Position numbers and translations under genes: made by a program
In this document: positions 1 through 64,000 of the stretch, one piece after another
How the letters are laid out: each line of letters starts with the position of its first letter
Position numbering within the stretch: the first letter of the stretch is position 1
Notes under the pieces: generated by a model
What the model was told of the DNA's origin: nothing
Seen by the model: only the letters and a program-made list of their open reading frames with translations
The model's database searches: none
DNA from: Pseudoalteromonas sp. FUC4
GTDB taxonomy: Bacteria > Pseudomonadota > Gammaproteobacteria > Enterobacterales > Alteromonadaceae
Direction of reading: 5' to 3'
NCBI RefSeq assembly: GCF_008370255.1
Contig: NZ_SEUI01000003.1
Span: 1-64,000, forward strand
DNA length: 64,000 nucleotides

Positions 1-129
1 GAGATGAGTTCTCACTAGACTTTTAAAGTCTCTGAAGGGCCGTTGAAGACTACAACGTTGATAGGCAAGATGTGGAAGTGGTGTGAGCCATTAAGCTAAC
101 TTGTACTAATTACCCGTGAGGCTTAACCA
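1..129 (+). rRNA. rrl: 23S ribosomal RNA, 3' end (partial)
   Basis: The window opens inside the last part of 23S rRNA. The sequence around 85-130 (AAGCTAACTTGTACTAATTA, then CCGTGAGGCTTAACC) is the conserved 3' terminus of gammaproteobacterial 23S rRNA. The 5' part lies outside the window. The exact mature end (about 128-130) is estimated from the conserved CTTAACC. Confidence 0.95.
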
Positions 130-272
130 TACAACGCCAAACGCGTTTTATGTGATAGTTTATACAGAAGTTAATATGACTAAAGTAGATATTTACTGAA
201 AGACTTAAAAAATATTATCAGATATTTTCCAAATTCAGTTAGTGCGTAGCGATACGAACTGACAACCTAATT

Positions 273-389
273 TGCTTGGTGACAATAGCGTTTTGGACCC
301 ACCTGACTCCATGCCGAACTCAGTAGTGAAACGAAACAGCGCCGATGATAGTGTAGCATTTGCTATGTGAAAGTAGGACATTACCAGGC
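273..389 (+). rRNA. rrf: 5S ribosomal RNA
   Basis: This is a 5S rRNA of about 117 nt, lying about 140 nt after the 23S end. It contains the conserved block CCATGCCGAACTCAGTAGTG (310-329). The 5' end GCTTGGT (274-280) pairs with the 3' end ACCAGGC (383-389), closing helix I. The spacer between 23S and 5S shows no tRNA. The ends may be off by a base or two. Confidence 0.95.
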
Positions 390-403
390 TTCAAATTGTA
401 AAG

Positions 404-432
404 AGCCCGATTCGAAAGAGTCGGGCTTTTTT
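404..432 (+). terminator. rRNA operon terminator
   Basis: The stem AGCCCGATTC / GAGTCGGGCT (404-413 and 418-427) closes a GAAA loop and is followed by a T-run (427-432). It lies directly after 5S and is a textbook intrinsic terminator. Confidence 0.93.
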
Positions 433-490
433 ACGTCTGCAGAAAAGTGAAATGTGCGCAATTAACACACACTTACACAACACACATCAC

Positions 491-520
491 GTAGGCCGGG
501 CGAGCGTAGCGACTCCCGAC
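491..520. repeat. REP-like imperfect palindrome
   Basis: GTAGGCCGGGCGAGCGTAGC followed by GACTCCCGAC folds as an imperfect hairpin (CGGG-GAG against CTCCCG). It resembles REP-type extragenic palindromes and is more GC-rich than its surroundings. Only one copy was noticed here, so repetitive status is inferred from type, not shown. Confidence 0.4.
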
Positions 521-631
521 GCTGAAATTACAACAAAACCCCTCAATATCTCAGTCGGCCAATAAAGTAGCATTTCACTGTGGCTCTCTACCGCTGTGGG
601 CACTACGACATTCTACTGCGTAGCGCACCGA

Positions 632-693
632 CTTCACATTGTAGAGAGCCCGACTAGAAATAATCGGGCTTTTTTACATCTGCAGAAAAGTGA
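632..693 (+). repeat. diverged second copy of the rRNA-operon terminator
   Basis: These 62 bases align without gaps to 389-450, with 55 of 62 identical. The copy includes a working terminator (AGCCCGA 647-653 / TCGGGCT 664-670 and a T-run) and the flanking CTGCAGAAAAGTGA. The 181 bp between the copies contain no recognisable gene. It looks like a remnant of a duplicated 5S/terminator unit or of recombination between rRNA operons. Confidence 0.8.
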
Positions 694-772
694 TTTAAGT
701 ATTCCTCTAATATTCCTCTAAGCGAAGCGCTTCTTGGCGAATAATTTGTATAAATCAGCAATAATATTTAGC

Positions 773-862
773 CAATTTAGAGAATTAAATATGATCCTAA
801 CTGCGTTAAAAATCTCAAATATGAAACAACTGAATAACGAATTTTTGCCCTTCTTTTATCGA
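773..862. repeat. dispersed degenerate intergenic repeat, copy A
   Basis: The stretch CAATTTAGAGAATTAAAT, then GCGTTAAAAAT, GAAACAACTGAATA and TTTTTGCC aligns in the same order and spacing with 44172-44259. Nothing else in 694-970 is recognisable. A 64-codon open frame across it (734-928) has a TTG start and no ribosome site, and is best regarded as chance coding within the repeat. Confidence 0.5.
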
Positions 863-970
863 CTCCGCTTAGTTATTGCTCTAATCTCAATTTATGATCT
901 GTTCCATTATCTCGTTTATAAAATGTGACAGAGCTCGTTTAGATAAAAATAGAATAATAAGGGTTTAATA

Positions 971-1765
971 ATGAGTGAAATTGATAATCATCCACATGGT
1001 ATTTTTTGTTGGTCAGAACTTTGTACGCACGATTGGAAAGACGGTAAGGCGTTTTATACATCATTATTTGATTGGGGACATGACGATCAACCTATTGAAG
1101 AGAACATATACTACACCATGCTACAAAAGCAAGGTGAGGATATCGCTGCAATGTACGAAATGCCTAAAGAGCAAATTAGTTCAGGGATCCCAAGTCATTG
1201 GCTGGCTTACATTGCCGTCGATAATGTTGATGATTGTGCGCTAAAAGCTAAAGAACTAGGTGCTGAAGTTATCGCCGGTCCTCATGATGTTATGAATGCA
1301 GGTCGCATGCTTATGCTAAAAGATCCAGTAGGCGCCACTGTTGCACTATGGCAAGGCAATGAGCATAAAGGTTGTAAGCACTTAGGTGAATTAAATACGC
1401 CTTATTGGCATGAGTTAGCAACCAGAAATAGTAAAGTAAGTAGAGACTTTTACTGTGCTTTACTAGGCTGGGAAAGTGAAATAAAGCCAATGGAAGGTAT
1501 GAACTACACTTTATTTTTAGTCGATGGACAACCAATTGCCGGTATGCTTGAAATGACAAATGAATGGCCTGCTGATACCCCTGCTCATTGGATGATTTAT
1601 TTTGCAGTAGAGAGTTGCGATGTAATTGTTAGTAAAGCCGCTAGCTTAGGTGGACAAGTATGTGTTCCTGCAACAGATATCCCCGATGTTGGTCGTTTTA
1701 GTGTTATATGCGACCCTCAAGGTGCTGTATTTTCGGTGATCGAATCTGTTATGGATGACGTTTAA
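971..1765 (+). CDS. VOC family protein with two glyoxalase-like domains
   Basis: A 264-residue cytoplasmic protein made of two consecutive vicinal-oxygen-chelate modules, residues about 10-125 and 137-262. Each shows the VOC pattern of an N-terminal strand with a metal-ligand position (FCWSEL, YWHELA), a DP(V/Q)GA stretch (KDPVGATVALWQ, CDPQGAVFSVIE) and VDNVDDCALKA / VESCDVIVSKA segments. Related proteins are annotated as glyoxalase/bleomycin-resistance/dioxygenase superfamily members, and the substrate cannot be read from sequence. The ATG is preceded by AAGGG about 9 bases upstream. It stands alone after the rRNA operon. Confidence 0.85.
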   Translation: MSEIDNHPHGIFCWSELCTHDWKDGKAFYTSLFDWGHDDQPIEENIYYTMLQKQGEDIAAMYEMPKEQISSGIPSHWLAYIAVDNVDDCALKAKELGAEVIAGPHDVMNAGRMLMLKDPVGATVALWQGNEHKGCKHLGELNTPYWHELATRNSKVSRDFYCALLGWESEIKPMEGMNYTLFLVDGQPIAGMLEMTNEWPADTPAHWMIYFAVESCDVIVSKAASLGGQVCVPATDIPDVGRFSVICDPQGAVFSVIESVMDDV

Positions 1766-1809
1766 ACACAGTTACATTAGCTTTAGCGTTAATTTGCTCG
1801 CTAGTTTGA

Positions 1810-1815
1810 TATAAT
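1810..1815 (+). promoter_or_regulatory. -10 element of the cti operon promoter
   Basis: A perfect TATAAT lies 39 bases ahead of the next start codon, in a GATATAATACTCG context. The -35 match (TTAATT, 15 bp upstream) is weak. Confidence 0.45.
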
Positions 1816-1853
1816 ACTCGTCAATTAAATCGTCAGAAAGTGCAGAGAACGCA

Positions 1854-2216
1854 ATGGAATTTGAACAAGATAGCAATTTAACCCTCCCTTTATTTCTATT
1901 AGATGAATCATTAAGTAATAGAGACTTAGAGCAGCCTGATTTTGAAATATCAATTGGACTCGATGATGAATTACTTGCTCAAATTTGCCAGAATCCAAGT
2001 GAAGATAGCAGTGTCGCTATTACTGTTAGCGGTTATGAGTTGCTTATAACTAATTCTTTGTACCTAGCTATATTAGATCAAGAGCACGATGCGCAGATAA
2101 CATTAACGCATGGTCCTCTTTTAAGTATTGTTTTGAATACTGAAGGTCAGAATACATTCGTTTCTCCTCAAATGGATATGATGCCCACCTTTGATTTAGG
2201 TGACGAGGACGAATGA
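1854..2216 (+). CDS. small acidic protein of unknown function, upstream partner of cti
   Basis: I do not recognise this 120-residue protein. It has no signal peptide or membrane segment and is strongly acidic, ending DLGDEDE. The central part (SVAITVSGYELLITNSLYLA) reads like beta strands. Its stop codon overlaps the start of the cis/trans isomerase gene (ATGA), so the two are translationally coupled and probably co-transcribed from the TATAAT just upstream. That coupling suggests a role linked to the isomerase, for example in regulation or folding, but this is inference only. The ribosome site (CAGAGAA) is weak. Confidence 0.7.
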   Translation: MEFEQDSNLTLPLFLLDESLSNRDLEQPDFEISIGLDDELLAQICQNPSEDSSVAITVSGYELLITNSLYLAILDQEHDAQITLTHGPLLSIVLNTEGQNTFVSPQMDMMPTFDLGDEDE

Positions 2217-4546
2217 AAAAAATAATAATAAGTATATTTGTATTAATTATTCTTAGTGGTTGTGCTTACTTAGGTAATGCACATTACGATGATTTATTTG
2301 GACCAGAGCAAGCGCAAGAGCGTATTGTTCCACATTCTACCCTTGCTGGTGCTGATTTTTTACAAAACGTAAAACCAGTACTCGATACCCGCTGCGTCGT
2401 TTGCCATGGTTGTTACGACGCACCATGCCAACTCAAGCTCTCGTCCCCTGAAGGTATTGACCGAGGTTTGAGTAAAGAGCTTGTTTACGATGGAACTCGT
2501 TTATTGGCAACGACCCCAAGCCGTTTATTATTTGATGCAACTAATACTCAGCAATGGCGAGAGAAAAACTTTACGCCAGTGCTAAATGAGCGCGTGCAAA
2601 GTGAAGAAGCTAACTTAGCGGGCAGTGTGCTATTTAATAGCCTGGTGCTAAAGCAAAGCCATGAATTGCCAGTAAATGAAGTGTTAGGTGATGAGTTTGA
2701 TTTTTCGTTAGCGCGTTCGCAAACCTGTGCAACAATGGGGGAGTTTGACCGATTGGCAAGTGATCAACCTCATGGCGGCATGCCCTATGGTTTACCTGGT
2801 GTTTCGCGTGAAGAGTTTAATCACCTACAGAACTGGCTTAAAGGTGGCGGTAAAATGTCACATATTCAACCACCAAGTAAATATGATCAGAATAAAATAG
2901 CGGGCTGGGAAGCATTTTTAAATCAAGATAGCTTAAAGTATCAGTTATCAGCACGTTATATTTATGAGCATTGGTTTTTAGCACATATTTATTTTACTTC
3001 AGAAAACCCACAAAGCTTTTTTAAACTAGTTCGCTCAAGTACGCCTCCTGGTGAGGAAATAAAGTTAATTAACACGCGCCGCCCATACGATGACCCTAAA
3101 GTTAGCCGTGTTTATTATCGTTTTATGCAAGAGCGTACAACCATACTTTCTAAAACACATTTACCTCTTGAGCTTAATGAAGCTAAATTACTGCGTTTAT
3201 ATGAGCAGTTTATTGCGCCAGATTATACGGTTACGAAAATGCCTAGTTATGAGGCTAAGGCAGCATCTAATCCTTTTAAAACTTTCGAAGTTATTCCAAT
3301 TAATTCTAAGTATCAATTCATGCTTGATGAGGCAGAGTTAATTATTATGGGCTTTATAAAAGGGCCTGTTTGTCGTGGTCAGATTGCTTTGAATGTTATA
3401 AACGATCACTTTTGGGTGGCGTTTGCTGATCCTGATAAGGTTGCGACCCCTGCTGTAGGGGAAATGCTAATGCAACATGAAGAAGCGCTAGAACTTCCTG
3501 CCGCAGAGGAAAGTAACGCGTTACCTATTTCTAGCTGGGTTAAATATTCAGTTCGTGAGAAAAAATATTTACAGGCAAAAGTTGAGCTTGCTAACGAAAT
3601 GTTTAAAGGTGGTGAGCACCTCACAACTGACTTACTTTGGAAAGGTGATGGGCATAATAAAAATGCGGCACTAACTATTTTCCGCCATTTTGATAGTGCA
3701 ACTGTAGTTAAAGGTTTTATTGGTCAAGAGCCTAAAACTACCTGGATATTAGATTATGCTTTGTTTGAGCGTATTCACTATTTGCTTGTAGCAGGCTTTG
3801 ATGTGTACGGAAATATAGGCCATCAATTAGTGACACGCCTGTATATGGACTTTTTACGTTTAGAGGGTGAGCAAAACTTTTTAGCATTGTTACCTGAGGC
3901 TAAACGTAATCAAATCAAAAAGCAGTGGTATCGTAATTCACCACCAGATTTATCTAAGTTCTTTAAAAATAACCGAGAATTTAGTCAGCCAAGTGGTATT
4001 AGCTATAAAACTGATGATCCACAGCATGAGCTATATACCTTGATGAAAGAAGCCTTAGCGCCAGTTTTAAGTGAAAAATACAACTACACTGAAGTGCCAA
4101 AGCCGTTAAATGTAGTAAGTAACATGCCAGCAAAAGCGGTAAACTTGTTACCTCAGCTTTCTTTTGTACTTGTAAAGCAAGAAGATAATAGCCATAAGGG
4201 CTACACTATTATTCATCATAATGCGCACTACAATATATCTAGTTTATTAAACGAAGATGGCCAACGTGCTTATGATGAAGATACCGCGACTATTGTTCCT
4301 GGGTTTATCGGAGATTATCCAGCAGCTATTTGGTATTTAAATAACGAGCAGCAAGTAAATGCTTTTGCCGAGCAATTGCCTATGATGCAAATAGAAGCTG
4401 ATTATGGTGCACTGAAATCTAAGTTCGGCATTCGACGTACTCATCCACAGTTTTGGCAATATAGCGATATATTGCACGATACAGCTAAAAAGTATCGTGG
4501 GATAGAATATGGAATGTTCGATTATAATCGATTAGAGAATCGCTAA
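2213..4546 (+). CDS. cti: fatty acid cis/trans isomerase (CTI), periplasmic lipoprotein-type cytochrome
   Basis: 777 residues, the usual size for CTI. The enzyme converts cis unsaturated phospholipid acyl chains to trans, stiffening the membrane under solvent or heat stress. It is a periplasmic haem protein: the c-type haem motif CVVCH is at residues 61-65, followed by a family-typical HGCYDAPCQLKL. The N-terminus is a hydrophobic signal ending in the lipobox LSGC (14-17), whereas Pseudomonas Cti is usually described with an ordinary signal peptide, so membrane anchoring here is inferred. The start overlaps the preceding small gene (ATGA), with GAGGACGA as ribosome site. A strong terminator follows, so this is the last gene of a two-gene unit. 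Confidence 0.92.
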   Translation: MKKIIISIFVLIILSGCAYLGNAHYDDLFGPEQAQERIVPHSTLAGADFLQNVKPVLDTRCVVCHGCYDAPCQLKLSSPEGIDRGLSKELVYDGTRLLATTPSRLLFDATNTQQWREKNFTPVLNERVQSEEANLAGSVLFNSLVLKQSHELPVNEVLGDEFDFSLARSQTCATMGEFDRLASDQPHGGMPYGLPGVSREEFNHLQNWLKGGGKMSHIQPPSKYDQNKIAGWEAFLNQDSLKYQLSARYIYEHWFLAHIYFTSENPQSFFKLVRSSTPPGEEIKLINTRRPYDDPKVSRVYYRFMQERTTILSKTHLPLELNEAKLLRLYEQFIAPDYTVTKMPSYEAKAASNPFKTFEVIPINSKYQFMLDEAELIIMGFIKGPVCRGQIALNVINDHFWVAFADPDKVATPAVGEMLMQHEEALELPAAEESNALPISSWVKYSVREKKYLQAKVELANEMFKGGEHLTTDLLWKGDGHNKNAALTIFRHFDSATVVKGFIGQEPKTTWILDYALFERIHYLLVAGFDVYGNIGHQLVTRLYMDFLRLEGEQNFLALLPEAKRNQIKKQWYRNSPPDLSKFFKNNREFSQPSGISYKTDDPQHELYTLMKEALAPVLSEKYNYTEVPKPLNVVSNMPAKAVNLLPQLSFVLVKQEDNSHKGYTIIHHNAHYNISSLLNEDGQRAYDEDTATIVPGFIGDYPAAIWYLNNEQQVNAFAEQLPMMQIEADYGALKSKFGIRRTHPQFWQYSDILHDTAKKYRGIEYGMFDYNRLENR

Positions 4547-4564
4547 TATAATTTTACGACTATG

Positions 4565-4589
4565 GCCCAGCTTGATGCTGGGCTTTTTT
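4565..4589 (+). terminator. terminator after cti
   Basis: GCCCAGC (4565-4571), loop TTGAT, GCTGGGC (4577-4583) and then a T-run. It separates cti from the histidine kinase gene. Confidence 0.93.
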
Positions 4590-4678
4590 ATTGGGTATTA
4601 ATAATTCGCTTAATTATTTTGACTGATTCTTCGTTTTAAAAAATTAGTCTACACTTATATAAAAAAACTGGTTTATAC

Positions 4679-6406
4679 ATGTTCAATATTATTAAAAGCG
4701 TGAGAACACGTTACCGATGGGCGCTAATTGCAATAGCGCTATTAATAAGTGGCTCTGCTTTATTAATGCAGCATAGTTTTTCTGTTCAAAAGTTTGATGC
4801 AAAAATTATTAACATCGCTGGTAGCCAGCGTATGCTCTCACAAAAAATTGCTTGGCACAGTAACGCTATGCTTAACATCAGTAATTACTCGCCAGCTCAT
4901 TCTGAGTTACTTGAGCAGTCCCTAAATACATTTAAAAATTCCCATCAAATATTATTAACTAAAAACTCTGATGACGAATACATTTACTTAAATCCAGCGT
5001 TAGTAGACTTATATTTTGGTGAAACGATTGGGCTAGATAAAGCGGTATTTGACTATATAGAACAAACAGAGCGGCTTTTGTATCAGCAAGGAGAGATAAA
5101 CTACTCAGTATTTTCTATTAAGCATGTTGAAACGTTATTAACAAAGCTTGATAAGGCAGTGAGCTTGTTTGAATCTCAAGCAGTTAAAAAAGTAAATTGG
5201 GTCGCCAACCTAGAGATACTATGCTGGTTATTGGCAATGACATTATTACTTGTTGAGTTAAGATTTGTTTTTATGCCAATGGAAAAAGAGGTTTCAGACA
5301 CGCTTTTAGAGCTAAAAAAACAAAAAGATTTTGTTCATCAAACAAGCCAAAATAAAGAACATTTTATTGCCAGAGCTAGTCACGAATTTAGAACACCTTT
5401 GCAGGGACTAATTACGTCTATTGAAGAACTAGAGGTTTCTGGTAAACAGCAAAGCGTTAAAACCCAAGCTAACTATTGCGCGCTTAGGTTAATAGCCATA
5501 TTAGATGAATTACAAGACTTGCAGGCTTTAAGTGCAGGTAAATGGGTACCGCATTTAAATGATGAAAACCTTCTAGAGTCGTGTAATAAAGTAGTAATAG
5601 CTTACAAGCATGCGTGTAAGCAAAAAGGCCTAAAACTAGTTAGTTGTTTAGATGAATCGTTAAATTGTGTATGTAAATTGGATCATCAACGTTTGCAGCA
5701 CACACTTACAGAGTTAATTAGTAACGCTATTAAGTTTACACAAAAAGGTGAAATTACTGTTTCAGCTAAGCTTTTAAATGAAGAGTTTCATTTAACGGTG
5801 AGTGACACTGGCAGTGGCTTTTCAAAGAAGATTACCAGTCTTGAATTTGACTCATTTAAACAAACCAATCACTTTCAAGGGTTAAGAACAGGCCTAACCC
5901 GGGTTCAATATGTTGTAAAAGCACTGCATGGTGAAATTACTTTTACAAATAATAAAACTCATGGTGCTTTGGTGTCTTTGTGTTTACCAGTAACAATAAG
6001 TAAAGCCCTCCCAACACCTCTTAAAGTAAACGACAAGCTAACGTGTTTAGTCGTTGAAGATAATCCATTAAACACCATGTTATTAACCCGCATACTTAGC
6101 TTATTAGGTTTAAGCTATGATTGCGCTGAAAACGGCAAAGTCGCGTGTGATATGGTGAGTGAAAATCAGTACGATATTGTTTTTATGGACTTAAATATGC
6201 CAGTAATGGATGGGTTTGAGGCGATTAAAAAAATACGTTCCGTTCTTAATAAAATAATGCCAATTATTGTTATAACAGCAAATACTTCACAAAATGATAT
6301 AGAGCGAGCTTATAAATACGGGGCTAACCTTCATATGCATAAACCAATAAGTCAGCAAGCAATTAAAGACGCATTAAATAGTATTAGCGTTGCTAGGGCG
6401 TGTTGA
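4679..6406 (+). CDS. hybrid sensor histidine kinase with PilJ-type N-terminal domain
   Basis: 575 residues. TM1 is about 13-30 and TM2 about 175-198. Between them lies a sensor with IAGSQRMLSQKI, the hallmark of the PilJ/NarX-like type IV pili methyl-accepting N-terminal domain. A HisKA domain follows (ASHEFRTPLQ, phosphoacceptor His 235), then an HATPase domain (ELISNAIKF as N-box, SDTGSGF as G1) and a receiver domain (VVEDNPLNT, FMDLNMP with phospho-Asp 504, ITANTS, K in HKPIS). There is no HPt domain and no output regulator beside it, so phosphate must pass to a distant partner. The last codons (reading A-R-A-C) and the TGA stop lie in the left end of the inverted-repeat element at 6393, so the original C-terminus was probably different. 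Confidence 0.9.
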   Translation: MFNIIKSVRTRYRWALIAIALLISGSALLMQHSFSVQKFDAKIINIAGSQRMLSQKIAWHSNAMLNISNYSPAHSELLEQSLNTFKNSHQILLTKNSDDEYIYLNPALVDLYFGETIGLDKAVFDYIEQTERLLYQQGEINYSVFSIKHVETLLTKLDKAVSLFESQAVKKVNWVANLEILCWLLAMTLLLVELRFVFMPMEKEVSDTLLELKKQKDFVHQTSQNKEHFIARASHEFRTPLQGLITSIEELEVSGKQQSVKTQANYCALRLIAILDELQDLQALSAGKWVPHLNDENLLESCNKVVIAYKHACKQKGLKLVSCLDESLNCVCKLDHQRLQHTLTELISNAIKFTQKGEITVSAKLLNEEFHLTVSDTGSGFSKKITSLEFDSFKQTNHFQGLRTGLTRVQYVVKALHGEITFTNNKTHGALVSLCLPVTISKALPTPLKVNDKLTCLVVEDNPLNTMLLTRILSLLGLSYDCAENGKVACDMVSENQYDIVFMDLNMPVMDGFEAIKKIRSVLNKIMPIIVITANTSQNDIERAYKYGANLHMHKPISQQAIKDALNSISVARAC

Positions 6407-6662
6407 TCTTTGGTAGTTGAATTTGCAGCAGTATGTTTGGTTTTTAGGCAAGGCAGAGCCTATGTAGTGTGGTTATTCCCCATAAATAGGCGATAACGCA
6501 GTATAAATACCAAACATGCGCTGCCCATCGGGTTCTTTCTAGGGACGATTAACTCTTTGTTACTCGGTTTTGACTTAGCCCACTAGGTTACAAACCTCGC
6601 GCCGCGATTTAATCGCCCCTAGATTGAACAAATTTCAATCCACAAAGATCAACACGCCCTAG
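6393..6662. mobile_element. MITE-like element with perfect 20-bp terminal inverted repeats
   Basis: The ends CTAGGGCGTGTTGATCTTTG (6393-6412) and its exact reverse complement (6643-6662) bracket 270 bp without any coding potential. Internal complementary arms give further hairpins: GCAGC..ATGTTTGGT (6425-6441) with ACCAAACAT..GCTGC (6509-6524), and CTAGGGACGATTAA (6539-6552) with TTTAATCGCCCCTAG (6608-6622). The outermost CTAG could be a 4-bp target duplication, as made by some IS5-group elements, or part of the repeat. No transposase is encoded, so it would be non-autonomous. It fills the whole gap between the kinase and the following gene. Confidence 0.8.
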
Positions 6663-6751
6663 TGAAATAAATTAATTTTGCAGGTAACAAGCTTGCTAAG
6701 CACTTTTAATATACGTTAACTTGCTGTTTTAAGGTTTATTAGGAAAAGTTA

Positions 6752-8161
6752 GTGCAGTCAATTACGCTTGAGCAATTTAATGGTTACTTACAAGGACAAG
6801 GTAAAAGTCGTTACGACATATGCAACCTAGATTGGCAAGTTAATCTAGGAGAACATTGGCTACTTCTAGGTGCTAATGGAGCCGGTAAATCTGCACTGAC
6901 AGCTGCGTTAGTTGGTGAAGCTAAGTGCGAAAGTGGTAAGCGTATAAGTAGTATTAATAAGCTTATGCTCGTGTCTTCAGATTCACATAAACAGTTACTA
7001 GCTCAAGAATTAGAGCATGAAAAGCACACCCTCGTTAAAGACCTTATTTTTACAGGGCATAGTAATAATGATGAATTATTAGCGCAGCTAATAGAATTAT
7101 TTAAATTTAGCTCATTACTAAATAGGCATTTTAGAGACCTTTCAACGGGTGAAACTCGTAAACTCCTACTTATAAAAGCACTCAGCTCCCATAGTGAGTT
7201 AGCCGTGCTTGACGAGCCTTTTGATGGGCTCGACGTACAATCTTGCCAGCAGCTTAATAAAATACTTATAGAGCTTAGCCACACGATTACTTTTGTTTTT
7301 GTGCTAAACCGCCTAGACGAAATCCCTTCATTCATTACTCACTATGGCTATGTAAACCAAGGTTGCTTGTTACATACTTTGGCAAAGCCAGACAGTGAGC
7401 AATTGAGTGATTTACTAAAACTACTTCATTTAGAACATACTTCATTGGATGTGCCATCTCCTGATACCGAGCAAGAGCAAAAGGCATTCACCGGTAATAC
7501 CTTAGTTAAATTGAGTAATGCTAAAGTTAGTTACAGTGATGTAAGCATATTCAAAAATCTCAATTGGACTATAAAAAAGCATCAGCATTGGCAGCTTAGT
7601 GGAGCGAACGGTTCAGGCAAAACATGCTTATTAAATTTAATAACAGGTGATAACCCACAGTGTTATAACAATGACATTGAAGTGTTCGGTTTTAAACGTG
7701 GCACAGGGGAGAGTATTTGGGATATAAAACAGCATATTGGTTTTATATCTAACGCGCTACATATGGATTACCGCGTAAGTATATCGGCTTTAAATACTGT
7801 TGTTTCAGGATTTTACGACAGCATAGGTTTATATCAAAAACCGAGCGACGCACAAATTAATATTGCTAAGCAGTGGCTGGCATTTATTGGTTTAAGTGAT
7901 AAACAAAATACCTCATTCACCCAGCTATCGTACGGCGATCAGCGTATGTTATTAATTGTGCGGGCTATGGTAAAACATCCAACGTTACTTATTTTAGATG
8001 AACCTTGCTTGGGCTTAGATGAAGCAAACAGGCAACGTGTACTGCTACTAATAGAGAAAATTTGTGCTGCCAATACAAGTACTGTGATTTATGTAAATCA
8101 TCATGCGGCAGACAAAATTAAAGGAATAGAGAATTACTTAAAAATGGAAGACTTTCATTAA
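6752..8161 (+). CDS. ModF-like tandem ABC ATPase (no membrane domain)
   Basis: 469 residues with two complete nucleotide-binding domains and no transmembrane segment. Domain 1 has Walker A GANGAGKSA (about 44), signature LSTGETRK and Walker B LAVLDEPFDGLD. Domain 2 has GANGSGKTC (about 287), LSYGDQRM and LLILDEPCLGLD. The architecture and length fit ModF (formerly PhrA), a soluble paralogue of molybdate-transporter ATPases whose function is poorly defined. No modABC or other permease genes are nearby. The start is GTG with AGGA 8 bases upstream. It lies directly after the MITE-like element, so its promoter must be in the 90 bp between them or inside the element. Confidence 0.83.
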   Translation: MQSITLEQFNGYLQGQGKSRYDICNLDWQVNLGEHWLLLGANGAGKSALTAALVGEAKCESGKRISSINKLMLVSSDSHKQLLAQELEHEKHTLVKDLIFTGHSNNDELLAQLIELFKFSSLLNRHFRDLSTGETRKLLLIKALSSHSELAVLDEPFDGLDVQSCQQLNKILIELSHTITFVFVLNRLDEIPSFITHYGYVNQGCLLHTLAKPDSEQLSDLLKLLHLEHTSLDVPSPDTEQEQKAFTGNTLVKLSNAKVSYSDVSIFKNLNWTIKKHQHWQLSGANGSGKTCLLNLITGDNPQCYNNDIEVFGFKRGTGESIWDIKQHIGFISNALHMDYRVSISALNTVVSGFYDSIGLYQKPSDAQINIAKQWLAFIGLSDKQNTSFTQLSYGDQRMLLIVRAMVKHPTLLILDEPCLGLDEANRQRVLLLIEKICAANTSTVIYVNHHAADKIKGIENYLKMEDFH

Positions 8162-8174
8162 AAACTCACAGAAA

Positions 8175-8207
8175 GGTTGAGCGAGAATTCACTCAACCCA
8201 TTTTTAT
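8175..8207. terminator. terminator between convergent genes
   Basis: GGTTGAG (8175-8181) pairs with CTCAACC (8192-8198) and is followed on the plus strand by ATTTTTATTTT. It serves the ATPase gene and possibly the minus-strand gene ending at 8209. Confidence 0.75.
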
Positions 8208-8208
8208 T

Positions 8209-9087
8209 TTAAAGACGAGTAACGCTAAAGCCTTTATCTCGAAGCTGTTTAAGTAACCCGTGTTTTTCAGGTAAATGCAAAGCGCCTACAGCAATAAATA
8301 GCTGCTCGTTTGCTAAACGCGGTGTGAGTTGTTTAACCCAATTATTATTGCGGTTAGTTAGCATTACTTGCTCGCTAATTTCACCGTAATTACTGTCATC
8401 AAAACTCATGTTGTAGTAATCGGTTAGTGTGTCCATGTCACCGCTTTTCCATGCATTAACTAACTTGATAAAGTAAGTATTAATATCGGCTAGTTGCTCA
8501 AAGGTTTCTTCAATCATTTCATTGCTTAATAGCGCCATACCATCAAACATTTGTAGTTGTTGTTCTAAGGTTTCAAGCTCGCCAATTTTAATATTATGCT
8601 CTTTAGCATAACTAAGCACTTGCTTGTCTATGCCGGTTTTATCTGAATAACCTGCATTTTGAAATTCAATTTGCATCATAGTCACCATAACAGCCCAAGG
8701 CTTTAAGCCATTAAACATAGCAATATCAATCGACTTTTTAGCAAAGTAATCTTTTAGCTTGGTATAATTTTGCTTTGAAAGCTCAGTTTGTAATGTTTTA
8801 CCGCCACTTAGCATCATAAATGGCATTGAGCGTTGCTGCATTTCAAGTGGAGTAAGTTTGCTTATATCAACTTCAACAATCACTTCTTTGCTTGCACTAA
8901 TCGCATCGGTTACATTGTTAGGTAAGCCTTTCATGCTGGCATCACCAACGTGTACAGTGCCAAATAAGTAAGAGCTAACGCCATTTTTCTCTATTTTATA
9001 TAAGGCCGGAGCTGCATAGCTGTTAAGGCTAAATGTTATAAGTAACGCCATAATAAAAAAGTGGCTAACACGGGTAAGAGCATTCAT
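8209..9087 (-). CDS. TraB/GumN family protein
   Basis: 292 residues with a Sec signal peptide cut near residue 26 (SYA-AP), so it is exported. The family hallmarks are visible: SSYLFGTVHVGD near the N-terminus, a conserved EVDIS segment, and FIAVGALHLPEKHGLLKQL near the C-terminus, with GTxH and GxxHxxxxxG as the putative metal-binding motifs. TraB/GumN proteins are thought to be metalloprotease-like, but most bacterial members have no proven substrate. It follows the histidine kinase gene convergently with the ATPase gene and starts at an ATG 51 bp from the neighbouring two-component operon. It could be co-transcribed with that operon. Confidence 0.85.
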   Translation of the reverse strand: MNALTRVSHFFIMALLITFSLNSYAAPALYKIEKNGVSSYLFGTVHVGDASMKGLPNNVTDAISASKEVIVEVDISKLTPLEMQQRSMPFMMLSGGKTLQTELSKQNYTKLKDYFAKKSIDIAMFNGLKPWAVMVTMMQIEFQNAGYSDKTGIDKQVLSYAKEHNIKIGELETLEQQLQMFDGMALLSNEMIEETFEQLADINTYFIKLVNAWKSGDMDTLTDYYNMSFDDSNYGEISEQVMLTNRNNNWVKQLTPRLANEQLFIAVGALHLPEKHGLLKQLRDKGFSVTRL

Positions 9088-9109
9088 GGTTTGTCCTTAA
9101 AATCTCGGG

Positions 9110-9132
9110 GGTTAGTAGTCTAAATACTAACC
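9110..9132 (-). other. intergenic hairpin after the sensor kinase
   Basis: GGTTAGTA (9110-9117) pairs with TACTAACC (9125-9132). There is no T-run on the minus strand straight after the stem, so it is more likely an mRNA-end or processing hairpin than an efficient terminator. Confidence 0.4.
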
Positions 9133-9137
9133 TAAAT

Positions 9138-10574
9138 TTACTTCAGAGGTAACGTTAATATAAACGTTAGCGTATTGTTTTCGGTATTACTGGCCGTAAT
9201 AGTAAAGCTATTTAAGTTACATAAGCTCTGCACAATAGATAATCCTAAACCATGGCGCTGGTTATTAGTTCTAGATGAATCTAGCTGATAGAGCTGGTCA
9301 AAAATAGCAATTAGCTGTTCACCACTTAGTGGTTTATTTACTTTGTTACTAACAGAGATGGTCATGTTTGTGCTGTTATTTACGGCAGTTAATTTAATTG
9401 GCGCCTCAGGGAGTCCATAAAATAGTGCGTTATCGATTAAGTTACACAAAATGGTATTTAAACTAAATTCGTCAGCATTAAGTGTAATCTCGTCACTTAT
9501 TTCGTTATTTAAACGCGTTTTAATAGTTGGGTGTTTAAAGGTCAGCTCATCAATAATTTGATTTACTAAGTTATTTAGAATGATATTTTGCGCATTCAAT
9601 TGCATTGTACTGCTACTTGAGCGCTGCAACAGTAATAGGTTGCTAACAATTGTTTTCATGCGCTGTGAAATATTAAGTACATCACTGGTATAGGTATCGC
9701 TAATACGTTTATCGTCAGGGTAGCGAATAGCCACTTCTGAAAGGCTTATGAGTTCAGCTATAGGGGTTTTAAGCTCGTGTGCAATGTCGCTTGTTAGGCG
9801 TTTTTCATTACTATAGAGTTGCTGATTAACGGTAATAAACTTATTTAGCTCGTTACGTATGGGTTCTATTTCTTCTACTTTAAAGTCGCTTTCTATTGTT
9901 TGCGCAACACCGGTAATATCGAGTAACTTAATTTGATCGTTTAAGTTGTGTAGCGGGTGTAGGCCTTTATTTACAATACGTGTCACTAAATAGCGCACCC
10001 CAAACACACCAAGTACACAGGTTAAAATAAAGACCACATCAATAATAATCAGTACTTTATTAAGTTCGGCTGTCGGCGCTGCGATTGCAAGCGTCATGGT
10101 ATTAAAAACAGCAGAGTGGGTGGGATTTCTATCATCTTTTTGGGCTACAAAGTGACTTATGAGTGCGCGGCCATCACGCCCGTTAGGAAGCTCGTAATCT
10201 ATAATTTTAGATTCGTTTATCGGCATTTCTAAAAAAGGCAGGTTAGCATTTTCATAAAGCGCTAATGAGTCTGAGCGCTCAAACACATCACGGCCATGCC
10301 ATAACTGGTAAAACTCCGTGGCATCGGCTGCTTCATACTCCGACATAAACTCACCAGCAAAATCAAATTCAACCACGTTGTTGTCATCTTCAACTAAGGT
10401 TTTTAAGTAGTTAGCTTTATTAGTTAAAGACTGATTGAACTGATCTTCCACCCAAGTATCAACACTTAAATCAACGGTTAAAAATATGGTGAACAAAATA
10501 ACTGAGATCACAGCGCTAATATTATTAACGAGTTTACGTTTTATTGAGTGATTTTTACTTTGTTGTTGCGACAT
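9138..10574 (-). CDS. sensor histidine kinase, QseC/PmrB-like
   Basis: 478 residues from the ATG at 10574. A GTG four codons further upstream is possible, but the ATG has a GGA 9-12 bases ahead of it, inside the regulator gene. TM1 is about 15-35, a periplasmic domain of about 140 residues follows, and TM2 is about 175-195. Then come a linker, HisKA (SDIAHELKTPIAEL, His 266) and an HATPase (NLIDNALFY, GLGLSIV). It overlaps the response-regulator gene by 20 bases, so the pair is translationally coupled. Sitting behind eptA, dgkA and an LTA-synthase-like gene, it probably senses envelope or cationic-peptide stress, as PmrB/CarS-type kinases do. The signal is inferred. Confidence 0.9.
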   Translation of the reverse strand: MSQQQSKNHSIKRKLVNNISAVISVILFTIFLTVDLSVDTWVEDQFNQSLTNKANYLKTLVEDDNNVVEFDFAGEFMSEYEAADATEFYQLWHGRDVFERSDSLALYENANLPFLEMPINESKIIDYELPNGRDGRALISHFVAQKDDRNPTHSAVFNTMTLAIAAPTAELNKVLIIIDVVFILTCVLGVFGVRYLVTRIVNKGLHPLHNLNDQIKLLDITGVAQTIESDFKVEEIEPIRNELNKFITVNQQLYSNEKRLTSDIAHELKTPIAELISLSEVAIRYPDDKRISDTYTSDVLNISQRMKTIVSNLLLLQRSSSSTMQLNAQNIILNNLVNQIIDELTFKHPTIKTRLNNEISDEITLNADEFSLNTILCNLIDNALFYGLPEAPIKLTAVNNSTNMTISVSNKVNKPLSGEQLIAIFDQLYQLDSSRTNNQRHGLGLSIVQSLCNLNSFTITASNTENNTLTFILTLPLK

Positions 10575-11229
10575 AACCAAATCCACGTTTATTTTTTATC
10601 GGGAGCTCGCCATTAAACTGTCTTACTTTTTTACGTATGGTTGAGATGTGTGCTTCAAGCGCATTTTTAGAGAGCATATCAAACTGACCTACCACCGCTT
10701 CACTTATAAGCTCAAGCCCCAATACTCGCTCTGGGGCGTTAAATAAGCATTCTATTATTTTGTATTCATTACGCGTGAGCTCAATGGCATGTTGCTTGTA
10801 GTGAAGAGTTTTAAGTGACAGATCTAATACGCAATTACCTACGGTAAGGGTATTTTGTTGGTTTTGCAGTGAACCACGACGAAGTAATGCAAGGACGCGA
10901 GCATGGAGTTCTTCAAACGAAAATGGCTTAGTTAAATAATCGTCAGCGCCTTTCATAAGGCCGTTAATTTTATCTTGAGGCTCACTTCGTGCAGATAAAA
11001 TTAGCACACGGCTTTGGTTATTACTGCTGCGAAGTGCTTGTAAAATACTCATGCCATCAACGCTCGGTAGCATTAAATCAAGTACGAGGAGGTCGTAGTT
11101 TCCACTCAGTGCCATACTCAACCCTTGTGAGCCATCACCAGTTTCATCTACGGTAAAACCAAGGTTGCTAAGGCCAACTTGCAAGCTGCGTCGTAATGCT
11201 TCAGAGTCTTCAATAACGAGGATTTTCAT
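10555..11229 (-). CDS. OmpR/QseB/PmrA-family response regulator
   Basis: 224 residues. The N-terminal receiver has acidic E7-D8, phospho-acceptor Asp 51 (LLVLDLMLP) and Lys in DYLTKPFSF. The C-terminal winged-helix domain has LTRNEYKIIECLF and the typical end NKRGFGYVATTK. It is the partner of the overlapping kinase. PmrA, QseB and CarR regulators of this group bind direct repeats of CTTAAG-type half sites, and exactly such a site lies ahead of eptA at 15313-15329. That makes this the likely regulator of the eptA operon. A terminator-like hairpin precedes the gene, so it may also have its own promoter. Confidence 0.92.
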   Translation of the reverse strand: MKILVIEDSEALRRSLQVGLSNLGFTVDETGDGSQGLSMALSGNYDLLVLDLMLPSVDGMSILQALRSSNNQSRVLILSARSEPQDKINGLMKGADDYLTKPFSFEELHARVLALLRRGSLQNQQNTLTVGNCVLDLSLKTLHYKQHAIELTRNEYKIIECLFNAPERVLGLELISEAVVGQFDMLSKNALEAHISTIRKKVRQFNGELPIKNKRGFGYVATTK

Positions 11230-11243
11230 GTTTACTCGGTTTA

Positions 11244-11273
11244 TAAAAATAGCCTTGTTACTTTAACAAGGCT
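11244..11273 (-). terminator. terminator/attenuator between the sulfatase-fold gene and the response regulator
   Basis: A perfect 10-bp stem, AGCCTTGTTA / TAACAAGGCT (11251-11260 and 11264-11273), is followed on the minus strand by ATTTTTA. It would end or reduce read-through from the eptA-dgkA unit into the regulator genes. Confidence 0.8.
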
Positions 11274-11292
11274 TTATTATCAAGTCACTTGG

Positions 11293-13239
11293 TTAATGAT
11301 ACCAACCATTTGTGTAGGCTAGATTACCTAAGTTCGCGTGAGCTAGGGCTTTTTTAACTAGTTGCTCATCGTTTTCACATGGTACAAGCTGGTTATTGCT
11401 ATACGTATAGGTGGTTGCTGGTTTTTGTGGTTGTAACACCACCACTTTATTATCGTGCATGTAGGCAAAGTTTTTGTCGTATTGCATCATTGCGCGTTGT
11501 TTGTTATTGCTAATTGGCTTTGATAAATCATGACCTATCATAGGGTGCTTACCACTTGCGCCAATTAAAGACAGTAGAGTAACAGGAATATCGAGCTGGC
11601 TGGCTAGTTGGCTATCTCGTTTATGGGTAATACCTTTACCAAAAATAACGGCCGGAATTTTAAAGTGATCAACCGGTACTAAATTTGAACCCGATACGCG
11701 CGAGTCGTGATCGGCAATAACTATAAATACAGTATCATCCCAGTAGCTCGATTTTTTAGCTTTTTCGATAAACGTGCCTAGTGCGTAATCGGCATACTTG
11801 GCAGCATTATTACGGGTTTGTTTTTGTTTATCGTACAGCGTTATTTTATCGTCAGGAAAGTCATACGGGCTATGATTAGAGCTTGAAAATATAAGGCTAA
11901 AAAAGGGTTTTTTTTGATTTTTAAGCTTAGTAAGTTCTATGTCGGCTTGGTCGTACAAGTCTTCGTCTGATGCGCCCCACGAGCCATTAAAGTCTATTTT
12001 TTTAAAGTTATTTGTATCTACGATACTTTTAAAACCGTTGCCTAAAAAGAAGCTTCGCATGTTATCAAAATGGCTTTCGCCACCATAAATAAACTGTGTG
12101 CTATAATTTTTCTTCGCTAAAAAATCAGCAATGGTAAAAAAGTCACGTTGTGATTTATCAAGCTTAACAATTGCACGCGAAGGCGTTGGTGTGAACCCTG
12201 TAATTACTGCCTCAATTCCACGCACTGAACGTGTGCCCGTGGCGTATAAATTATCAAACCCCCAGCCTTGTTTATAAAGGGCGTCTATATTAGGTGTAAG
12301 CGGTAAACCGCCAAGCGTGCCTACATAACGAGCACCTAAACTTTCTTGTAAAATAATGACTAAATTTTTGGGTTTACCTGTATTACTTGCGCCATGAAAC
12401 GTTTTTGTAGGGGCGGTTACATCGCTAAATGCGGCTTGCGCATTTTGCATGTTACTACGCACAATACTAAGCAATTCATCGGTGGGCATTTTACCGTAAT
12501 AGTCTTGACTTGATTGCTCATTAGAAAGTTGCTTAACTGCAAACGCGACGCTATAAAGTGAGTTAAGGGTTAAGTCGTTAAGTAAGTGATCGGTAGAAAA
12601 CGAGACCATGGCGGGGTTAAGTGGTCTGTGCCCTAATGAGTTGCGGGCGCCCAAAATAGTTAAGCATACTAAAACAAGCGCTAAAATTGATTGATTTAAG
12701 CCTGTTAGTGATGACTTGCTTTGCCATTGATTGCTAAATACTTTACTTGCAAATTTACAGCTTAAAATAAGTGCTATAACAGCAATAAATACTTCTAACT
12801 TATAGCCTGAAAAAATCATTTTTGAGACTTCTTTAGGGTAAATTAAATATTCTATAAATAAGCGGTTAGGGCGCAAGTCGTACTCGTTTATAAACGTAGG
12901 TGTAATCACTTCAAAAAAAACGAGTAAAGCAGACATCCACACTAAGTAAATTTTAATTAGGCCGCGTACTTTATTTTGCCAACCTACGCTTTGCATCAGT
13001 AAGGTAAGTAGTAATGCGGGCATAATAATGTAGCTTAGAGTGGCTATATCTACTCTTAACCCACCTATAAATATAGATAACCACGCATGCGATCCAAATA
13101 CACGCTCCCCTTGCCATACACTTAATCCAAAGCGAGCAAGTGTTAAAAAGCTAAGTGCCAAAACAGTAAATACAACAAAAATCCATACAGGGCCAAGTGC
13201 ATTTTGTATTTTAGGTATAAAAGTTAGCTTTATGCCCAT
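11293..13239 (-). CDS. LTA synthase-like phosphoglycerol/phosphoethanolamine transferase (sulfatase fold)
   Basis: 648 residues from the ATG at 13239, whose first bases overlap the dgkA stop (an in-frame TTG at 13254 is an alternative). Five membrane helices fill residues about 15-215. A periplasmic sulfatase/alkaline-phosphatase-fold domain follows: NLVIILQESLGARY (metal-binding Glu), ATGTRSVRGIEA (nucleophile Thr), FSSSNHSPYDFP and VIADHDSRV. This is the MdoB/LtaS group, which moves head groups from phospholipids onto glycans and releases diacylglycerol. The coupling to dgkA upstream fits, since DgkA recycles that diacylglycerol. The acceptor is unknown. Confidence 0.87.
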   Translation of the reverse strand: MGIKLTFIPKIQNALGPVWIFVVFTVLALSFLTLARFGLSVWQGERVFGSHAWLSIFIGGLRVDIATLSYIIMPALLLTLLMQSVGWQNKVRGLIKIYLVWMSALLVFFEVITPTFINEYDLRPNRLFIEYLIYPKEVSKMIFSGYKLEVFIAVIALILSCKFASKVFSNQWQSKSSLTGLNQSILALVLVCLTILGARNSLGHRPLNPAMVSFSTDHLLNDLTLNSLYSVAFAVKQLSNEQSSQDYYGKMPTDELLSIVRSNMQNAQAAFSDVTAPTKTFHGASNTGKPKNLVIILQESLGARYVGTLGGLPLTPNIDALYKQGWGFDNLYATGTRSVRGIEAVITGFTPTPSRAIVKLDKSQRDFFTIADFLAKKNYSTQFIYGGESHFDNMRSFFLGNGFKSIVDTNNFKKIDFNGSWGASDEDLYDQADIELTKLKNQKKPFFSLIFSSSNHSPYDFPDDKITLYDKQKQTRNNAAKYADYALGTFIEKAKKSSYWDDTVFIVIADHDSRVSGSNLVPVDHFKIPAVIFGKGITHKRDSQLASQLDIPVTLLSLIGASGKHPMIGHDLSKPISNNKQRAMMQYDKNFAYMHDNKVVVLQPQKPATTYTYSNNQLVPCENDEQLVKKALAHANLGNLAYTNGWYH

Positions 13240-13601
13240 AACACAGCCCACCAAATAAGAGCGGCAATTAGCATAGCTATAAACACGCTTGCAGAGGCAA
13301 TATCTTTAGCGAGCCCCGAAAGCTCATGGTATTCACTGCCAATTCTATCAACTACAACCTCAACTGCCGTATTTACCAGCTCAGCAAACAATACAAAAAG
13401 GAGGCTGGCTATAAGCAGTAATTTATCCTTTAGTGCAATTTCTTGTAGCCACACAAACACACCGAGTAACGAAAACAGTGCTAGCTCTTGTTGAAACGCC
13501 GCTTCAAATCGACTCATCCATTTTAAGCCGTTAAAAGAATGGCTTAAGGTAAAAATAAGGCGCATTAAGCCTTGGCGTTTTATAATGGTTTTATTACTCA
13601 T
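13230..13601 (-). CDS. dgkA: diacylglycerol kinase
   Basis: 123 residues, the size of E. coli DgkA (122), with three membrane helices. The signature AELVNTAVEVVVDRIGSEYH is nearly identical to E. coli, with catalytic Glu in the first part and the ELSGLAKD segment after it. The enzyme phosphorylates diacylglycerol to phosphatidic acid in the inner membrane. It overlaps eptA by 4 bases (ATGA) and the following LTA-synthase-like gene by 10, so it is the middle of a tightly coupled three-gene unit. Both neighbours make diacylglycerol as by-product, so the grouping is metabolically coherent. Confidence 0.97.
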   Translation of the reverse strand: MSNKTIIKRQGLMRLIFTLSHSFNGLKWMSRFEAAFQQELALFSLLGVFVWLQEIALKDKLLLIASLLFVLFAELVNTAVEVVVDRIGSEYHELSGLAKDIASASVFIAMLIAALIWWAVLWA

Positions 13602-15268
13602 AGTTTTACTTCGCTTGGTGTTGTTTGGCAGCTAGCAAGTAAATCGAGCGATGCCTGATACGTTTTGCTTTTAATGCCAATTAAATTTAAAAGGGTGTGA
13701 AAAATATTGTTGTGTGAGCGTGCGGCGTGGGTGTCTAAATTAGCTAAGCAGGTATTGGTAATGCGCTGATTATGCTCATCAGCCCACATATAAAGAGGAA
13801 CATGCGTTTGTGTGCTAGGCGCAAAGCTATACGGAAAACCATGTAAATAAGCACCGGCTTCGCCAAGCGATTCACCATGATCAGAGACATATAAAAATTG
13901 CTTATCTATATTGCTTGGCAGTGCTTTTAATTGCTCAATTACTTGGGCATTAACAAAGTCGCTGTACGCAATTGTGTTATCGTAGGTATTAACTAATTCA
14001 TCGAGTGAGCAATTTTGAATGTCGCTTCTATCGCACGTGGGTGTAAATTGCTTAAATTTATCTGGGTAGCGTTTAAAGTAAGTTGGTCCGTGTGAGCCCA
14101 TCATGTGTAGGACGATAACGGTATTAGCTTGGCTTAAATTAGCGAGTTTGCGTTTAAGTGGAGTAAGAAGTGCTTCATCAAAGCAATATTTTCCATCGCA
14201 AAGCGCTGATGGGGTGGTTGGTATATCAATATTAACAACACGGGGGCATACGTTTTTACAGCCGCTGTTGTTATCAACCCACAGTACGTCGCTGCCAGCT
14301 TGTTGTGCTAAATCAATCAGGTTTTGTTGGTTGTCGGCTGCTAATCGATCAAAGTTATTTTGTGTTTGCAGTGAAAACATACACGGCACAGACACTGCGG
14401 TGGCCGTACCGCAAGACGCCACATTATTAAAATACGTCACATTATGCTTTTGTGTATAAGGGTTGGTGTTGCGCTTATAACTTTGATAAGCAAAGTTTTC
14501 TGCTCGTGCTGTTTCGCCAACAACCATAACGGTTACGCTGGTGGTGTTAGGCGCAATAAGAGTGGGTGTTGCATCTATATTTTTAAATTCCATATTGGTA
14601 TACAGCAGCTGATCGCGCATATATTTATAACCGCTAGAGAGATACTGAAATGGGATGAGTTCTTTTTTCAAAATGCGGTTATTGCGGCCTGTCGCTGCGT
14701 AGTCGGCGTAAAAGTTTACGACCACTAAAGCAATTAATGAGCAGCACGCTACAATAAGTTTTATACGACTAATCGCTTCTTGGTGAGGGCGGGTAAAGTG
14801 TATTTTCACTTTGCTTAATATAAAAACAGGTAGCGCACAAAACAGCAGTAAAAAGCCTATGAGTTGCGGATTTAAATAGCTCAGTGCTTCGCTTGAATCC
14901 GTTTCGAACGTGTTTTGAATCATTGAATAGTCAAACACGACGCCGTAATTTAATGAGCCGTAAAGCACGGCACTCGAAATTATCAGTAAAAGGTAGTTAA
15001 TTGGTTTTAGTAACCACCTAACCGACACTATTGAAAAGAAAATAATTAAAAGGCATAACAAAAGTAGTGGCACTGAAAGTAAAAATAGCCATGAAAAAGA
15101 TGCAAGAGAGGTAATGGCGCTAAACGAACCTTGAATAAAAGGAATGTTTATAACTAAACAGTAATAACAGGCAATCATCACTACAAAGGCATTTGCACTA
15201 CAGTGAATGTAAAACCGCTTACTACGATTTGGCTTTTTTTGTGCTGGTGTTTGGCTTGTTACGTTCAT
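13598..15268 (-). CDS. eptA: lipid A phosphoethanolamine transferase
   Basis: 556 residues. Five N-terminal membrane helices (to about 185) precede the periplasmic sulfatase-fold domain, with the nucleophile Thr 253 in VVGETARAENF, the disulfide-rich stretch CGTATAVSVPCMFS, HMMGSHGPTYFKRYP and YVSDHGESLGE. These are the family motifs of EptA/MCR enzymes, which move phosphoethanolamine from phosphatidylethanolamine to lipid A and lower affinity for polymyxins. It is the first gene of eptA-dgkA-LTA-synthase-like, with a PmrA-type operator 45-61 bp ahead of the start. Assignment to EptA rather than the closely related EptB/EptC relies on the dgkA linkage and motif match. Confidence 0.9.
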   Translation of the reverse strand: MNVTSQTPAQKKPNRSKRFYIHCSANAFVVMIACYYCLVINIPFIQGSFSAITSLASFSWLFLLSVPLLLLCLLIIFFSIVSVRWLLKPINYLLLIISSAVLYGSLNYGVVFDYSMIQNTFETDSSEALSYLNPQLIGFLLLFCALPVFILSKVKIHFTRPHQEAISRIKLIVACCSLIALVVVNFYADYAATGRNNRILKKELIPFQYLSSGYKYMRDQLLYTNMEFKNIDATPTLIAPNTTSVTVMVVGETARAENFAYQSYKRNTNPYTQKHNVTYFNNVASCGTATAVSVPCMFSLQTQNNFDRLAADNQQNLIDLAQQAGSDVLWVDNNSGCKNVCPRVVNIDIPTTPSALCDGKYCFDEALLTPLKRKLANLSQANTVIVLHMMGSHGPTYFKRYPDKFKQFTPTCDRSDIQNCSLDELVNTYDNTIAYSDFVNAQVIEQLKALPSNIDKQFLYVSDHGESLGEAGAYLHGFPYSFAPSTQTHVPLYMWADEHNQRITNTCLANLDTHAARSHNNIFHTLLNLIGIKSKTYQASLDLLASCQTTPSEVKL

Positions 15269-15312
15269 ATTTAGGCTCGTTTAAAATAACAACGCCATGC
15301 TATGCAACAACA

Positions 15313-15329
15313 CTTAAGAGTCGCTTAAG
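15313..15329 (-). promoter_or_regulatory. PmrA/QseB-type operator upstream of eptA
   Basis: CTTAAG-AGTCG-CTTAAG: two perfect half sites with the 5-bp spacing of the PmrA box. Each half site is palindromic, so the site reads on either strand. It lies 45-61 bp upstream of the eptA start, a suitable place for activation. The likely binder is the OmpR-family regulator encoded at 10555-11229. Confidence 0.75.
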
Positions 15330-15534
15330 AGAACCTACGTATTACCTGAAGGTGATAAATAATTTTATTTATAAAAATATTCTTAAAAATTAATCAAACC
15401 TTAAATAAGGGATATAAGAATAGTGAATTTCTGAGAATAAAATTAGAGCATAAAAAAACCACTACTAACTTATATAGTGAATTTTAAAACCTGATAAATT
15501 GCATTTTAGTCTTTTTGTTAGATTAACTTTGGTG

Positions 15535-15566
15535 TTGACTTAAAGGGCCTAGCGCGGTACTAATAT
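15535..15566 (+). promoter_or_regulatory. candidate ilv operon promoter
   Basis: TTGACT (15535-15540) is a near-consensus -35. The -10 is ambiguous: TACTAA at 17-bp spacing or TAATAT at 20 bp. Transcription would begin just ahead of the 7-bp hairpin GCGAAGG/CCTTCGC (15576-15582 / 15588-15594), which may protect the 5' end of the leader RNA. The preceding stretch 15400-15530 shows nothing else recognisable. Confidence 0.55.
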
Positions 15567-15624
15567 ACAAAGAGAGCGAAGGAATAACCTTCGCGATAAT
15601 TGAACAAAATTTGGTATTAATTAC

Positions 15625-15693
15625 ATGCTTACAAACGCACTTAACCTAGTCCTGATTATTATCGTGGTGATTATTCCCGCGAGGGCTTCGTAG
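15625..15693 (+). CDS. ilvL: ilv operon leader peptide
   Basis: A 22-residue open frame (ATG to TAG) whose middle reads L-N-L-V-L-I-I-I-V-V-I-I-P. In it 11 of 13 residues are leucine, valine or isoleucine, the products of the downstream pathway. This is the hallmark of attenuation leaders such as E. coli IlvL. The ribosome site is weak (GG about 12 bases upstream), and an in-frame TGA blocks any longer form. The stop codon is directly followed by the antiterminator/terminator structure, so ribosome stalling at the Ile/Val/Leu codons would release the antiterminator strand (15682-15688). Confidence 0.88.
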   Translation: MLTNALNLVLIIIVVIIPARAS

Positions 15694-15753
15694 TGCTTTA
15701 AAAACTTAAGCATTAAAAAAGCCCTCCGCACTTAACCGTTCGGAGGGCTTTTT
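15682..15753 (+). terminator. ilv attenuator (antiterminator and terminator)
   Basis: The terminator stem is GCCCTCCG (15721-15728) with CGGAGGGC (15741-15748), followed by TTTTT. The competing antiterminator is AGGGCTT (15682-15688, in the last leader codons) with AAGCCCT (15719-15725). The two structures exclude each other, which is the classic attenuator layout. Confidence 0.88.
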
Positions 15754-15821
15754 AGTTTTAAGGGTAAAGTTTTTAGCGTAAAAATGTAATTGGGTTGTCA
15801 CTGAGGAATGAGGGTTTATTA

Positions 15822-17471
15822 ATGACAGGCGCAGAACTAACAATCGACTTATTGGCCAAACACGGCGTAAATGAAGTATTTGGCTACCCAGGCGGAGCTA
15901 TTATGCCAATTTACGATGCGCTGTATGGCGCGCCAGTCAAACACTACCTAACTCGCCATGAGCAAGGTGCAGGGTTTGCAGCTGTTGGTTATGCTCGCAG
16001 CACACGTAAATTAGGCGTATGTTTTGCAACATCGGGCCCAGGTGCAACTAATTTAATAACCGCTCTGGCTGATGCGATGATGGACTCAGTGCCATTATTG
16101 GCGATCACCGGCCAAGTGCCTACTGCAGCTATTGGTTCAGATGCGTTTCAAGAAGTAGATGTACTAGGTATGTCGCTTTCGTGTACTAAGCACAGCTACA
16201 TGGTAGAGCGAGCTGAAGACTTAGCAGAGATATTACAAGAAGCAATTCATTTAGCGCAAAGCGGCCGCCCAGGTCCCGTACTTGTCGATATCCCAAAAGA
16301 TATTCAAATGGCTCAAGTCCCTTTTAAACCTTGGTTAGCAGCTGATGAATACTTACCAGAGTTAGATTTAAAGCAAGTTGCTATTGCTAATCAACTGTTG
16401 AGTGAGGCTAAACAGCCTGTAGCGTATGTAGGTGGTGGTGTACAAGCCGCTGATGCGCAAGACGAGCTAATGCAATTTTTAAATAAAACGCAGATGCCAG
16501 CTGTATCAACACTTAAAGCGTTGGGCAGTGTATTACCAGATTACGAACATTACTTAGGTATGCTAGGCATGCACGGTACACAAGCTGCTAATATCGCAGT
16601 GCAAGAATGTGATGTACTTGTATGTATAGGGGCGCGCTTTGATGACCGCGTAACAGGCAACTTAGCTAAATTTGCAGCTAAAGCTAAGGTAATCCATTTA
16701 GATATCGATGCAGCTGAAGTTGGTAAGCGAAAACCAGCTAAAGCTTCATTAATTGCTGATTTAAAAACGTCATTACCTGCACTTGAATGCTTTGTAACCC
16801 CTACAGCGTGGTGTGACACAAATAAAGAAATGAATATTAAGCATGCGTGGCGTTACGACTACCCAGGTGAAAAGGTTTTTGCACCGTACTTATTAAACCA
16901 ACTAAGCCAACGCATGCCAAATACAGGGGTTGTGTGCTGCGATGTGGGTCAGCATCAAATGTGGGTAGCACAGCACATGAAGTTTACTCACCCGAGTAAT
17001 CATTTAAGCAGTGGTGGTGCAGGCACAATGGGCTTTGGTTTACCTGCGGCTATTGGCGCGCAAGTAGCACGCCCTGATGACTTTGTTATTACTGTATCGG
17101 GCGATGGTTCAATAATGATGAATATTCAAGAATTGGCCACTATTCGTCGTAACAATTTACCTGTAAAAATATTAATTTTAGATAACCAGCGTTTAGGGAT
17201 GGTTCGCCAATGGCAGGAACTATTTTTTGAAGGGCGTTATTCTGAAACTAACCTGTCGGATAACCCAGACTTTGTTCAATTAGCCGCTGTATTTGGTATT
17301 CCTGGGCAAACAATAACTCACGCTAATCAAGTTGATGATGCGATAACTGCATTAGTTAATAGTAAAGGGCCGTACATAGTACATGCCTGTATTGATGATA
17401 AAGAAAATGTTTGGCCACTTGTACCACCTGGGGCTGCGAACGACGAAATGATGACGGAGAAAGCAAAATGA
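15822..17471 (+). CDS. ilvG: acetolactate synthase large subunit, isozyme II type
   Basis: 549 residues from the ATG at 15822 (AGGG 8 bases upstream). An upstream in-frame TTG would add nine residues not found in E. coli IlvG. It joins two pyruvates, or pyruvate and 2-oxobutyrate, in the first common step of branched-chain amino acid synthesis. Thiamine-diphosphate enzyme features are complete: [11 protein letters not shown], catalytic Glu in RHEQGA, GPGATN, the FAD/allosteric middle domain ([13 protein letters not shown]), and the TDP motif [13 protein letters not shown] ending in N. It is the first structural gene after the attenuator and overlaps ilvM by 4 bases. Confidence 0.95.
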
Positions 17472-17713
17472 AACATAGCCTAACTATTGCATTAAAAAGC
17501 CAAAGTATAGCGGTAGAGCGCTTTTTACGAGTGGTGCGTCATCGTGGTTTTGACCTTACGCATTTTCAGCTCAATATGGACGATGGTTTTTATAATGTAG
17601 ACATGACGGTAGATAGTGATAAACCAATTCACCTATTAACCAGCCAGTTAAACAAGCTGGTGGATGTCAAAGAAGTCACTTTACAAAATTTACAGCAACA
17701 ACAGGCTGTGTAA
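17468..17713 (+). CDS. ilvM: acetolactate synthase small subunit
   Basis: 81 residues from the ATG at 17468, overlapping the ilvG stop (ATGA). It is a single ACT domain of the short IlvM type: [21 protein letters not shown], then LDVxKEVTLQ-like ending. It is the partner of IlvG. The longer open frame beginning at 17411 lies inside ilvG and is not the start. About 100 bp with a hairpin (GAGTAAC 17737-17743 / GTTACTC 17755-17761) separate it from ilvD, where E. coli has ilvE. Confidence 0.93.
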
Positions 17714-17816
17714 TTACGAACTGAAAAACAATTTACGAGTAACTGAATCACTCGGTTACTCACCAATTTTAGAATGAGGAATGCCCGCTTATTTTGCGGC
17801 AAAAACTGAGGTAACT

Positions 17817-19673
17817 ATGGCTAAATTAAGAAGTGCAACAACAACTGAAGGGCGTAAACGCGCAGGCGCTCGTGCATTATGGCGCGCAACAGGTATGACC
17901 GACACCGATTTTGGTAAGCCGATTATTGCCGTAGTTAACTCATTTACACAATTTGTACCAGGGCATGTTCACCTTAATCAGCTAAGTGAACTTATGGCTG
18001 AAACCATTACGCAAGCCGGTGGTGTCCCTAAAGAATTTAATACTATTGCGATTGATGATGGTATTGCAATGGGTCACGGCGGAATGCTTTATTCATTGCC
18101 TTCGCGCGATTTAATTGCTGACTCGGTTGAGTACATGGTAAATGGTCATTGTGCTGATGCGATGATTTGTATTTCAAACTGCGACAAAATTACTCCAGGA
18201 ATGATGCTTGCAGCACTACGTTTAAATATTCCGGTAATATTTGTATCAGGCGGTCCAATGGAAGCAGGTAAAACTAAGCTTGCTAACATCGATATTAAAC
18301 TTGATTTAGTAGATGCTATGGTTAAAGGCGCTGATGAATCGGTAAGTGATGCCGATTCAGAGCAAGTAGAGCGCTCTGCATGTCCAACATGTGGCTCTTG
18401 TTCAGGCATGTTTACTGCAAACTCAATGAACTGTTTGTTAGAAGCGATTGGTTTAGCACTTCCGGGTAACGGCACGACGCTTGCGACTCATAAAGACCGT
18501 AAACAACTTTATGTTGAAGCGGGGGCTCGTATTGTTGATTTATGTCGTGAGTATTATCAAAAAGATAATCAAGATGTATTGCCACGTGCTATTGCTAACA
18601 AAACAGCCTTTATGAACGCAATGGTGGTTGATATTGCAATGGGTGGCTCATCAAATACGGTATTACATTTACTTGCTGCAGCGCAAGAAGCGGGCGTTGA
18701 TTTTGATATGTCGCACATTGATGCGCTCTCTCGTAAAACACCATTTTTATGTAAAGTCGCACCAGCAACACCTGAATATCACATTGAAGATGTGCACCGC
18801 GCAGGCGGCATGATGGCAATCGTACGTGAACTTGGCAAAGCAGGCTTAGTTGATATGTCAGTTAATCATGTTGCTGGGTCAACTATGGCTGAGCTCGTTA
18901 AAAAATGGGATGCAACAGATCCTACTAACGAAGCAGCGCGCAAATTTTACCGTGCTGGCCCTGCAGGCATTCGTACCACTAAAGCAATGAGCCAAGAGTG
19001 TCGTTGGGACGAGGGCGATAACGACCGAGAGCATGGTTGTATTCGAAGTGTTGAACACGCTTTTCGTCAAGATGGTGGATTAGCTGTACTTTCGGGGAAC
19101 TTAGCAGTCGATGGCTGTATTGTTAAGAGTGCGGGCGTAGTTGATGAAATGCTACATTTTGAAGGCACTGCAGTCGTGTACGAGTCACAAGATGATTCTG
19201 TAGAAGGGATTTTAAACGACGAAGTAAAAGCCGGCGATATCGTGGTTATCCGTTACGAAGGCCCTAGAGGCGGTCCAGGTATGCAAGAAATGCTTTACCC
19301 AACTAGCTACTTAAAATCAAAAGGCCTAGCTGAAAAATGTGCACTTATTACAGATGGTCGCTTTTCGGGTGGTACTTCGGGTTTATCAATTGGTCATGTA
19401 TCACCAGAGGCAGCAAGTGGCGGTGCTATTGCGTATGTTGAAAATGGCGACAAAATCATTATTGATATCGCAACCCGTGAAATTACGTTAGCGTTAAGTG
19501 ATGAAGAGCTTGAAGCGCGTAAGCAAAAACAACTAGCACGCGGAAAACTGGCGTACAAACCAGTCGATCGTGAGCGCTATGTATCGTCTGCTTTAAAGGC
19601 TTATGCATTACTTGCAACAAGTGCTGATAAAGGCGCAGTGCGTGACTTAGCTAAATTGGAGGCGCTTAGTTAA
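17817..19673 (+). CDS. ilvD: dihydroxy-acid dehydratase
   Basis: 618 residues from the ATG at 17817 (GAGGT 4 bases upstream). The 12 residues possible before it are absent from E. coli IlvD (616 aa). The enzyme dehydrates 2,3-dihydroxy-isovalerate and -methylvalerate with an Fe-S cluster. Cluster cysteines are visible in [10 protein letters not shown] and [17 protein letters not shown]. The family signature [22 protein letters not shown] is near the C-terminus. It is the third gene of the ilv operon and ends 2 bases before ilvA. Confidence 0.97.
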
Positions 19674-19675
19674 TT

Positions 19676-21229
19676 ATGGTCTCTCAAGAGCTCGATTATT
19701 TTCGCGCTATTATTCAAGCAAACATGGAGCCTTTGGCTAAAGTTACTGAGGTTAGTGAAATGGCTGAACTCAGTAAAAAGCTAGGTAACCATGTTTGGTT
19801 AAAGCGTGAAGACCAACAGCCCGTGTATTCATTTAAATTACGCGGTGCATATAACAAATTAAATAAATTACCTAAAGGCTCAGTGGTTATTACTGCTTCT
19901 GCGGGTAATCATGCTCAAGGGGTTGCATTGAGTGCATCTCACCTTGGGCATCAAGCAACTATTGTAATGCCAGTAACAACACCTGAAATAAAAGTCAGCG
20001 CAGTGCGCGCACTTGGTGGTGAAGTTGTATTACATGGGCATCATTTTGATGCCGCAAAAGCACATGCACTTGAGCTTACAGAGCAACGAAACGGTATATT
20101 TGTTCCACCATTTGATGACCCAGACGTCATTGTTGGTCAAGGTACTGTAGCACGTGAGCTTATGCAGCAATTAAACGAGCTTGATGCTGTGTTTATCCCT
20201 GTTGGCGGTGGTGGCTTACTTGCTGGTATGGCGGTTTATATTAAATCGCTGCGTCCAGATATAAAAGTAATTGGCGTAGAAGCCGGCGAAAGTGCGTGTT
20301 TACAAGCGGCACTTAAAGCAGGTAAACCAGTAGAGCTTGAACGCGTTGGCAGTTTTGCCGATGGCGTAGCGGTTAAAATTATTGGTACTGAAACATTTCG
20401 CTTAGCGCAAAAGTTTTGTGATGAAGTTATCACCGTGAGTAGCGATGAAATATGTGCTGCCATGCAGGATATTTTTGTATCTACCCGTGCAATAGCAGAA
20501 CCTTCAGGTGCACTTGCAACGGCAGGGCTTAAAAAGTGGAGCCAGCAGTCGGGGTTAAAAGGGTTACATTTAGCGGCTGTTTTATCCGGTGCTAATTTAA
20601 ACTTTGATCGCCTGCGTTATGTTGCAGAGCGCACTGCGCTGGGTGAAAAAAACGAAGCGTTATTAGCCGTTACTATTAAAGAAGAAAAAGGCAGCTTTAA
20701 ACAGTTTTGTGCTTCTTTAGGTGGCCGTGCTATTACTGAGTTTAACTACCGTTATGCAGGACCTGGTGAAGCACAAATATTTGTAGGTATTGCCCTGCGG
20801 CAAGGGGAGCAAGAGCTTAATGAGCTAAAGCAAGACTTAACAAATAATGATTACCAATTTTGCGATCTGTCGGATAACGAACTCGCTAAATTACATGTGC
20901 GCTATATGGTTGGCGGAAAAGCACCAGAGCAATTACATGAACGTTTATTGCGTTTTGAATTTCCTGAGTATCCAGGTGCACTTGCACGGTTTTTAGATAC
21001 TTTAGGTAGTAATTGGAACATTACCTTATTTCATTATCGTAATCACGGTGGTTCGATGGGGAATGTACTGGCTGGCTTTGCTATTGAGCCAAGCCAATTT
21101 GATATGTTTAACGAGTATTTAAATCGCTTAGGTTATAGTGTTCAAGATGAAACCCAAAACCCTTGTTTTACGCAGTTTTTAACATCAAAACCGCAAGTGG
21201 AAAAAGTCGAAAAAATAGCCTCAGTATAA
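19676..21229 (+). CDS. ilvA: threonine deaminase, biosynthetic
   Basis: 517 residues (E. coli 514). The N-terminal PLP domain has the lysine in YSFKLRGAYNKL, the glycine loop PVGGGGLLAGMA and SAGNHAQGVA. Two ACT-like regulatory domains follow (about 330-420 and 420-500: RFEFPEYPGALARFLDTLG), typical of the isoleucine-inhibited enzyme. It makes 2-oxobutyrate for isoleucine. It lies 2 bases after ilvD and ends the operon, with a terminator at 21243. Confidence 0.96.
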   Translation: MVSQELDYFRAIIQANMEPLAKVTEVSEMAELSKKLGNHVWLKREDQQPVYSFKLRGAYNKLNKLPKGSVVITASAGNHAQGVALSASHLGHQATIVMPVTTPEIKVSAVRALGGEVVLHGHHFDAAKAHALELTEQRNGIFVPPFDDPDVIVGQGTVARELMQQLNELDAVFIPVGGGGLLAGMAVYIKSLRPDIKVIGVEAGESACLQAALKAGKPVELERVGSFADGVAVKIIGTETFRLAQKFCDEVITVSSDEICAAMQDIFVSTRAIAEPSGALATAGLKKWSQQSGLKGLHLAAVLSGANLNFDRLRYVAERTALGEKNEALLAVTIKEEKGSFKQFCASLGGRAITEFNYRYAGPGEAQIFVGIALRQGEQELNELKQDLTNNDYQFCDLSDNELAKLHVRYMVGGKAPEQLHERLLRFEFPEYPGALARFLDTLGSNWNITLFHYRNHGGSMGNVLAGFAIEPSQFDMFNEYLNRLGYSVQDETQNPCFTQFLTSKPQVEKVEKIASV

Positions 21230-21242
21230 CCCTTCTTTAAAG

Positions 21243-21270
21243 GCAGGCACCTCACTAGGGTGCTTGCTTT
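21243..21270 (+). terminator. terminator of the ilv operon
   Basis: GCAGGCACC pairs with GGGTGCTTGC (one wobble) around the loop TCACTA, followed by TTTATC. The T-run is short, so the terminator is of moderate strength. Confidence 0.7.
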
Positions 21271-21325
21271 ATCACACTTTTTACATATAGTTACAGGTAA
21301 TCGTCATACTTTTGAGGACACCTAG

Positions 21326-22360
21326 TTGCTATTTAAAGGATTAATCATTGGATTGTGCTTTTTTTGCAGCCATATAATGGCGCAAGAATCAGTCACATTA
21401 CAGCTAAAATGGACACACCAGTTTCAGTTTGCCGGTTACTATATGGCAAAGCAAAAAGGCTTTTATAATGAAGTTGGCCTCGATGTAACCATTAAACAAG
21501 CTAATCCAATGAAACCTGATACCTTTGGTCCTGTCGCCAGTGGCGAAGCACAATTTGGTGTAGGGCATTCTGGTATTTTACAGCAACGTATAAATGGCCA
21601 ACCTCTTATTGCTATGGCTGCCTTATTGCAATTTTCACCTTACTGCTGGATGGTTAAAGACACGTCTGATATTTTTCATCCACGTGACTTTGTTAATAAA
21701 CGCATCACTGCGGTGAGCAAAAATGACGGCACCGAGCTACTTGTTATGCTTAAACGCAGTGGTGTAGATGTGGATAATCTTAAAGTTTACGACGGTGAAA
21801 ACCCAAGCCTAGCTTGGATTGAAAACAAACTAGATGCTATGCAAGTGTATGTTACTACAGAGCCATACTATATGACTCAGCAAGGTATAGCGCATCGGCT
21901 TGTTTGCCCTCAGCGTTATGGTATGGATGTGTATAGTGACATTTTATTTACCAGCGAAAATATGCAGAAGAAAAACCCGCAAGCGGTCGAAAAATTTTAC
22001 CAAGCGAGTCTAAAAGGCTGGCGCTATGCAATGATGAACATGGACGAAGCCATTGCAGTCACCCAGCAACTGTATGCACCGAATAAAAGCTTTCATCAGC
22101 TCGCTTTTGAGGCTGAAGTGTTAAAAAATTATATAGTACTACCTACCACCAGTTTAGGGCATATGTCGATAGCAAAGTGGCGTTTGATAGCTGACTTATA
22201 TGGAATACAGCAAAATGAATTTGACGAGGTGAAATCTCATTTTATCTACAAATATCAAGAGCCCGAAAAAATGCAGTTATCCTGGATGCTTATAGCCGCT
22301 ATTTTGGTGAGTATTATTTCAATCCCTTTGTATTTGAGACTGATTTTTAGTAAAAATTAA
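21326..22360 (+). CDS. NMT1/THI5-type substrate-binding protein with C-terminal membrane anchor
   Basis: 344 residues starting at TTG, with a strong ribosome site (TTTTGAGGACA, 5 bases upstream). A signal peptide (to about MAQ-ES, residue 20) is followed by an NMT1/THI5-like periplasmic binding domain (LQLKWTHQFQFAGYYMAKQKGFYNE and GLDVTIKQ). A single membrane helix sits at the very end (about 317-340) and then a short positive tail. ABC-transporter binding proteins normally lack that helix. The same domain plus helix forms the sensor half of many histidine kinases and diguanylate cyclases. No permease, ATPase or thiamine genes are nearby, so the role is unknown. Confidence 0.8.
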   Translation: MLFKGLIIGLCFFCSHIMAQESVTLQLKWTHQFQFAGYYMAKQKGFYNEVGLDVTIKQANPMKPDTFGPVASGEAQFGVGHSGILQQRINGQPLIAMAALLQFSPYCWMVKDTSDIFHPRDFVNKRITAVSKNDGTELLVMLKRSGVDVDNLKVYDGENPSLAWIENKLDAMQVYVTTEPYYMTQQGIAHRLVCPQRYGMDVYSDILFTSENMQKKNPQAVEKFYQASLKGWRYAMMNMDEAIAVTQQLYAPNKSFHQLAFEAEVLKNYIVLPTTSLGHMSIAKWRLIADLYGIQQNEFDEVKSHFIYKYQEPEKMQLSWMLIAAILVSIISIPLYLRLIFSKN

Positions 22361-22421
22361 CTGTTTAGTGAGACCTCACTGAGCTGATATAATTAATTGC
22401 CTTTTTATTATTTAAGCTGTT

Positions 22422-23597
22422 ATGACTTTAGCTGAGCAATTTTTAGCACTTGATTCACTTTTAATGCGTCATCGTCAGTATTGGCAGTGCACCGCATTTG
22501 ATTTTGACACTATTCCTTGGCCAGAACTGCAAGGCATACTTAACGAGCTAACGGATGATCAAGTAAGCGTTCTTGATAACGATCAAAATCAGCTCAATCA
22601 ATTTTTTAGTCAACATATAAACCAGCTTGATGAACTTGCTAAGCTATGTGATTTACCTAGCGCTTCACACTCTCGAGCTGATTATCCGTTTTGGATAAGT
22701 AACGGCATTAAAGGTCGTAAGTTTGATCAGTTACAAGACTTTGTATCTGCACTACCTAATATTAAGCAACCAGTTTTAGAGTGGTGTGCGGGTAAAGGAC
22801 ACTTAGGGCGAATACTTGCTTTTAATGGCGCAAGTGATGTGCATAGTATTGAGCTGCAACAAAGCTTATGCGAGCAAGGGCAAAAAAGTGCACAGCAACA
22901 AGGTTTGGCAATGCATTTTAGCCAAGCAGATGTATTAAAAGATGATATCACTCAATTCTTTAGTCCTAATATGCATGCTGTAGCGCTCCACGCATGTGGT
23001 GGTTTGCACCAAGTATTTATGCGGCAAGCAAGTTTGGCAAAAGCACAACAAATTAGCTTTTCACCTTGTTGCTATCACTTATTTACGGCTAATGAGTACC
23101 TTGCAATGAGTGAGGTTGCAAACCAAAGTGAGCTTAACCTAACGCATCGCGATTTAAAACTCGCCTTGCAAGAAACCGTTACAGCGCCTTCTCGTCTGGA
23201 AAAAGTACGTAAAACAGAACTAGAATGGCGACTTGGTTTTGATGCACTAAGAAAGTCGATCACTGGCGAGCAATATTACGTAAGCGTACCGTCGGTTAAC
23301 AAAGCTATATTCTCAGATTCGTTTAAATCGTTTTGTGCATGGGCTGCAGAAAAAAAGACAATAAGCCTACCTCAAGGTACTGATTATAATAAATATTTAG
23401 AGGTTGGGGTGGCTCGAAAAAAAATAACTGACCGAGTTGAACTGGTTCGACATGTGTTCAGAAGGGCAATTGAAGTTTGGCTTGTGCTCGATCGTGCTTT
23501 ATATTTGCAACAGCAAGGCTATCAAGTAAGCGTTAAAACGTTTTGTGAAAAGCAGTTAACGCCTCGTAATATATTGATTCTCGCTAATATCCATTAA
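22422..23597 (+). CDS. SAM-dependent methyltransferase
   Basis: 391 residues, cytoplasmic. A Rossmann-type methyltransferase core begins about residue 118 with PVLEWCAGKGHLGRILA, the SAM-binding glycine motif. An acidic HSIELQ follows, then HAVALHACGGLHQ and FSPCCYHLF, a cysteine-rich loop seen in the Methyltransf_32-type group. The N-terminal 100 residues and the C-terminal region after about 260 have no features I recognise. The substrate is unknown. It lies 62 bp after the membrane-anchored binding protein and 30 bp before carbonic anhydrase on the same strand. Confidence 0.8.
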   Translation: MTLAEQFLALDSLLMRHRQYWQCTAFDFDTIPWPELQGILNELTDDQVSVLDNDQNQLNQFFSQHINQLDELAKLCDLPSASHSRADYPFWISNGIKGRKFDQLQDFVSALPNIKQPVLEWCAGKGHLGRILAFNGASDVHSIELQQSLCEQGQKSAQQQGLAMHFSQADVLKDDITQFFSPNMHAVALHACGGLHQVFMRQASLAKAQQISFSPCCYHLFTANEYLAMSEVANQSELNLTHRDLKLALQETVTAPSRLEKVRKTELEWRLGFDALRKSITGEQYYVSVPSVNKAIFSDSFKSFCAWAAEKKTISLPQGTDYNKYLEVGVARKKITDRVELVRHVFRRAIEVWLVLDRALYLQQQGYQVSVKTFCEKQLTPRNILILANIH

Positions 23598-23627
23598 ATT
23601 TCCGTCCTCGACTTAATAAGAGATGCA

Positions 23628-24290
23628 ATGAGAAAGTTAAAAAATTTATTCGATAACAATAAACGTTGGGCTGCTCGCACAAGTGAAGCAGATCCTGAGT
23701 TTTTTAAAATTTTATCTATGCAACAGAATCCAGAGTATCTATGGATTGGTTGTTCAGACTCTCGTGTACCTGCTAATCAAATAGTTGATTTATTACCAGG
23801 CGAATTATTTGTACATCGTAACGTGGCTAACGTGGTTGTACACACTGACCATAACTGTTTGTCGGTTATGCAGTACGCAGTTGAAGTATTAAAAGTAAAA
23901 CATATTATGGTGGTAGGCCACTATGGTTGTGGTGGCGTACAAGCTGTTTTAAACAATGCAAAATTTGGCTTTATTGATAACTGGCTACGCCATGTAGGTG
24001 ATGTAAAAGAAAAGCATCTTGAACAACTTGACGCAATGCCAGAAAGCGAACGTTTAAGCCGACTTATTGAGCTAAATGTAATTGAGCAAGTACGTAATGT
24101 ATGCCGTACTAACATTGTGCAAGATGCGTGGGATCGCGGGCAAGAGCTAAGCGTTCATGGTTGGGTTTATGGTTTAGAGAACGGCCACCTTCATGATTTA
24201 GAGTCTGTAGTAACGTGCGCGAGTGAGGAAACCGACAGCTATAAAAAAGCAGTACAGCACGTACTTAAAAAAGTGGGTGAGAGTAAATAA
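23628..24290 (+). CDS. can: beta-class carbonic anhydrase
   Basis: 220 residues, like E. coli Can. It interconverts CO2 and bicarbonate, which is needed for growth in air. The zinc ligands Cys 42, Asp 44 (GCSDSRVPANQ), His and Cys (VVGHYGCGGVQA, about 98-101) are all present, with the Asp/Arg dyad D44-R46. The downstream gene starts 4 bases after its stop, so the two are probably co-transcribed. Confidence 0.97.
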   Translation: MRKLKNLFDNNKRWAARTSEADPEFFKILSMQQNPEYLWIGCSDSRVPANQIVDLLPGELFVHRNVANVVVHTDHNCLSVMQYAVEVLKVKHIMVVGHYGCGGVQAVLNNAKFGFIDNWLRHVGDVKEKHLEQLDAMPESERLSRLIELNVIEQVRNVCRTNIVQDAWDRGQELSVHGWVYGLENGHLHDLESVVTCASEETDSYKKAVQHVLKKVGESK

Positions 24291-24294
24291 ATTC

Positions 24295-24939
24295 ATGACT
24301 AAAACGGCGATATTATTAGGTGCTACAGGTTTGGTTGGTAATGAGTTGCTGCATAAGCTACTTAATAGCGATCGTTATACCAAAGTGGTTACGTTAAGTC
24401 GTCGGGCTTTGTCTATTACACACGCAAAGCTAGTTAATCATGTTATTGATTTTGAAAAATTAACTCAATACGTTGAGCTTTTTAAAGGCGACGTATTGTT
24501 TTCGTGTTTGGGCACAACCCGTAAACGGGCGGGCTCTACACAAGCTCAGCGTAAAGTAGATTTTGATTATCAGTTTATAGTAGCGCAGTTAGCGGCATGT
24601 AATGGCGTTACGCATTATTGCTTAGTGTCATCAAGCGGGGCGAATACGCACAGTAATAGTGCTTATTTGAAAATGAAGGGTGAGCTTGAGCAACATATTA
24701 AAGCACTCCCTTTTGATAAAATAAGTATTTTACAACCATCTTTATTATTAGGTGATCGTGAGCAATTTAGAGTGGCAGAAAAGATAGGCAGTATTATTTT
24801 TCCTGTTATTACACGACTGCCGTTTTTAAAGCGTTACAAACCAATAACTGGCGAGCAAGTTGCGCAAAAAATGCTGAGTGTGAGTTTAGAGCAACAGGCT
24901 AAGTTATTTTATTATGTGCTAGATGAGCTATTTGAATAA
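24295..24939 (+). CDS. NAD(P)-binding Rossmann-fold protein (HTATIP2/YwnB-like)
   Basis: 214 residues from the ATG at 24295. The open frame extends further upstream, but only inside the carbonic anhydrase gene. The N-terminus is a dinucleotide-binding fold (AILLGATGLVGNELL, then SRRALS). Further features are FSCLGTTRKRAGS, HYCLVSSSGAN, and YLKMKGELEQH resembling the atypical-SDR YxxxK. Such proteins bind NADPH, and the bacterial substrate is not established. It closes the unit with can before a shared terminator. Confidence 0.82.
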   Translation: MTKTAILLGATGLVGNELLHKLLNSDRYTKVVTLSRRALSITHAKLVNHVIDFEKLTQYVELFKGDVLFSCLGTTRKRAGSTQAQRKVDFDYQFIVAQLAACNGVTHYCLVSSSGANTHSNSAYLKMKGELEQHIKALPFDKISILQPSLLLGDREQFRVAEKIGSIIFPVITRLPFLKRYKPITGEQVAQKMLSVSLEQQAKLFYYVLDELFE

Positions 24940-24953
24940 ACTTAGTAAAACGC

Positions 24954-24979
24954 AAAAGGCAGCCTAAGCTGCCTTTTTT
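24954..24979. terminator. bidirectional terminator
   Basis: AAAAGGCAGC (24954-24963), loop CTAA, GCTGCCTTTTTT (24968-24979). There are A and T tracts on both sides, and it serves the plus-strand unit ending at 24939 and ubiK on the minus strand. Confidence 0.93.
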
Positions 24980-24993
24980 GTACATTAAATTAA

Positions 24994-25257
24994 TTATTCA
25001 GCGTCAGTTTTAGCGCTAAGTTGCTGCTCAAGCAATGTAACTTTAGCTTCAAGGTCAGTTAGTTTTTCGCGAGTACGAATAAGTACTTGGCTTTGTACAT
25101 CAAATTCTTCGCGGCTCACAAAGTCCATCTCAGCAAGCTTGTTTTGTAAAACTTGCTTTGTTTTACCTTCGAGTGTATCTGCTAGGTTTTTTACACCTTG
25201 TGGCATATTGCTAGTAATTTGCTTAGCAATTTCTTCAAGTTTTGCTGGGTTGATCAT
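24994..25257 (-). CDS. ubiK: ubiquinone biosynthesis accessory factor UbiK (YqiC/BMFP family)
   Basis: 87 residues, mostly helical, with a C-terminal coiled coil (REKLTDLEAKVTLLEQQL) that makes the family trimeric. The N-terminal amphipathic part, INPAKLEEIAKQI and VKNLADTLEGK, matches the membrane-interacting half. UbiK helps the aerobic ubiquinone-synthesis enzymes as partner of UbiJ. It is a single gene, divergent from rep. Confidence 0.9.
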   Translation of the reverse strand: MINPAKLEEIAKQITSNMPQGVKNLADTLEGKTKQVLQNKLAEMDFVSREEFDVQSQVLIRTREKLTDLEAKVTLLEQQLSAKTDAE

Positions 25258-25419
25258 ATTTGTCCCTTCGATGCGGTCTAAAATAATAATAACTAATATT
25301 ACCTTATACCTAGTGTATTTAACACATGATCATCTTTACCTTAATTAATTAAGGCAATTGCTATGCTCGCTGTAATGGTTACGTTAAAATTACGCGTCTT
25401 TTAAATTTCTTTGGTCGTT

Positions 25420-27438
25420 ATGAAACTCAATCCTAAACAAGATGAAGCCGTAAAATATATTAGTGGTCCCTGCTTAGTGTTAGCTGGCGCAGGCTCTGGT
25501 AAAACCCGTGTTATTACGAATAAGATCGCTTATTTAGTGAAAAAATGTGAGTACAAAGCGCGAAATATAGCTGCCGTTACTTTTACTAATAAAGCAGCTA
25601 AAGAGATGCGTGAGCGAGTATTGCAAACGCTCGGTAAACAAGACGCTAAAGGTTTATGGGTATCAACGTTCCACACGCTAGGTTTAGAAGTAATAAAAAA
25701 AGAGTTAAGTACACTGGGCTTTAAACCCGGTTTTTCGTTATTTGATGATCAAGATACCAACCAGCTTCTTAGTGAGCTCACCGAAGACGAACTAAAAAAA
25801 GACAAAGACTTACTCAAACTACTTAAAATGGAAATTGGTAGTTGGAAAAACGAATTAGTGCTGCCAGAGCAAGCAATACGCGAAGCGCGTGATGCGCAAA
25901 AGGCATTGTTCGCACAGCTGTATGCGCGATACCAAAATCAGCTACGTGCTTATAACGCACTGGATTTTGATGATTTAATTATGATCCCTACTTTGTTACT
26001 TACTAATAACGCCACATCTCGTGAGCGCTGGCAGCAACGCTTTAAATACTTGCTGGTGGATGAGTATCAAGATACCAATACAAGCCAATATCAACTTGTT
26101 AAATTGCTAGTAGGCGAGCGTGCCCGTTTTACTGTGGTAGGTGATGACGATCAATCAATTTACTCATGGCGTGGTGCTCGCCCACAAAACTTAGTGTTGT
26201 TAGGTAAAGACTATCCAGGGCTTAGGCTAATAAAGCTTGAGCAAAACTATCGAAGTGCAGGGCGAATACTAAAAGCCGCTAATATATTGATAGCAAATAA
26301 CCCGCATGATATCGAAAAAAAGCTATTCAGTGAGCTTGGTTACGGTGAGCCAATTAAAGTAATAGGGTGCCGCGATGAAGAGCATGAATCTGAGCGCGTA
26401 GTTGCCGAGATAATTTCTCATAAGTTTATGAAGCGAACTAGCTATAAAGACTACGCTATTTTATATCGTGGTAATCATCAAGCTCGTGGCTTTGAAAAAT
26501 CACTAATGAGTAACCGTATCCCTTATAAAATTAGTGGCGGTATGTCTTTTTTCGCTCGCTCAGAAATTAAAGATATTATGGCGTATTTACGCTTATTAGT
26601 TAATCAAGACGATGACAATGCATTTTTACGTATCGTAAATACACCGCGCCGCGAAATTGGTACGATTACGCTCGAAAAGCTGGGTACGCTGGCTAATGAA
26701 AAGCACGCGAGCTTGTTTGCTACCTGTTTTGATAACGATTTAGGCTACAGACTAAAAGGGCGTGGCTTAAATGCGCTTGCTGGGTTTGCACGCTGGGTTG
26801 TTGAGCTATCTGATAACGCTGTACGTGGCGATACACTTGAAGCTGTTAAAGACTTAGTGCGTAATATTAACTACGAGGCATATTTGTACGAGTCGTCACC
26901 GAGTGCTAAAGCGGCTGAAATGCGCATGAAAAACGTATCTGAGCTGTATCGTTGGATCACCGATATGTTGGCAGGAGATGCCGACAACGAACCAATGACA
27001 TTAGCCGAGGTTGTTAGTAAGCTAACCCTTCGCGATATGCTTGAGCGTAACGAAGAAGAAGATGAAACCGATGCAGTGCACTTATCAACATTACATGCGT
27101 CAAAGGGCTTAGAGTATCCATACGTATTTATGGTGGGTATGGAGGAGGGCTTACTACCGCATCAGGTTAGTATTGATGAAGACAACGTTGATGAAGAGCG
27201 CCGGCTAGCTTATGTTGGTATTACTCGTGCTCAGCAGGAGTTAACACTTACTTATGCTAAAATACGTCGTCAATTTGGTGAAACCTCACAAACTGAATTA
27301 AGCCGGTTTGTACAAGAATTACCACAGGACGATTTAGCGTTCGAAAACAAAAAAGCGCCAAATACCCAAGCAGAGCGAATGGAAAAAGGCCAAGCAAGAG
27401 TTGCTAACCTTCGAGCCATGTTTAAAAAGCCTGAGTAA
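25420..27438 (+). CDS. rep: ATP-dependent DNA helicase Rep
   Basis: 672 residues from the ATG at 25420 ([10 protein letters not shown], as in E. coli Rep). It is a superfamily 1A 3'-5' helicase that helps replication forks pass obstacles. Motifs in order are LAGAGSGKT (Walker A, about 30), [14 protein letters not shown] (Ia), LVDEYQDTN (II), [14 protein letters not shown] (III), LEQNYRS (IV), [14 protein letters not shown] (V) and YVGITRAQ (VI). All are intact. No obvious terminator lies in the 15 bp between it and the convergent GGDEF gene. Confidence 0.95.
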
Positions 27439-27453
27439 TACCTTAGGTTAATT

Positions 27454-30018
27454 TTATAAAGACTGGGTTGCTTGTACTTCAGGTAACTCAGCGCACACTA
27501 AAGCGTGTTGTTTCCCCACAAAAAAAGCCAAACCATGCTTGTCTAACAAAGCCCTAAAATTAAGTATTGATGGGCCTTTAGCAATGATCTTCATTGCTTT
27601 GAGCTTTGTAATTGCAAGCACTCCCTGTAGCTGAAAATCGTAACTTTCTTGTTGTAAAACACGTTTACTAAAGGTTGAACTAAGTAGCAGATAGTCAAAA
27701 TTGATATCGGTTAGTAAATTCAGCTCGCACCTGTCTTTAGCAAAATTGTTTAAACCAATTGAATAGCCTAGCTGTGGTAGTTTTTTTAGGTTTTCTATTT
27801 GTGTTGCACTTGCATGGCGAATTTCTTGTTCATCAAATAATAAACAAAGCTGGCTTTGTCCTTGCTGTTTATTTAACGTATCTGTAAATAAAACAAATTC
27901 GTGCTCTTCGAGTAGCAAAGCAGAGCAAGGAACCAGTGCCATAGTTACATTTGCAGCAATTGCTTGCGCATAAGCGCGTTGTAATAGTTGTAACTCTACT
28001 TGCAGGTGCTGCTCTTTATCTGATGCAAACTTTTTCAAAATATCAAAGCTAGTAAAGCCAAGTATTGGGTGTTCACCAAATGCTTCAAATAAAGATTCAG
28101 ACTGATGTTGCTCATCAAGCGTAATTATTTCTGAGCTTCTAAAACTCATAGGGAGTATATCAAGGTGATGTTGTGCTTTTAGAGCCTGCGCAGGTATTGA
28201 TTGTGTTAGTAGCGGATGAAATAGCTCGTAGCGATTTTTTCCTGAATTTTTAGCGTGATACATTGCGGCATCAGCATCACGAATAATTTCATCCGTATGC
28301 ATATAGCTTTTTTTTGAATAGGTTATCCCTATACTCGCACCACTTTGTAAATATTCCCCTTTAAGGCAAAAAGGCTTTTCCATTAAGTCGATAATACGAT
28401 TAGCAACATCTTCTGCTTGTTGAGGCTCAGTTAAATGCGTTAATAAAATTACAAACTCATCGCCACCTAGGCGCGCCAGTAAATCATGCTCGCGTATACA
28501 CTGGGCAAATAATTCACTCACGTTAATCAAAAACTGATCGCCAGCATGGTGACCAAGCTGGTCGTTAATATCTTTAAATTTATCTAAATCAATAAACAAA
28601 ACAGCAAAGTGATGTTCAGGAAAGCGCTGATAATGTTGTAGCGTTTTTTCAAGCTGAGTTAAAAATAGGCTGCGATTAGGTAAGCTAGTAAGAGAGTCAT
28701 GATGTGCATCATGATAAAGCTGCTGCTCTATTTTTTTACGCTCATCTATTTGCATTTGTAAATGCAGATTAGTTTGACGCAACTCTTTGGTTTTTTCGTT
28801 TACTCTAAATTCAAGTTCTTGATGGCTTTTCGCAATCGCTTGATTAGCGAGTTTGGTTTGTAATACAGCTGCAATTTGATGCGATACAAAGGTCATTAAT
28901 TCGCAATCATCTTGGCTAAAAATATGTTTGTTATCGTAAGCTTGGCAAACAAGAAGGCCGATAACACCTTGAGCTGTTTTAAGTGGGGCGCCTAACCAAC
29001 TAGTGGCCATTTGCTCTTTAGGCACAGGAGCTGAGCGCTGTACTACACCATTCTCTATCAATTCTTTTGCTCTATACGGGTGTATAAGCTGTGTTTCTTC
29101 TGTACTTATTACCAGCTCACTATAGCCTTTAGCAAAGCGCCTGGGTTGTGTGTTTTCTTTAAATTCATCAACACAATAGGGGAAGCTAATCCAACCAGAT
29201 TCTTTATCATAAAGTGCAATATATAAGTTTTCTGCGTAGGTAATTGTTTTTATTATTTGATGTATCTTAAAGTAAGCATCTTCAAGGTTTTTAGCTTGCG
29301 TTGCTATTTCAGATATTTTGAACAGAATTTGCTGGCGTTGAAGCGCACGTTTGCGCTGCTCTATTTCAAGGTTTAACGCATCGTTACTTTGAGTGAGTGC
29401 TCGGGTACGAATTTTAACTTCTGACTCAAGGAGCTCTCGTTTTTTCACTCGCTCTATTGCAGTCGCTAAGTAAAGCGACATAAACTCAAGTAATTGTATT
29501 TGTTGTGAGCTATAAACTTGTTTTGTATCGTAACTTTGCGCTGCTAATACACCAATAATGTTATGTTCTTGGTAAACCGGAACACCTACCCAATGCTCCG
29601 CTGGAGTGCCTAATGCTTTGAATAAGCCTTCTGCTGCAGCGTCTTCCATTTGTTTTTTGGTAAAGCATGTTGTTTTACCTTGTTTAAATACGTAGCCTGT
29701 TGCACCTTCATCAAAACTATTCGACTGATTAAGCGGCACAGCAATACCATCTTTTTCGTCTGAAAAATAAGAAAGCTCTAACGATTGACTATGTTGATTT
29801 AACAGCACCACATAAAAGCTTTTACTTGGTACATACTTTTGTAAAATATCGTGGATGGCAGGATATAATAGGGTTAGCTCGGCAACAGTACTAGCTTGCT
29901 CTGATAATTGGATCAGGGCATTTTGCAAATGATGTGATTGTTTGTATTTTTCGAGTAGCGTTTTAAGACGTTTATTTTGATACGCTAATTTACTCGATAC
30001 GGGGTGTTTATCTTCCAA
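27454..30018 (-). CDS. GAF-GAF-GGDEF protein with degenerate C-terminal EAL-like domain
   Basis: 854 residues, cytoplasmic. An N-terminal coiled coil precedes GAF 1 (about 40-190), a second coiled coil, GAF 2 (about 225-390), a third helix and a GGDEF domain. GGDEF is intact at 518-522, with DLDKFKDINDQLGH ahead and a c-di-GMP inhibitory-site motif (R-E-H-D, five residues before GGDEF). The last 230 residues have the length and the DFDYLLLSS-type pattern of an EAL domain but lack E-A-L and most catalytic residues. A diguanylate cyclase responding to small ligands through the GAF domains is the best reading. Confidence 0.87.
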   Translation of the reverse strand: MEDKHPVSSKLAYQNKRLKTLLEKYKQSHHLQNALIQLSEQASTVAELTLLYPAIHDILQKYVPSKSFYVVLLNQHSQSLELSYFSDEKDGIAVPLNQSNSFDEGATGYVFKQGKTTCFTKKQMEDAAAEGLFKALGTPAEHWVGVPVYQEHNIIGVLAAQSYDTKQVYSSQQIQLLEFMSLYLATAIERVKKRELLESEVKIRTRALTQSNDALNLEIEQRKRALQRQQILFKISEIATQAKNLEDAYFKIHQIIKTITYAENLYIALYDKESGWISFPYCVDEFKENTQPRRFAKGYSELVISTEETQLIHPYRAKELIENGVVQRSAPVPKEQMATSWLGAPLKTAQGVIGLLVCQAYDNKHIFSQDDCELMTFVSHQIAAVLQTKLANQAIAKSHQELEFRVNEKTKELRQTNLHLQMQIDERKKIEQQLYHDAHHDSLTSLPNRSLFLTQLEKTLQHYQRFPEHHFAVLFIDLDKFKDINDQLGHHAGDQFLINVSELFAQCIREHDLLARLGGDEFVILLTHLTEPQQAEDVANRIIDLMEKPFCLKGEYLQSGASIGITYSKKSYMHTDEIIRDADAAMYHAKNSGKNRYELFHPLLTQSIPAQALKAQHHLDILPMSFRSSEIITLDEQHQSESLFEAFGEHPILGFTSFDILKKFASDKEQHLQVELQLLQRAYAQAIAANVTMALVPCSALLLEEHEFVLFTDTLNKQQGQSQLCLLFDEQEIRHASATQIENLKKLPQLGYSIGLNNFAKDRCELNLLTDINFDYLLLSSTFSKRVLQQESYDFQLQGVLAITKLKAMKIIAKGPSILNFRALLDKHGLAFFVGKQHALVCAELPEVQATQSL

Positions 30019-30133
30019 TGATCTAACCGGCTATTTTTATTGTATAGTTATTAGCCATATAATTTCACTTTTAATGCTTATCGTCAAGTTGATATTCCTA
30101 CTAAAATAGCGGCTATAAGCACTATTTTATGCA

Positions 30134-30166
30134 TTAAAAAAGGCTTACCGAAGTAAACCTTTTTTG
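30134..30166. terminator. terminator downstream of the cytochrome c5 gene
   Basis: AAAAAAGGCTTAC pairs with GTAAACCTTTTTT around a CGAA loop, A/T tracts on both sides. It ends the minus-strand cytochrome gene and would also stop plus-strand transcripts. Confidence 0.88.
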
Positions 30167-30182
30167 TGTATTTCAATTGTAT

Positions 30183-30578
30183 TTATTTAGATGTCATGAA
30201 ATCGATAGCAGCGCTAATTTCATCGTCAGAACAATCCATACATGTGCCTTTTGGAGGCATGGCATTAAAGCCATTTAGTGCATGCTCAAGTAAAGTGTCT
30301 TTACCTTTTGCAATGCGCGGAGCCCAATCGTCAGCTGATTTAGGCGCGCCTAGTGCGCCAGTACCGTGACATGCAAAACATGCACCTTGATACACTTGCT
30401 CACCAGAACGAGGGCCTGTAGGCGCCGCTGCAACAGCAGCTTTATCGCCTTCAAGGTATACAGCACCAACCGGCGCGAGACGTGCTTTAATTGCATCTTC
30501 AGTCATAGAGTTATCATATGGCTGTGCGTATGCGGTGGTTGCTAGCATTAATAATGCTGCAGCTGTTAATTTTTTCAT
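30183..30578 (-). CDS. cytochrome c5, monohaem
   Basis: 131 residues. A signal peptide is cut about residue 18 (AYA-QP), then a low-complexity Ala/Pro linker and one c-type haem site CFACHGTGALGAPK. The axial Met is probably in FNAMPPKGTCMDCSDDEI. The extra cysteine pair CMDC is typical of cytochrome c5. It is a periplasmic electron carrier. The inverted repeat CGTGAT-CA-ATCACG (30604-30617) in its leader may be a regulator site, but I cannot assign it. Confidence 0.92.
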   Translation of the reverse strand: MKKLTAAALLMLATTAYAQPYDNSMTEDAIKARLAPVGAVYLEGDKAAVAAAPTGPRSGEQVYQGACFACHGTGALGAPKSADDWAPRIAKGKDTLLEHALNGFNAMPPKGTCMDCSDDEISAAIDFMTSK

Positions 30579-30811
30579 TTTGCCTTGCTCACTTCGATTT
30601 GAACGTGATCAATCACGATTAAAGATGACGGAAATTAAACCGATTATAACTCTCTGAGCCAATTTATAAAATGCTAAGAGTCGTTTTTATTAATAAAACT
30701 GACTACTTTTTGCGTTAACGCAATAAAATTTAATTATTTACTGTTTTTTGTTAAGCAATTTAATAAGCGCAGTCAGTTATACAATTAACTTTTTAGATCC
30801 TAAGATCAAAA

Positions 30812-31459
30812 TCAATTTATTGATAATACGCTACTAACGAGCTTTGCGATCCCTGCATCGGCTTCAAGAATCGATTCTGCCAACATGTAAGCAGGGGTGG
30901 TAACTAGCTTATTTGGTTTATCGATAACTACACCGTCAACCGCACAATCTATATGTTTAGCGCCTAATGTACTTAGCGCTTGTGCTGTCTCTACATCGTT
31001 ACCAATAGTAAGTTCGGCGTTATCGTAAATAAATGGGAGCAATGCGGGTGCGATACACATATAACCTGCAGGCTTATTCGCTTTTGCAAATGATTTACAA
31101 GCATTAAGAACGTCCTGATTAATATTTGCTTTTGCGCCTTTAATTGCAAAATCGCATAAGTTTTTTGCAGCACCGAAACCGCCAGGTACAATTAATGCGT
31201 CAAACTGAGTCACGTCTAGTTCAATCAGTGATTTAATGTCACCTCGTGCAATGCGAGCAGCTTCTGTTAATACATTGCGTTTATCAGGCATTACTTCACC
31301 TGTTAAATGGTTAATGGTATGAAGTTGTTCAATATCTGGTGCAAAGCACTGATACGTTGCGCCATTTTTGGCTATATGTAATAAAGTTAAAATTGCTTCA
31401 TTAATTTCACTACCATCGTACACACCAGACCCTGCTAATATTACTGCTACGTTTTTCAT
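30812..31459 (-). CDS. elbB: ElbB glyoxalase-like protein (DJ-1/PfpI family)
   Basis: 215 residues, close to E. coli ElbB along its length. ILAGSGVYDGSEINEAILTL is at the N-terminus, followed by FAPD, HLTGEVMP, LIVPGGFGAAKNLCDF and the nucleophile-elbow Cys in GYMCIAPALLP. It is historically tied to isoprenoid biosynthesis (sigma cross-reacting protein 27A), and glyoxalase activity has been reported for the family. It is a single gene, divergent from polA. Confidence 0.92.
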   Translation of the reverse strand: MKNVAVILAGSGVYDGSEINEAILTLLHIAKNGATYQCFAPDIEQLHTINHLTGEVMPDKRNVLTEAARIARGDIKSLIELDVTQFDALIVPGGFGAAKNLCDFAIKGAKANINQDVLNACKSFAKANKPAGYMCIAPALLPFIYDNAELTIGNDVETAQALSTLGAKHIDCAVDGVVIDKPNKLVTTPAYMLAESILEADAGIAKLVSSVLSIN

Positions 31460-31728
31460 GCTTTTGTGCCCCTAAAGTCTTTTTTATAAGTCGATCGGAT
31501 GAAGTTTAACATGCTCAAAATTTCTCGCGAAAATAAATTTTTAGTACAAAAATCATTCGCAGTGCAAGTCGTTTTGCGGTTTATGCCATTTACGATCACT
31601 TTGCCTTTAAAAAAATTATAAAGGATCGCTATGATCTTCGATCCATTGTGCTAGAATACTCCTCCGGTTATTTAAATGGACGCGAATAATCAAAGTGAAT
31701 AACAACACAAACAGTCGTTAGAAAACCT

Positions 31729-31870
31729 TTTTCCACATTGGTTTAAAATAATAAAAAAAGAACCTCGTATTATCTTTTTTAAATTAAAACATACAGTTAA
31801 AGTATTTTCTAGGCATTTTATAATGCTTTGGAAGGATAGCTCGTGGCTGTTATCTACACACTTATCCACA
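31729..31870 (+). promoter_or_regulatory. polA upstream region: promoter and three DnaA-box matches
   Basis: The region between elbB and polA (31460-31983) holds no gene. A perfect TATAAT lies at 31819-31824, with a weak -35 (TTAAAG, 31797). DnaA-box matches are TTTTCCACA (31729-31737), TTATCTACA (31850-31858, one mismatch) and the perfect TTATCCACA (31862-31870), the last two in tandem, 12 bp apart. A second possible -10, TAGAAT (31652-31657), follows the palindrome GGATCG/CGATCC (31623-31628 / 31639-31644). Confidence 0.6.
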
Positions 31871-31983
31871 GCTTGCTCTAGTTTTAATAACACGATAAAC
31901 AGTAATTCACAGTCGTTTTATTTACTACCTTATGGCATGCTTATAATTACCTTAATTTTTTGCATTTAGGATCCAAATTCACC

Positions 31984-34719
31984 ATGGCTCAGATCCCCGA
32001 AAACCCACTTATTTTAGTTGATGGCTCGTCATATTTATTTCGTGCTTATCATTCTCCGCCGCATTTAACTAATTCTAAAGGTGAGGCTACGGGCGCTATT
32101 TATGGCGTGATCAACATGCTTAAAAGCTTGATCAGACAATATGATCCCTCACACATGGTGGTTATATTTGATGCTAAAGGCAAAACGTTCCGTAACGATA
32201 TGTATAGCGAATATAAGGCAAATCGCCCGCCGATGCCGGATGACTTACGTACGCAAATAGCACCAATACATAGCATTATCAAAGCGATGGGTTTTCCGCT
32301 AATTAGCATCGAAGGCGTTGAAGCTGATGATGTTATTGGCACATTTGCACGTATTGCAACTGAGCAAAAACGGCATGTCCTTGTCTCCACTGGTGATAAA
32401 GATATGGCGCAACTTGTAAATGAACACGTTACGTTAATAAACACGATGACCGACAGTATTTCAGACCCTGTTACCGTAGTTGAAAAGTTTGGTGTAGGCC
32501 CCGAGCTTATTATCGATTACTTGGCACTAATGGGCGATAAGGTCGATAATATCCCTGGTGTTGAAGGCTGTGGTCCAAAAACGGCCGTTAAGTGGTTAGA
32601 GAAATACGGCTCGTTGAAAGGTGTAATGGATCACGCCAGTGAGATTAAGGGTAAAATAGGTGAAAAGTTAGCTGCAGCTCTTGATCATCTGCCTTTAAGT
32701 TATGAGCTTGCAACAATAAAATGTGATGTGGAAGTTGAATCAGATCTTGATACCTTTAAGCTTCAAGAGCCAAATAAAGACGAATTAATTGCATTATATG
32801 GTGAGTGCGAATTCCGTCGTTGGTTAGCTGAGTTACTCGATAACCCTAAAGATGCAGAAACACACCTAGCGGTACCTACCGAAGCGACTGAATTACCAAA
32901 AGTAGAAGACGCTCATTACGAAACTATTTTAACTGAGGCGCAATTTGATACGCTGATCAATCAATTAAACAGTGCTGAACTATTTGCATTTGATACAGAA
33001 ACAACCAGCCTAGATTACATGGAAGCGCAATTAGTGGGTATGAGCTTTGCCGTAAAAGCGGGTGAAGCTGTGTATTTACCGGTAGCGCATGACTACCCCG
33101 GTGCGCCTGAACAATTAAGCCTTGAATTTGTAATGCAAAAGCTGGGTCCAATTTTGGCAGATGAAAACAAAGCTAAAGTAGGGCAAAACCTTAAATATGA
33201 TAAAAGCGTATTAGCGAATGTAGGCTTTGCGTTAAATGGTATTAAGTTTGACACCATGCTTGAGTCGTACGTATTTAATAGTGTGGGCACGCGTCACGAT
33301 ATGGACTCGCTAGCACTTAAATACCTAGGTCATAAAAATATTAGCTTTGAAGATATTGCTGGCAAAGGTAAAAAGCAACTTACCTTTAACCAAATTGAAC
33401 TTGAAAAAGCAGCGCCTTACGCGGCAGAAGATGCTGATATTACGTTGCGTTTACACGAAGTACTTTGGCCAAAAGTAGCAGCGGATGAAAAACTAAAATC
33501 GGTTTTTTTAGATATAGAAATGCCACTTGTTAGTGTTATTTCTGACATTGAACGCACCGGTGTTGCAATAGATAGCAATATGCTTGCAGCACATAGCCAA
33601 CGTTTAGGTGAGCGTTTAATTGAGCTTGAAAAAGAAGCGTTTGAAATAGCAGGCGAACCATTTAATTTAAGTTCTCCGAAGCAACTACAAGTATTGCTGT
33701 TTGAAAAGCTTGGGCTGCCAATTATCAAAAAAACGCCTAAAGGTGCACCTTCTACCGCAGAAGAAGTACTGCAAGAGCTTGCGCATGATTATCCGCTACC
33801 TAAAGTAATCATTGAGCATCGTGGTTTATCAAAGCTTAAATCAACGTATACCGATAAGTTACCATTAATGGTGAACGAGAAAACACAGCGCGTGCATACC
33901 TCTTACCATCAGGCAATTACAGCAACAGGGCGCTTAAGCTCAACCGATCCTAATTTACAAAATATTCCTATTCGTTCAGAAGAAGGGCGTCGTATTCGTG
34001 AAGCGTTTATAGCGGCAGATGGTTATAAAATTGTCGCTGCCGATTATAGCCAAATTGAGCTGCGTATTATGGCGCATCTTTCACAAGATAAAGGCCTATT
34101 AAATGCCTTTGCTAACGGCTTAGATGTGCATAGTGCAACTGCTGCTGAAGTATTTGGTGTAGAGCTTGATGATGTAACCACCGATATGCGCCGTAAAGCC
34201 AAAGCAGTAAACTTTGGCTTAATTTACGGTATGTCGGCATTTGGTTTAGCACGTCAACTAGATGTGCCACGCCATGAAGCGCAGCATTATATTGATAAAT
34301 ACTTTGAGCGTTTCCCTGGTGTACTTGAATACATGGAAACAACCCGCGAAAAAGCTGCTGAAAATGGCTACGTTGAAACTATTTTTGGCCGTCGTTTGCA
34401 TTTACCAGAAATTAACGCACGTAATGGTGCGCGCAGAAAAGGAGCCGAACGTGCTGCTATTAACGCGCCAATGCAAGGTACTGCCGCTGATATTATTAAA
34501 AAGGCAATGCTGAGCGTCAATCGTTGGGTACACGAACAAACACCAAATACGATTAAGTTACTTATGCAAGTACACGATGAATTAGTATTTGAAATTAAAA
34601 CAGACTGCACAGAGCAATACACAAAACATATTTGTGAGCTGATGTCGCAAGCTGCTGCGCTTGATGTACCACTTATAGTTGAAGCCGATGAAGGCGACAA
34701 CTGGGAACAAGCCCATTAA
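31984..34719 (+). CDS. polA: DNA polymerase I
   Basis: 911 residues from the ATG at 31984, matching E. coli (QIPENPLILVDGSSYLFRAY). The 5'-3' exonuclease is residues 1-300 (FDAKGKTFRND, STGDKDMAQL, ALMGDKVDNIPGV). The 3'-5' exonuclease is about 330-520, and its FDTETTSLD carries the first metal ligands, so proofreading looks intact. The polymerase has TGRLSSTDPNLQNIP, AADYSQIELRIMAHLS, KAVNFGLIYGMS and QVHDELVFEI. It has roles in repair and Okazaki-fragment processing. It is followed by a terminator and then a small-RNA candidate, as in E. coli where spf follows polA. Confidence 0.98.
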   Translation: MAQIPENPLILVDGSSYLFRAYHSPPHLTNSKGEATGAIYGVINMLKSLIRQYDPSHMVVIFDAKGKTFRNDMYSEYKANRPPMPDDLRTQIAPIHSIIKAMGFPLISIEGVEADDVIGTFARIATEQKRHVLVSTGDKDMAQLVNEHVTLINTMTDSISDPVTVVEKFGVGPELIIDYLALMGDKVDNIPGVEGCGPKTAVKWLEKYGSLKGVMDHASEIKGKIGEKLAAALDHLPLSYELATIKCDVEVESDLDTFKLQEPNKDELIALYGECEFRRWLAELLDNPKDAETHLAVPTEATELPKVEDAHYETILTEAQFDTLINQLNSAELFAFDTETTSLDYMEAQLVGMSFAVKAGEAVYLPVAHDYPGAPEQLSLEFVMQKLGPILADENKAKVGQNLKYDKSVLANVGFALNGIKFDTMLESYVFNSVGTRHDMDSLALKYLGHKNISFEDIAGKGKKQLTFNQIELEKAAPYAAEDADITLRLHEVLWPKVAADEKLKSVFLDIEMPLVSVISDIERTGVAIDSNMLAAHSQRLGERLIELEKEAFEIAGEPFNLSSPKQLQVLLFEKLGLPIIKKTPKGAPSTAEEVLQELAHDYPLPKVIIEHRGLSKLKSTYTDKLPLMVNEKTQRVHTSYHQAITATGRLSSTDPNLQNIPIRSEEGRRIREAFIAADGYKIVAADYSQIELRIMAHLSQDKGLLNAFANGLDVHSATAAEVFGVELDDVTTDMRRKAKAVNFGLIYGMSAFGLARQLDVPRHEAQHYIDKYFERFPGVLEYMETTREKAAENGYVETIFGRRLHLPEINARNGARRKGAERAAINAPMQGTAADIIKKAMLSVNRWVHEQTPNTIKLLMQVHDELVFEIKTDCTEQYTKHICELMSQAAALDVPLIVEADEGDNWEQAH

Positions 34720-34740
34720 TACCATTTATGTATTTTAATT

Positions 34741-34764
34741 AAAGCGCCTTTTGGCGCTTTTTTT
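34741..34764 (+). terminator. polA terminator
   Basis: AAAGCGCC (34741-34748), loop TTTT, GGCGCTTT (34753-34760) and further T residues. Confidence 0.94.
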
Positions 34765-34948
34765 ATGTTTAATAAAAATGGCGAATAACAGCTATTTAAT
34801 TTGCTACATGCAAGCTTTAGTTAAAATAACGTTAATTTAAGCAACTATTTGTATTAAATAGTTATATGTTCGTCAATTCGAGCTATTTTACAGGAATATG
34901 ATTGTATTTTAATGCGTGCTTTTGTTAAAGTCCCGCCTGTCCTATCCT

Positions 34949-35055
34949 GTAGGACATCCTGTTGATGATGCATCTGAAAGGGTGCAACAAATTGATAGCT
35001 TCTCCCCAGTTTGCTATACCGGCCTACCAACTTGTTTGGTGGGCCGTTTTTTATT
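34949..35055 (+). ncRNA. spf: candidate Spot 42-like small RNA
   Basis: An independent unit lies between polA and engB, the place of spf in E. coli. It ends in a strong terminator (GGCCTACCAA 35021-35030 / TTGGTGGGCC 35036-35045, T-run 35047-35052). From GTAGG at 34949 it would be about 107 nt, close to the 109 nt of Spot 42. It has three hairpins in a row: TGCATC/GGTGCA, ATAGC/GCTAT (34995-34999 / 35013-35017) and the terminator. The first 30 bases share spaced identities with Spot 42 (GTAGG, ATG, ATCT). The 5' end is uncertain: the -10 could be TATCCT or TCCTAT. Alternatively it is a terminated leader of yceI. The rest of 34765-34948 shows nothing clear. Confidence 0.5.
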
Positions 35056-35205
35056 CTATCTTTGAAAATTCTACTCTATTTATGCTTTTTGTTGTGTTAT
35101 TCATTCGTCACTTTGTGGTGGTTTGGGTACATTGCAGGTGATACCATCAAAGCGCTATTATTTTTCATTTTTATTATTTTTCAATTTATCACTAAGGAGT
35201 GCGTT

Positions 35206-35793
35206 ATGTTTAAAGCATTAGCTATTGCAGGTTTTTCTTTATCAAGTTTAGTTATCTCTAATGTTGCCCAAGCTAATTGGCAGCTAGTGAATGATAAAAG
35301 CCAATTAAGCTTTGTCTCTATAAAAAAGAACTCTGTTGCCGAAGCTCACCACTTTACCAATCTTGAAGGTATGCTTTCTGATAAAGGTGAGTTTAGCGTT
35401 AATGTTGATTTAACATCAGCTGAAACCCTAATTCCTATTCGAAATGAGCGTTTAACGGCATTGTTGTTTGAAGCGGCTAAATTTCCCAATGCTGTTTTAA
35501 CTGCCAATTTAACTAAAGAGCTGAGTAATATTAAAAAGCCTGGTCAATATGTATTGAAAGGCATTAAAGCTGAGCTTGATTTTCATGGTAATAAAAAACC
35601 ACTGGTTATTGATGTACTTGTTAATAGCACACAAAGTGGCGATTTAACTGTGTCATCATTTACACCTATTATTATTAATAGTGCTGATTTCGGTGTAACG
35701 GAAGGTGTTAAACAGTTGCAAAAATTAGCAGGCCTACCTTCAATCGCAACAGCGGTGCCTGTTACGTTTGCAATTACACTTAAAAAGCAGTGA
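35206..35793 (+). CDS. YceI family periplasmic lipocalin-like protein
   Basis: 195 residues from the ATG at 35206 (AAGGAG 6 bases upstream). The longer open frame from 35011 reads through the upstream terminator and is not used. A signal peptide ends near AQA-NW (about residue 22). Family features include WQLVNDKSQLSFVSIKK, a beta-barrel pattern, LDFHGNKKPLVIDV and IIINSADFGVTEGVKQL. YceI proteins bind isoprenoid-type lipids such as polyprenyl chains in the periplasm. The stop overlaps the next start (GTGA), so the two genes form an operon. Confidence 0.9.
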   Translation: MFKALAIAGFSLSSLVISNVAQANWQLVNDKSQLSFVSIKKNSVAEAHHFTNLEGMLSDKGEFSVNVDLTSAETLIPIRNERLTALLFEAAKFPNAVLTANLTKELSNIKKPGQYVLKGIKAELDFHGNKKPLVIDVLVNSTQSGDLTVSSFTPIIINSADFGVTEGVKQLQKLAGLPSIATAVPVTFAITLKKQ

Positions 35794-36308
35794 TTTCTTT
35801 AAGTGAGCTTAGCAAGCAATTAAGCGAGCCAAGCAAACCTTTTGATAGTTGGCAGCCTAACCATTGTGGGGAACTGCCGATTGTCATCAATCATGACGGT
35901 AAATGGTTTTACGATGGCAGCGAAATAACCCGCCCAGCCATGGTGAAGCTTTTTGCTTCTGTTCTATGTAGAGAAGATGAGCAATTTTATTTAAAAACAC
36001 CTGTCGAAAAAATAACAATAACGGTTGATGATGCGCCGTTTATTATTGTTGATTGGCGTTTTGAAAATACAGTGCAAGGGCTGGTGTTGTGTTGTATTGA
36101 TAATTTAGCTAGGCAGTGGTTGGTGAGCGCCCAGCAGCCTTTAGTTATAAAAGACTATAAAGGGTCAAAAGTACCTTATTTAAAGTTACCTTATGGCTGT
36201 AGTGCGCGAGTTTCACGCAGTGTATTTTATCAGTGGGCTGAAAAAGCCGAGTCTGACAAGCTCGGCTATTTTATTAAGTCTGCAGGAAAGCAGTTTTATT
36301 TATCCTAA
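35790..36308 (+). CDS. DUF1285 family protein
   Basis: 172 residues starting with GTG that overlaps the yceI stop. It matches the DUF1285 pattern: HCGELPIVINHDGKWFYDGSEITRPAMVKLFASVLCRED, followed by a beta-rich part. It has no signal peptide or membrane helix and its function is unknown. A terminator-like hairpin lies inside its 3' end (AGCCGAG 36245-36251 / CTCGGCT 36261-36267, then ATTTTATT). This may serve as the transcript end while still coding. Confidence 0.82.
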   Translation: MISLSELSKQLSEPSKPFDSWQPNHCGELPIVINHDGKWFYDGSEITRPAMVKLFASVLCREDEQFYLKTPVEKITITVDDAPFIIVDWRFENTVQGLVLCCIDNLARQWLVSAQQPLVIKDYKGSKVPYLKLPYGCSARVSRSVFYQWAEKAESDKLGYFIKSAGKQFYLS

Positions 36309-36317
36309 TACCAGAGC

Positions 36318-36986
36318 TTAAGCCTCTGGGTTAGTTTCGTCTGTGACTACTTCATCAGTAGGTGGTACAGCAATAACAGGCCCTAAAAACCATTCATCTA
36401 GCTTTTTAGCAACTTCTGGTAAGCCTGTGCCTTTTAATGATGAAAACGCATGAACTGTAATATCCCCATCAAGCGTGCTTAATTCACGACGAACTTGCAG
36501 TACTTGTGATTTACGAGGACCTTGCTTTAATTTGTCGGCCTTAGTTAATAGTGCTAATACTGGAATTTCACTACCAATAGCCCAATTAATTAAATCGCGG
36601 TCTAAATCTTTTAACGGATGACGAATATCCATTAAAATAACAATACCCTTTAAGCTTTGACGCTTTTGCAGATATTCACCTAGCGACTTCTGCCATTTCT
36701 TTTTCATTTCGATTGGCACTTTAGCAAAACCATAGCCTGGTAAATCGATAAGGCGCATATCGTCAACATCAGCTAAATCGAATGTATTAATTAGCTGAGT
36801 ACGTCCTGGAGTTTTACTTGTACGTGCTAGTTTTTGATCGGTTAATGCATTTAATGCACTCGACTTACCTGCGTTGGAGCGACCGGCAAACGCAACTTCA
36901 ATTCCCGTATCAGCAGGTAATTTAGTAATGTCGGGAGCGCTTGTTACGAAAGACGCAGTATTATATTTGATACGAGATTTGAGCAC
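36318..36986 (-). CDS. engB: ribosome biogenesis GTPase EngB (YihA/YsxC)
   Basis: 222 residues starting with GTG (AGGAG 8 bases upstream). It is a small GTPase needed for large-subunit assembly. The G motifs are [10 protein letters not shown] (G1), [11 protein letters not shown] (G2), [13 protein letters not shown] (G3), LTKADKL (G4) and SSLKGTGL (G5). The last 25 residues are an acidic, proline-rich tail longer than in E. coli. Its stop codon sits inside the hairpin CCAGAG/CTCTGG (36311-36316 / 36324-36329). It is convergent with yceI-DUF1285 and divergent from cytochrome c4. Confidence 0.95.
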
Positions 36987-37267
36987 AGGCTCTCCTAAAA
37001 CTTAAAAAAATAACATTGAGTAAACCAAATTCACTCAGGGCGCGTATTTTATACTATAAAGGATGTATTAAAAAGCGTATTTAACCACCTAAAAACAGCA
37101 CCTATGGTACATTTAAAACATGTTAAAGCTTAATCTAAGTCAAAACCCTGTAAATTATAAGCTTAATATGTGTAGAAAACGTGCCAGAGAATTTATTATC
37201 GTGTAGAATATATGTATTACAGCATCACGATTGTAGATGATACAGGGTCGGAAACAGAGAATTCACC

Positions 37268-37900
37268 ATGAAAAAAATAGCACTATCTTTAACAATATTG
37301 CTTGGTGCGTTGTCAGCAAGCAACGCAACAGCATTTGATGGCGATGTAAACGCAGGTAAAGAAAAATCAGCAACGTGTGCGGCTTGTCACGGCCCAGACG
37401 GTAATGCGCCGGTTAATATTTACCCTAAAATTGCAGGTCAACATCCAGATTATATCCTTAAGCAACTTCAGGATTTAAAATTAGGTATGACATCAGGCGG
37501 CAAAGAAGGGCGTATGGATCCAGTAATGAGCGCTATGGCTATGCCACTAAGCGAGCAAGACATGAAAGATCTAGCAGCTTATTTTTCTTCAATGAACATG
37601 TCTGAAGGTGCTACACCTAAAGATGTCGTTGAAGTAGGCGAAATGCTCTTTAAAGCAGGTGACGCAGAGCGTGGAATTCCATCATGTGCAGCATGTCATG
37701 GCCCACGTGGTAATGGCTCGTCACTGGCTAAGTTTCCAAAAATTTCTTTTCAGCATCCTGGATATATCAAGTCTCAACTTGAAAAGTTCCGTGATGGCAC
37801 TCGCCATAATGACTTAAATGGCATGATGGGCGACATTGCAAAGAAATTAACAGATAAAGACATTGAAGTACTATCTCAGTACTTAGGTGGCTTACACTAA
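37268..37900 (+). CDS. dihaem cytochrome c4
   Basis: 210 residues. The signal peptide ends near ATA-FD (about residue 22). Two homologous cytochrome domains follow, each with a haem site, CAACHGPDGNAP and CAACHGPRGNGSS. Met ligands are in the domain ends (MSAMAMPLSEQD, LNGMMGDIA). Such proteins pass electrons to terminal oxidases or nitrite reductase, membrane-associated in the periplasm. It is a single gene, closed by a terminator. Confidence 0.94.
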   Translation: MKKIALSLTILLGALSASNATAFDGDVNAGKEKSATCAACHGPDGNAPVNIYPKIAGQHPDYILKQLQDLKLGMTSGGKEGRMDPVMSAMAMPLSEQDMKDLAAYFSSMNMSEGATPKDVVEVGEMLFKAGDAERGIPSCAACHGPRGNGSSLAKFPKISFQHPGYIKSQLEKFRDGTRHNDLNGMMGDIAKKLTDKDIEVLSQYLGGLH

Positions 37901-37950
37901 AGTCGTATTTATTTAGCAGTTGATAATAAATACACTACAATGTGTTACAA

Positions 37951-37974
37951 AAAGCAGCTAAGGCTGCTTTTTTT
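37951..37974 (+). terminator. terminator of the cytochrome c4 gene
   Basis: AAAGCAGC (37951-37958), loop TAAG, GCTGCTTT (37963-37970) and more T residues. Confidence 0.92.
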
Positions 37975-38126
37975 GTGCCTATAATTAACGATATCACCCT
38001 TTTGTATGTAAGACATTGACTATGCTATCTTGTGAGAAAAGTCTTATTTTATTTTTAAATAATAAGCTAAGCTATTGTAATTTAACGTTTATGTGTTTTT
38101 TAAGTACAATAATTATAATAAAAGTT

Positions 38127-38478
38127 ATATAAATCAGTTGTAACAAAATTATTAACGAGTAAATTAACCCCTGTCGTAAAAACAATAACAAAACGGAAAC
38201 AGCTATAAGGAAAGTGGCGCGGCATGACTACATAGCACAAGATTGGTGCTACTAAAGGAAATAATAAAAAAGTGTCAGGATGACCGAAAATAATAAAAAA
38301 CTCATGGAAGTTTAATAATAAAAACAAAATGGAATGTAACAAGGAACGTAAAAATAATAACAATACGGACTGATAATAATAAAAATAATAAAGACTAAAA
38401 AAGTCGAAGGGAGAAGTGTCCAGATAATGGCGCTCAGATTAGCAGGCGGTAGAGATGTTTTCTCTACCGCCTTTTTAT
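38127..38478 (+). ncRNA. csrC: CsrB/CsrC-type CsrA-sequestering small RNA
   Basis: A non-coding, A-rich stretch between engB and yihI, where E. coli has csrC. It carries nine GGA motifs in 218 bases (38195, 38209, 38257, 38278, 38306, 38331, 38343, 38367, 38410), separated by AATAATAAAA-like linkers. Two are plainly in hairpin loops: GTCA-GGA-TGAC (38274-38284, containing the CsrA consensus CAGGATG) and AAACT-CATGGA-AGTTT (38298-38313). It ends in the strong terminator GGCGGTAGAGA/TCTCTACCGCC with TTTTTATTT. A perfect TATAAT (38114-38119) sets the likely start near 38126. TGTAAG at 38007 could be half a UvrY/GacA box. The RNA would titrate CsrA. Confidence 0.85.
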
Positions 38479-38480
38479 TT
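38446..38480 (+). terminator. terminator of the CsrC-type RNA
   Basis: GGCGGTAGAGA (about 38446-38455) pairs with TCTCTACCGCC (38461-38471) around a short loop of T residues, then TTTTTATTT. From here to yihI (38481-38649) I see no further gene or clear signal apart from a TTACAATACC promoter-like stretch near 38486. Confidence 0.93.
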
Positions 38481-38649
38481 GTCCTGTTACAATACCCACC
38501 GTTTAAAATTAGCGATTAATTAGCTAAGGCGCTTTTAAATGAGAAACCCAACCTCTATAGCGCAAACTGAATTCTTCTGGCTAGGCCAGCACTGCGATGC
38601 CCATTAATTTGCGCTTCGCTCAAAACCTCTTAAGTGAGATGATCAAGAT

Positions 38650-39234
38650 ATGAGTAGAACTAAAAAGTCACGCAAAAGCCCAGCAAACGGACCTGTTCGT
38701 TTAAGCCAAGATAAGCTTAAAGAAATGCGCGCATTAAAAGAGCAGAGAGTTAAAAAAACCAAAGGCGCAAAGCCCGGTTCTCGTAATGCGCCAGATTTAC
38801 TTGATAGCGAAAGCCAAAATAGTAATCATGCGCCTAAAGATAAGCGTGTAGGCAGTAAAAAGCCTGTGCCGTTAATCGCAACCGCGCCTGAGCCTAAAGT
38901 TGAAATGAAACGCAACTTAAAGCCAACTATTGAGCTAAAAAAAGTAATCGAGCCTGAATTTACACCTGAACAAGAGCTAGAAGCACTTGAGAATGACGAA
39001 CGTTTACTTAAACTAGTAGAGCGTCATGAAAAAGGTGAAATGCTAACAGGTAAAGATGCTAAGTACTTCAATAGTCGCATTGCCCGTCATCAGGCGTTAT
39101 GTGAAATTCTTGGTATTGAAGATGAGGACGAAGACGAGTTTGAAGATGATATTGAAAGCAAAGGCAGCTCTGACTTCGATCAATACTTATCTGATGATTT
39201 AGCTAACGAATGGCTAGATGAAGACGACAAATAG
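38650..39234 (+). CDS. yihI: Der GTPase-activating protein YihI
   Basis: 194 residues (E. coli 169). The N-terminal third is basic and disordered (MSRTKKSRKSPAN, KKTKGAKPGSRNAPD). The conserved part has HAPKDKRVGSKKPVPL, then LEALENDERLLKLVERHEKGE and an acidic C-terminus (EDEDEDEFEDD). YihI stimulates the GTPase Der and so affects 50S assembly. It follows the CsrC-type RNA and precedes a DUF2489 gene, an order shared with related bacteria. Confidence 0.9.
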   Translation: MSRTKKSRKSPANGPVRLSQDKLKEMRALKEQRVKKTKGAKPGSRNAPDLLDSESQNSNHAPKDKRVGSKKPVPLIATAPEPKVEMKRNLKPTIELKKVIEPEFTPEQELEALENDERLLKLVERHEKGEMLTGKDAKYFNSRIARHQALCEILGIEDEDEDEFEDDIESKGSSDFDQYLSDDLANEWLDEDDK

Positions 39235-39246
39235 TAAGGATAAATA

Positions 39247-39762
39247 ATGAGTACCTCGGTAATTTTAGCCTTACTTTTAGGCGCTGCTATCATAGCTGGT
39301 TTGGCATTTTATGCGGGTCAGTTGCTGTATAAGTTAAATGCGCAAAAAAAGTTAATTGCTAAAACGCAGGCTGAGCAAAAGCAAAAGCTTGAAAAGTCGC
39401 GTTTAAAGCGAAACGCAAAACTAGCCGATAGTATTCATTTAATCGCACGTGCAATGAATGAAGAGCAGTGTGAGTTTTCTGAAGGCTGTTTACGCATATG
39501 GGTACTTATCTCTCAGTATGCCTTTGAAAGCGAGCGTGATTTAACGACGCAGTATCCTGGTATTTATAAAATGTATCAGGTAGTTAAAGAAATGCCGACG
39601 CACGACGCACGTAAAAAATACTCTAAAAAAGAGATTTTTAAGCTGGATAAGGCTCGTTGGCAAGCTGAAAAAACACTTAAAGATGAAGTTAAAGCTGATT
39701 GCGCTAAAATTATCATCGAGTTTAAAGCCGCTCCAGGTAGCGATAAAGTCGTTTTTAATTAA
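39247..39762 (+). CDS. DUF2489 family membrane-anchored protein
   Basis: 171 residues with one N-terminal membrane helix (about 5-27), a basic coiled-coil stretch (AQKKLIAKTQAEQKQKLEK) and a cytoplasmic helical domain with CEFSEGCLRIWVLISQY. This matches DUF2489, commonly found between yihI and hemN. No function is known. It begins 12 bases after yihI, so it is probably co-transcribed. Confidence 0.82.
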   Translation: MSTSVILALLLGAAIIAGLAFYAGQLLYKLNAQKKLIAKTQAEQKQKLEKSRLKRNAKLADSIHLIARAMNEEQCEFSEGCLRIWVLISQYAFESERDLTTQYPGIYKMYQVVKEMPTHDARKKYSKKEIFKLDKARWQAEKTLKDEVKADCAKIIIEFKAAPGSDKVVFN

Positions 39763-39780
39763 AGCTACAACTTAAATACA

Positions 39781-39807
39781 AAAAGCAGACCTAGGTCTGC
39801 TTTTTTT
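39781..39807. terminator. bidirectional terminator between DUF2489 gene and hemN
   Basis: The perfect palindrome GCAGACCTAGGTCTGC (39785-39800) is flanked by AAAA and TTTTTTT. Confidence 0.93.
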
Positions 39808-39838
39808 GTGCCGATGTATTTATTATCCAGAGTTCAGG

Positions 39839-41212
39839 TTAAATCACTCTTGAAAAACGCGTCGCATTTATTTGTTTCTGTAAGTGAGCATCAAAGCACA
39901 TACAAATAATACGAATAAATAAGTTACCGCGTGGTGTTACGCTAATTTTATTATCAATTATAGTGACTAGCCCATCTTTTATAAGTGGCGTTAGCGCTAC
40001 TAATGCATCCTCAAAGTAGTCATTAAATATAAGGGCGTGTTTTTCACTAAATGCTTGTATATCTAACTCAAATTGACAAATGAGCTGCTTAATAGCATCA
40101 GCACGAATTACATCATCATGTGTTAAGTGCATGCCCTTATTAAGTGCACAGCCGCCTTGTGTTTCTACGCTGTGGTAATAATGTTTTAATTCTTTTTGAT
40201 TTTGTAAAATGGCGGTGCCAATCTGCGAAATCGATGACACGCCTAAACCTAATAAATCACAATTTCCATGGGTTGTATAACCTTGAAAGTTACGATGTAA
40301 CTTACCTTCATTTTGTGCAACAGCTAGTTCGTTATCAGTTTTTGCAAAGTGGTCCATACCAATAAATTGATAACCTGCCTGCGTCATTTGCTCCAGCGTA
40401 TTTTTAAACATAGTGAGCTTATTATGTGCACTGGGTAAATCTGCATCTTTAATCTTACGCTGTGCGGCAAAGCGCTCAGGTAAATGCGCGTAGTTAAACA
40501 CTGATACACGATCAGGGCTTAGCTCAATAAGTTGCTCAATAGTTTGCTTAAAGCTCTCTGGCGTTTGTAGAGGCAGACCGTAAATCATATCTGCATTAAT
40601 AGATTGAAATCCCAGCTCGCGAGCTTGTGTAATTAATTGTTTTACAGTACCTGCATTTTGCGGACGATTAACAGCAAGTTGCACGTCGTCATTAAAGTCC
40701 TGAATCCCAAACGAGACGCGGTTAAAGCCAAGCATTCTTAAATCAACAAGCATATTGTCGGCAAGTGAACGTGGGTCTATTTCAATGCCGCGCTCTGTGG
40801 TGCTTGTAAAATTAAAGTGCTGTTCTAAAATCGCCATTAAACGAGTCATTTGTTTTGCTGTTAAAAAGGTGGGAGTACCGCCACCTAAATGTAATTGCTC
40901 AACCGTGTAGCTTTTAAATAAAGGCGCTTGGGCAGTAATTTCTTTTGCTAAAAAGTCGAGATACGTATCTGCCTTAGATTGATGGCGGGTAATTATTTTA
41001 TTACAGCCACAGTAGTAGCAAAGCTGGCTACAAAACGGAATATGAATATATAAAGAAAGAGAGCGACTTGTTGACGATTCTATAGCGCTTAGTAGATCTT
41101 GTTGCTCATACCCGTCACGCAGTGATAAAGCGGTGGGATACGAGGTATAACGCGGACCAGACACATTATATTTGTTTATTAGGGTTTGATCCCATTGTGG
41201 AAGTTTAATCAT
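39839..41212 (-). CDS. hemN: oxygen-independent coproporphyrinogen III oxidase
   Basis: 457 residues from the ATG at 41212 (AGGTG upstream). A GTG three codons earlier is less likely. It is a radical SAM enzyme of haem synthesis. The cluster motif is CSQLCYYCGC (C-x3-C-x2-C-x-C as in E. coli HemN), with YTSYPTALSLRDG near the N-terminus and GGGTPTFL for SAM binding. The C-terminal HemN domain is present. The size and the GCNKIITRHQSKADTYL segment mark true HemN rather than HemW. It ends the conserved polA-to-hemN block. Confidence 0.95.
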   Translation of the reverse strand: MIKLPQWDQTLINKYNVSGPRYTSYPTALSLRDGYEQQDLLSAIESSTSRSLSLYIHIPFCSQLCYYCGCNKIITRHQSKADTYLDFLAKEITAQAPLFKSYTVEQLHLGGGTPTFLTAKQMTRLMAILEQHFNFTSTTERGIEIDPRSLADNMLVDLRMLGFNRVSFGIQDFNDDVQLAVNRPQNAGTVKQLITQARELGFQSINADMIYGLPLQTPESFKQTIEQLIELSPDRVSVFNYAHLPERFAAQRKIKDADLPSAHNKLTMFKNTLEQMTQAGYQFIGMDHFAKTDNELAVAQNEGKLHRNFQGYTTHGNCDLLGLGVSSISQIGTAILQNQKELKHYYHSVETQGGCALNKGMHLTHDDVIRADAIKQLICQFELDIQAFSEKHALIFNDYFEDALVALTPLIKDGLVTIIDNKISVTPRGNLFIRIICMCFDAHLQKQINATRFSRVI

Positions 41213-41283
41213 CACGCGCACCTAAGTATTTATTCAGGGGGTGATTATAAAAAAGTACGCAGTAAGGCGGTTTGATCTATAAC

Positions 41284-41309
41284 AAAAAAGGTGCCGAAGC
41301 ACCTTTTTT
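41284..41309. terminator. terminator downstream of darP
   Basis: AAAAAAGGTGC (41284-41294), loop CGAA, GCACCTTTTTT (41299-41309). It is symmetric and ends the minus-strand darP gene at 41337. Confidence 0.92.
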
Positions 41310-41336
41310 AATAAAATATCAATTAATGCGGTCTAA

Positions 41337-41870
41337 TTAATATGTAACAGTATGGGCATCTTTGAGATATTGAAATAACTCTTTATAACCTTTACCCGGC
41401 TTTTCAGCTTTCGCTTCTTTTGCCGCATTACGAACCAATTGACGCATTTGCTGACGATCAAGAGACGGGAACTGCTCAATAGTCTCATTGATAAGGTCAT
41501 CGCCTTGTTCAATTAGGTCTGAACGTAGTTGCTCAATTTTTTTGACCAATACTTCAGCTTGGTTATTTTTATTAAGCATCACATCGATAATCGCTTTAAT
41601 ATCATCAATGTTTTCTACAGTACGCAGTGTTTTAGCGATGTAATTTAAGTGGCGACGGTACGCGTCGCTTTTGTTACTTATTTTATCAGCAACAACCATC
41701 GCTTCTTTTAAATCGTCATTTAATGGTAGGCGTTCGCGCTGTTTTTTACCCATTTTGGCAATTTCAGTACCTAACTGATGAAACTCTTGCGCTTCGCGTT
41801 TAAGCTCCGTTCTTGATACATATTCAATTTCTTCTTCAATTTCAGCAGGCTTGCCTTTTTTCTTTGCCAT
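41337..41870 (-). CDS. darP: dual-action ribosomal maturation protein DarP (YjgA)
   Basis: 177 residues, highly charged and helical, matching YjgA: VSRTELKREAQEFHQLG near the N-terminus, KMGKKQRERLPL, then DAYRRHLNYIAKTLR and the end GYKELFQYLKD. It binds 50S precursors late in assembly. It is divergent from pmbA, the same arrangement as in E. coli (yjgA-pmbA). Confidence 0.94.
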   Translation of the reverse strand: MAKKKGKPAEIEEEIEYVSRTELKREAQEFHQLGTEIAKMGKKQRERLPLNDDLKEAMVVADKISNKSDAYRRHLNYIAKTLRTVENIDDIKAIIDVMLNKNNQAEVLVKKIEQLRSDLIEQGDDLINETIEQFPSLDRQQMRQLVRNAAKEAKAEKPGKGYKELFQYLKDAHTVTY

Positions 41871-42014
41871 GGGGTGCTCTTAAATAAAAATAACTTTTTC
41901 CATTATACATGAATATGATACTTAGGAATATTAGCTGATGTGATGCATTGAGTGTGTTAGCATTTAAATATAAGAAATGCGTGCATTATGCCTCTAAGGC
42001 TCAGGACTTAATTT

Positions 42015-43364
42015 ATGAAAAGCCAACAAAACGATCCAATTTATTCTCAAATATCTCAAGTTAAAGATGCGGTAGCAGAAGTACTCGAACATGCTAAAAA
42101 ATTAGGCGCTACAGCTGCAGAAGCTGCGATGTCTAGCACGTCTGGTTTATCGGTTAGTACACGAATGGGTGAAGTAGAAACCATTGAGTTCAACCAAGAC
42201 GGCGGCTTAGGTATTAGTGTATATGTTGGTAATAATAAAGGCTCGGCGTCAACAGCTGATTTAAATCCAAAAACATTGCGCACGGTAGTCGAAAAAGCGA
42301 TTGATATAGCCAAATTTACATCGGATGACCCATTTAACGGCGTTGCTGATAAAGAGTTACTTGAATTTAATCCTAAAGATTTAGATTTATACCATCCTTG
42401 GGATGTAAGCCCTGAGGAAGGCATTGATCTTTGTCATGCTGCTGAGCAAGCTGCATTAAATGCAGATGAGCGCATTGTTAACTCTGATGGTGCGAGCTTT
42501 TCATCGCATCAGGGGTTACGTGTTTATGGTAACAGCCACGGTTTAATTGCAGGCTTTCCGCGCACTCGTCACAGTATTAGTACTATGGTAATAGGCCAAG
42601 ATGGCGAGCATATGCAACGCGACTCTGCTTATACAGTTGCTCGCGATCAGGCTGGTTTAAATGATGCGGCGGCAGTGGGTCTTGAAGCGGCAGCTGAAAC
42701 CTTAGCTAAGTTAAACAGCCAAAAGCTAGGCACAATGAAAGTGCCTGTTATTTTTAGAGCCGATATTGCAAATTCATTGTTTGGTCACTTGGTGTCGGCA
42801 ATTGGTGGTGGTGCGCTTTATCGTAAATCAAGTTTTTTACTTGATAGCTTAGGCACTCAGGTATTTAGTAATAGTGTGAATATTGCTGAGCGCCCACATA
42901 TTTTAAAAGGGTTGGCATCGTCACCGTTTGATAGCGAAGGTGTTAAAACATTCGATAGAGAAATTATTCAAGGCGGCGAGCTACAAACCTATTTATTAGC
43001 AAGTTATGCCGCACGCAAAATGAATATGACGCCGACAGGCCATGCGGGCGGTATACATAACTGGCTTGTTGAGCAAACTCATAACGATTTAACTGCACTA
43101 TTAAAAACCATGGGTACTGGCTTATTAGTTACAGAGCTAATGGGGCAGGGCGTAAATACAGTAACGGGTGACTATTCTCGTGGTGCTGCAGGTTTTTGGG
43201 TTGAGAATGGTGAAATTCAATATCCTGTAAGTGAAATTACCATTGCTGGTAATTTAAAAGACATGTTTAAAGGCATTTCCGCCATTGGTGGTGATATAGA
43301 GCGTCGTGGTGGTATTCAAACCGGCTCAGTATTAATAGAGCAAATGCAAATAGCTGGCGCGTAG
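42015..43364 (+). CDS. pmbA: metalloprotease subunit PmbA (TldE)
   Basis: 449 residues, the usual size. TldE is the non-catalytic partner of TldD in a heterodimeric protease that matures microcin B17 and degrades CcdA. Family features are VSTRMGEVETIEFNQDGGLGISVYVG near the N-terminus, the GxxRxRHSIS-like FPRTRHSIS, and the C-terminal region PTGHAGGIHNWLVEQ, GQGVNTVTGDYSRGAAGFWVENG. TldD is not in this window. Confidence 0.95.
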   Translation: MKSQQNDPIYSQISQVKDAVAEVLEHAKKLGATAAEAAMSSTSGLSVSTRMGEVETIEFNQDGGLGISVYVGNNKGSASTADLNPKTLRTVVEKAIDIAKFTSDDPFNGVADKELLEFNPKDLDLYHPWDVSPEEGIDLCHAAEQAALNADERIVNSDGASFSSHQGLRVYGNSHGLIAGFPRTRHSISTMVIGQDGEHMQRDSAYTVARDQAGLNDAAAVGLEAAAETLAKLNSQKLGTMKVPVIFRADIANSLFGHLVSAIGGGALYRKSSFLLDSLGTQVFSNSVNIAERPHILKGLASSPFDSEGVKTFDREIIQGGELQTYLLASYAARKMNMTPTGHAGGIHNWLVEQTHNDLTALLKTMGTGLLVTELMGQGVNTVTGDYSRGAAGFWVENGEIQYPVSEITIAGNLKDMFKGISAIGGDIERRGGIQTGSVLIEQMQIAGA

Positions 43365-43383
43365 TATTAATACGCAGTGTATA

Positions 43384-43415
43384 CTTAGACCCAGAGTATT
43401 ATCTCTGGGTCTAAG
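43384..43415 (+). other. 13-bp perfect intergenic hairpin between pmbA and dciA
   Basis: CTTAGACCCAGAG (43384-43396), loop TATTAT, CTCTGGGTCTAAG (43403-43415). There is no T-run straight after (GTGAGCTTTT), so termination is unproven. It ends 21 bases before the dciA start. Confidence 0.7.
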
Positions 43416-43436
43416 TGAGCTTTTACGAGGTGTAAA

Positions 43437-43922
43437 ATGGCTAAAGATAGATATGCACCAAAACCGCTAACCGATATTATGGCGGGGTTAAATAGTCGTT
43501 TATCGGCTTATGCAGGCAAAAGCCAAGCACTTGATACACAGCAAACCCTATTAAAAGATTTTTTAGGTCCTAAATTGGGTGATAAATGCCGAGTTAGTAA
43601 TTACCGAGATGGCACGCTAATGATAGAGGCGGTATCTGCGCCTATCGCGCTTAGGCTTAATTATTTAAAAATGGATATGCTTTCACATTTTAGAGCAGCT
43701 GGAATGGCAGAGCTCGGACAAATAAAAATAACTGCAAATCCTCAAGCAACTCAAAGATTAAGTACTGCGAACAAGTCGGGCAGTCCTACCGTTACCAACT
43801 CACGTAAAATGAGTGAGCAAACAGCGGATTACTTAAACGCGATAGCATCGTCTGCGCCCCCTTCATTAAAAGAAAAACTAGAGCGTTTAGCGCTTCACGG
43901 AAAAAATAAAAGCAAGTCTTAA
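43437..43922 (+). CDS. dciA: DciA family (DUF721) replicative-helicase loader
   Basis: 161 residues. The N-terminal DUF721 domain (about 1-105) shows MAGLNSRLSAYAGKSQALDTQ-type helix, then FLGPKLGDKCRVSNYRDGTLMIEAVSAPIALRLNYLK. A basic, disordered tail follows (RLSTANKSGS...KNKSKS). DciA is the ancestral loader of DnaB in bacteria without DnaC, consistent with a marine gammaproteobacterium. In many relatives it lies beside secA. Here pepO and two other genes lie between them. Confidence 0.85.
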   Translation: MAKDRYAPKPLTDIMAGLNSRLSAYAGKSQALDTQQTLLKDFLGPKLGDKCRVSNYRDGTLMIEAVSAPIALRLNYLKMDMLSHFRAAGMAELGQIKITANPQATQRLSTANKSGSPTVTNSRKMSEQTADYLNAIASSAPPSLKEKLERLALHGKNKSKS

Positions 43923-44062
43923 CTACTCACCATCTTGTTATTGATGGGGCTAATTTGGCAGCTCACCGCATTCAAAATACTTTGTTACATATTCCATTTT
44001 ATTGTTGGCTTAATGAGGTTTATGATACTGCGTGGTGTGCTTTATTATTTAAAGCTCCCTTG

Positions 44063-44143
44063 ATACCCATTCCATTAAGTAAAAGCGTACAGGCAGTGCT
44101 ATTTTTACTCCTGCTATATTCAAGAATTTAATGGAGTTGGTAT
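44063..44143. repeat. composite inverted repeat in the dciA-pepO gap
   Basis: ATACCCATTCCATTAA (44063-44078) pairs with TTAATGGAGTTGGTAT (44128-44143), with one wobble and one mismatch. The right arm also starts a perfect small hairpin, GTTGGTAT-GTG-ATACCAAC (44136-44154). No coding potential was seen anywhere in 43923-44338. Confidence 0.55.
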
Positions 44144-44171
44144 GTGATACCAACCTGCATAAATCTTTGAT

Positions 44172-44259
44172 CAATTTAACGAATTAAATTGTACTATAAC
44201 GTCGTTAAAAATTTTTTATTTAGAACAACTAGATACAAAAACTTTTGCCTAGTTCTAGC
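44172..44259. repeat. dispersed degenerate intergenic repeat, copy B
   Basis: CAATTTAACGAATTAAAT, CGTTAAAAAT, GAACAACTAGATA and CTTTTGCC occur in the same order and spacing as in 773-862. A TTGGTATGATTTAATTC motif at about 44303 may be the far end. This copy fills the middle of the 416-bp gap upstream of pepO. Confidence 0.5.
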
Positions 44260-44338
44260 GTAATTTTCTTAACGTTAAATAGACCCCATACATAAGCAGA
44301 TTGGTATGATTTAATTCTAACTAACAAACGGAATCATT

Positions 44339-46414
44339 ATGAATAAAGTAACAATGGCCGCTGCGAGTATAGCGCTTGCACTTGGTCTAGTAGGTTGTGG
44401 TGAAAAACAACAAGAAACTAAAGTAACCGATACTCCTGTAGTAACAGCACCCGCTGAAAAGCCACTAGAGCTTGGTATTGAACTAGCGAATATGGATAGT
44501 TCAGTACGCGCACAAGACGATTTTTATTACCATGTAAACGGTGAGTGGCTAGCAAAAACTGAAATACCAGGTGATAAATCTAACTACGGTTCTTTTTCGC
44601 AGCTATATGATGAGTCACAAAAAGCGATGAAAATTGCCCTTGAAAGTGCAGCCGCAAACAAGGCCGCTAAAAAAGGCAGCGATGAGTATAAAATTGGCGC
44701 ATTTTATAAAAGCTACATGAATAAAGATGCGCGTAATGAGTTAGGTATTACGCCATTACAACCGTCATTAGATACGATTGATAGCATTAAATCTAAAGCT
44801 GATTTAGTGGGTTTAATGGCTAAAATCCAAAAACAAGGTGGTACTTTACCATTTGGTTGGTTTGTAAATAACGATGCTAAAAACTCAAGCGAGTATGCAT
44901 TGTATTTATCTCAGTCGGGTCTTGGTTTACCAGATCGTGATTATTACTTAAATGATGACGAAAAATTCACTAAAATTCGCGCTTCTTACGAGCAATACAT
45001 CACAGATGTTTTAGCAAAGTCAGGCGTTAAAAATGCAGCAGAAGCTGCCAAGAGCGTACTTGCATTTGAAAAAACACTAGCTGATGCTCAGTGGAGCCGT
45101 GTGCAAAGCCGCGATGCAACTAAATCTTATAACAAGATGACAGTAGCAGATGCTAGTAAGCTAATGGGTGAACTTGATTTAGCCGCATTCTTTAAAGATG
45201 CCGGCGTGAGTGTAAGTGATATTATTGTACGTCAACCTAGCTACTTAGAAGCGCTTGCTACTATTTATAAAGATACAGATTTAGCAACGTGGAAAAACTA
45301 CTTAAAATTTCATTTTGTAAGCGGTTATGCAGAGCTACTTAGTGAAGACTTAGTTAACCTTAACTTTGACTTCTATAGCACAACACTTCGTGGCGTAGAA
45401 GAACAAGCACCACTTTGGAAGCAAGCGGTTGACGCATCTAACAGTGTACTTGGTGAAATTTTAGGTAAGGTATACGTTAAAGATAACTTCCCGCCAGAAG
45501 CTAAAGCGCGCATGGAAGAGTTAGTTGATAACGTAATTAAAGGCTATGGCGTTGCTATTGAAAATCTTGAGTGGATGAGCCCTGAAACAAAGCTTGCAGC
45601 GAAAGAAAAGTTAGACAAATTTACGCCTAAGATTGGTTACCCAGATACATGGAAAGATTACTCAGAGCTAGAGATTAACTCAGATGAACTAGTAGGTAAT
45701 TATATCCGTTATAGCGAATGGGCATACGCAGACATGATTGCTAAATTGGGTAAACCAGTTGATCGCTCTGAGTGGCACATGACTCCGCAAACAGTAAATG
45801 CGTATTACAATCCAGTAAACAATGAAATTGTATTCCCAGCCGCTATTTTACAACCACCATTCTTTAATTTAGAAGCAGATGATGCTGTAAACTACGGCGC
45901 AATTGGCGCAGTAATTGGGCATGAGCTTGGTCATGGTTTTGACGACCAAGGTGCTAAATACGACGGTGATGGCAACTTACGTAACTGGTGGAGTGAGACT
46001 GACCTTAAGCAATTTGAAGAGCGTACAGCGGCTTTAGTTGCACAGTATAACGAATATAAACCGTTTGAAGATGCAAGTGTTAATGGCGAGCTAACGCTTG
46101 GCGAAAATATTGGTGACTTAGGTGGCTTAACGGTTGCGCATAAAGCGTATATGCTGTCTTTAGGTGACAAAAAAGCACCAGTGATAGATGGTTACACAGG
46201 CGATCAACGTTTCTTTATGGGTTGGTCACAAATTTGGCGTCGTAACTATCGCGATGAAGAGTTACGTAATCGTTTACTAACAGACCCTCATTCACCAAGC
46301 CACTACCGTGTAATCGGTATCTTGTCGAACATGCCTGAGTTTTATGAAGCGTTTGACGTAAAAGAAGGTGATAAAATGTATATCAAGCCAGAAGATCGCG
46401 TAAAAATTTGGTAA
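44339..46414 (+). CDS. pepO: M13 family (neprilysin-like) metallopeptidase, lipoprotein
   Basis: 691 residues. A lipoprotein signal ends with the lipobox LVGC (residue 20), so it is probably anchored in the outer membrane facing the periplasm. The M13 features are RAQDDFYYHVNGEWLAKTEIP near the N-terminus, NAYYNPVNNEIVFPA, zinc motif IGHELGHGFDDQG (HExxH) with third ligand in GENIGDLGGL, and FFMGWSQIWRR. It cleaves peptides. It stands alone, with a terminator that overlaps the convergent kinase gene. Confidence 0.94.
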   Translation: MNKVTMAAASIALALGLVGCGEKQQETKVTDTPVVTAPAEKPLELGIELANMDSSVRAQDDFYYHVNGEWLAKTEIPGDKSNYGSFSQLYDESQKAMKIALESAAANKAAKKGSDEYKIGAFYKSYMNKDARNELGITPLQPSLDTIDSIKSKADLVGLMAKIQKQGGTLPFGWFVNNDAKNSSEYALYLSQSGLGLPDRDYYLNDDEKFTKIRASYEQYITDVLAKSGVKNAAEAAKSVLAFEKTLADAQWSRVQSRDATKSYNKMTVADASKLMGELDLAAFFKDAGVSVSDIIVRQPSYLEALATIYKDTDLATWKNYLKFHFVSGYAELLSEDLVNLNFDFYSTTLRGVEEQAPLWKQAVDASNSVLGEILGKVYVKDNFPPEAKARMEELVDNVIKGYGVAIENLEWMSPETKLAAKEKLDKFTPKIGYPDTWKDYSELEINSDELVGNYIRYSEWAYADMIAKLGKPVDRSEWHMTPQTVNAYYNPVNNEIVFPAAILQPPFFNLEADDAVNYGAIGAVIGHELGHGFDDQGAKYDGDGNLRNWWSETDLKQFEERTAALVAQYNEYKPFEDASVNGELTLGENIGDLGGLTVAHKAYMLSLGDKKAPVIDGYTGDQRFFMGWSQIWRRNYRDEELRNRLLTDPHSPSHYRVIGILSNMPEFYEAFDVKEGDKMYIKPEDRVKIW

Positions 46415-46443
46415 TTTACTAAATAGACCGATTTAAAGTTAAT

Positions 46444-46479
46444 AAAAAACCAGTAAGTTTTTAGCTTACTGGTTTTTTT
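46444..46479. terminator. terminator of pepO overlapping the end of the kinase gene
   Basis: AAAAAACCAGTAAG (46444-46457) pairs with CTTACTGGTTTTTTT (46465-46479). Its right arm encodes the last residues (KKPVS and stop) of the minus-strand gene, so the terminator is partly coding. Confidence 0.88.
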
Positions 46480-47570
46480 GTATCTTGAATTTTTTTATCG
46501 ACTAAGCACGCGTGCATCCATTCTTCGTTACTCAGTATGTTTTTATAAAGCGCGAGTTGGTTTTTTGCTCGTTCTAAATTATGCTCTGCATGAGCCACTT
46601 TAAAGTACACATCGTTATTTAAGTAATCAGTTAAAAAGCGCACACTTAACATGAGCGGCATTATTTTAGCGCCTAATAATAAGCTTTCTTGCTCTAGTAT
46701 ACTCATGCTGCTTTTTAATGGCGTTACATAGCCTTTAACAATAGCTGAAAATATATCTTTTCGAATAACAACGTTGTGTAAGTTAGTTGAATCCTCAGCT
46801 TCGGGGGAGCAAAATGTACGCACCATGTCACCAAAATCATAAAGCCTAAATCCTGCCATACAGGTGTCTAAATCAATAACGGCTTTTGCTTTGTGAGTTG
46901 TATTACAAAACAGCATATTATTTATTTTTGTATCGTTATGGCACACTCTAAGCGGTATGTGTTTAGCTATACTACTAAGCTCGGTAATTAAATGCTGCTG
47001 CGTTAAGCAATACTCTATTTCGTCAGCGCAGTGCTTTACTCTATTAATTACGTTGTTAGTGATTGCGGTATTTAATTGCTCAAAACGCATCGCTAAGTTA
47101 TGAAAATCAGGAATTACAGTGTGTAGCTGTTGCGCATTAAAATCTTGTAATGCATGAGCAAATGCGCCAAAGGCGTAAGCCGCTTGCTCGCTCTGCTGGG
47201 TATTTTTAACAACGTCTTCGCTGTAGCTATCGCTAATATAGTTAAGGACGCGATAATACGCATTATCAATTTTTATTAAGTGTTCGTCGTTTTGTGTAGT
47301 TATATGTTTGATTATTTCAAGCGGGTAATTATTTTGCAGTTGTTTAGCATTTAAATGCAGCTCAATTAGTTTTGCATTACTCACTAACTGAGCAGGGTTT
47401 TTAAATACCTCAGTATTTAGTTTTTGCACAATAAACTGTTTATCAATACTTGTAAGTAGCCATGTACTATTTATATGGCCGCTACCAATCGCAGTAACTT
47501 GAGTTAACTCAGGGGGCAGTGTTAATAGTTCGCTTAGCTTATTTTGTATTGAGATATTCATTGTGCTCAC
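46461..47570 (-). CDS. APH-fold phosphotransferase (NahK/choline-kinase-like)
   Basis: 369 residues (GTG at 47570, with AGG 5 bases upstream; the ATG at 47561 is an alternative). It is an aminoglycoside-phosphotransferase-fold kinase: GSGHINSTWLL as nucleotide loop, FIVQKLN with the ATP lysine, catalytic loop RVCHNDTKINNMLF (HxDxxxxN) and AVIDLDTCMAG with the metal-binding Asp. The HNDTK...IDLDT pattern resembles N-acetylhexosamine 1-kinases more than antibiotic kinases. The substrate is unproven. It begins 14 bp after mutT, so mutT and this gene are probably co-transcribed. Confidence 0.8.
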   Translation of the reverse strand: MSTMNISIQNKLSELLTLPPELTQVTAIGSGHINSTWLLTSIDKQFIVQKLNTEVFKNPAQLVSNAKLIELHLNAKQLQNNYPLEIIKHITTQNDEHLIKIDNAYYRVLNYISDSYSEDVVKNTQQSEQAAYAFGAFAHALQDFNAQQLHTVIPDFHNLAMRFEQLNTAITNNVINRVKHCADEIEYCLTQQHLITELSSIAKHIPLRVCHNDTKINNMLFCNTTHKAKAVIDLDTCMAGFRLYDFGDMVRTFCSPEAEDSTNLHNVVIRKDIFSAIVKGYVTPLKSSMSILEQESLLLGAKIMPLMLSVRFLTDYLNNDVYFKVAHAEHNLERAKNQLALYKNILSNEEWMHACLVDKKIQDTKKPVS

Positions 47571-47583
47571 TTATGCCTTTTTT

Positions 47584-47982
47584 TTATGCGTATCGGGCAA
47601 CTATTTTTTCGATAATTTCAGCATTCGCTTCAGGAAAATCATAATTTTCTAATTCAGTAATTGCTACCCATTCGCTAGGTTGCCCTTCAGCGCCATGTGC
47701 CTCACCGCTAAAGTTACTTACTACATGTACATCTAATTTAACGCATTTATCGCCGTAGTCATGCTCAATCACCATTAGCTGGCTAGAGCTGTGAATTGTG
47801 ATCCCCACTTCTTCTGTTAGTTCACGCTTAAGCGCTGCAAATACGCTTTCTCCGGACTCTACTTTGCCACCCGGAAATTCCCATAAGCCACCTTGATGTT
47901 GCTCCTCGGCGCGCTTACAAATAAAAATGGCATTGTTTTTTTTAATAACACCTACGGCTACATTTACTATTTTTATTGTCAT
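47584..47982 (-). CDS. mutT: 8-oxo-dGTP diphosphatase MutT
   Basis: 132 residues with a complete Nudix box (GGKVESGESVFAALKRELTE then EVGI, matching Gx5Ex7REUxEExGU). The LWEFPGGK segment is typical of MutT. It removes oxidised dGTP from the nucleotide pool. It lies after secA as in E. coli, but a strong terminator stands between them, so its own promoter or read-through is needed. The ribosome site is GGAG. Confidence 0.92.
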   Translation of the reverse strand: MTIKIVNVAVGVIKKNNAIFICKRAEEQHQGGLWEFPGGKVESGESVFAALKRELTEEVGITIHSSSQLMVIEHDYGDKCVKLDVHVVSNFSGEAHGAEGQPSEWVAITELENYDFPEANAEIIEKIVARYA

Positions 47983-47993
47983 ATTTTACTCCA

Positions 47994-48018
47994 TAAAAAA
48001 AGCGACGCTAGCGTCGCT
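47994..48018 (-). terminator. secA terminator
   Basis: The palindrome AGCGACGCTAGCGTCGCT (48001-48018) is followed on the minus strand by seven T residues. It sits between secA and mutT. Confidence 0.93.
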
Positions 48019-48041
48019 TTTTAATTACTTACAATGTGTGA

Positions 48042-50750
48042 CTATTTTAATTTACCACAACACTGTTTGAATTTTTGACCTGAACCACAAGGACACGGAT
48101 CATTACGGCCAACTTTTGGCTCTGTTCTAGCCATTACTGTCGCTGTTTCTGGCGCTTCGCCACCTACGTGCTCAGCTTCTTCATGTTGGTATTCGCGAGG
48201 AGCATTTTCACTTTTACGGTGTTGCTCTTCTACTTTTTCAACATCTTCTTCTGCGCGTACTTGTACTTTACTTAGAATGCTTACAACATCTACTTTCAAG
48301 TTTTCAAGCATTTCAGAGAACAGTTCAAACGATTCACGCTTGTATTCTTGCTTAGGATTCTTTTGCGCGTAACCACGTAAATGAATACCTTGGCGTAGAT
48401 GATCCATTGCAGCAAGGTGATCTTTCCAATGCTGATCAAGGCTTTGTAGCATAATCGCTTTTTCGAATTGACGTAAAACAGAATCGCCAACTTGCTCTTC
48501 TTTTTGCTTATATGACTGCTCAACCGCCTGCTCAATACGCTCACGAAGCTTTTCTTCGTATAGCTTATTGTCATCAGCTAACCACTGAGTGATTGGTAGT
48601 TCAATTAAGAAGTCTTGCTTTAAACGCTCTTCAAGTCCAGGCACATCCCACATTTCAGCAAGACTTTGTGGTGCAATGTACTGATCAATAACACCAGCAA
48701 GTACATCACCACGAATTGCAGTAATAGTTTCTGAAATATCACCTTCTTCAAGCAGTTCGTTACGCTGAGAATAAACAACACGACGTTGATCGTTTGCTAC
48801 ATCATCGTACTCAAGTAGTTGCTTACGAACGTCGAAGTTACGTGCTTCTACTTTACGTTGTGCATTTTCAATCGCACGGTTAACCCATGGATGTTCAATT
48901 GCTTCACCGCGTTGCATACCGAGTTTACGCATCATGTTAGTCATACGCTCACCGGCAAATATACGCATTAGCGCATCGTCCATCGATAAGTAAAAACGGC
49001 TTGAACCAGCATCACCTTGACGACCAGAACGACCACGTAATTGGTTATCTATACGACGAGATTCGTGACGTTCAGTACCAATGATATGTAAACCGCCGGC
49101 ATCAATTACTGCATCGTGGCGAATTTTCCACGCAGCTTTAATTTCAGCTATTTGTTCGTCAGTTGGGTTTTCAAGTTTTTCAACCTCACTGTTCCAGTTA
49201 CCACCTAACACGATATCGGTACCACGACCGGCCATGTTTGTTGCAATTGTTACTGTCCCTGGTAGGCCTGCATCTGAAACAATGTCAGCTTCTTGCGCAT
49301 GAAATTTAGCATTAAGTACATTGTGCTTAATTTTTTCTTTGCGTAAAAACTGCGATAAATACTCAGAGCTTTCAATTGAAATAGTACCAACAAGCACCGG
49401 TTGTCCACGGTCTTGGCAGTCTTTAATATCAATTAAAATAGCTTCGTATTTTTCTTCTTGTGTTAAATAAACTAAATCGGCGCGGTCATCACGAATCATC
49501 GGCTTATTAGTTGGCATAACAACGGTATCAAGGCCGTAGATTGACTGAAACTCAAATGCTTCAGTATCGGCTGTACCTGTCATACCTGCTAGCGTTTCGT
49601 ATAAACGGAAGTAGTTTTGGAACGTAATAGAGGCAAGTGTTTGGTTCTCGTTTTGAATTTTTACACCTTCTTTTGCTTCAACAGCTTGGTGTAAACCTTC
49701 TGACCAACGACGACCTTCCATCGAGCGACCAGTATGCTCATCAATAATGATTACTTCGTTTTCTTTTACTACGTAATCAACATCTTTTTGGTATAGCTTG
49801 TGAGCACGAAGGGCTGCATAAACGTGGCTTAGTAGCGTAATGCTTGCTGCTGAATAAAGCGAATCGCCTTCTTCAATTAAGCCGCGTTCAGAAAGTAGCT
49901 CTTCTACTTTGATCTGGCCACGTTCTGTTAAATGAACTTGCTTAGACTTTTCATCGATTGTGTAGTCGCCATCGCCTTCAATACCTTCTTCGTCTTCTTT
50001 TTCTTGAAGTTCAAGTAAAGGAACGATGGTATTTATTTCAGTGTATAGCTCAGAGCTGTCCTCAGCTGGGCCTGAAATAATAAGTGGCGTACGTGCTTCA
50101 TCGATTAAGATTGAATCCACTTCATCGACTACAGCATAAAATAATGGACGTTGAACTCGTTCATCAATGCTAAAAGCCATATTATCGCGAAGATAGTCAA
50201 AACCAAATTCGTTATTTGTACCGTATGTAATGTCGGCAGTATAAGCTAGCTTCTTCTGCTGTGGCATCATACCCGGTACGTTACAGCCTACAGTAAGGCC
50301 TAAAAATTCAAATAACGCACGATTGGTTTCAGCATCACGTTTAGCAAGATAGTCATTCACAGTAATTACGTGAACACCTTTGCCTGTTAAACCGTTTAAA
50401 TAAGCTGGTAGGGTCGCTGTTAGTGTTTTACCTTCACCGGTACGCATTTCTGCAATACGACCTTGATGTAAAACCATACCACCTAATAACTGCACGTCGA
50501 AATGACGCATACCATTTACACGTTTTGATGCTTCACGTACCACAGCAAAAGCTTCAGGTAGAATGTCGTCAAGGCTTTGTCCGTTATCGTAACGTTCTCT
50601 AAACTCAGCTGTTTTAGCTCTTAAATCTTCATCAGAAAGCGCTTCAAGTTGCGTTTCTAGCGCATTGATTAGCGCGACCGTCTTTCTTAAGTTTTTAATA
50701 GTGCGGTCATTGCGACTACCAAAAAGCTTGGTAAATAAATTAGATATCAT
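48042..50750 (-). CDS. secA: protein translocase ATPase SecA
   Basis: 902 residues (E. coli 901). It is the motor that drives preproteins through SecYEG. Walker A is MRTGEGKTL (about 102-110), Walker [21 protein letters not shown], the preprotein-crosslinking region lies between, and the second motor half has [10 protein letters not shown] and [13 protein letters not shown]. The C-terminal zinc/SecB-binding tail is [15 protein letters not shown] found no secM-like arrest peptide upstream. Confidence 0.98.
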
Positions 50751-50779
50751 GATAAAACCGTTACAATGTATTCTTTGTC

Positions 50780-50934
50780 AGCCGAGTATCGGCTAACCCA
50801 TTTTTAACAATTGGTAATTAATATGTGCTTTTGAGTAACACTTAGAACATATTAATTAGCAATTTTGTATTAAACCGTTCAAAAAGCACTGTTTATTACG
50901 TGCGCTACTATACCAGACTCTGCCAAACAACAAA
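50780..50934 (-). promoter_or_regulatory. secA promoter and leader hairpin
   Basis: On the minus strand, -10 TATAGT (50907-50912) has TTTGTT (50929-50934) 16 bp upstream as -35. The leader of about 150 nt contains the hairpin AGCCGA-TAC-TCGGCT (50780-50794), 30 bases before the start codon. The rest of the gap 50751-51121 holds no open frame or repeat I can support. Confidence 0.5.
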
Positions 50935-51121
50935 CTATCTCAATAAAAAGATCTGTGTATAAAATCGAAAAATTTGATCTGGTTCGTAAAAATAACTTTG
51001 TATTACCCAATTACAGTAAAAATAGCAGTGAACTGTAAAGATATGGTGCTAAATAAATTAAAAACAAGGGTTATAGTTGCGCTTAAGTTTTAGAGTTAAA
51101 CACAACTATAAAATGTAGGTT

Positions 51122-53149
51122 TTATAATTTAAATTGATTAACCGTTTTGTTAAGCGCCGCCGCTAAATCACTTAAGTCACGAGCTTCGTCAGCGAGGGTG
51201 TGCGCATGGTCAGCGGTACTGTTCACTAAGTTATTAATTGCCGAAAGACTCGTATTAATATCTTCAGCAACAACTGTTTGCTCCTCGGTAGATGTGGCTA
51301 TTTGATGACTTTGGTCTTGTACTTTAGTAACCGACTGCGCAATATTGTGAAGTGAGCTAAGCACTTCTTTAGTTTGAAGCACTGAGCCCTCGGTTTGATC
51401 TTGCCCTTGTTGCATCATTACTGAGGCTTGTTGAGCTATTTGCTGCAATCGCGAAATCATATTTCGGATATCGTCAGTTGATTCTTGAGTGCGACTTGCT
51501 AGTGAGCGCACTTCATCAGCAACAACGGCAAAGCCTCTACCGTGTTCACCCGCACGAGCAGCTTCTATAGCCGCATTAAGTGCAAGTAAGTTGGTTTGAT
51601 CGGCAATTGAGTTAATTACATCGACTAATGCACCAATATTATTACTTTCTTGCTCAAGACCTGCAACCACTTTAGATGCTTCGCCAATATGTAATGCCAG
51701 TTCAGTCATTACTGTTTGCGCCTGTGTAGAGCGGCTAGCACCTTCAGCTGTAATTGCTTGTACTTCTTCAGCTGCGTTATTTGTATGTTGTGCATTGCGT
51801 GATATTTCAAGCACGGTAGTTGCCATTTCAGTCACGGCTGCGCTCACGCTATCAACTTGCTGCTTTTCTTGCTGAATTTCAGAATTTGTTTGTTCAGAAA
51901 CACTTCTTAACTGGGCAGCAGCGTTACTTAGTTGCTCTGCTTGGGCTGCGGTTTCGAGCATCATGGCGCGTAACTTATCAATAAACGTATTCATGTGATT
52001 GGCCAGTTGGCCGACTTCATCTTGGCTATCAATATCAATTTTTTGAGTAAGATCGCCTTCGCCCGATGCTATATCACGCATAATGTGTGTAAGCGTTGTA
52101 ATGGGTTTTGAAATCATATGGGTAGCCCATAAAATCATGGCCAATATAATGATTAAGATAATAATTACTGCAGTTGTTGTTGCGGTTACTGCGGCATTTA
52201 CGGGCGCTTCAATCATACTAGTTGGAATAAGTAAGCCTACATACCAATCTATATAAGGCTGCTCTAACTGCAGACGATGGTAAACCACATAAAACTGCTC
52301 ACCTTTAAAAGTAACCATTTGGCTGCCTTCAAGGTTTTTTCGCATTTGTGTATTTAACTCTTTAAAGCCTGTTGTATTTGTAAATTGTTGCTCAAGCGCA
52401 TCGAGCCCTTCTTTACCGTTTGCACCTTCATCTGTAATTGAAAGTTTATGCCCAGTGGCTTTTGAAAAATGAACTACTTTCTGATTACCATCGAGTAAAA
52501 AACCATAGCCTTGCCCGTTAAAGCGAATATTTTCGACCATGTCGTTAATTTTGTTTAATTGTAAATCAACACCACCCATGCCAATAAGTTTACGCTGAGC
52601 GTTATAAACAGGTTGTTGTACTACAGCCGATGCTACGCCTGTGGTTAAATCAACAGAGATTGGACCTACGTAAAGCTTGTTAACTCGCATGGCTTCTTGC
52701 CACCAACCACGCTTGTAAGCGTAATAAGGCTGGCCGTTGTAGTGACTTGTACGCTCGTTTTCTTTAAAGTATTCACCGGTGGTTGCTGAGGCAAAAAAGG
52801 CCGATAAAATGTTTTCGTCATTTGAGCTTAAACGTACAAAATCTTGGTTTACTTCGTTGTAGCCAGGTGCACTTTCAAGTGCTTGATCGCGAGTATCCCA
52901 ATTTTCAAAAAAGGTGATTAAATGTGGGTTATTAACAAAGGTTGATACCATTTTACCGTACATCGCGAAGTAACTTTGCATTGAAAGTTGCTCGGTCTGT
53001 AGATAACTTTGTGCTTCGTTTTCTATGTTTTCTCTAGAAAGGTTGGCAATGTGTTTAACAAAAAATGTTGAGGCGATAATTAGTAAAACGGTAATTGTTC
53101 CACCAATCAATAATAATATTTTCTTCCGTAATGATAAATTATTTAGCAT
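51122..53149 (-). CDS. methyl-accepting chemotaxis protein with dCache sensor
   Basis: 675 residues. TM1 is about 10-30. A periplasmic double-Cache domain occupies about 35-310, TM2 is about 325-347, HAMP is about 350-400, and a long cytoplasmic signalling coiled coil has the tip [16 protein letters not shown] and the conserved [21 protein letters not shown]. The sensor has YKRGWWQEA followed by GGVDLQL, close to the amino-acid-binding dCache motif (Y, R-x-W, D), so amino acids or amines are plausible ligands. No CheR-binding pentapeptide is seen at the C-terminus (NQFKL). It is a single gene. Confidence 0.92.
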
Positions 53150-53265
53150 GAGTACACATATTTTTATTATTTATGAAATTATATCTAATCATATCTTACT
53201 TAAAATCTCTATAAAGTTAGATAGAAAGAACTAATTATGAGTTTAAAATAAAGGCTTATACAAAA

Positions 53266-54036
53266 ATGACAAATAAAAGTAATAAATTAGTAGTATTAGG
53301 TGCAGGCTGGTTAGGACATGCTTTATGCGTAAGTGCGCAAAAGACTGACTGGCAAGTACAAGGAACGCATAGAACTGATATACACGAGTTTGACTTTGAA
53401 CGTCAGTTTACACTTGAAGATGGGCAATTGAGGCATCAAGTTGATTTACAAGATGCTTATTGGGTATGTGCTATTCCACCACGTAGCAGGCACAGTGAAA
53501 GTAATTATCCTGAAACACTCACCGCAGCACTTAAGCTTTCAAAGGAGCTAAACGCAAAGGGCTTTTTATTGTGCTCATCAACCGGGGTGTACGATCAAGA
53601 GCCTGGTGTATATAGCGAAAGTAGCGATATTTCATGCACAAACGAGCGCCAAATAAAGCTTTACGAAGCTGAAGAGCAAGTGTTTGAACAAGATGGCAAA
53701 GTAATTCGTTTAGCTGGCTTACTAGGGCCTAATAGAGAACCGGGGCGTTTTGTGGCAGGCAAAGAGCTCAATACATCAAGTGAGCAAGTAGTAAATATGG
53801 TGCATCAACAAGATGTAATTAATGCTATTTTTGCGGTGATAGAGCACTGGCAAGTAGGGCAAAATATTTATAATGTTGTGAATCCTGCGCACCCCACAAA
53901 AGCTGAATATTACGCGATGAAGTGTCAGCAACATGATGGTGAAATGCCAACGTTCACAGGAACTGATTCGGCTGAGCGCAAAATATTAGGCTCAGCCATT
54001 GAAGCCTTAGGGTTTAGCTATCAGCACGGTATTTAA
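53266..54036 (+). CDS. atypical SDR/NAD-dependent epimerase-like protein (YeeZ-like)
   Basis: 256 residues, cytoplasmic. [14 protein letters not shown] is the dinucleotide-binding loop, with [19 protein letters not shown] and YEAEEQVF further on. The pattern resembles E. coli YeeZ, an SDR-like protein of unknown substrate. It is convergent with hutH, and their stop codons overlap by 4 bases. Confidence 0.8.
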
Positions 54037-55568
54037 TATGCTGAAGGCAGGGGACTGCTCTCTATGAAGTCGCATAGCTTACCTTCACTTAGTAATGTAT
54101 TAGCAGCTTCGATATCGGGAGCAAAGTAGCGGTCTTTATCATAATAACTCACATGTTCGCGTAACAACGCTTTAGCGCTTTGCACTTTATTTGATGGTTC
54201 AAGCGGCTTTCTAAATTCTAGCCCTTGAACCGATGCTAACCATTCTATTGCCAAAACACCTTGGGTATTATTGGCCATTTCATCTAAGCGCCTTGCTGCA
54301 AAGGTTGCCATAGAAACATGATCTTCTTGATTTGCAGATGTAGGCAAGCTATCGACCGAAGCCGGATGCGCTAATGATTTGTTTTCTGACGCAAGCGCTG
54401 CTGCGGTAACTTGGGCAATCATAAATCCTGAATTTACCCCGCCGTTTTCAACTAAAAATGGCGGTAATTTGGATAGGTTTGAATCGATAAGTAATGCAAT
54501 TCGCCTCTCTGCTAATGCGCCAATTTCGGAAATTGCGATAGCTAAGTTGTCAGCGGCCATAGCAACGGGCTCTGCATGAAAGTTTCCGCCTGATATAATG
54601 TCGCCTACATCGGCAAAAACTAGCGGATTATCGGTTACACCGTTTGACTCGCATAGCAACACTTCTGCAGCTTGGCGTATCTGAGTTAGGCAAGCACCTA
54701 GCACTTGAGGTTGGCAGCGAAGGCAGTATGGATCTTGTACTTTTTCACAATTGACGTGGGAGTTACTAATTTGAGAGTGCGTATCGAGTAGCTCTCTAAA
54801 TACTTGAGCGGTGTCTATTTGTCCGCGCTGACCGCGAATTTCATGGATACGCGCATCAAATGGCGCACGACTGCCCATTGCAGCTTCTATACTTATCGAG
54901 CCGATAACGCAGCTTTGTGCATATAAGTTCTCGCTTCTAAATAGGCCTTGTAGTGCAAACGCAGTCGACGCTTGTGTGCCATTTAATAATGCTAAGCCTT
55001 CTTTAGCTGCAAGTGTTAGGGGCTCAAGCTCTGCTATTTTTAACCCTTGTGCTGCGCTAATTATTTCTCCTTTATGTCGCATTTGACCTTCAGCTAATAA
55101 AGGTAGGCACATATGCGCAAGAGGGGCTAAATCTCCCGAAGCTCCCACAGAGCCTTTTTTAGGCACGCATGGATATACTTCGCTACTAAGCAGCTGCATA
55201 AAAAATTGGATTACTTGCAGGCGAATGCCCGAATAGCCACGTGAAAGCGAGTTTACTTTTAAGGTGATCATTAACCTTACTGTGCTGTCATCCATGTATT
55301 CGCCAATACCTGCAGCGTGTGAAAGCACAATGGAGCGCTGTAATAATTCAAGTTCGTCGTCGGCAATTTTGGTATTGGCTAATAACCCAAAGCCGGTGTT
55401 AATCCCGTATACAGTACGGTGTTCATTAATAACGTTTTGAACGGTTTGTGCGCTGGCTGCTATTTGCGACTCGGCATGCTTTGCAAGGCTTAACTTTACC
55501 GGTGAATTATTAATTTTTCTTAGTGTGTTTAAATCAAGTGATCCGGGTGTGAGAGTAAGTTCGAACAT
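54033..55568 (-). CDS. hutH: histidine ammonia-lyase
   Basis: 511 residues from the ATG at 55568, chosen because GAGGA lies 6 bases upstream. The ATG two codons earlier would leave no spacing. It makes urocanate and ammonia from histidine. The MIO cofactor forms from Ala-Ser-Gly in [15 protein letters not shown] (about residue 143). Tyr in VYGINTGFG and the HxxPxxxD-like end are present. It directly follows hutU (2 bases), so hutU-hutH are one transcript. Confidence 0.97.
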
Positions 55569-55570
55569 GA

Positions 55571-57244
55571 TCATTCCTCGTTTAACATAGGTAGGTCTAA
55601 ATTTTGTTCTTTAGCGCAGTTTTTTGCTATGTCGTATCCGGCATCAGCATGGCGCATTACACCCGTTGCAGGGTCGTTCCACAGTACGCGAGCAATACGC
55701 TCTTTAGCTTCATCTGTTCCGTCTGCAACAATAACCACACCAGAGTGTTGGCTAAAGCCCATACCAACACCGCCACCATGATGAAGAGACACCCAAGTAG
55801 CGCCACTTGCGGTATTAAGCAGTGCATTGAGTAGTGGCCAATCTGATACTGCATCTGAGCCATCTTTCATACTTTCTGTTTCGCGGTTAGGGCTGGCAAC
55901 TGAGCCCGAGTCGAGGTGGTCACGACCAATAACGATAGGGGCTTTAAGTTCGCCATTTTTAACCATTTCATTAAAGGCCAGTGCAAGGCGCGCTCTATCT
56001 TTTAGGCCAACCCAGCAAATACGTGCAGGTAGACCTTGAAATTGAATGCGTTCCCGCGCCATATCAAGCCAGTTATGCAAATGTGCATCATTAGGAATAA
56101 GCTCTTTTACTTTAGCGTCGGTTTTATATATATCTTCAGGGTCGCCCGATAATGCTACCCATCTAAATGGTCCAATACCTTCACAAAATAAAGGGCGAAT
56201 ATAGGCGGGTACAAATCCAGGAAAATCAAACGCGTTGGTAACACCTTCATCAAGCGCCATTTGACGAATATTATTTCCGTAATCAGTAGTGGCGGCACCG
56301 GCTTTTTGTAGTGCCAGCATCGCTTTAACTTGGACTGCCATTGATTGTTTAGCCGCTTTTACTACGGCTTTTGGATCTTGCTCACGCATTTTTGCAGCGT
56401 GCTCCATTGTCCAGTTTTGTGGTAAGTAACCATTTAATGGATCGTGAGCAGATGTTTGATCTGTGACTACATCAGGGGTAATGCCTGTTTTAACCAGTGT
56501 ACTAAAAATATCGGCAGCGTTACCTAGTAAACCCACTGAGAGGGCTTTACCTTTAACACATGCATCGGTTATTAATTGCAGTGCGTGTTCAAGGTTCGTT
56601 GCTTTTACATCAACGTAGCCTGTTTTTATACGAAAATCGATACGGCTTTCATCACATTCAACAACCAGTGCACTAAAGCCAGCCATTGTAGCTGCAAGTG
56701 GTTGCGCACCGCCCATACCACCAAGACCACCTGTTAATACCCACTTACCACTAGCGCTACCTGCAAAGTGTTGCTTTGCCATAGCTACAAAGGTCTCGTA
56801 AGTTCCTTGTACTATGCCTTGCGAGCCAATATAAATCCAAGAACCCGCCGTCATTTGCCCGTACATCATCAAGCCTTTTTTATCGAGCTCATTAAAGTGC
56901 TCCCAATTTGCCCAGTGTGGAACAAGATTTGAGTTAGCAATAAGCACGCGAGGTGCATTACTGTGGGTTTTAAATACACCAACGGGTTTTCCTGATTGTA
57001 CAAGCAGGGTTTCGTCGCTTTCGAGTCTATCGAGGGTTTCTATAATTTTGTCATAACTTGGCCAATCACGAGCTGCTCGGCCAATACCACCATATACAAC
57101 AAGTGCATGAGGATGTTCTGCTACTTCAGGGTCTAAATTATTCATTAGCATGCGCTTAGCAGCTTCTGTTTGCCAGCTTTTAGCACTTATTTTATCGCCG
57201 AGAGGTGCACGTATTACGCGACTTGTGTCGAGTCGGTTGTTCAT
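55571..57244 (-). CDS. hutU: urocanate hydratase
   Basis: 557 residues from the ATG at 57244 (AGGAG 6 bases upstream). The open frame continues back to a TTG at 57268, but that region is the HutC-type operator. The second enzyme of histidine degradation uses tightly bound NAD. The long conserved part includes [49 protein letters not shown] and [20 protein letters not shown], the NAD-binding region. The active-site Cys lies near the C-terminal third. It is the first gene of hutU-hutH. Confidence 0.97.
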
Positions 57245-57256
57245 GTTTTGCTCCTG

Positions 57257-57268
57257 TTGTATATACAA
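57257..57268. promoter_or_regulatory. HutC-type operator upstream of hutU
   Basis: The perfect palindrome TTGTATATACAA lies 13 bp before the hutU start codon. It has the TGTA-N2-TACA core bound by HutC repressors. A second copy lies in front of hutI. Confidence 0.85.
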
Positions 57269-57281
57269 GGTGATTTGTTAT

Positions 57282-57301
57282 AAAAAAGCGCAGTAAGCGC
57301 T
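57282..57301 (-). terminator. terminator of hutC
   Basis: On the minus strand, AGCGC, loop TTACT, GCGCT and six T residues. It stands between hutC and the operator of hutUH, so hutUH must have its own promoter in the short remaining gap or inside hutC. Confidence 0.75.
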
Positions 57302-57309
57302 ATCGTTTG

Positions 57310-58017
57310 TTATTTTTTAAATGTTAAGTGGCCACCTAAGCGATATTTACTGCCTGGTGATACAAGGCGTGCAAAGCTCACAATGCCTTTAACAGACCAG
57401 GTACGTCGGATTACTTGTAAGCATGGTTCTTCATTATATAAGTTTAACCATTGGCACATTTCGCTGTTTGGCATAATGGCCTCTACGGTATGCCTTGCTT
57501 GGGTAAGTGGGGCAACACTAGATAGATATTCATGAGGTGTAAGCATGCTGAAGTCTTGTTGTAAGTAGCCAGTCGCAAGGGCAGGATTTACAAAACGCTC
57601 TTCTAGCTGCAAAGGGCTGTCGTTTTCGTTATGCACAAGTACACTTCGATATACAACACTGTCAACCTCAACACCAAGTGCAATGGCAATAGGTGCGACT
57701 GCATTCATTGATTCGAGTATGAGTACACTACAGGTGTAGTTGCCGTTACGCTCTTTTACTTCATCAGCAATATTTTTTATTTCAAGTAACGATGACTGAG
57801 ATTTAAATGTAGCTACAAATGTACCTAACCCTTGGCTGCGGGTTAAAATACCTGCCTCGGTTAATTCGCTTAGTGCTCTGCGGGCCGTCATCCTGCTTAC
57901 ATTAAATTGACTACTTAGTTCGTTTTCAGAGGGAACACGTTGGTTTTCTTGCCACGTACCGCTGCGAATTTTATCAACAATGAATTGTTTGATTTGCGCA
58001 AATTTAGGTGTCGTCAT
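57310..58017 (-). CDS. hutC: histidine utilisation repressor HutC (GntR family)
   Basis: 235 residues. The N-terminal winged helix (about 5-70) has VPSENELSSQFNVSRMTARRALSELTEAGILTRSQGLGTFV. The C-terminal UTRA domain (about 90-230) binds urocanate in HutC proteins and carries VHNENDSPLQLEERFVNP and CLQVIRRTW. It should repress hutUH and hutI through the two TTGTATATACAA sites and probably itself, since one site lies in the divergent hutC-hutI promoter region. Confidence 0.94.
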   Translation of the reverse strand: MTTPKFAQIKQFIVDKIRSGTWQENQRVPSENELSSQFNVSRMTARRALSELTEAGILTRSQGLGTFVATFKSQSSLLEIKNIADEVKERNGNYTCSVLILESMNAVAPIAIALGVEVDSVVYRSVLVHNENDSPLQLEERFVNPALATGYLQQDFSMLTPHEYLSSVAPLTQARHTVEAIMPNSEMCQWLNLYNEEPCLQVIRRTWSVKGIVSFARLVSPGSKYRLGGHLTFKK

Positions 58018-58070
58018 TAAATTTATGGTTACATTAAAAATAAACTATATAAATAAGATGACATAATTAC

Positions 58071-58104
58071 CTTGTATATACAAGATGGGTTGTTAGACTA
58101 TATT
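58071..58104. promoter_or_regulatory. HutC-type operator and hutI promoter
   Basis: The perfect 14-bp palindrome CTTGTATATACAAG is at 58071-58084, in the 119-bp gap between divergent hutC and hutI. A -10-like TATATT at 58099-58104 follows for hutI. Binding here could control both directions. Confidence 0.85.
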
Positions 58105-58136
58105 TTCATCACTCTGGGCGTAAAAAGGGCTGTAAA

Positions 58137-59384
58137 ATGCAAAGCACAACACAAAATTATGAGTTAGAAGAAATCGACTTACTTTTAACTGACGCCAATA
58201 TTGCCACTATGGATAGCAATATAAATGCCCCTTATGGCGCAATTGAAAATGCTGCGATAGCCATTAAAAATGGTAAAATTGCGTGGATTGGAGAGCAATC
58301 AACATTGCCTAGTTTTGATGTGTTTGCAACGCCAACATTGAGTGTAAAAGGGCAATGGTTAACGCCGGGCCTAATAGACTGTCATACGCACTTAGTATTT
58401 GCAGGTTCAAGATCGCAAGAGTTTGAGCAGCGCTTGCAAGGCGTAAGCTATGAGGAAATCGCAGCACAAGGTGGTGGCATAGCAAGTACGGTTAAAGCGA
58501 CGAGAGCAGCCGACCGTGAACAATTGTTTGTTGATGCAAAAGATCGCTTAAATACGTTGTTAAAAGAAGGTGTAACCACCGCTGAAATAAAGTCGGGCTA
58601 TGGGCTAGATACTGAAAACGAGATAAAAATATTAGAAGTCGCTCGTTTATTAGGTGAGCATCATCCTATTGATATTAAAACTACTTTTTTAGGGGCGCAT
58701 GCTCTACCGCCTGAATACAAAGGCCGTGCTGATGAATATATTGATTTAGTGTGTACCGACATGCTTGATCAGGTAGTGGCTAATAATCTTGCTGATGCAG
58801 TCGATGTATTTTGTGAAAATGTAGGGTTTAGTTATTCGCAAACCAAACGTGTTTTCCAGGCGGCTAAAAAGCATAATCTCCCAGTAAAATGCCATGCTGA
58901 GCAGTTATCTAATCAACATGGTGCTGAGCTGGTGGCGCAGTTTAATGGCCTTTCGGCAGATCATATTGAGCATCTAGATGAAGAGGGTGTAAAAGCCATG
59001 GCAGACGCTGGGACGGTAGCGGTGTTATTGCCAGGTGCATTTTATTTTTTAAGAGAAACTAAAATCCCACCTATTGAATTACTTAATCAATATAAAGTAC
59101 CGATAGCTATTGCGAGTGATTTTAACCCAGGTACATCTCCCCTATGTTCAGTGCACTTGATGATGAATATGGCATGCACATTGTTTAGATTAACACCTGA
59201 GCAAGCATTAGCTGGTGTCACTCGAAATGCTGCTAAAGCACTAGGGTTAGACGACCGTGGTATTTTAAAGGTTGGCGCAAGAGCTGATATTGCGCATTGG
59301 CAAATAAGTCACCCATCACAATTAAGTTACCAATTTGGCGTAAATAAACTGTTAAATTTATGGATTTTGGGTAGAATTAATTAG
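58137..59384 (+). CDS. hutI: imidazolonepropionase
   Basis: 415 residues. It is an amidohydrolase that opens 4-imidazolone-5-propionate to formiminoglutamate, the third step of histidine breakdown. Metal ligands are seen in [43 protein letters not shown] and [22 protein letters not shown] is the substrate loop. It is transcribed away from hutC. Downstream of it come an EAL-like gene and then hutG on the other strand. Confidence 0.97.
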
Positions 59385-59450
59385 TTTGTATTATTTTTAC
59401 CCACATATAACTTGGTTTAAACTTTTTTAGCGAATACGGATGCCGTTAAT

Positions 59451-61169
59451 TTGAACATACTAACCGACAGTAATTTCCCAATATTTTTTAGTGGTGCACT
59501 ATTAATGGCGATGATCGCCACTTTATTTGCTGTTAAAAATACCAGTATTAAATTTAGCTATTTATGCACAGCAGCTGTTGGTTTAGCTATTTTAAGCAGC
59601 GGTGCGGCTTGGCTTGCTATTTTACTAGCCTTTGGGTTTTGTTTTCACTTATGGCAAGCATTTGAGCGCAATAATTGGAGTATGATAATTACCAGCTCAA
59701 TGGCTGGTCTTTTATTTGTTGTTCTATTTTCAGCTCATTTATTATTGGAAGTTCCGCTATTTTGGGTTGTGTTAGCAATATTATTATTAGCTATTGTTGG
59801 CTTTTTAAATGATGAAAACAGTGAAATAGAAGTCGTTATAGAGCCAGAACCTGAAGGTGATGCATTTGTTGAAGAGTCTCCGCTTTCAGTTTTTGCAGAT
59901 AGAAAACAGTTACGCCAAGGCTACTATGAATGGTGCGGCAACAAACAAATAAGCGCAGCATTAATAGTTATTCGCCTTGAAGGCTTTGAGCAAGTTAACC
60001 AGCATATTGGACGCGACTTTGGCGATATACTGTTAGCGCAATCGGCTAATCGAATAAAAGAGCTACTTTCAAGTGACGAAATAGTGATTTTAACTGGGCA
60101 AGAAAAGCTAGCCCACTTAGGGGGGCTTAACTTTGCATTTATTTGTAGCTTCGCGAATCAAAAACACTTACATGAATTAATTATTGACCAAATACTGGGT
60201 GCAACGCTTAAGCCATTTAATGTTGCTAACTGCACTGTAGAAGTAAAAGCGAGAGCGAGTTATGTTGATTGTATTGAGCAAGATAACAACTTTGATAATT
60301 TAATATCGTACGCATATCTGGCACTCGATAGCCACCCAGACCGCAAGGTTGTGCCTTATCATCAACAAATGATGATTGAATTGCGAGAGCAACAAGCGCG
60401 ACTAAAAGAATTAGCAAATATTGATTTTTCGAGCGAGTTAGAGCTTTATTTTCAGCCTATTATTTGTAACGAAAATGGTCAGATTGAGTTTTTAGAATTA
60501 CTACTGCGTTGGCAGCACCCTAAGCAAGGGATTTTATCCGCTAACAGATTTATCGACGATATAAGAATTGCAGGGCTTGGCTATCCGCTTGCTAAATTTG
60601 TAATAGAGAGAGCCGCTGAGCTTGCAATGGCGCTTAGAATAGAAGGTATTTCTATACCGCTTAGCATTAACGTATTTGGTCCTGAAATGCTTAACGAAGA
60701 GTTTATTGAGTTTGTTGATGTTGTTTTAAGTGAGCATCACTTGGAAGCTGGCGATTTAATTGTTGAGTGCCCTTTGCATATTTTTGCGGGACTAGATGAC
60801 AAAGGCAGAGGCATGATCGCAAGGCTTAATAACATAGGCTTAAAAGTATGTGTTGATGGACTTGGTGATAACCCGGTACTGCTTTCTAAGTTACCAAGTT
60901 TAGCGGTAGAGTATATTAAGGTCTCACCTTCACTTACCGCTGACTTTAGTAATCAAAACAATATACGCAGTTTAGTTAGCGGAATGGTTGAAATGCATAA
61001 CCAACAAAAAACAAAAGTGATTTTTGAAGGGGTAGAAACACTTGAGCAACTTAAGTTTGTAAAAAGCTTAAAAGGTTATGCTGCCCAAGGTTATTACTTT
61101 GGTCACCCGCTAAGTAGCATTGGTTTGATGAGCTGGCTAAAAGAGTGGCGACAAGCGCAGCAGCGTTAG
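59451..61169 (+). CDS. membrane protein with degenerate GGDEF and EAL domains
   Basis: 572 residues starting at TTG, the only usable start. Four membrane helices (about 10-30, 37-66, 77-98, 102-120) precede an acidic linker. A GGDEF-like domain (about 155-310) lacks the GGDEF sequence (HLGGLNFAF in its place). The EAL domain (about 325-565) has ELLLRW for E-A-L, keeps N in SINVFGPE, E in IVECP, K in YIKVSP, E in FEGVET and Q in AQGYYFGHPL, but has VDGLGD where active enzymes have DDFG. Loss of that second Asp suggests a weak or inactive phosphodiesterase. Its stop overlaps hutG by 4 bases on the opposite strand. Confidence 0.85.
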   Translation: MNILTDSNFPIFFSGALLMAMIATLFAVKNTSIKFSYLCTAAVGLAILSSGAAWLAILLAFGFCFHLWQAFERNNWSMIITSSMAGLLFVVLFSAHLLLEVPLFWVVLAILLLAIVGFLNDENSEIEVVIEPEPEGDAFVEESPLSVFADRKQLRQGYYEWCGNKQISAALIVIRLEGFEQVNQHIGRDFGDILLAQSANRIKELLSSDEIVILTGQEKLAHLGGLNFAFICSFANQKHLHELIIDQILGATLKPFNVANCTVEVKARASYVDCIEQDNNFDNLISYAYLALDSHPDRKVVPYHQQMMIELREQQARLKELANIDFSSELELYFQPIICNENGQIEFLELLLRWQHPKQGILSANRFIDDIRIAGLGYPLAKFVIERAAELAMALRIEGISIPLSINVFGPEMLNEEFIEFVDVVLSEHHLEAGDLIVECPLHIFAGLDDKGRGMIARLNNIGLKVCVDGLGDNPVLLSKLPSLAVEYIKVSPSLTADFSNQNNIRSLVSGMVEMHNQQKTKVIFEGVETLEQLKFVKSLKGYAAQGYYFGHPLSSIGLMSWLKEWRQAQQR

Positions 61170-62215
61170 GTGTTTTCTTTGGCTTGTAGGTAACTATTTA
61201 CAAGCGCACTTATTACTTGCCCTACATGCGTAATACCCGTTTCTACTCCATTAGGATGCTGGCTGGGAGCGGCTTCACACAAGTGTAAATACTTAGCGTG
61301 GCGGTTACTTGCAGCTAAATGTACAAAGTGCTCGGTGTCGCTTACACTAAATCCACAGCATGTGTACGCACTAACAGGCATGTAAGTAATACTATCTAAG
61401 TCAACTTCAATACCCAGTGGTAAATCGTTAAAACTATTCAGTGCGTTTTCAATTGCCTGCGTAAGCGTTACTTTTCGCTTAACGTGTATTGATTGATAGC
61501 TATCAAACTTAAAGTTAGCGTCTTTCATTGCATCTATAATTGCTTGATTGTTTTTTAATTCATGCAAGCCAATAACATGGTAATTACTTAGATGCTGCTC
61601 GTTATAAGCGTAGCGAAATCCATTACCACTATGGCGACCTTCACATTCTCTAAAGTCTGCATGAGGGTCAAAGTTAATAGCATTAATAGGCGTGTTTTTT
61701 GACTTACTTAGCGCACGAATAATTCCCAAGCAATTATTATGACCTCCGCCAATCACTATAGGCTCAAGCCCCGCTTTAAAAATAAGGCTTAATACTGACT
61801 CTACGCGTTCATCAAGTTGTTGGCATAAATCTCGCAATTGAGTTAACTGCTGGGCTTGTCGGTTATTAAGTTGGTTACTTTGCGCCATTAAATCATCAGT
61901 ATTTACTTCACCCAATAAAAGTACTTTTTGAGTGGCAATAAATTGATTGTGAGGTTGGTTTAAAAAGCGCTTTAAAAAAGCCGGCCATGCTTCGTTTGCA
62001 CCGCCATTTCCTAAATTTGCCTTGGGGCCAATATCTTCGCAAATACCGAGGAGTACGTAGCGAATACCAAATTGAGCAGCGTCAATGAGTGCTTGTTGCA
62101 GATTTACTTGAGTGTCGAGCAAGGCCATTGCTTGCCATGCTTTTTTCTCATTTGCGCGGGTAGAGCAAAGTGTTCTAACCGCGCTTTCATCATATACTTT
62201 TAAGTGGGAGGTCAC
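61166..62215 (-). CDS. hutG: formimidoylglutamase (arginase/ureohydrolase family)
   Basis: 349 residues. A ureohydrolase with the full dimanganese site: GGGHNN, NFDPHADFRE (DxHxD) and EVDLDSI (DxD). Near the N-terminus GICEDIGPKANLGNGGANEAW matches formimidoylglutamases, which hydrolyse formiminoglutamate to glutamate and formamide and so complete the hut pathway begun nearby. Arginase or agmatinase is less likely given the linkage. It lies 1 base after rraA, so it is expressed with that gene and shows no HutC site of its own. Confidence 0.88.
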   Translation of the reverse strand: MTSHLKVYDESAVRTLCSTRANEKKAWQAMALLDTQVNLQQALIDAAQFGIRYVLLGICEDIGPKANLGNGGANEAWPAFLKRFLNQPHNQFIATQKVLLLGEVNTDDLMAQSNQLNNRQAQQLTQLRDLCQQLDERVESVLSLIFKAGLEPIVIGGGHNNCLGIIRALSKSKNTPINAINFDPHADFRECEGRHSGNGFRYAYNEQHLSNYHVIGLHELKNNQAIIDAMKDANFKFDSYQSIHVKRKVTLTQAIENALNSFNDLPLGIEVDLDSITYMPVSAYTCCGFSVSDTEHFVHLAASNRHAKYLHLCEAAPSQHPNGVETGITHVGQVISALVNSYLQAKENT

Positions 62216-62216
62216 G

Positions 62217-62714
62217 TTATACTTCTACAACTTCCAACTCTAATTCTTCTGCAGATAAAACAATGCCTGTGCTGTCGGCATAAATAAAATCATCATCAAA
62301 AAATGATACCCCAGCAAAGTTAACACCTATGGCATCTTCGCCAGCACCTTCGCTGTCGGCTGCAACAGGAATAGAAGCAATTGCCTGAATGCCTAAATCA
62401 AGTTCTTCAAGCTCATCAACATGGCGTACAGCGCCGTAAACAACAATACCATTCCAGTTGTTTTCAAGTGCTAGCTCAGCCAGTTCAATATCGATTAGTG
62501 CGCGACGAGTTGAGCCGCCACCGTCAATAAGAAGTACTAGGTCTGTACCATCTTGAGAAAGTAATTCGCGGATGAGTTCATTATTTTCAAAACATTTAAC
62601 CGTTTTAATGCGGCCACCAAAGCTGTGTCGACCACCAAAGTTGATGAACATAGGCTCTAGCACGTCAACCACGTCAGCAAAGTGGTCGCATAAATCAGAA
62701 GTGCTGTAATCCAT
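62217..62714 (-). CDS. rraA: ribonuclease E activity regulator RraA
   Basis: 165 residues (E. coli 161). Features are [11 protein letters not shown] at the start, [68 protein letters not shown] and YADSTGIVL. RraA binds RNase E and the degradosome and lowers mRNA decay. Its pairing with hutG, 1 base apart, is unusual. Confidence 0.94.
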
Positions 62715-62918
62715 TATTTTATCCTCAAAAGGTACATTAATTTATATCTCAGTATACCCTCCTTATAAGCAATAACAACGACTTAATCGCAGTAAATTTA
62801 GGCAAAACAAGCGCTAAATCATTAATCGCAATAATAGTGTATTAAAAGCGTCACTCAATTGTTATTTACAGCACATAAGCTAAATCGGTGTTCATATATT
62901 ATGCAATGAGGGATGGTG

Positions 62919-63455
62919 ATGAATAATAATATGCTTAAAAAGGTAACTCATATAGATGAGCAATTATTTTTAACTTTGTTTAATTGCAATTCACCAAGGT
63001 GGTTTAAAGCAATAGCGTTTGGATTATCTAAAAGTGGTGATGGTGGATTGTATGTATTGGTGTGCTTAGCTGTATGGTGGCTTAGTAATAATGAGCAGCA
63101 TCAGTTATTGCCTGTCACTATATTAATTGGTTTTGTTATAGAGAGACCTATTTACTTATTAGCGAAAAATAGATTTGCCAGAATCCGTCCATGCGACTGT
63201 TTGGTTACAAACGCCTATATAGTACCAAGCGATAAATTTAGTTTACCTTCGGGTCACAGTGCTGCTGCTTTTTTAGTGGCAATTATATTAAGCCATTTTT
63301 TTCCAGAATATGCATTACTACTATTTAGTTGGGCTACCGGCGTTGCTATGTCTCGTGTGGTATTAGGTGTGCACTTTCCTGCAGATATTATAATAGGCGC
63401 AACAATTGGTAGTTTTTGTGGTTTATTTGCGTTAGCACTTGTGGTGCCTGCATGA
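62919..63455 (+). CDS. PAP2-family membrane phosphatase
   Basis: 178 residues from the ATG at 62919, which has GAGGG 6 bases upstream. The ATG two codons earlier touches that ribosome site. There are about five membrane helices. The three PAP2 phosphatase motifs are complete: KNRFARIRP (KxxxxxxRP), LPSGHSAAAF (PSGH) and SRVVLGVHFPAD (SRxxxxxHxxxD). It removes phosphate from lipid phosphates such as phosphatidate or undecaprenyl pyrophosphate. Its stop overlaps the start of the glycosyltransferase gene (ATGA), which suggests a shared task in lipid-linked glycan metabolism. Confidence 0.9.
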   Translation: MNNNMLKKVTHIDEQLFLTLFNCNSPRWFKAIAFGLSKSGDGGLYVLVCLAVWWLSNNEQHQLLPVTILIGFVIERPIYLLAKNRFARIRPCDCLVTNAYIVPSDKFSLPSGHSAAAFLVAIILSHFFPEYALLLFSWATGVAMSRVVLGVHFPADIIIGATIGSFCGLFALALVVPA

Positions 63456-64000
63456 AAATATTGTATGGAGTACAAGGTACCGGTAATGGTCATATAACAC
63501 GGGCTAGGGTTATGGCAAGCTGCTTTAATGAGTTCGGTATTGATGTTGATTATGTGTTTTCAGGGCGCGCAAATAAAGATTACTTTGATATGCACCAATT
63601 CTCAGATTATAAAGCGTATCGTGGTTTATCGTTTAGTACTGAAAATGGGCAAGTTAAAAATTTAAAAACACTTAAAAACATGCGAGTTTGTAAATTGATG
63701 CGTGATATAAAAGCGCTTGAGATGAAACAGTACGATTTTGTACTTAACGACTTTGAGCCTGTTACAGCATGGGCTGCAAAATGGGCAGGTATCCCCGTTA
63801 TTGGCATTAGTCATCAAGCCGCATTTTTGTCAGATAACGTACCTATGTTTGGTCGTGGTGTACTGAGAAAATCACTTATCAAGCATTATGCACCAGCGAC
63901 TACCTACTTAGGCGTGCACTGGCAACCATTTGCAAATAATATAATACCGCCTTTTATTGCTCATCATAATCATGACAACCCTGTAGCAGTAATGAACAAG
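63452..64000 (+). CDS. glycosyltransferase of the MJ1255/VC2487 type (partial, runs off the window)
   Basis: An open frame of 183 codons continues past the window end. It starts at the ATG at 63452, overlapping the PAP2 stop. The N-terminus KILYGVQGTGNGHITRARVMA is the glycine-rich GT-B start of this group, which is related to MurG-like family 28 transferases. DYVFSGRANKDYFDM, LNDFEPVTAWAAKWAGIPVIGISHQ-type segments follow. The N-terminal acceptor domain is present, and the nucleotide-sugar domain lies outside. Acceptor and donor are unknown. Confidence 0.82.
   Translation, partial: MKILYGVQGTGNGHITRARVMASCFNEFGIDVDYVFSGRANKDYFDMHQFSDYKAYRGLSFSTENGQVKNLKTLKNMRVCKLMRDIKALEMKQYDFVLNDFEPVTAWAAKWAGIPVIGISHQAAFLSDNVPMFGRGVLRKSLIKHYAPATTYLGVHWQPFANNIIPPFIAHHNHDNPVAVMNK

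Follow-up and report, generated by a model that had tools for sequence, protein, structure and literature searches.

A CsrA-sponge-type RNA upstream of yihI in Pseudoalteromonas, very probably an ortholog of Pf3, with conserved A-A-N triplet blocks

Three CsrA-sponge RNAs, Pf1, Pf2 and Pf3, carrying 25, 21 and 9 GGA motifs respectively, have been described in Pseudoalteromonas fuliginea BSW20308 (PMC9927453, PMC11882849, accessible text of both). According to the accessible text of the second paper, Pf3 bound CsrA in EMSA, gave the third-highest peak in CsrA RIP-seq of the wild type, raised glycogen when overexpressed in E. coli and has a promoter that drove GFP (PMC11882849). The same text places Pf3 between D172_RS16045 and D172_RS16040 and describes TAA- or AAT-rich repeats in the matches to Pf3 in the zebrafish genome (PMC11882849). 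It gives matches to Pf3 in 470 of 672 genomes (PMC11882849), fewer than the 108 of 108 genus genomes in which we found DNA matching the RNA described below. Its main text, as accessible, names neither yihI nor engB (PMC11882849). A different kind of titration is known for Hfq, the distal face of which binds A-R-N triplets. CrcZ of P. aeruginosa, which has six A-rich stretches, titrates Hfq, and the accessible text shows that a fragment containing three of them binds the distal face (PMC4063720).

We analysed a 64,000-nucleotide stretch of DNA from Pseudoalteromonas sp. FUC4 (contig NZ_SEUI01000003.1, positions 1 to 64,000; hereafter the window), in which an earlier note, made from the letters alone, had proposed a CsrB/CsrC-type RNA between engB and yihI. 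We conclude that the locus, which looks like the ancestral csrC position, encodes a CsrA-sponge-type RNA of about 340 nucleotides that is very probably orthologous to Pf3. We put the probability of this reading at about 0.92, a figure that allows for a partial elimination of other candidates. As such, the sponge RNA is very probably not new, having already appeared in print as Pf3 (2025); the conserved (AAN)n architecture of this known sponge is the new element here.

Gene neighbourhood and GGA motifs across the genus

The RNA lies at 38136-38480 on the + strand and could be aligned along its length in 80 distinct sequences, one of them from the window. Upstream, on the same strand, is a diheme cytochrome c gene (37268-37900; Pfam Cytochrom_C in two stretches), which we take to encode cytochrome c4, and downstream is yihI (38650-39234, +; NCBIfam NF003560 YihI, 143.3 bits against a cut-off of 90 bits). 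engB/yihA is found at 36318-36986 on the - strand (TIGR03598, 233.8 bits). The location between engB and yihI given in the earlier note thus holds in a wider sense, with the qualification that the cytochrome c gene intervenes between engB and the RNA. Positions 1-389 of the window hold a 5S rRNA gene and the end of a 23S rRNA gene.

Nine GGA motifs, putative CsrA sites, start at 38195, 38209, 38257, 38278, 38306, 38331, 38343, 38367 and 38410 and together occupy 38195-38412 (+), so that the count of nine in 218 bases, from first to last, was correct. A second stretch of at most 218 bases with nine GGAs was found on neither strand of the 64-kb window. By number alone, the motifs are mildly above shuffled sequence. 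Of 1000 shuffles of 38127-38478 by each method, 41 (dinucleotide) and 76 (single-base) reached nine GGAs, and the GGA count was reached by at most 10 of 200 shuffles in only 39 of the 80 sequences. The case is carried by conservation and not by the raw count. In order along the RNA, the nine motifs are kept in 80, 71, 49, 50, 79, 79, 52, 71 and 80 of the 80 sequences; four are therefore kept in 79 or 80 of them and three in only 49-52. The total varies between 8 and 11 in all 80 and is exactly nine in 53. Conservation in related genomes had been named in the earlier note as a test of its proposal, and across the genus set the motifs are indeed kept, at 8-11 per sequence.

DNA matching the RNA (E 1e-3 or better, some matches partial) was present in 108 of 108 genus genomes, the window's own included; the loci nearest by yihI, where named, are Pseudoalteromonas. 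At 102 of 103 genus loci, the match lay in the gap before yihI, and the remaining locus (L035) begins 4 bases before yihI. In most loci the match starts about 200-310 bases past the cytochrome gene. The set of 80 was drawn from 103 sequences (102 loci and the window) that matched at E 1e-10 or better, after removal of one cut sequence (L050), three in which the match is split in two (L073, L134 and L131) and exact duplicates. For tests of structure and phase, we used 27 of the 80, sharing less than 93% identity.

An apparent absence of the RNA from part of the genus was traced to a count limited to 800 bases upstream of yihI and was discarded; the RNA lies further off in those loci and was found once the whole gap was read. 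The gap between the cytochrome c gene and yihI measures 1229-1456 bases in seven loci (L122, L123, L124, L125, L126, L130 and L132) against 749 in the window, and the added length falls between the RNA terminator and yihI. In the three loci with split matches, the 5' and 3' pieces stand several hundred bases apart (positions 259-348 and 707-903 of the gap in L073 and L134; 263-362 and 851-1045 in L131), as if by an insertion into the RNA or a duplication with loss of a part.

The csrC position and the relation to Pf3

In E. coli MG1655, the gene order at this locus is yihA-csrC-yihI-hemN. To survey the order, we hand-picked 40 yihI loci, spread over families, from the 152 of 197 order-level genomes that gave a YihI match (the other 45 gave none). 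The 29 loci with both gap ends entered the strand test and the other 11 were left out. On the yihI strand, at least 8 GGAs per 260 nt occurred in 15 of the 29 gaps, compared with 0 of 29 on the opposite strand, and GGA density was higher on the yihI strand in 23 gaps, lower in 5 and equal in 1. Single-base shuffles were also beaten, at the level of 2 in 200, by only 7 of the 29. A GGA cluster was absent from four short gaps (135-273 bases) and from several longer ones (for example L157, L159 and L170). Together with the order in MG1655, the clusters on the yihI strand support the earlier proposal that this is the E. coli csrC position.

Sequence similarity to the window RNA fades quickly outside the genus. 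Weak matches (E 1e-4 to 7e-4) were found in 6 of 25 loci from other genera, including Rheinheimera and Alishewanella. Of 246 family genomes searched, 53 gave matches. Twelve of these belong to the genus; the matches in the remaining 41 were short pieces, mostly round the GGA/AAN part, some of which may be A-rich chance matches. We read the csrC position as one old locus of a fast-changing Csr RNA, on evidence of position and not of sequence homology. As judged from genome sequence, the survey supports a recurrence, in part of the order, of GGA-rich stretches on the yihI strand between engB (with or without the cytochrome c gene) and yihI; E. coli csrC is one of them, and the engB-yihI gap looks like the ancestral csrC position. 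Among publications screened by title or abstract opening, we found no report of a synteny link between csrC, yihA and yihI, and the accessible main text of a paper on Vibrio csrB synteny names neither yihI nor hemN (PMC6262261).

The earlier note had foreseen that a similarity search might miss the RNA. The Csr and Rsm families of Rfam gave no match to it, either at the gathering score or at E up to 10, and no Csr family reached the gathering score in any of the 39 order-level loci scanned (L185 was outside the scan). In the control, CsrC was found in the E. coli K-12 region, where E. coli CsrC scores 278.7 bits. A match to STnc130 (34.7 of 55 bits) was antisense and consisted mostly of A+T plus the terminator of the cytochrome gene; it was rejected, as were IS102 and the other sub-threshold Rfam matches. 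The recurring engB-(cyt c)-yihI position offers a similarity-free route to csrC-type RNAs where Rfam fails.

Pf3 was recognised by its number of GGAs, its AAT-rich repeats, its genus and the presence of 23-24 GGAs in two other dense AGGA clusters, and not by a match of locus tags. The window RNA is an intergenic Pseudoalteromonas RNA with nine GGAs and AAT-rich repeats. In P. fuliginea KMM 216 (L040), the same gap contains the same RNA, and exactly nine GGAs were counted within 800 bases upstream of yihI. An AGGA-triplet pattern occurred at 28 places in the genome, with hits clustering at two, and missed the window RNA. Elimination by this pattern is partial, since it rests on two clusters of 28 places and its backward control used the same word and was uninformative. 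In the literature searched, the Pf3 sRNA came up in PMC11882849 only.

The two clusters mark further Csr-type RNAs. The second Csr-type RNA of the genome (L119/L150; G000:C11:171900-172600, RNA near 172000-172400, - strand) has 23 GGAs in the stretch counted and is divergent from its neighbouring gene, the product of which is presumably an iron-transport binding protein, with the box TGTAAGAGATGTCTTACG between them. The third (L120; G000:C1:273300-273700, + strand) has 24 GGAs in the stretch counted and stands behind the box CGTGAGATATATCTTACA. Both boxes are of the GacA type with one mismatch each and lie upstream of these paralogs. With 24 and 23 GGAs, near 25 and 21, the two clusters fit the Pf1 and Pf2 types.

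Promoter region, helices and 3' module

The earlier note had described a perfect -10, TATAAT, at 38114. The hexamer is present, yet it is kept in only 6 of the 80 relatives and was rejected as the promoter. A conserved -10 hexamer is found at 38128-38133 (+), as TATAAA in 51 and TATTAA in 17 of the 80, and directly precedes the first conserved base of the RNA, 38136; judged from this -10, the true start of the RNA is probably at 38137-38141. No -35 element was established for the hexamer.

Further upstream is a UvrY/GacA-type box, TGTGAGAAAAGTCTTATT (38031-38048, +), with 2 mismatches to TGTNAGN6CTTACA. Across the 80 sequences, the box has 2 mismatches in 41, 3 in 25 and 4-5 in 14, and TGTRAG stands at its position (-105) in 56. 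The half-site TGTAAG at 38007-38012 (+), 24 bp before the box, had already been singled out in the earlier note; it is real, with TGTRAG at that position (-129) in 69 of 80, and the fuller box is the one at 38031. TGTRAG also occurs at -152 in 16 of 80, giving three positions spaced by about 24 bp, and, off this spacing, at -22 in 25 and at -70 in 16. Because two-mismatch boxes are common in the genome (569 forward and 560 reverse, against 385 and 370 for the control), the boxes are supported by their conservation and not by the match itself. The genome encodes one copy of csrA together with homologs of uvrY (67% identity across 211 of 218 aa) and barA (39% across residues 1-913 of 918), and UvrY may control the RNA. 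Judged by its sequence, the RNA has a promoter and an intrinsic terminator of its own.

In 14 of the 108 genus genomes, the promoter-proximal DNA at 38078-38116 recurs at one further site as copies of about 30-37 bases with 85-97% identity (G082:C48:42654-42684 is an example). The copies suggest a repeated upstream element.

Within the RNA, helix 1 pairs TGTCGT (38172-38177) with GCGGCA (38219-38224) and encloses GGA 1 and 2 (38172-38224, +); in the 27 sequences, 96.3% of its cells are paired and 2 of its 6 pairs show changes on both sides. Two clear GGA-loop hairpins had been noted earlier, and both are present in the sequence. GTC-AGGAT-GAC (38274-38284, +) presents GGA 4, and its three pairs are kept in 27 of 27 sequences, with one-sided changes only; no more than 50 of the 80 sequences have an aligned GGA in this loop. 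AACT-CATGGA-AGTT (38299-38312, +) presents GGA 5 and is absent from the consensus fold, so this second hairpin is weakly supported.

Towards the 3' end, a hairpin GACT...AGTC (38393-38405, +; 94.4% of cells paired) precedes an invariant GGGA, which in the consensus fold is unpaired between two conserved hairpins. The 3' module also contains the hairpin AGTGTC...GGCGCT (38415-38434, +), with 100% of cells paired in the 27 sequences and one-sided U-G/U-A changes. The strong terminator reported earlier is there, as an intrinsic terminator with a U tract (38444-38480, +); its stem (38444-38472) has 12 pairs, 7 of them G-C, and is followed by a T tail. Changes on both sides were seen in 5 of its 10 counted pairs. 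Over the five named helices, 98.3% of cells in the 27 sequences hold standard pairs. Changes on both sides occur in 8 of 29 pairs, against a shuffled mean of 1.0 and with 0 of 500 shuffles as high, a comparison that related sequences can exceed without structure, as the tool itself warns; five of the eight pairs sit in the terminator. A pairing of columns 24-28 with 416-420 in the consensus fold was implausible and was excluded before pairs were counted.

The stretch 38402-38443, AGTCGAAGGGAGAAGTGTC...CGCTC.GATTAG, is nearly invariant in both the 27 and the 80 aligned sequences. This invariance exceeds the apparent need of GGA binding and of the hairpin, and a further partner or a processing site is possible.

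The CsrB/CsrC-type class proposed in the earlier note is supported by the conservation of the GGAs, their position in loops or single strands, the promoter, the terminator and the probable ortholog Pf3. At the level of sequence, the RNA is conserved together with its GGAs, helices, terminator and upstream boxes, and homologs of CsrA, UvrY and BarA are encoded. These features suggest a mechanism in which BarA/UvrY would switch the RNA on through the TGTRAG boxes upstream of the conserved -10, and the RNA would present nine GGA sites (8-11 in the genus), in hairpin loops or single-stranded, to CsrA dimers. CsrA would be drawn off its mRNA targets, the expression of CsrA-controlled genes would change, and the strong intrinsic terminator would end transcription. 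CsrA binding is published for P. fuliginea Pf3 and would, by analogy, extend to this strain. We infer that the window RNA is the Pf3 ortholog, that it is transcribed and that UvrY controls it; the same holds for its precise limits and for how many CsrA dimers it binds.

A-A-N triplet blocks and comparison with described RNAs

The A-rich linkers of the RNA are (AAN)n triplets, arranged on the + strand in six blocks of 12-18 nt. Sequence and triplet tests identify block 1, (AAN)5 at 38178-38192, block 2, (AAN)4 at 38260-38271, and block 5, (AAN)5 at 38350-38364. Block 3, (AAN)4 at 38289-38300, has one phase-1 column that is A in only 7% of sequences; block 4, (AAN)5 at 38314-38328, shows the clearest invariant A-A-variable pattern; and block 6, (AAN)6 at 38375-38392, is missing in some of the 27 aligned sequences. 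To quantify the register, we counted how often successive non-A letters in A-rich tracts are spaced by a multiple of three. This was the case for 901 of 976 spacings in the 80 sequences, compared with 22 of 78 in the upstream gap on the same strand, 132 of 316 on its other strand, 60 of 158 in the rest of the window on the + strand and 79 of 243 on the - strand of the window. In the window RNA alone, all 13 of 13 spacings are multiples of three, which 0 of 300 random placements reached.

Variation between relatives follows the same phase. Where the window has A, relatives have another base in 90 of 269 cells at position 3 (33.5%), compared with 56 of 682 at position 1 (8.2%) and 41 of 718 at position 2 (5.7%), and position 3 was the most variable with each of the 27 sequences as the reference. 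These counts are of cells in related sequences and not of independent events, and single columns break the rule. AAN coverage was reached by at most 2 of 200 shuffles in 78 of the 80 sequences. Outside the genus, loci carry no more than three blocks of at least four triplets, and many have none. An origin as a microsatellite seems unlikely, since slippage would not protect the As of the first two triplet positions across diverged species. Csr sponges are known to change fast, and GGA is the only feature by which they are recognised; here, an A-A-N register is kept across the genus, and the two paralogs checked lack it.

What the blocks do can be read in several ways. Three-base periodicity with a freer third position resembles that of a coding gene, and relatives have stop-free + frames of up to 92 codons, so the triplets might be AAN codons of a small gene. 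The six blocks, however, lie in three frames (start mod 3: 0, 1, 0, 1, 1, 2), and the codon reading therefore fails; moreover, the longest stop-free + frame in the window RNA is 40 codons, and no + strand ORF of at least 60 aa is listed in the stretch, the one of 87 aa being antisense. We regard a coding gene as highly improbable and reject it. The linkers of a plain CsrA sponge would have no partner of their own and would only keep the GGAs single-stranded. A-rich linkers do prevent pairing, and CsrA binding of Pf3 is established in the accessible text (PMC11882849), which makes this account quite possible, if clearly below an even chance. Neither a triplet register nor variation concentrated at every third base would, however, be expected of linkers that only had to be unstructured, and the two paralog sponges manage without them.

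The register would have a function of its own if the RNA were a dual CsrA/Hfq sponge, an extension of the sponge/Pf3 reading in which six (AAN)4-6 tracts, serving the distal face of Hfq, are set among the nine GGA sites. One BarA/UvrY-driven RNA at the ancestral csrC locus would then titrate or bridge CsrA and Hfq and tune both. The spacing in the genus and in the window, the variable third position and an AAN coverage that shuffles rarely reach all favour this proposal, as does the restriction of AAN in the paralogs to one 9-nt run each and its absence as a block from E. coli CsrC. An Hfq-titrating RNA is expected to carry several (A-R-N)n tracts with n of at least 3, and the six blocks agree with this. 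CrcZ is a precedent, with six A-rich stretches accessible to the distal face of Hfq (accessible text of PMC4063720). Sub-threshold CrcZ matches fall inside the window RNA (RF01675, 17.3 bits against a gathering score of 95) and were kept as a lead only. Hfq is encoded, with G29, I30 and K31. Against the proposal, this Hfq has F at residue 25 in place of the Y25 of P. aeruginosa, the related RNAs in other genera carry no more than three blocks and often none, and the phase test counts cells that are not independent events. In addition, the accessible text of PMC11882849 does not report Hfq binding of Pf3, and Salmonella CsrC was not Hfq-enriched (63 control against 64 Hfq reads in the accessible text of PMC2515195), although E. 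coli CsrC is without such blocks. We hold the dual sponge tentatively, at rather less than even odds.

Alternatively, the CsrA sponge might double as an Hfq-dependent sRNA that acts by base pairing, with Hfq holding it at one or more AAN blocks and the U tail, and with mRNAs paired to its conserved 5' end (AGTTGTAAC...) or its 3' module. The 5' AGTTGT and GTA.ATTA are nearly invariant and contain no GGA, and all three Pf RNAs have been predicted to pair imperfectly with a few mRNAs (accessible text of PMC11882849). Six AAN blocks, however, exceed the need of one Hfq, and we consider this account unlikely.

If true, the dual CsrA/Hfq sponge would explain the AAT-rich repeats that the authors of the Pf3 paper left open. 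If Hfq reads the blocks, a single RNA with many sites for CsrA and for Hfq would link the two networks, and the (AAN)n architecture makes a direct test of Csr-Hfq coupling possible. Novelty is tempered by the existence of RNAs already known to bind both CsrA and Hfq. On Csr sponges with ARN motifs or Hfq, no literature concerning the window RNA was found by title or abstract opening, and the bodies of those papers may hold more.

Among described RNAs, CrcZ of Pseudomonas resembles the window RNA in its six A-rich stretches and in a weak Rfam score, and differs in that the window RNA is far below the RF01675 gathering score. We know of no role for CrcZ as a GGA sponge. Several of the sRNAs named as CsrA binders are Hfq sRNAs. 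Those named in the accessible text of PMC11882849 have one or two GGAs or none, unlike the window RNA. Spot 42, McaS, GadY and SgrS, and E. coli rrA/rrB/rrF (accessible text of PMC8144298), are known or predicted to bind both CsrA and Hfq, as the dual sponge would. CsrC of E. coli and Salmonella (RF00084), a CsrA antagonist, shares with the window RNA the yihA/engB-yihI gap, the yihI strand and many GGAs; it differs in that in E. coli no cytochrome c gene comes in between and CsrC has no (AAN)n block, and the window RNA in turn lacks an Rfam match. Aln1a-c of Alteromonas macleodii are likewise CsrA-antagonist-type sRNAs of a marine gammaproteobacterium with A(N)GGA motifs, and differ as three RNAs from one 404-nt gap, Te101_04650-Te101_04655 (accessible text of PMC5864184). 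The Pf1/Pf2-type paralogs are, like the window RNA, GGA-rich, with an upstream UvrY/GacA-type box and a terminator-like end; they differ in their 24 and 23 GGAs and are without AAT repeats. Pf3 of P. fuliginea BSW20308, for which the accessible text of PMC11882849 describes neither a triplet register nor Hfq binding, is the closest of these to the window RNA, matching it in genus, in its nine GGAs, in its AAT/TAA-rich repeats, in its terminator and in its intergenic position.
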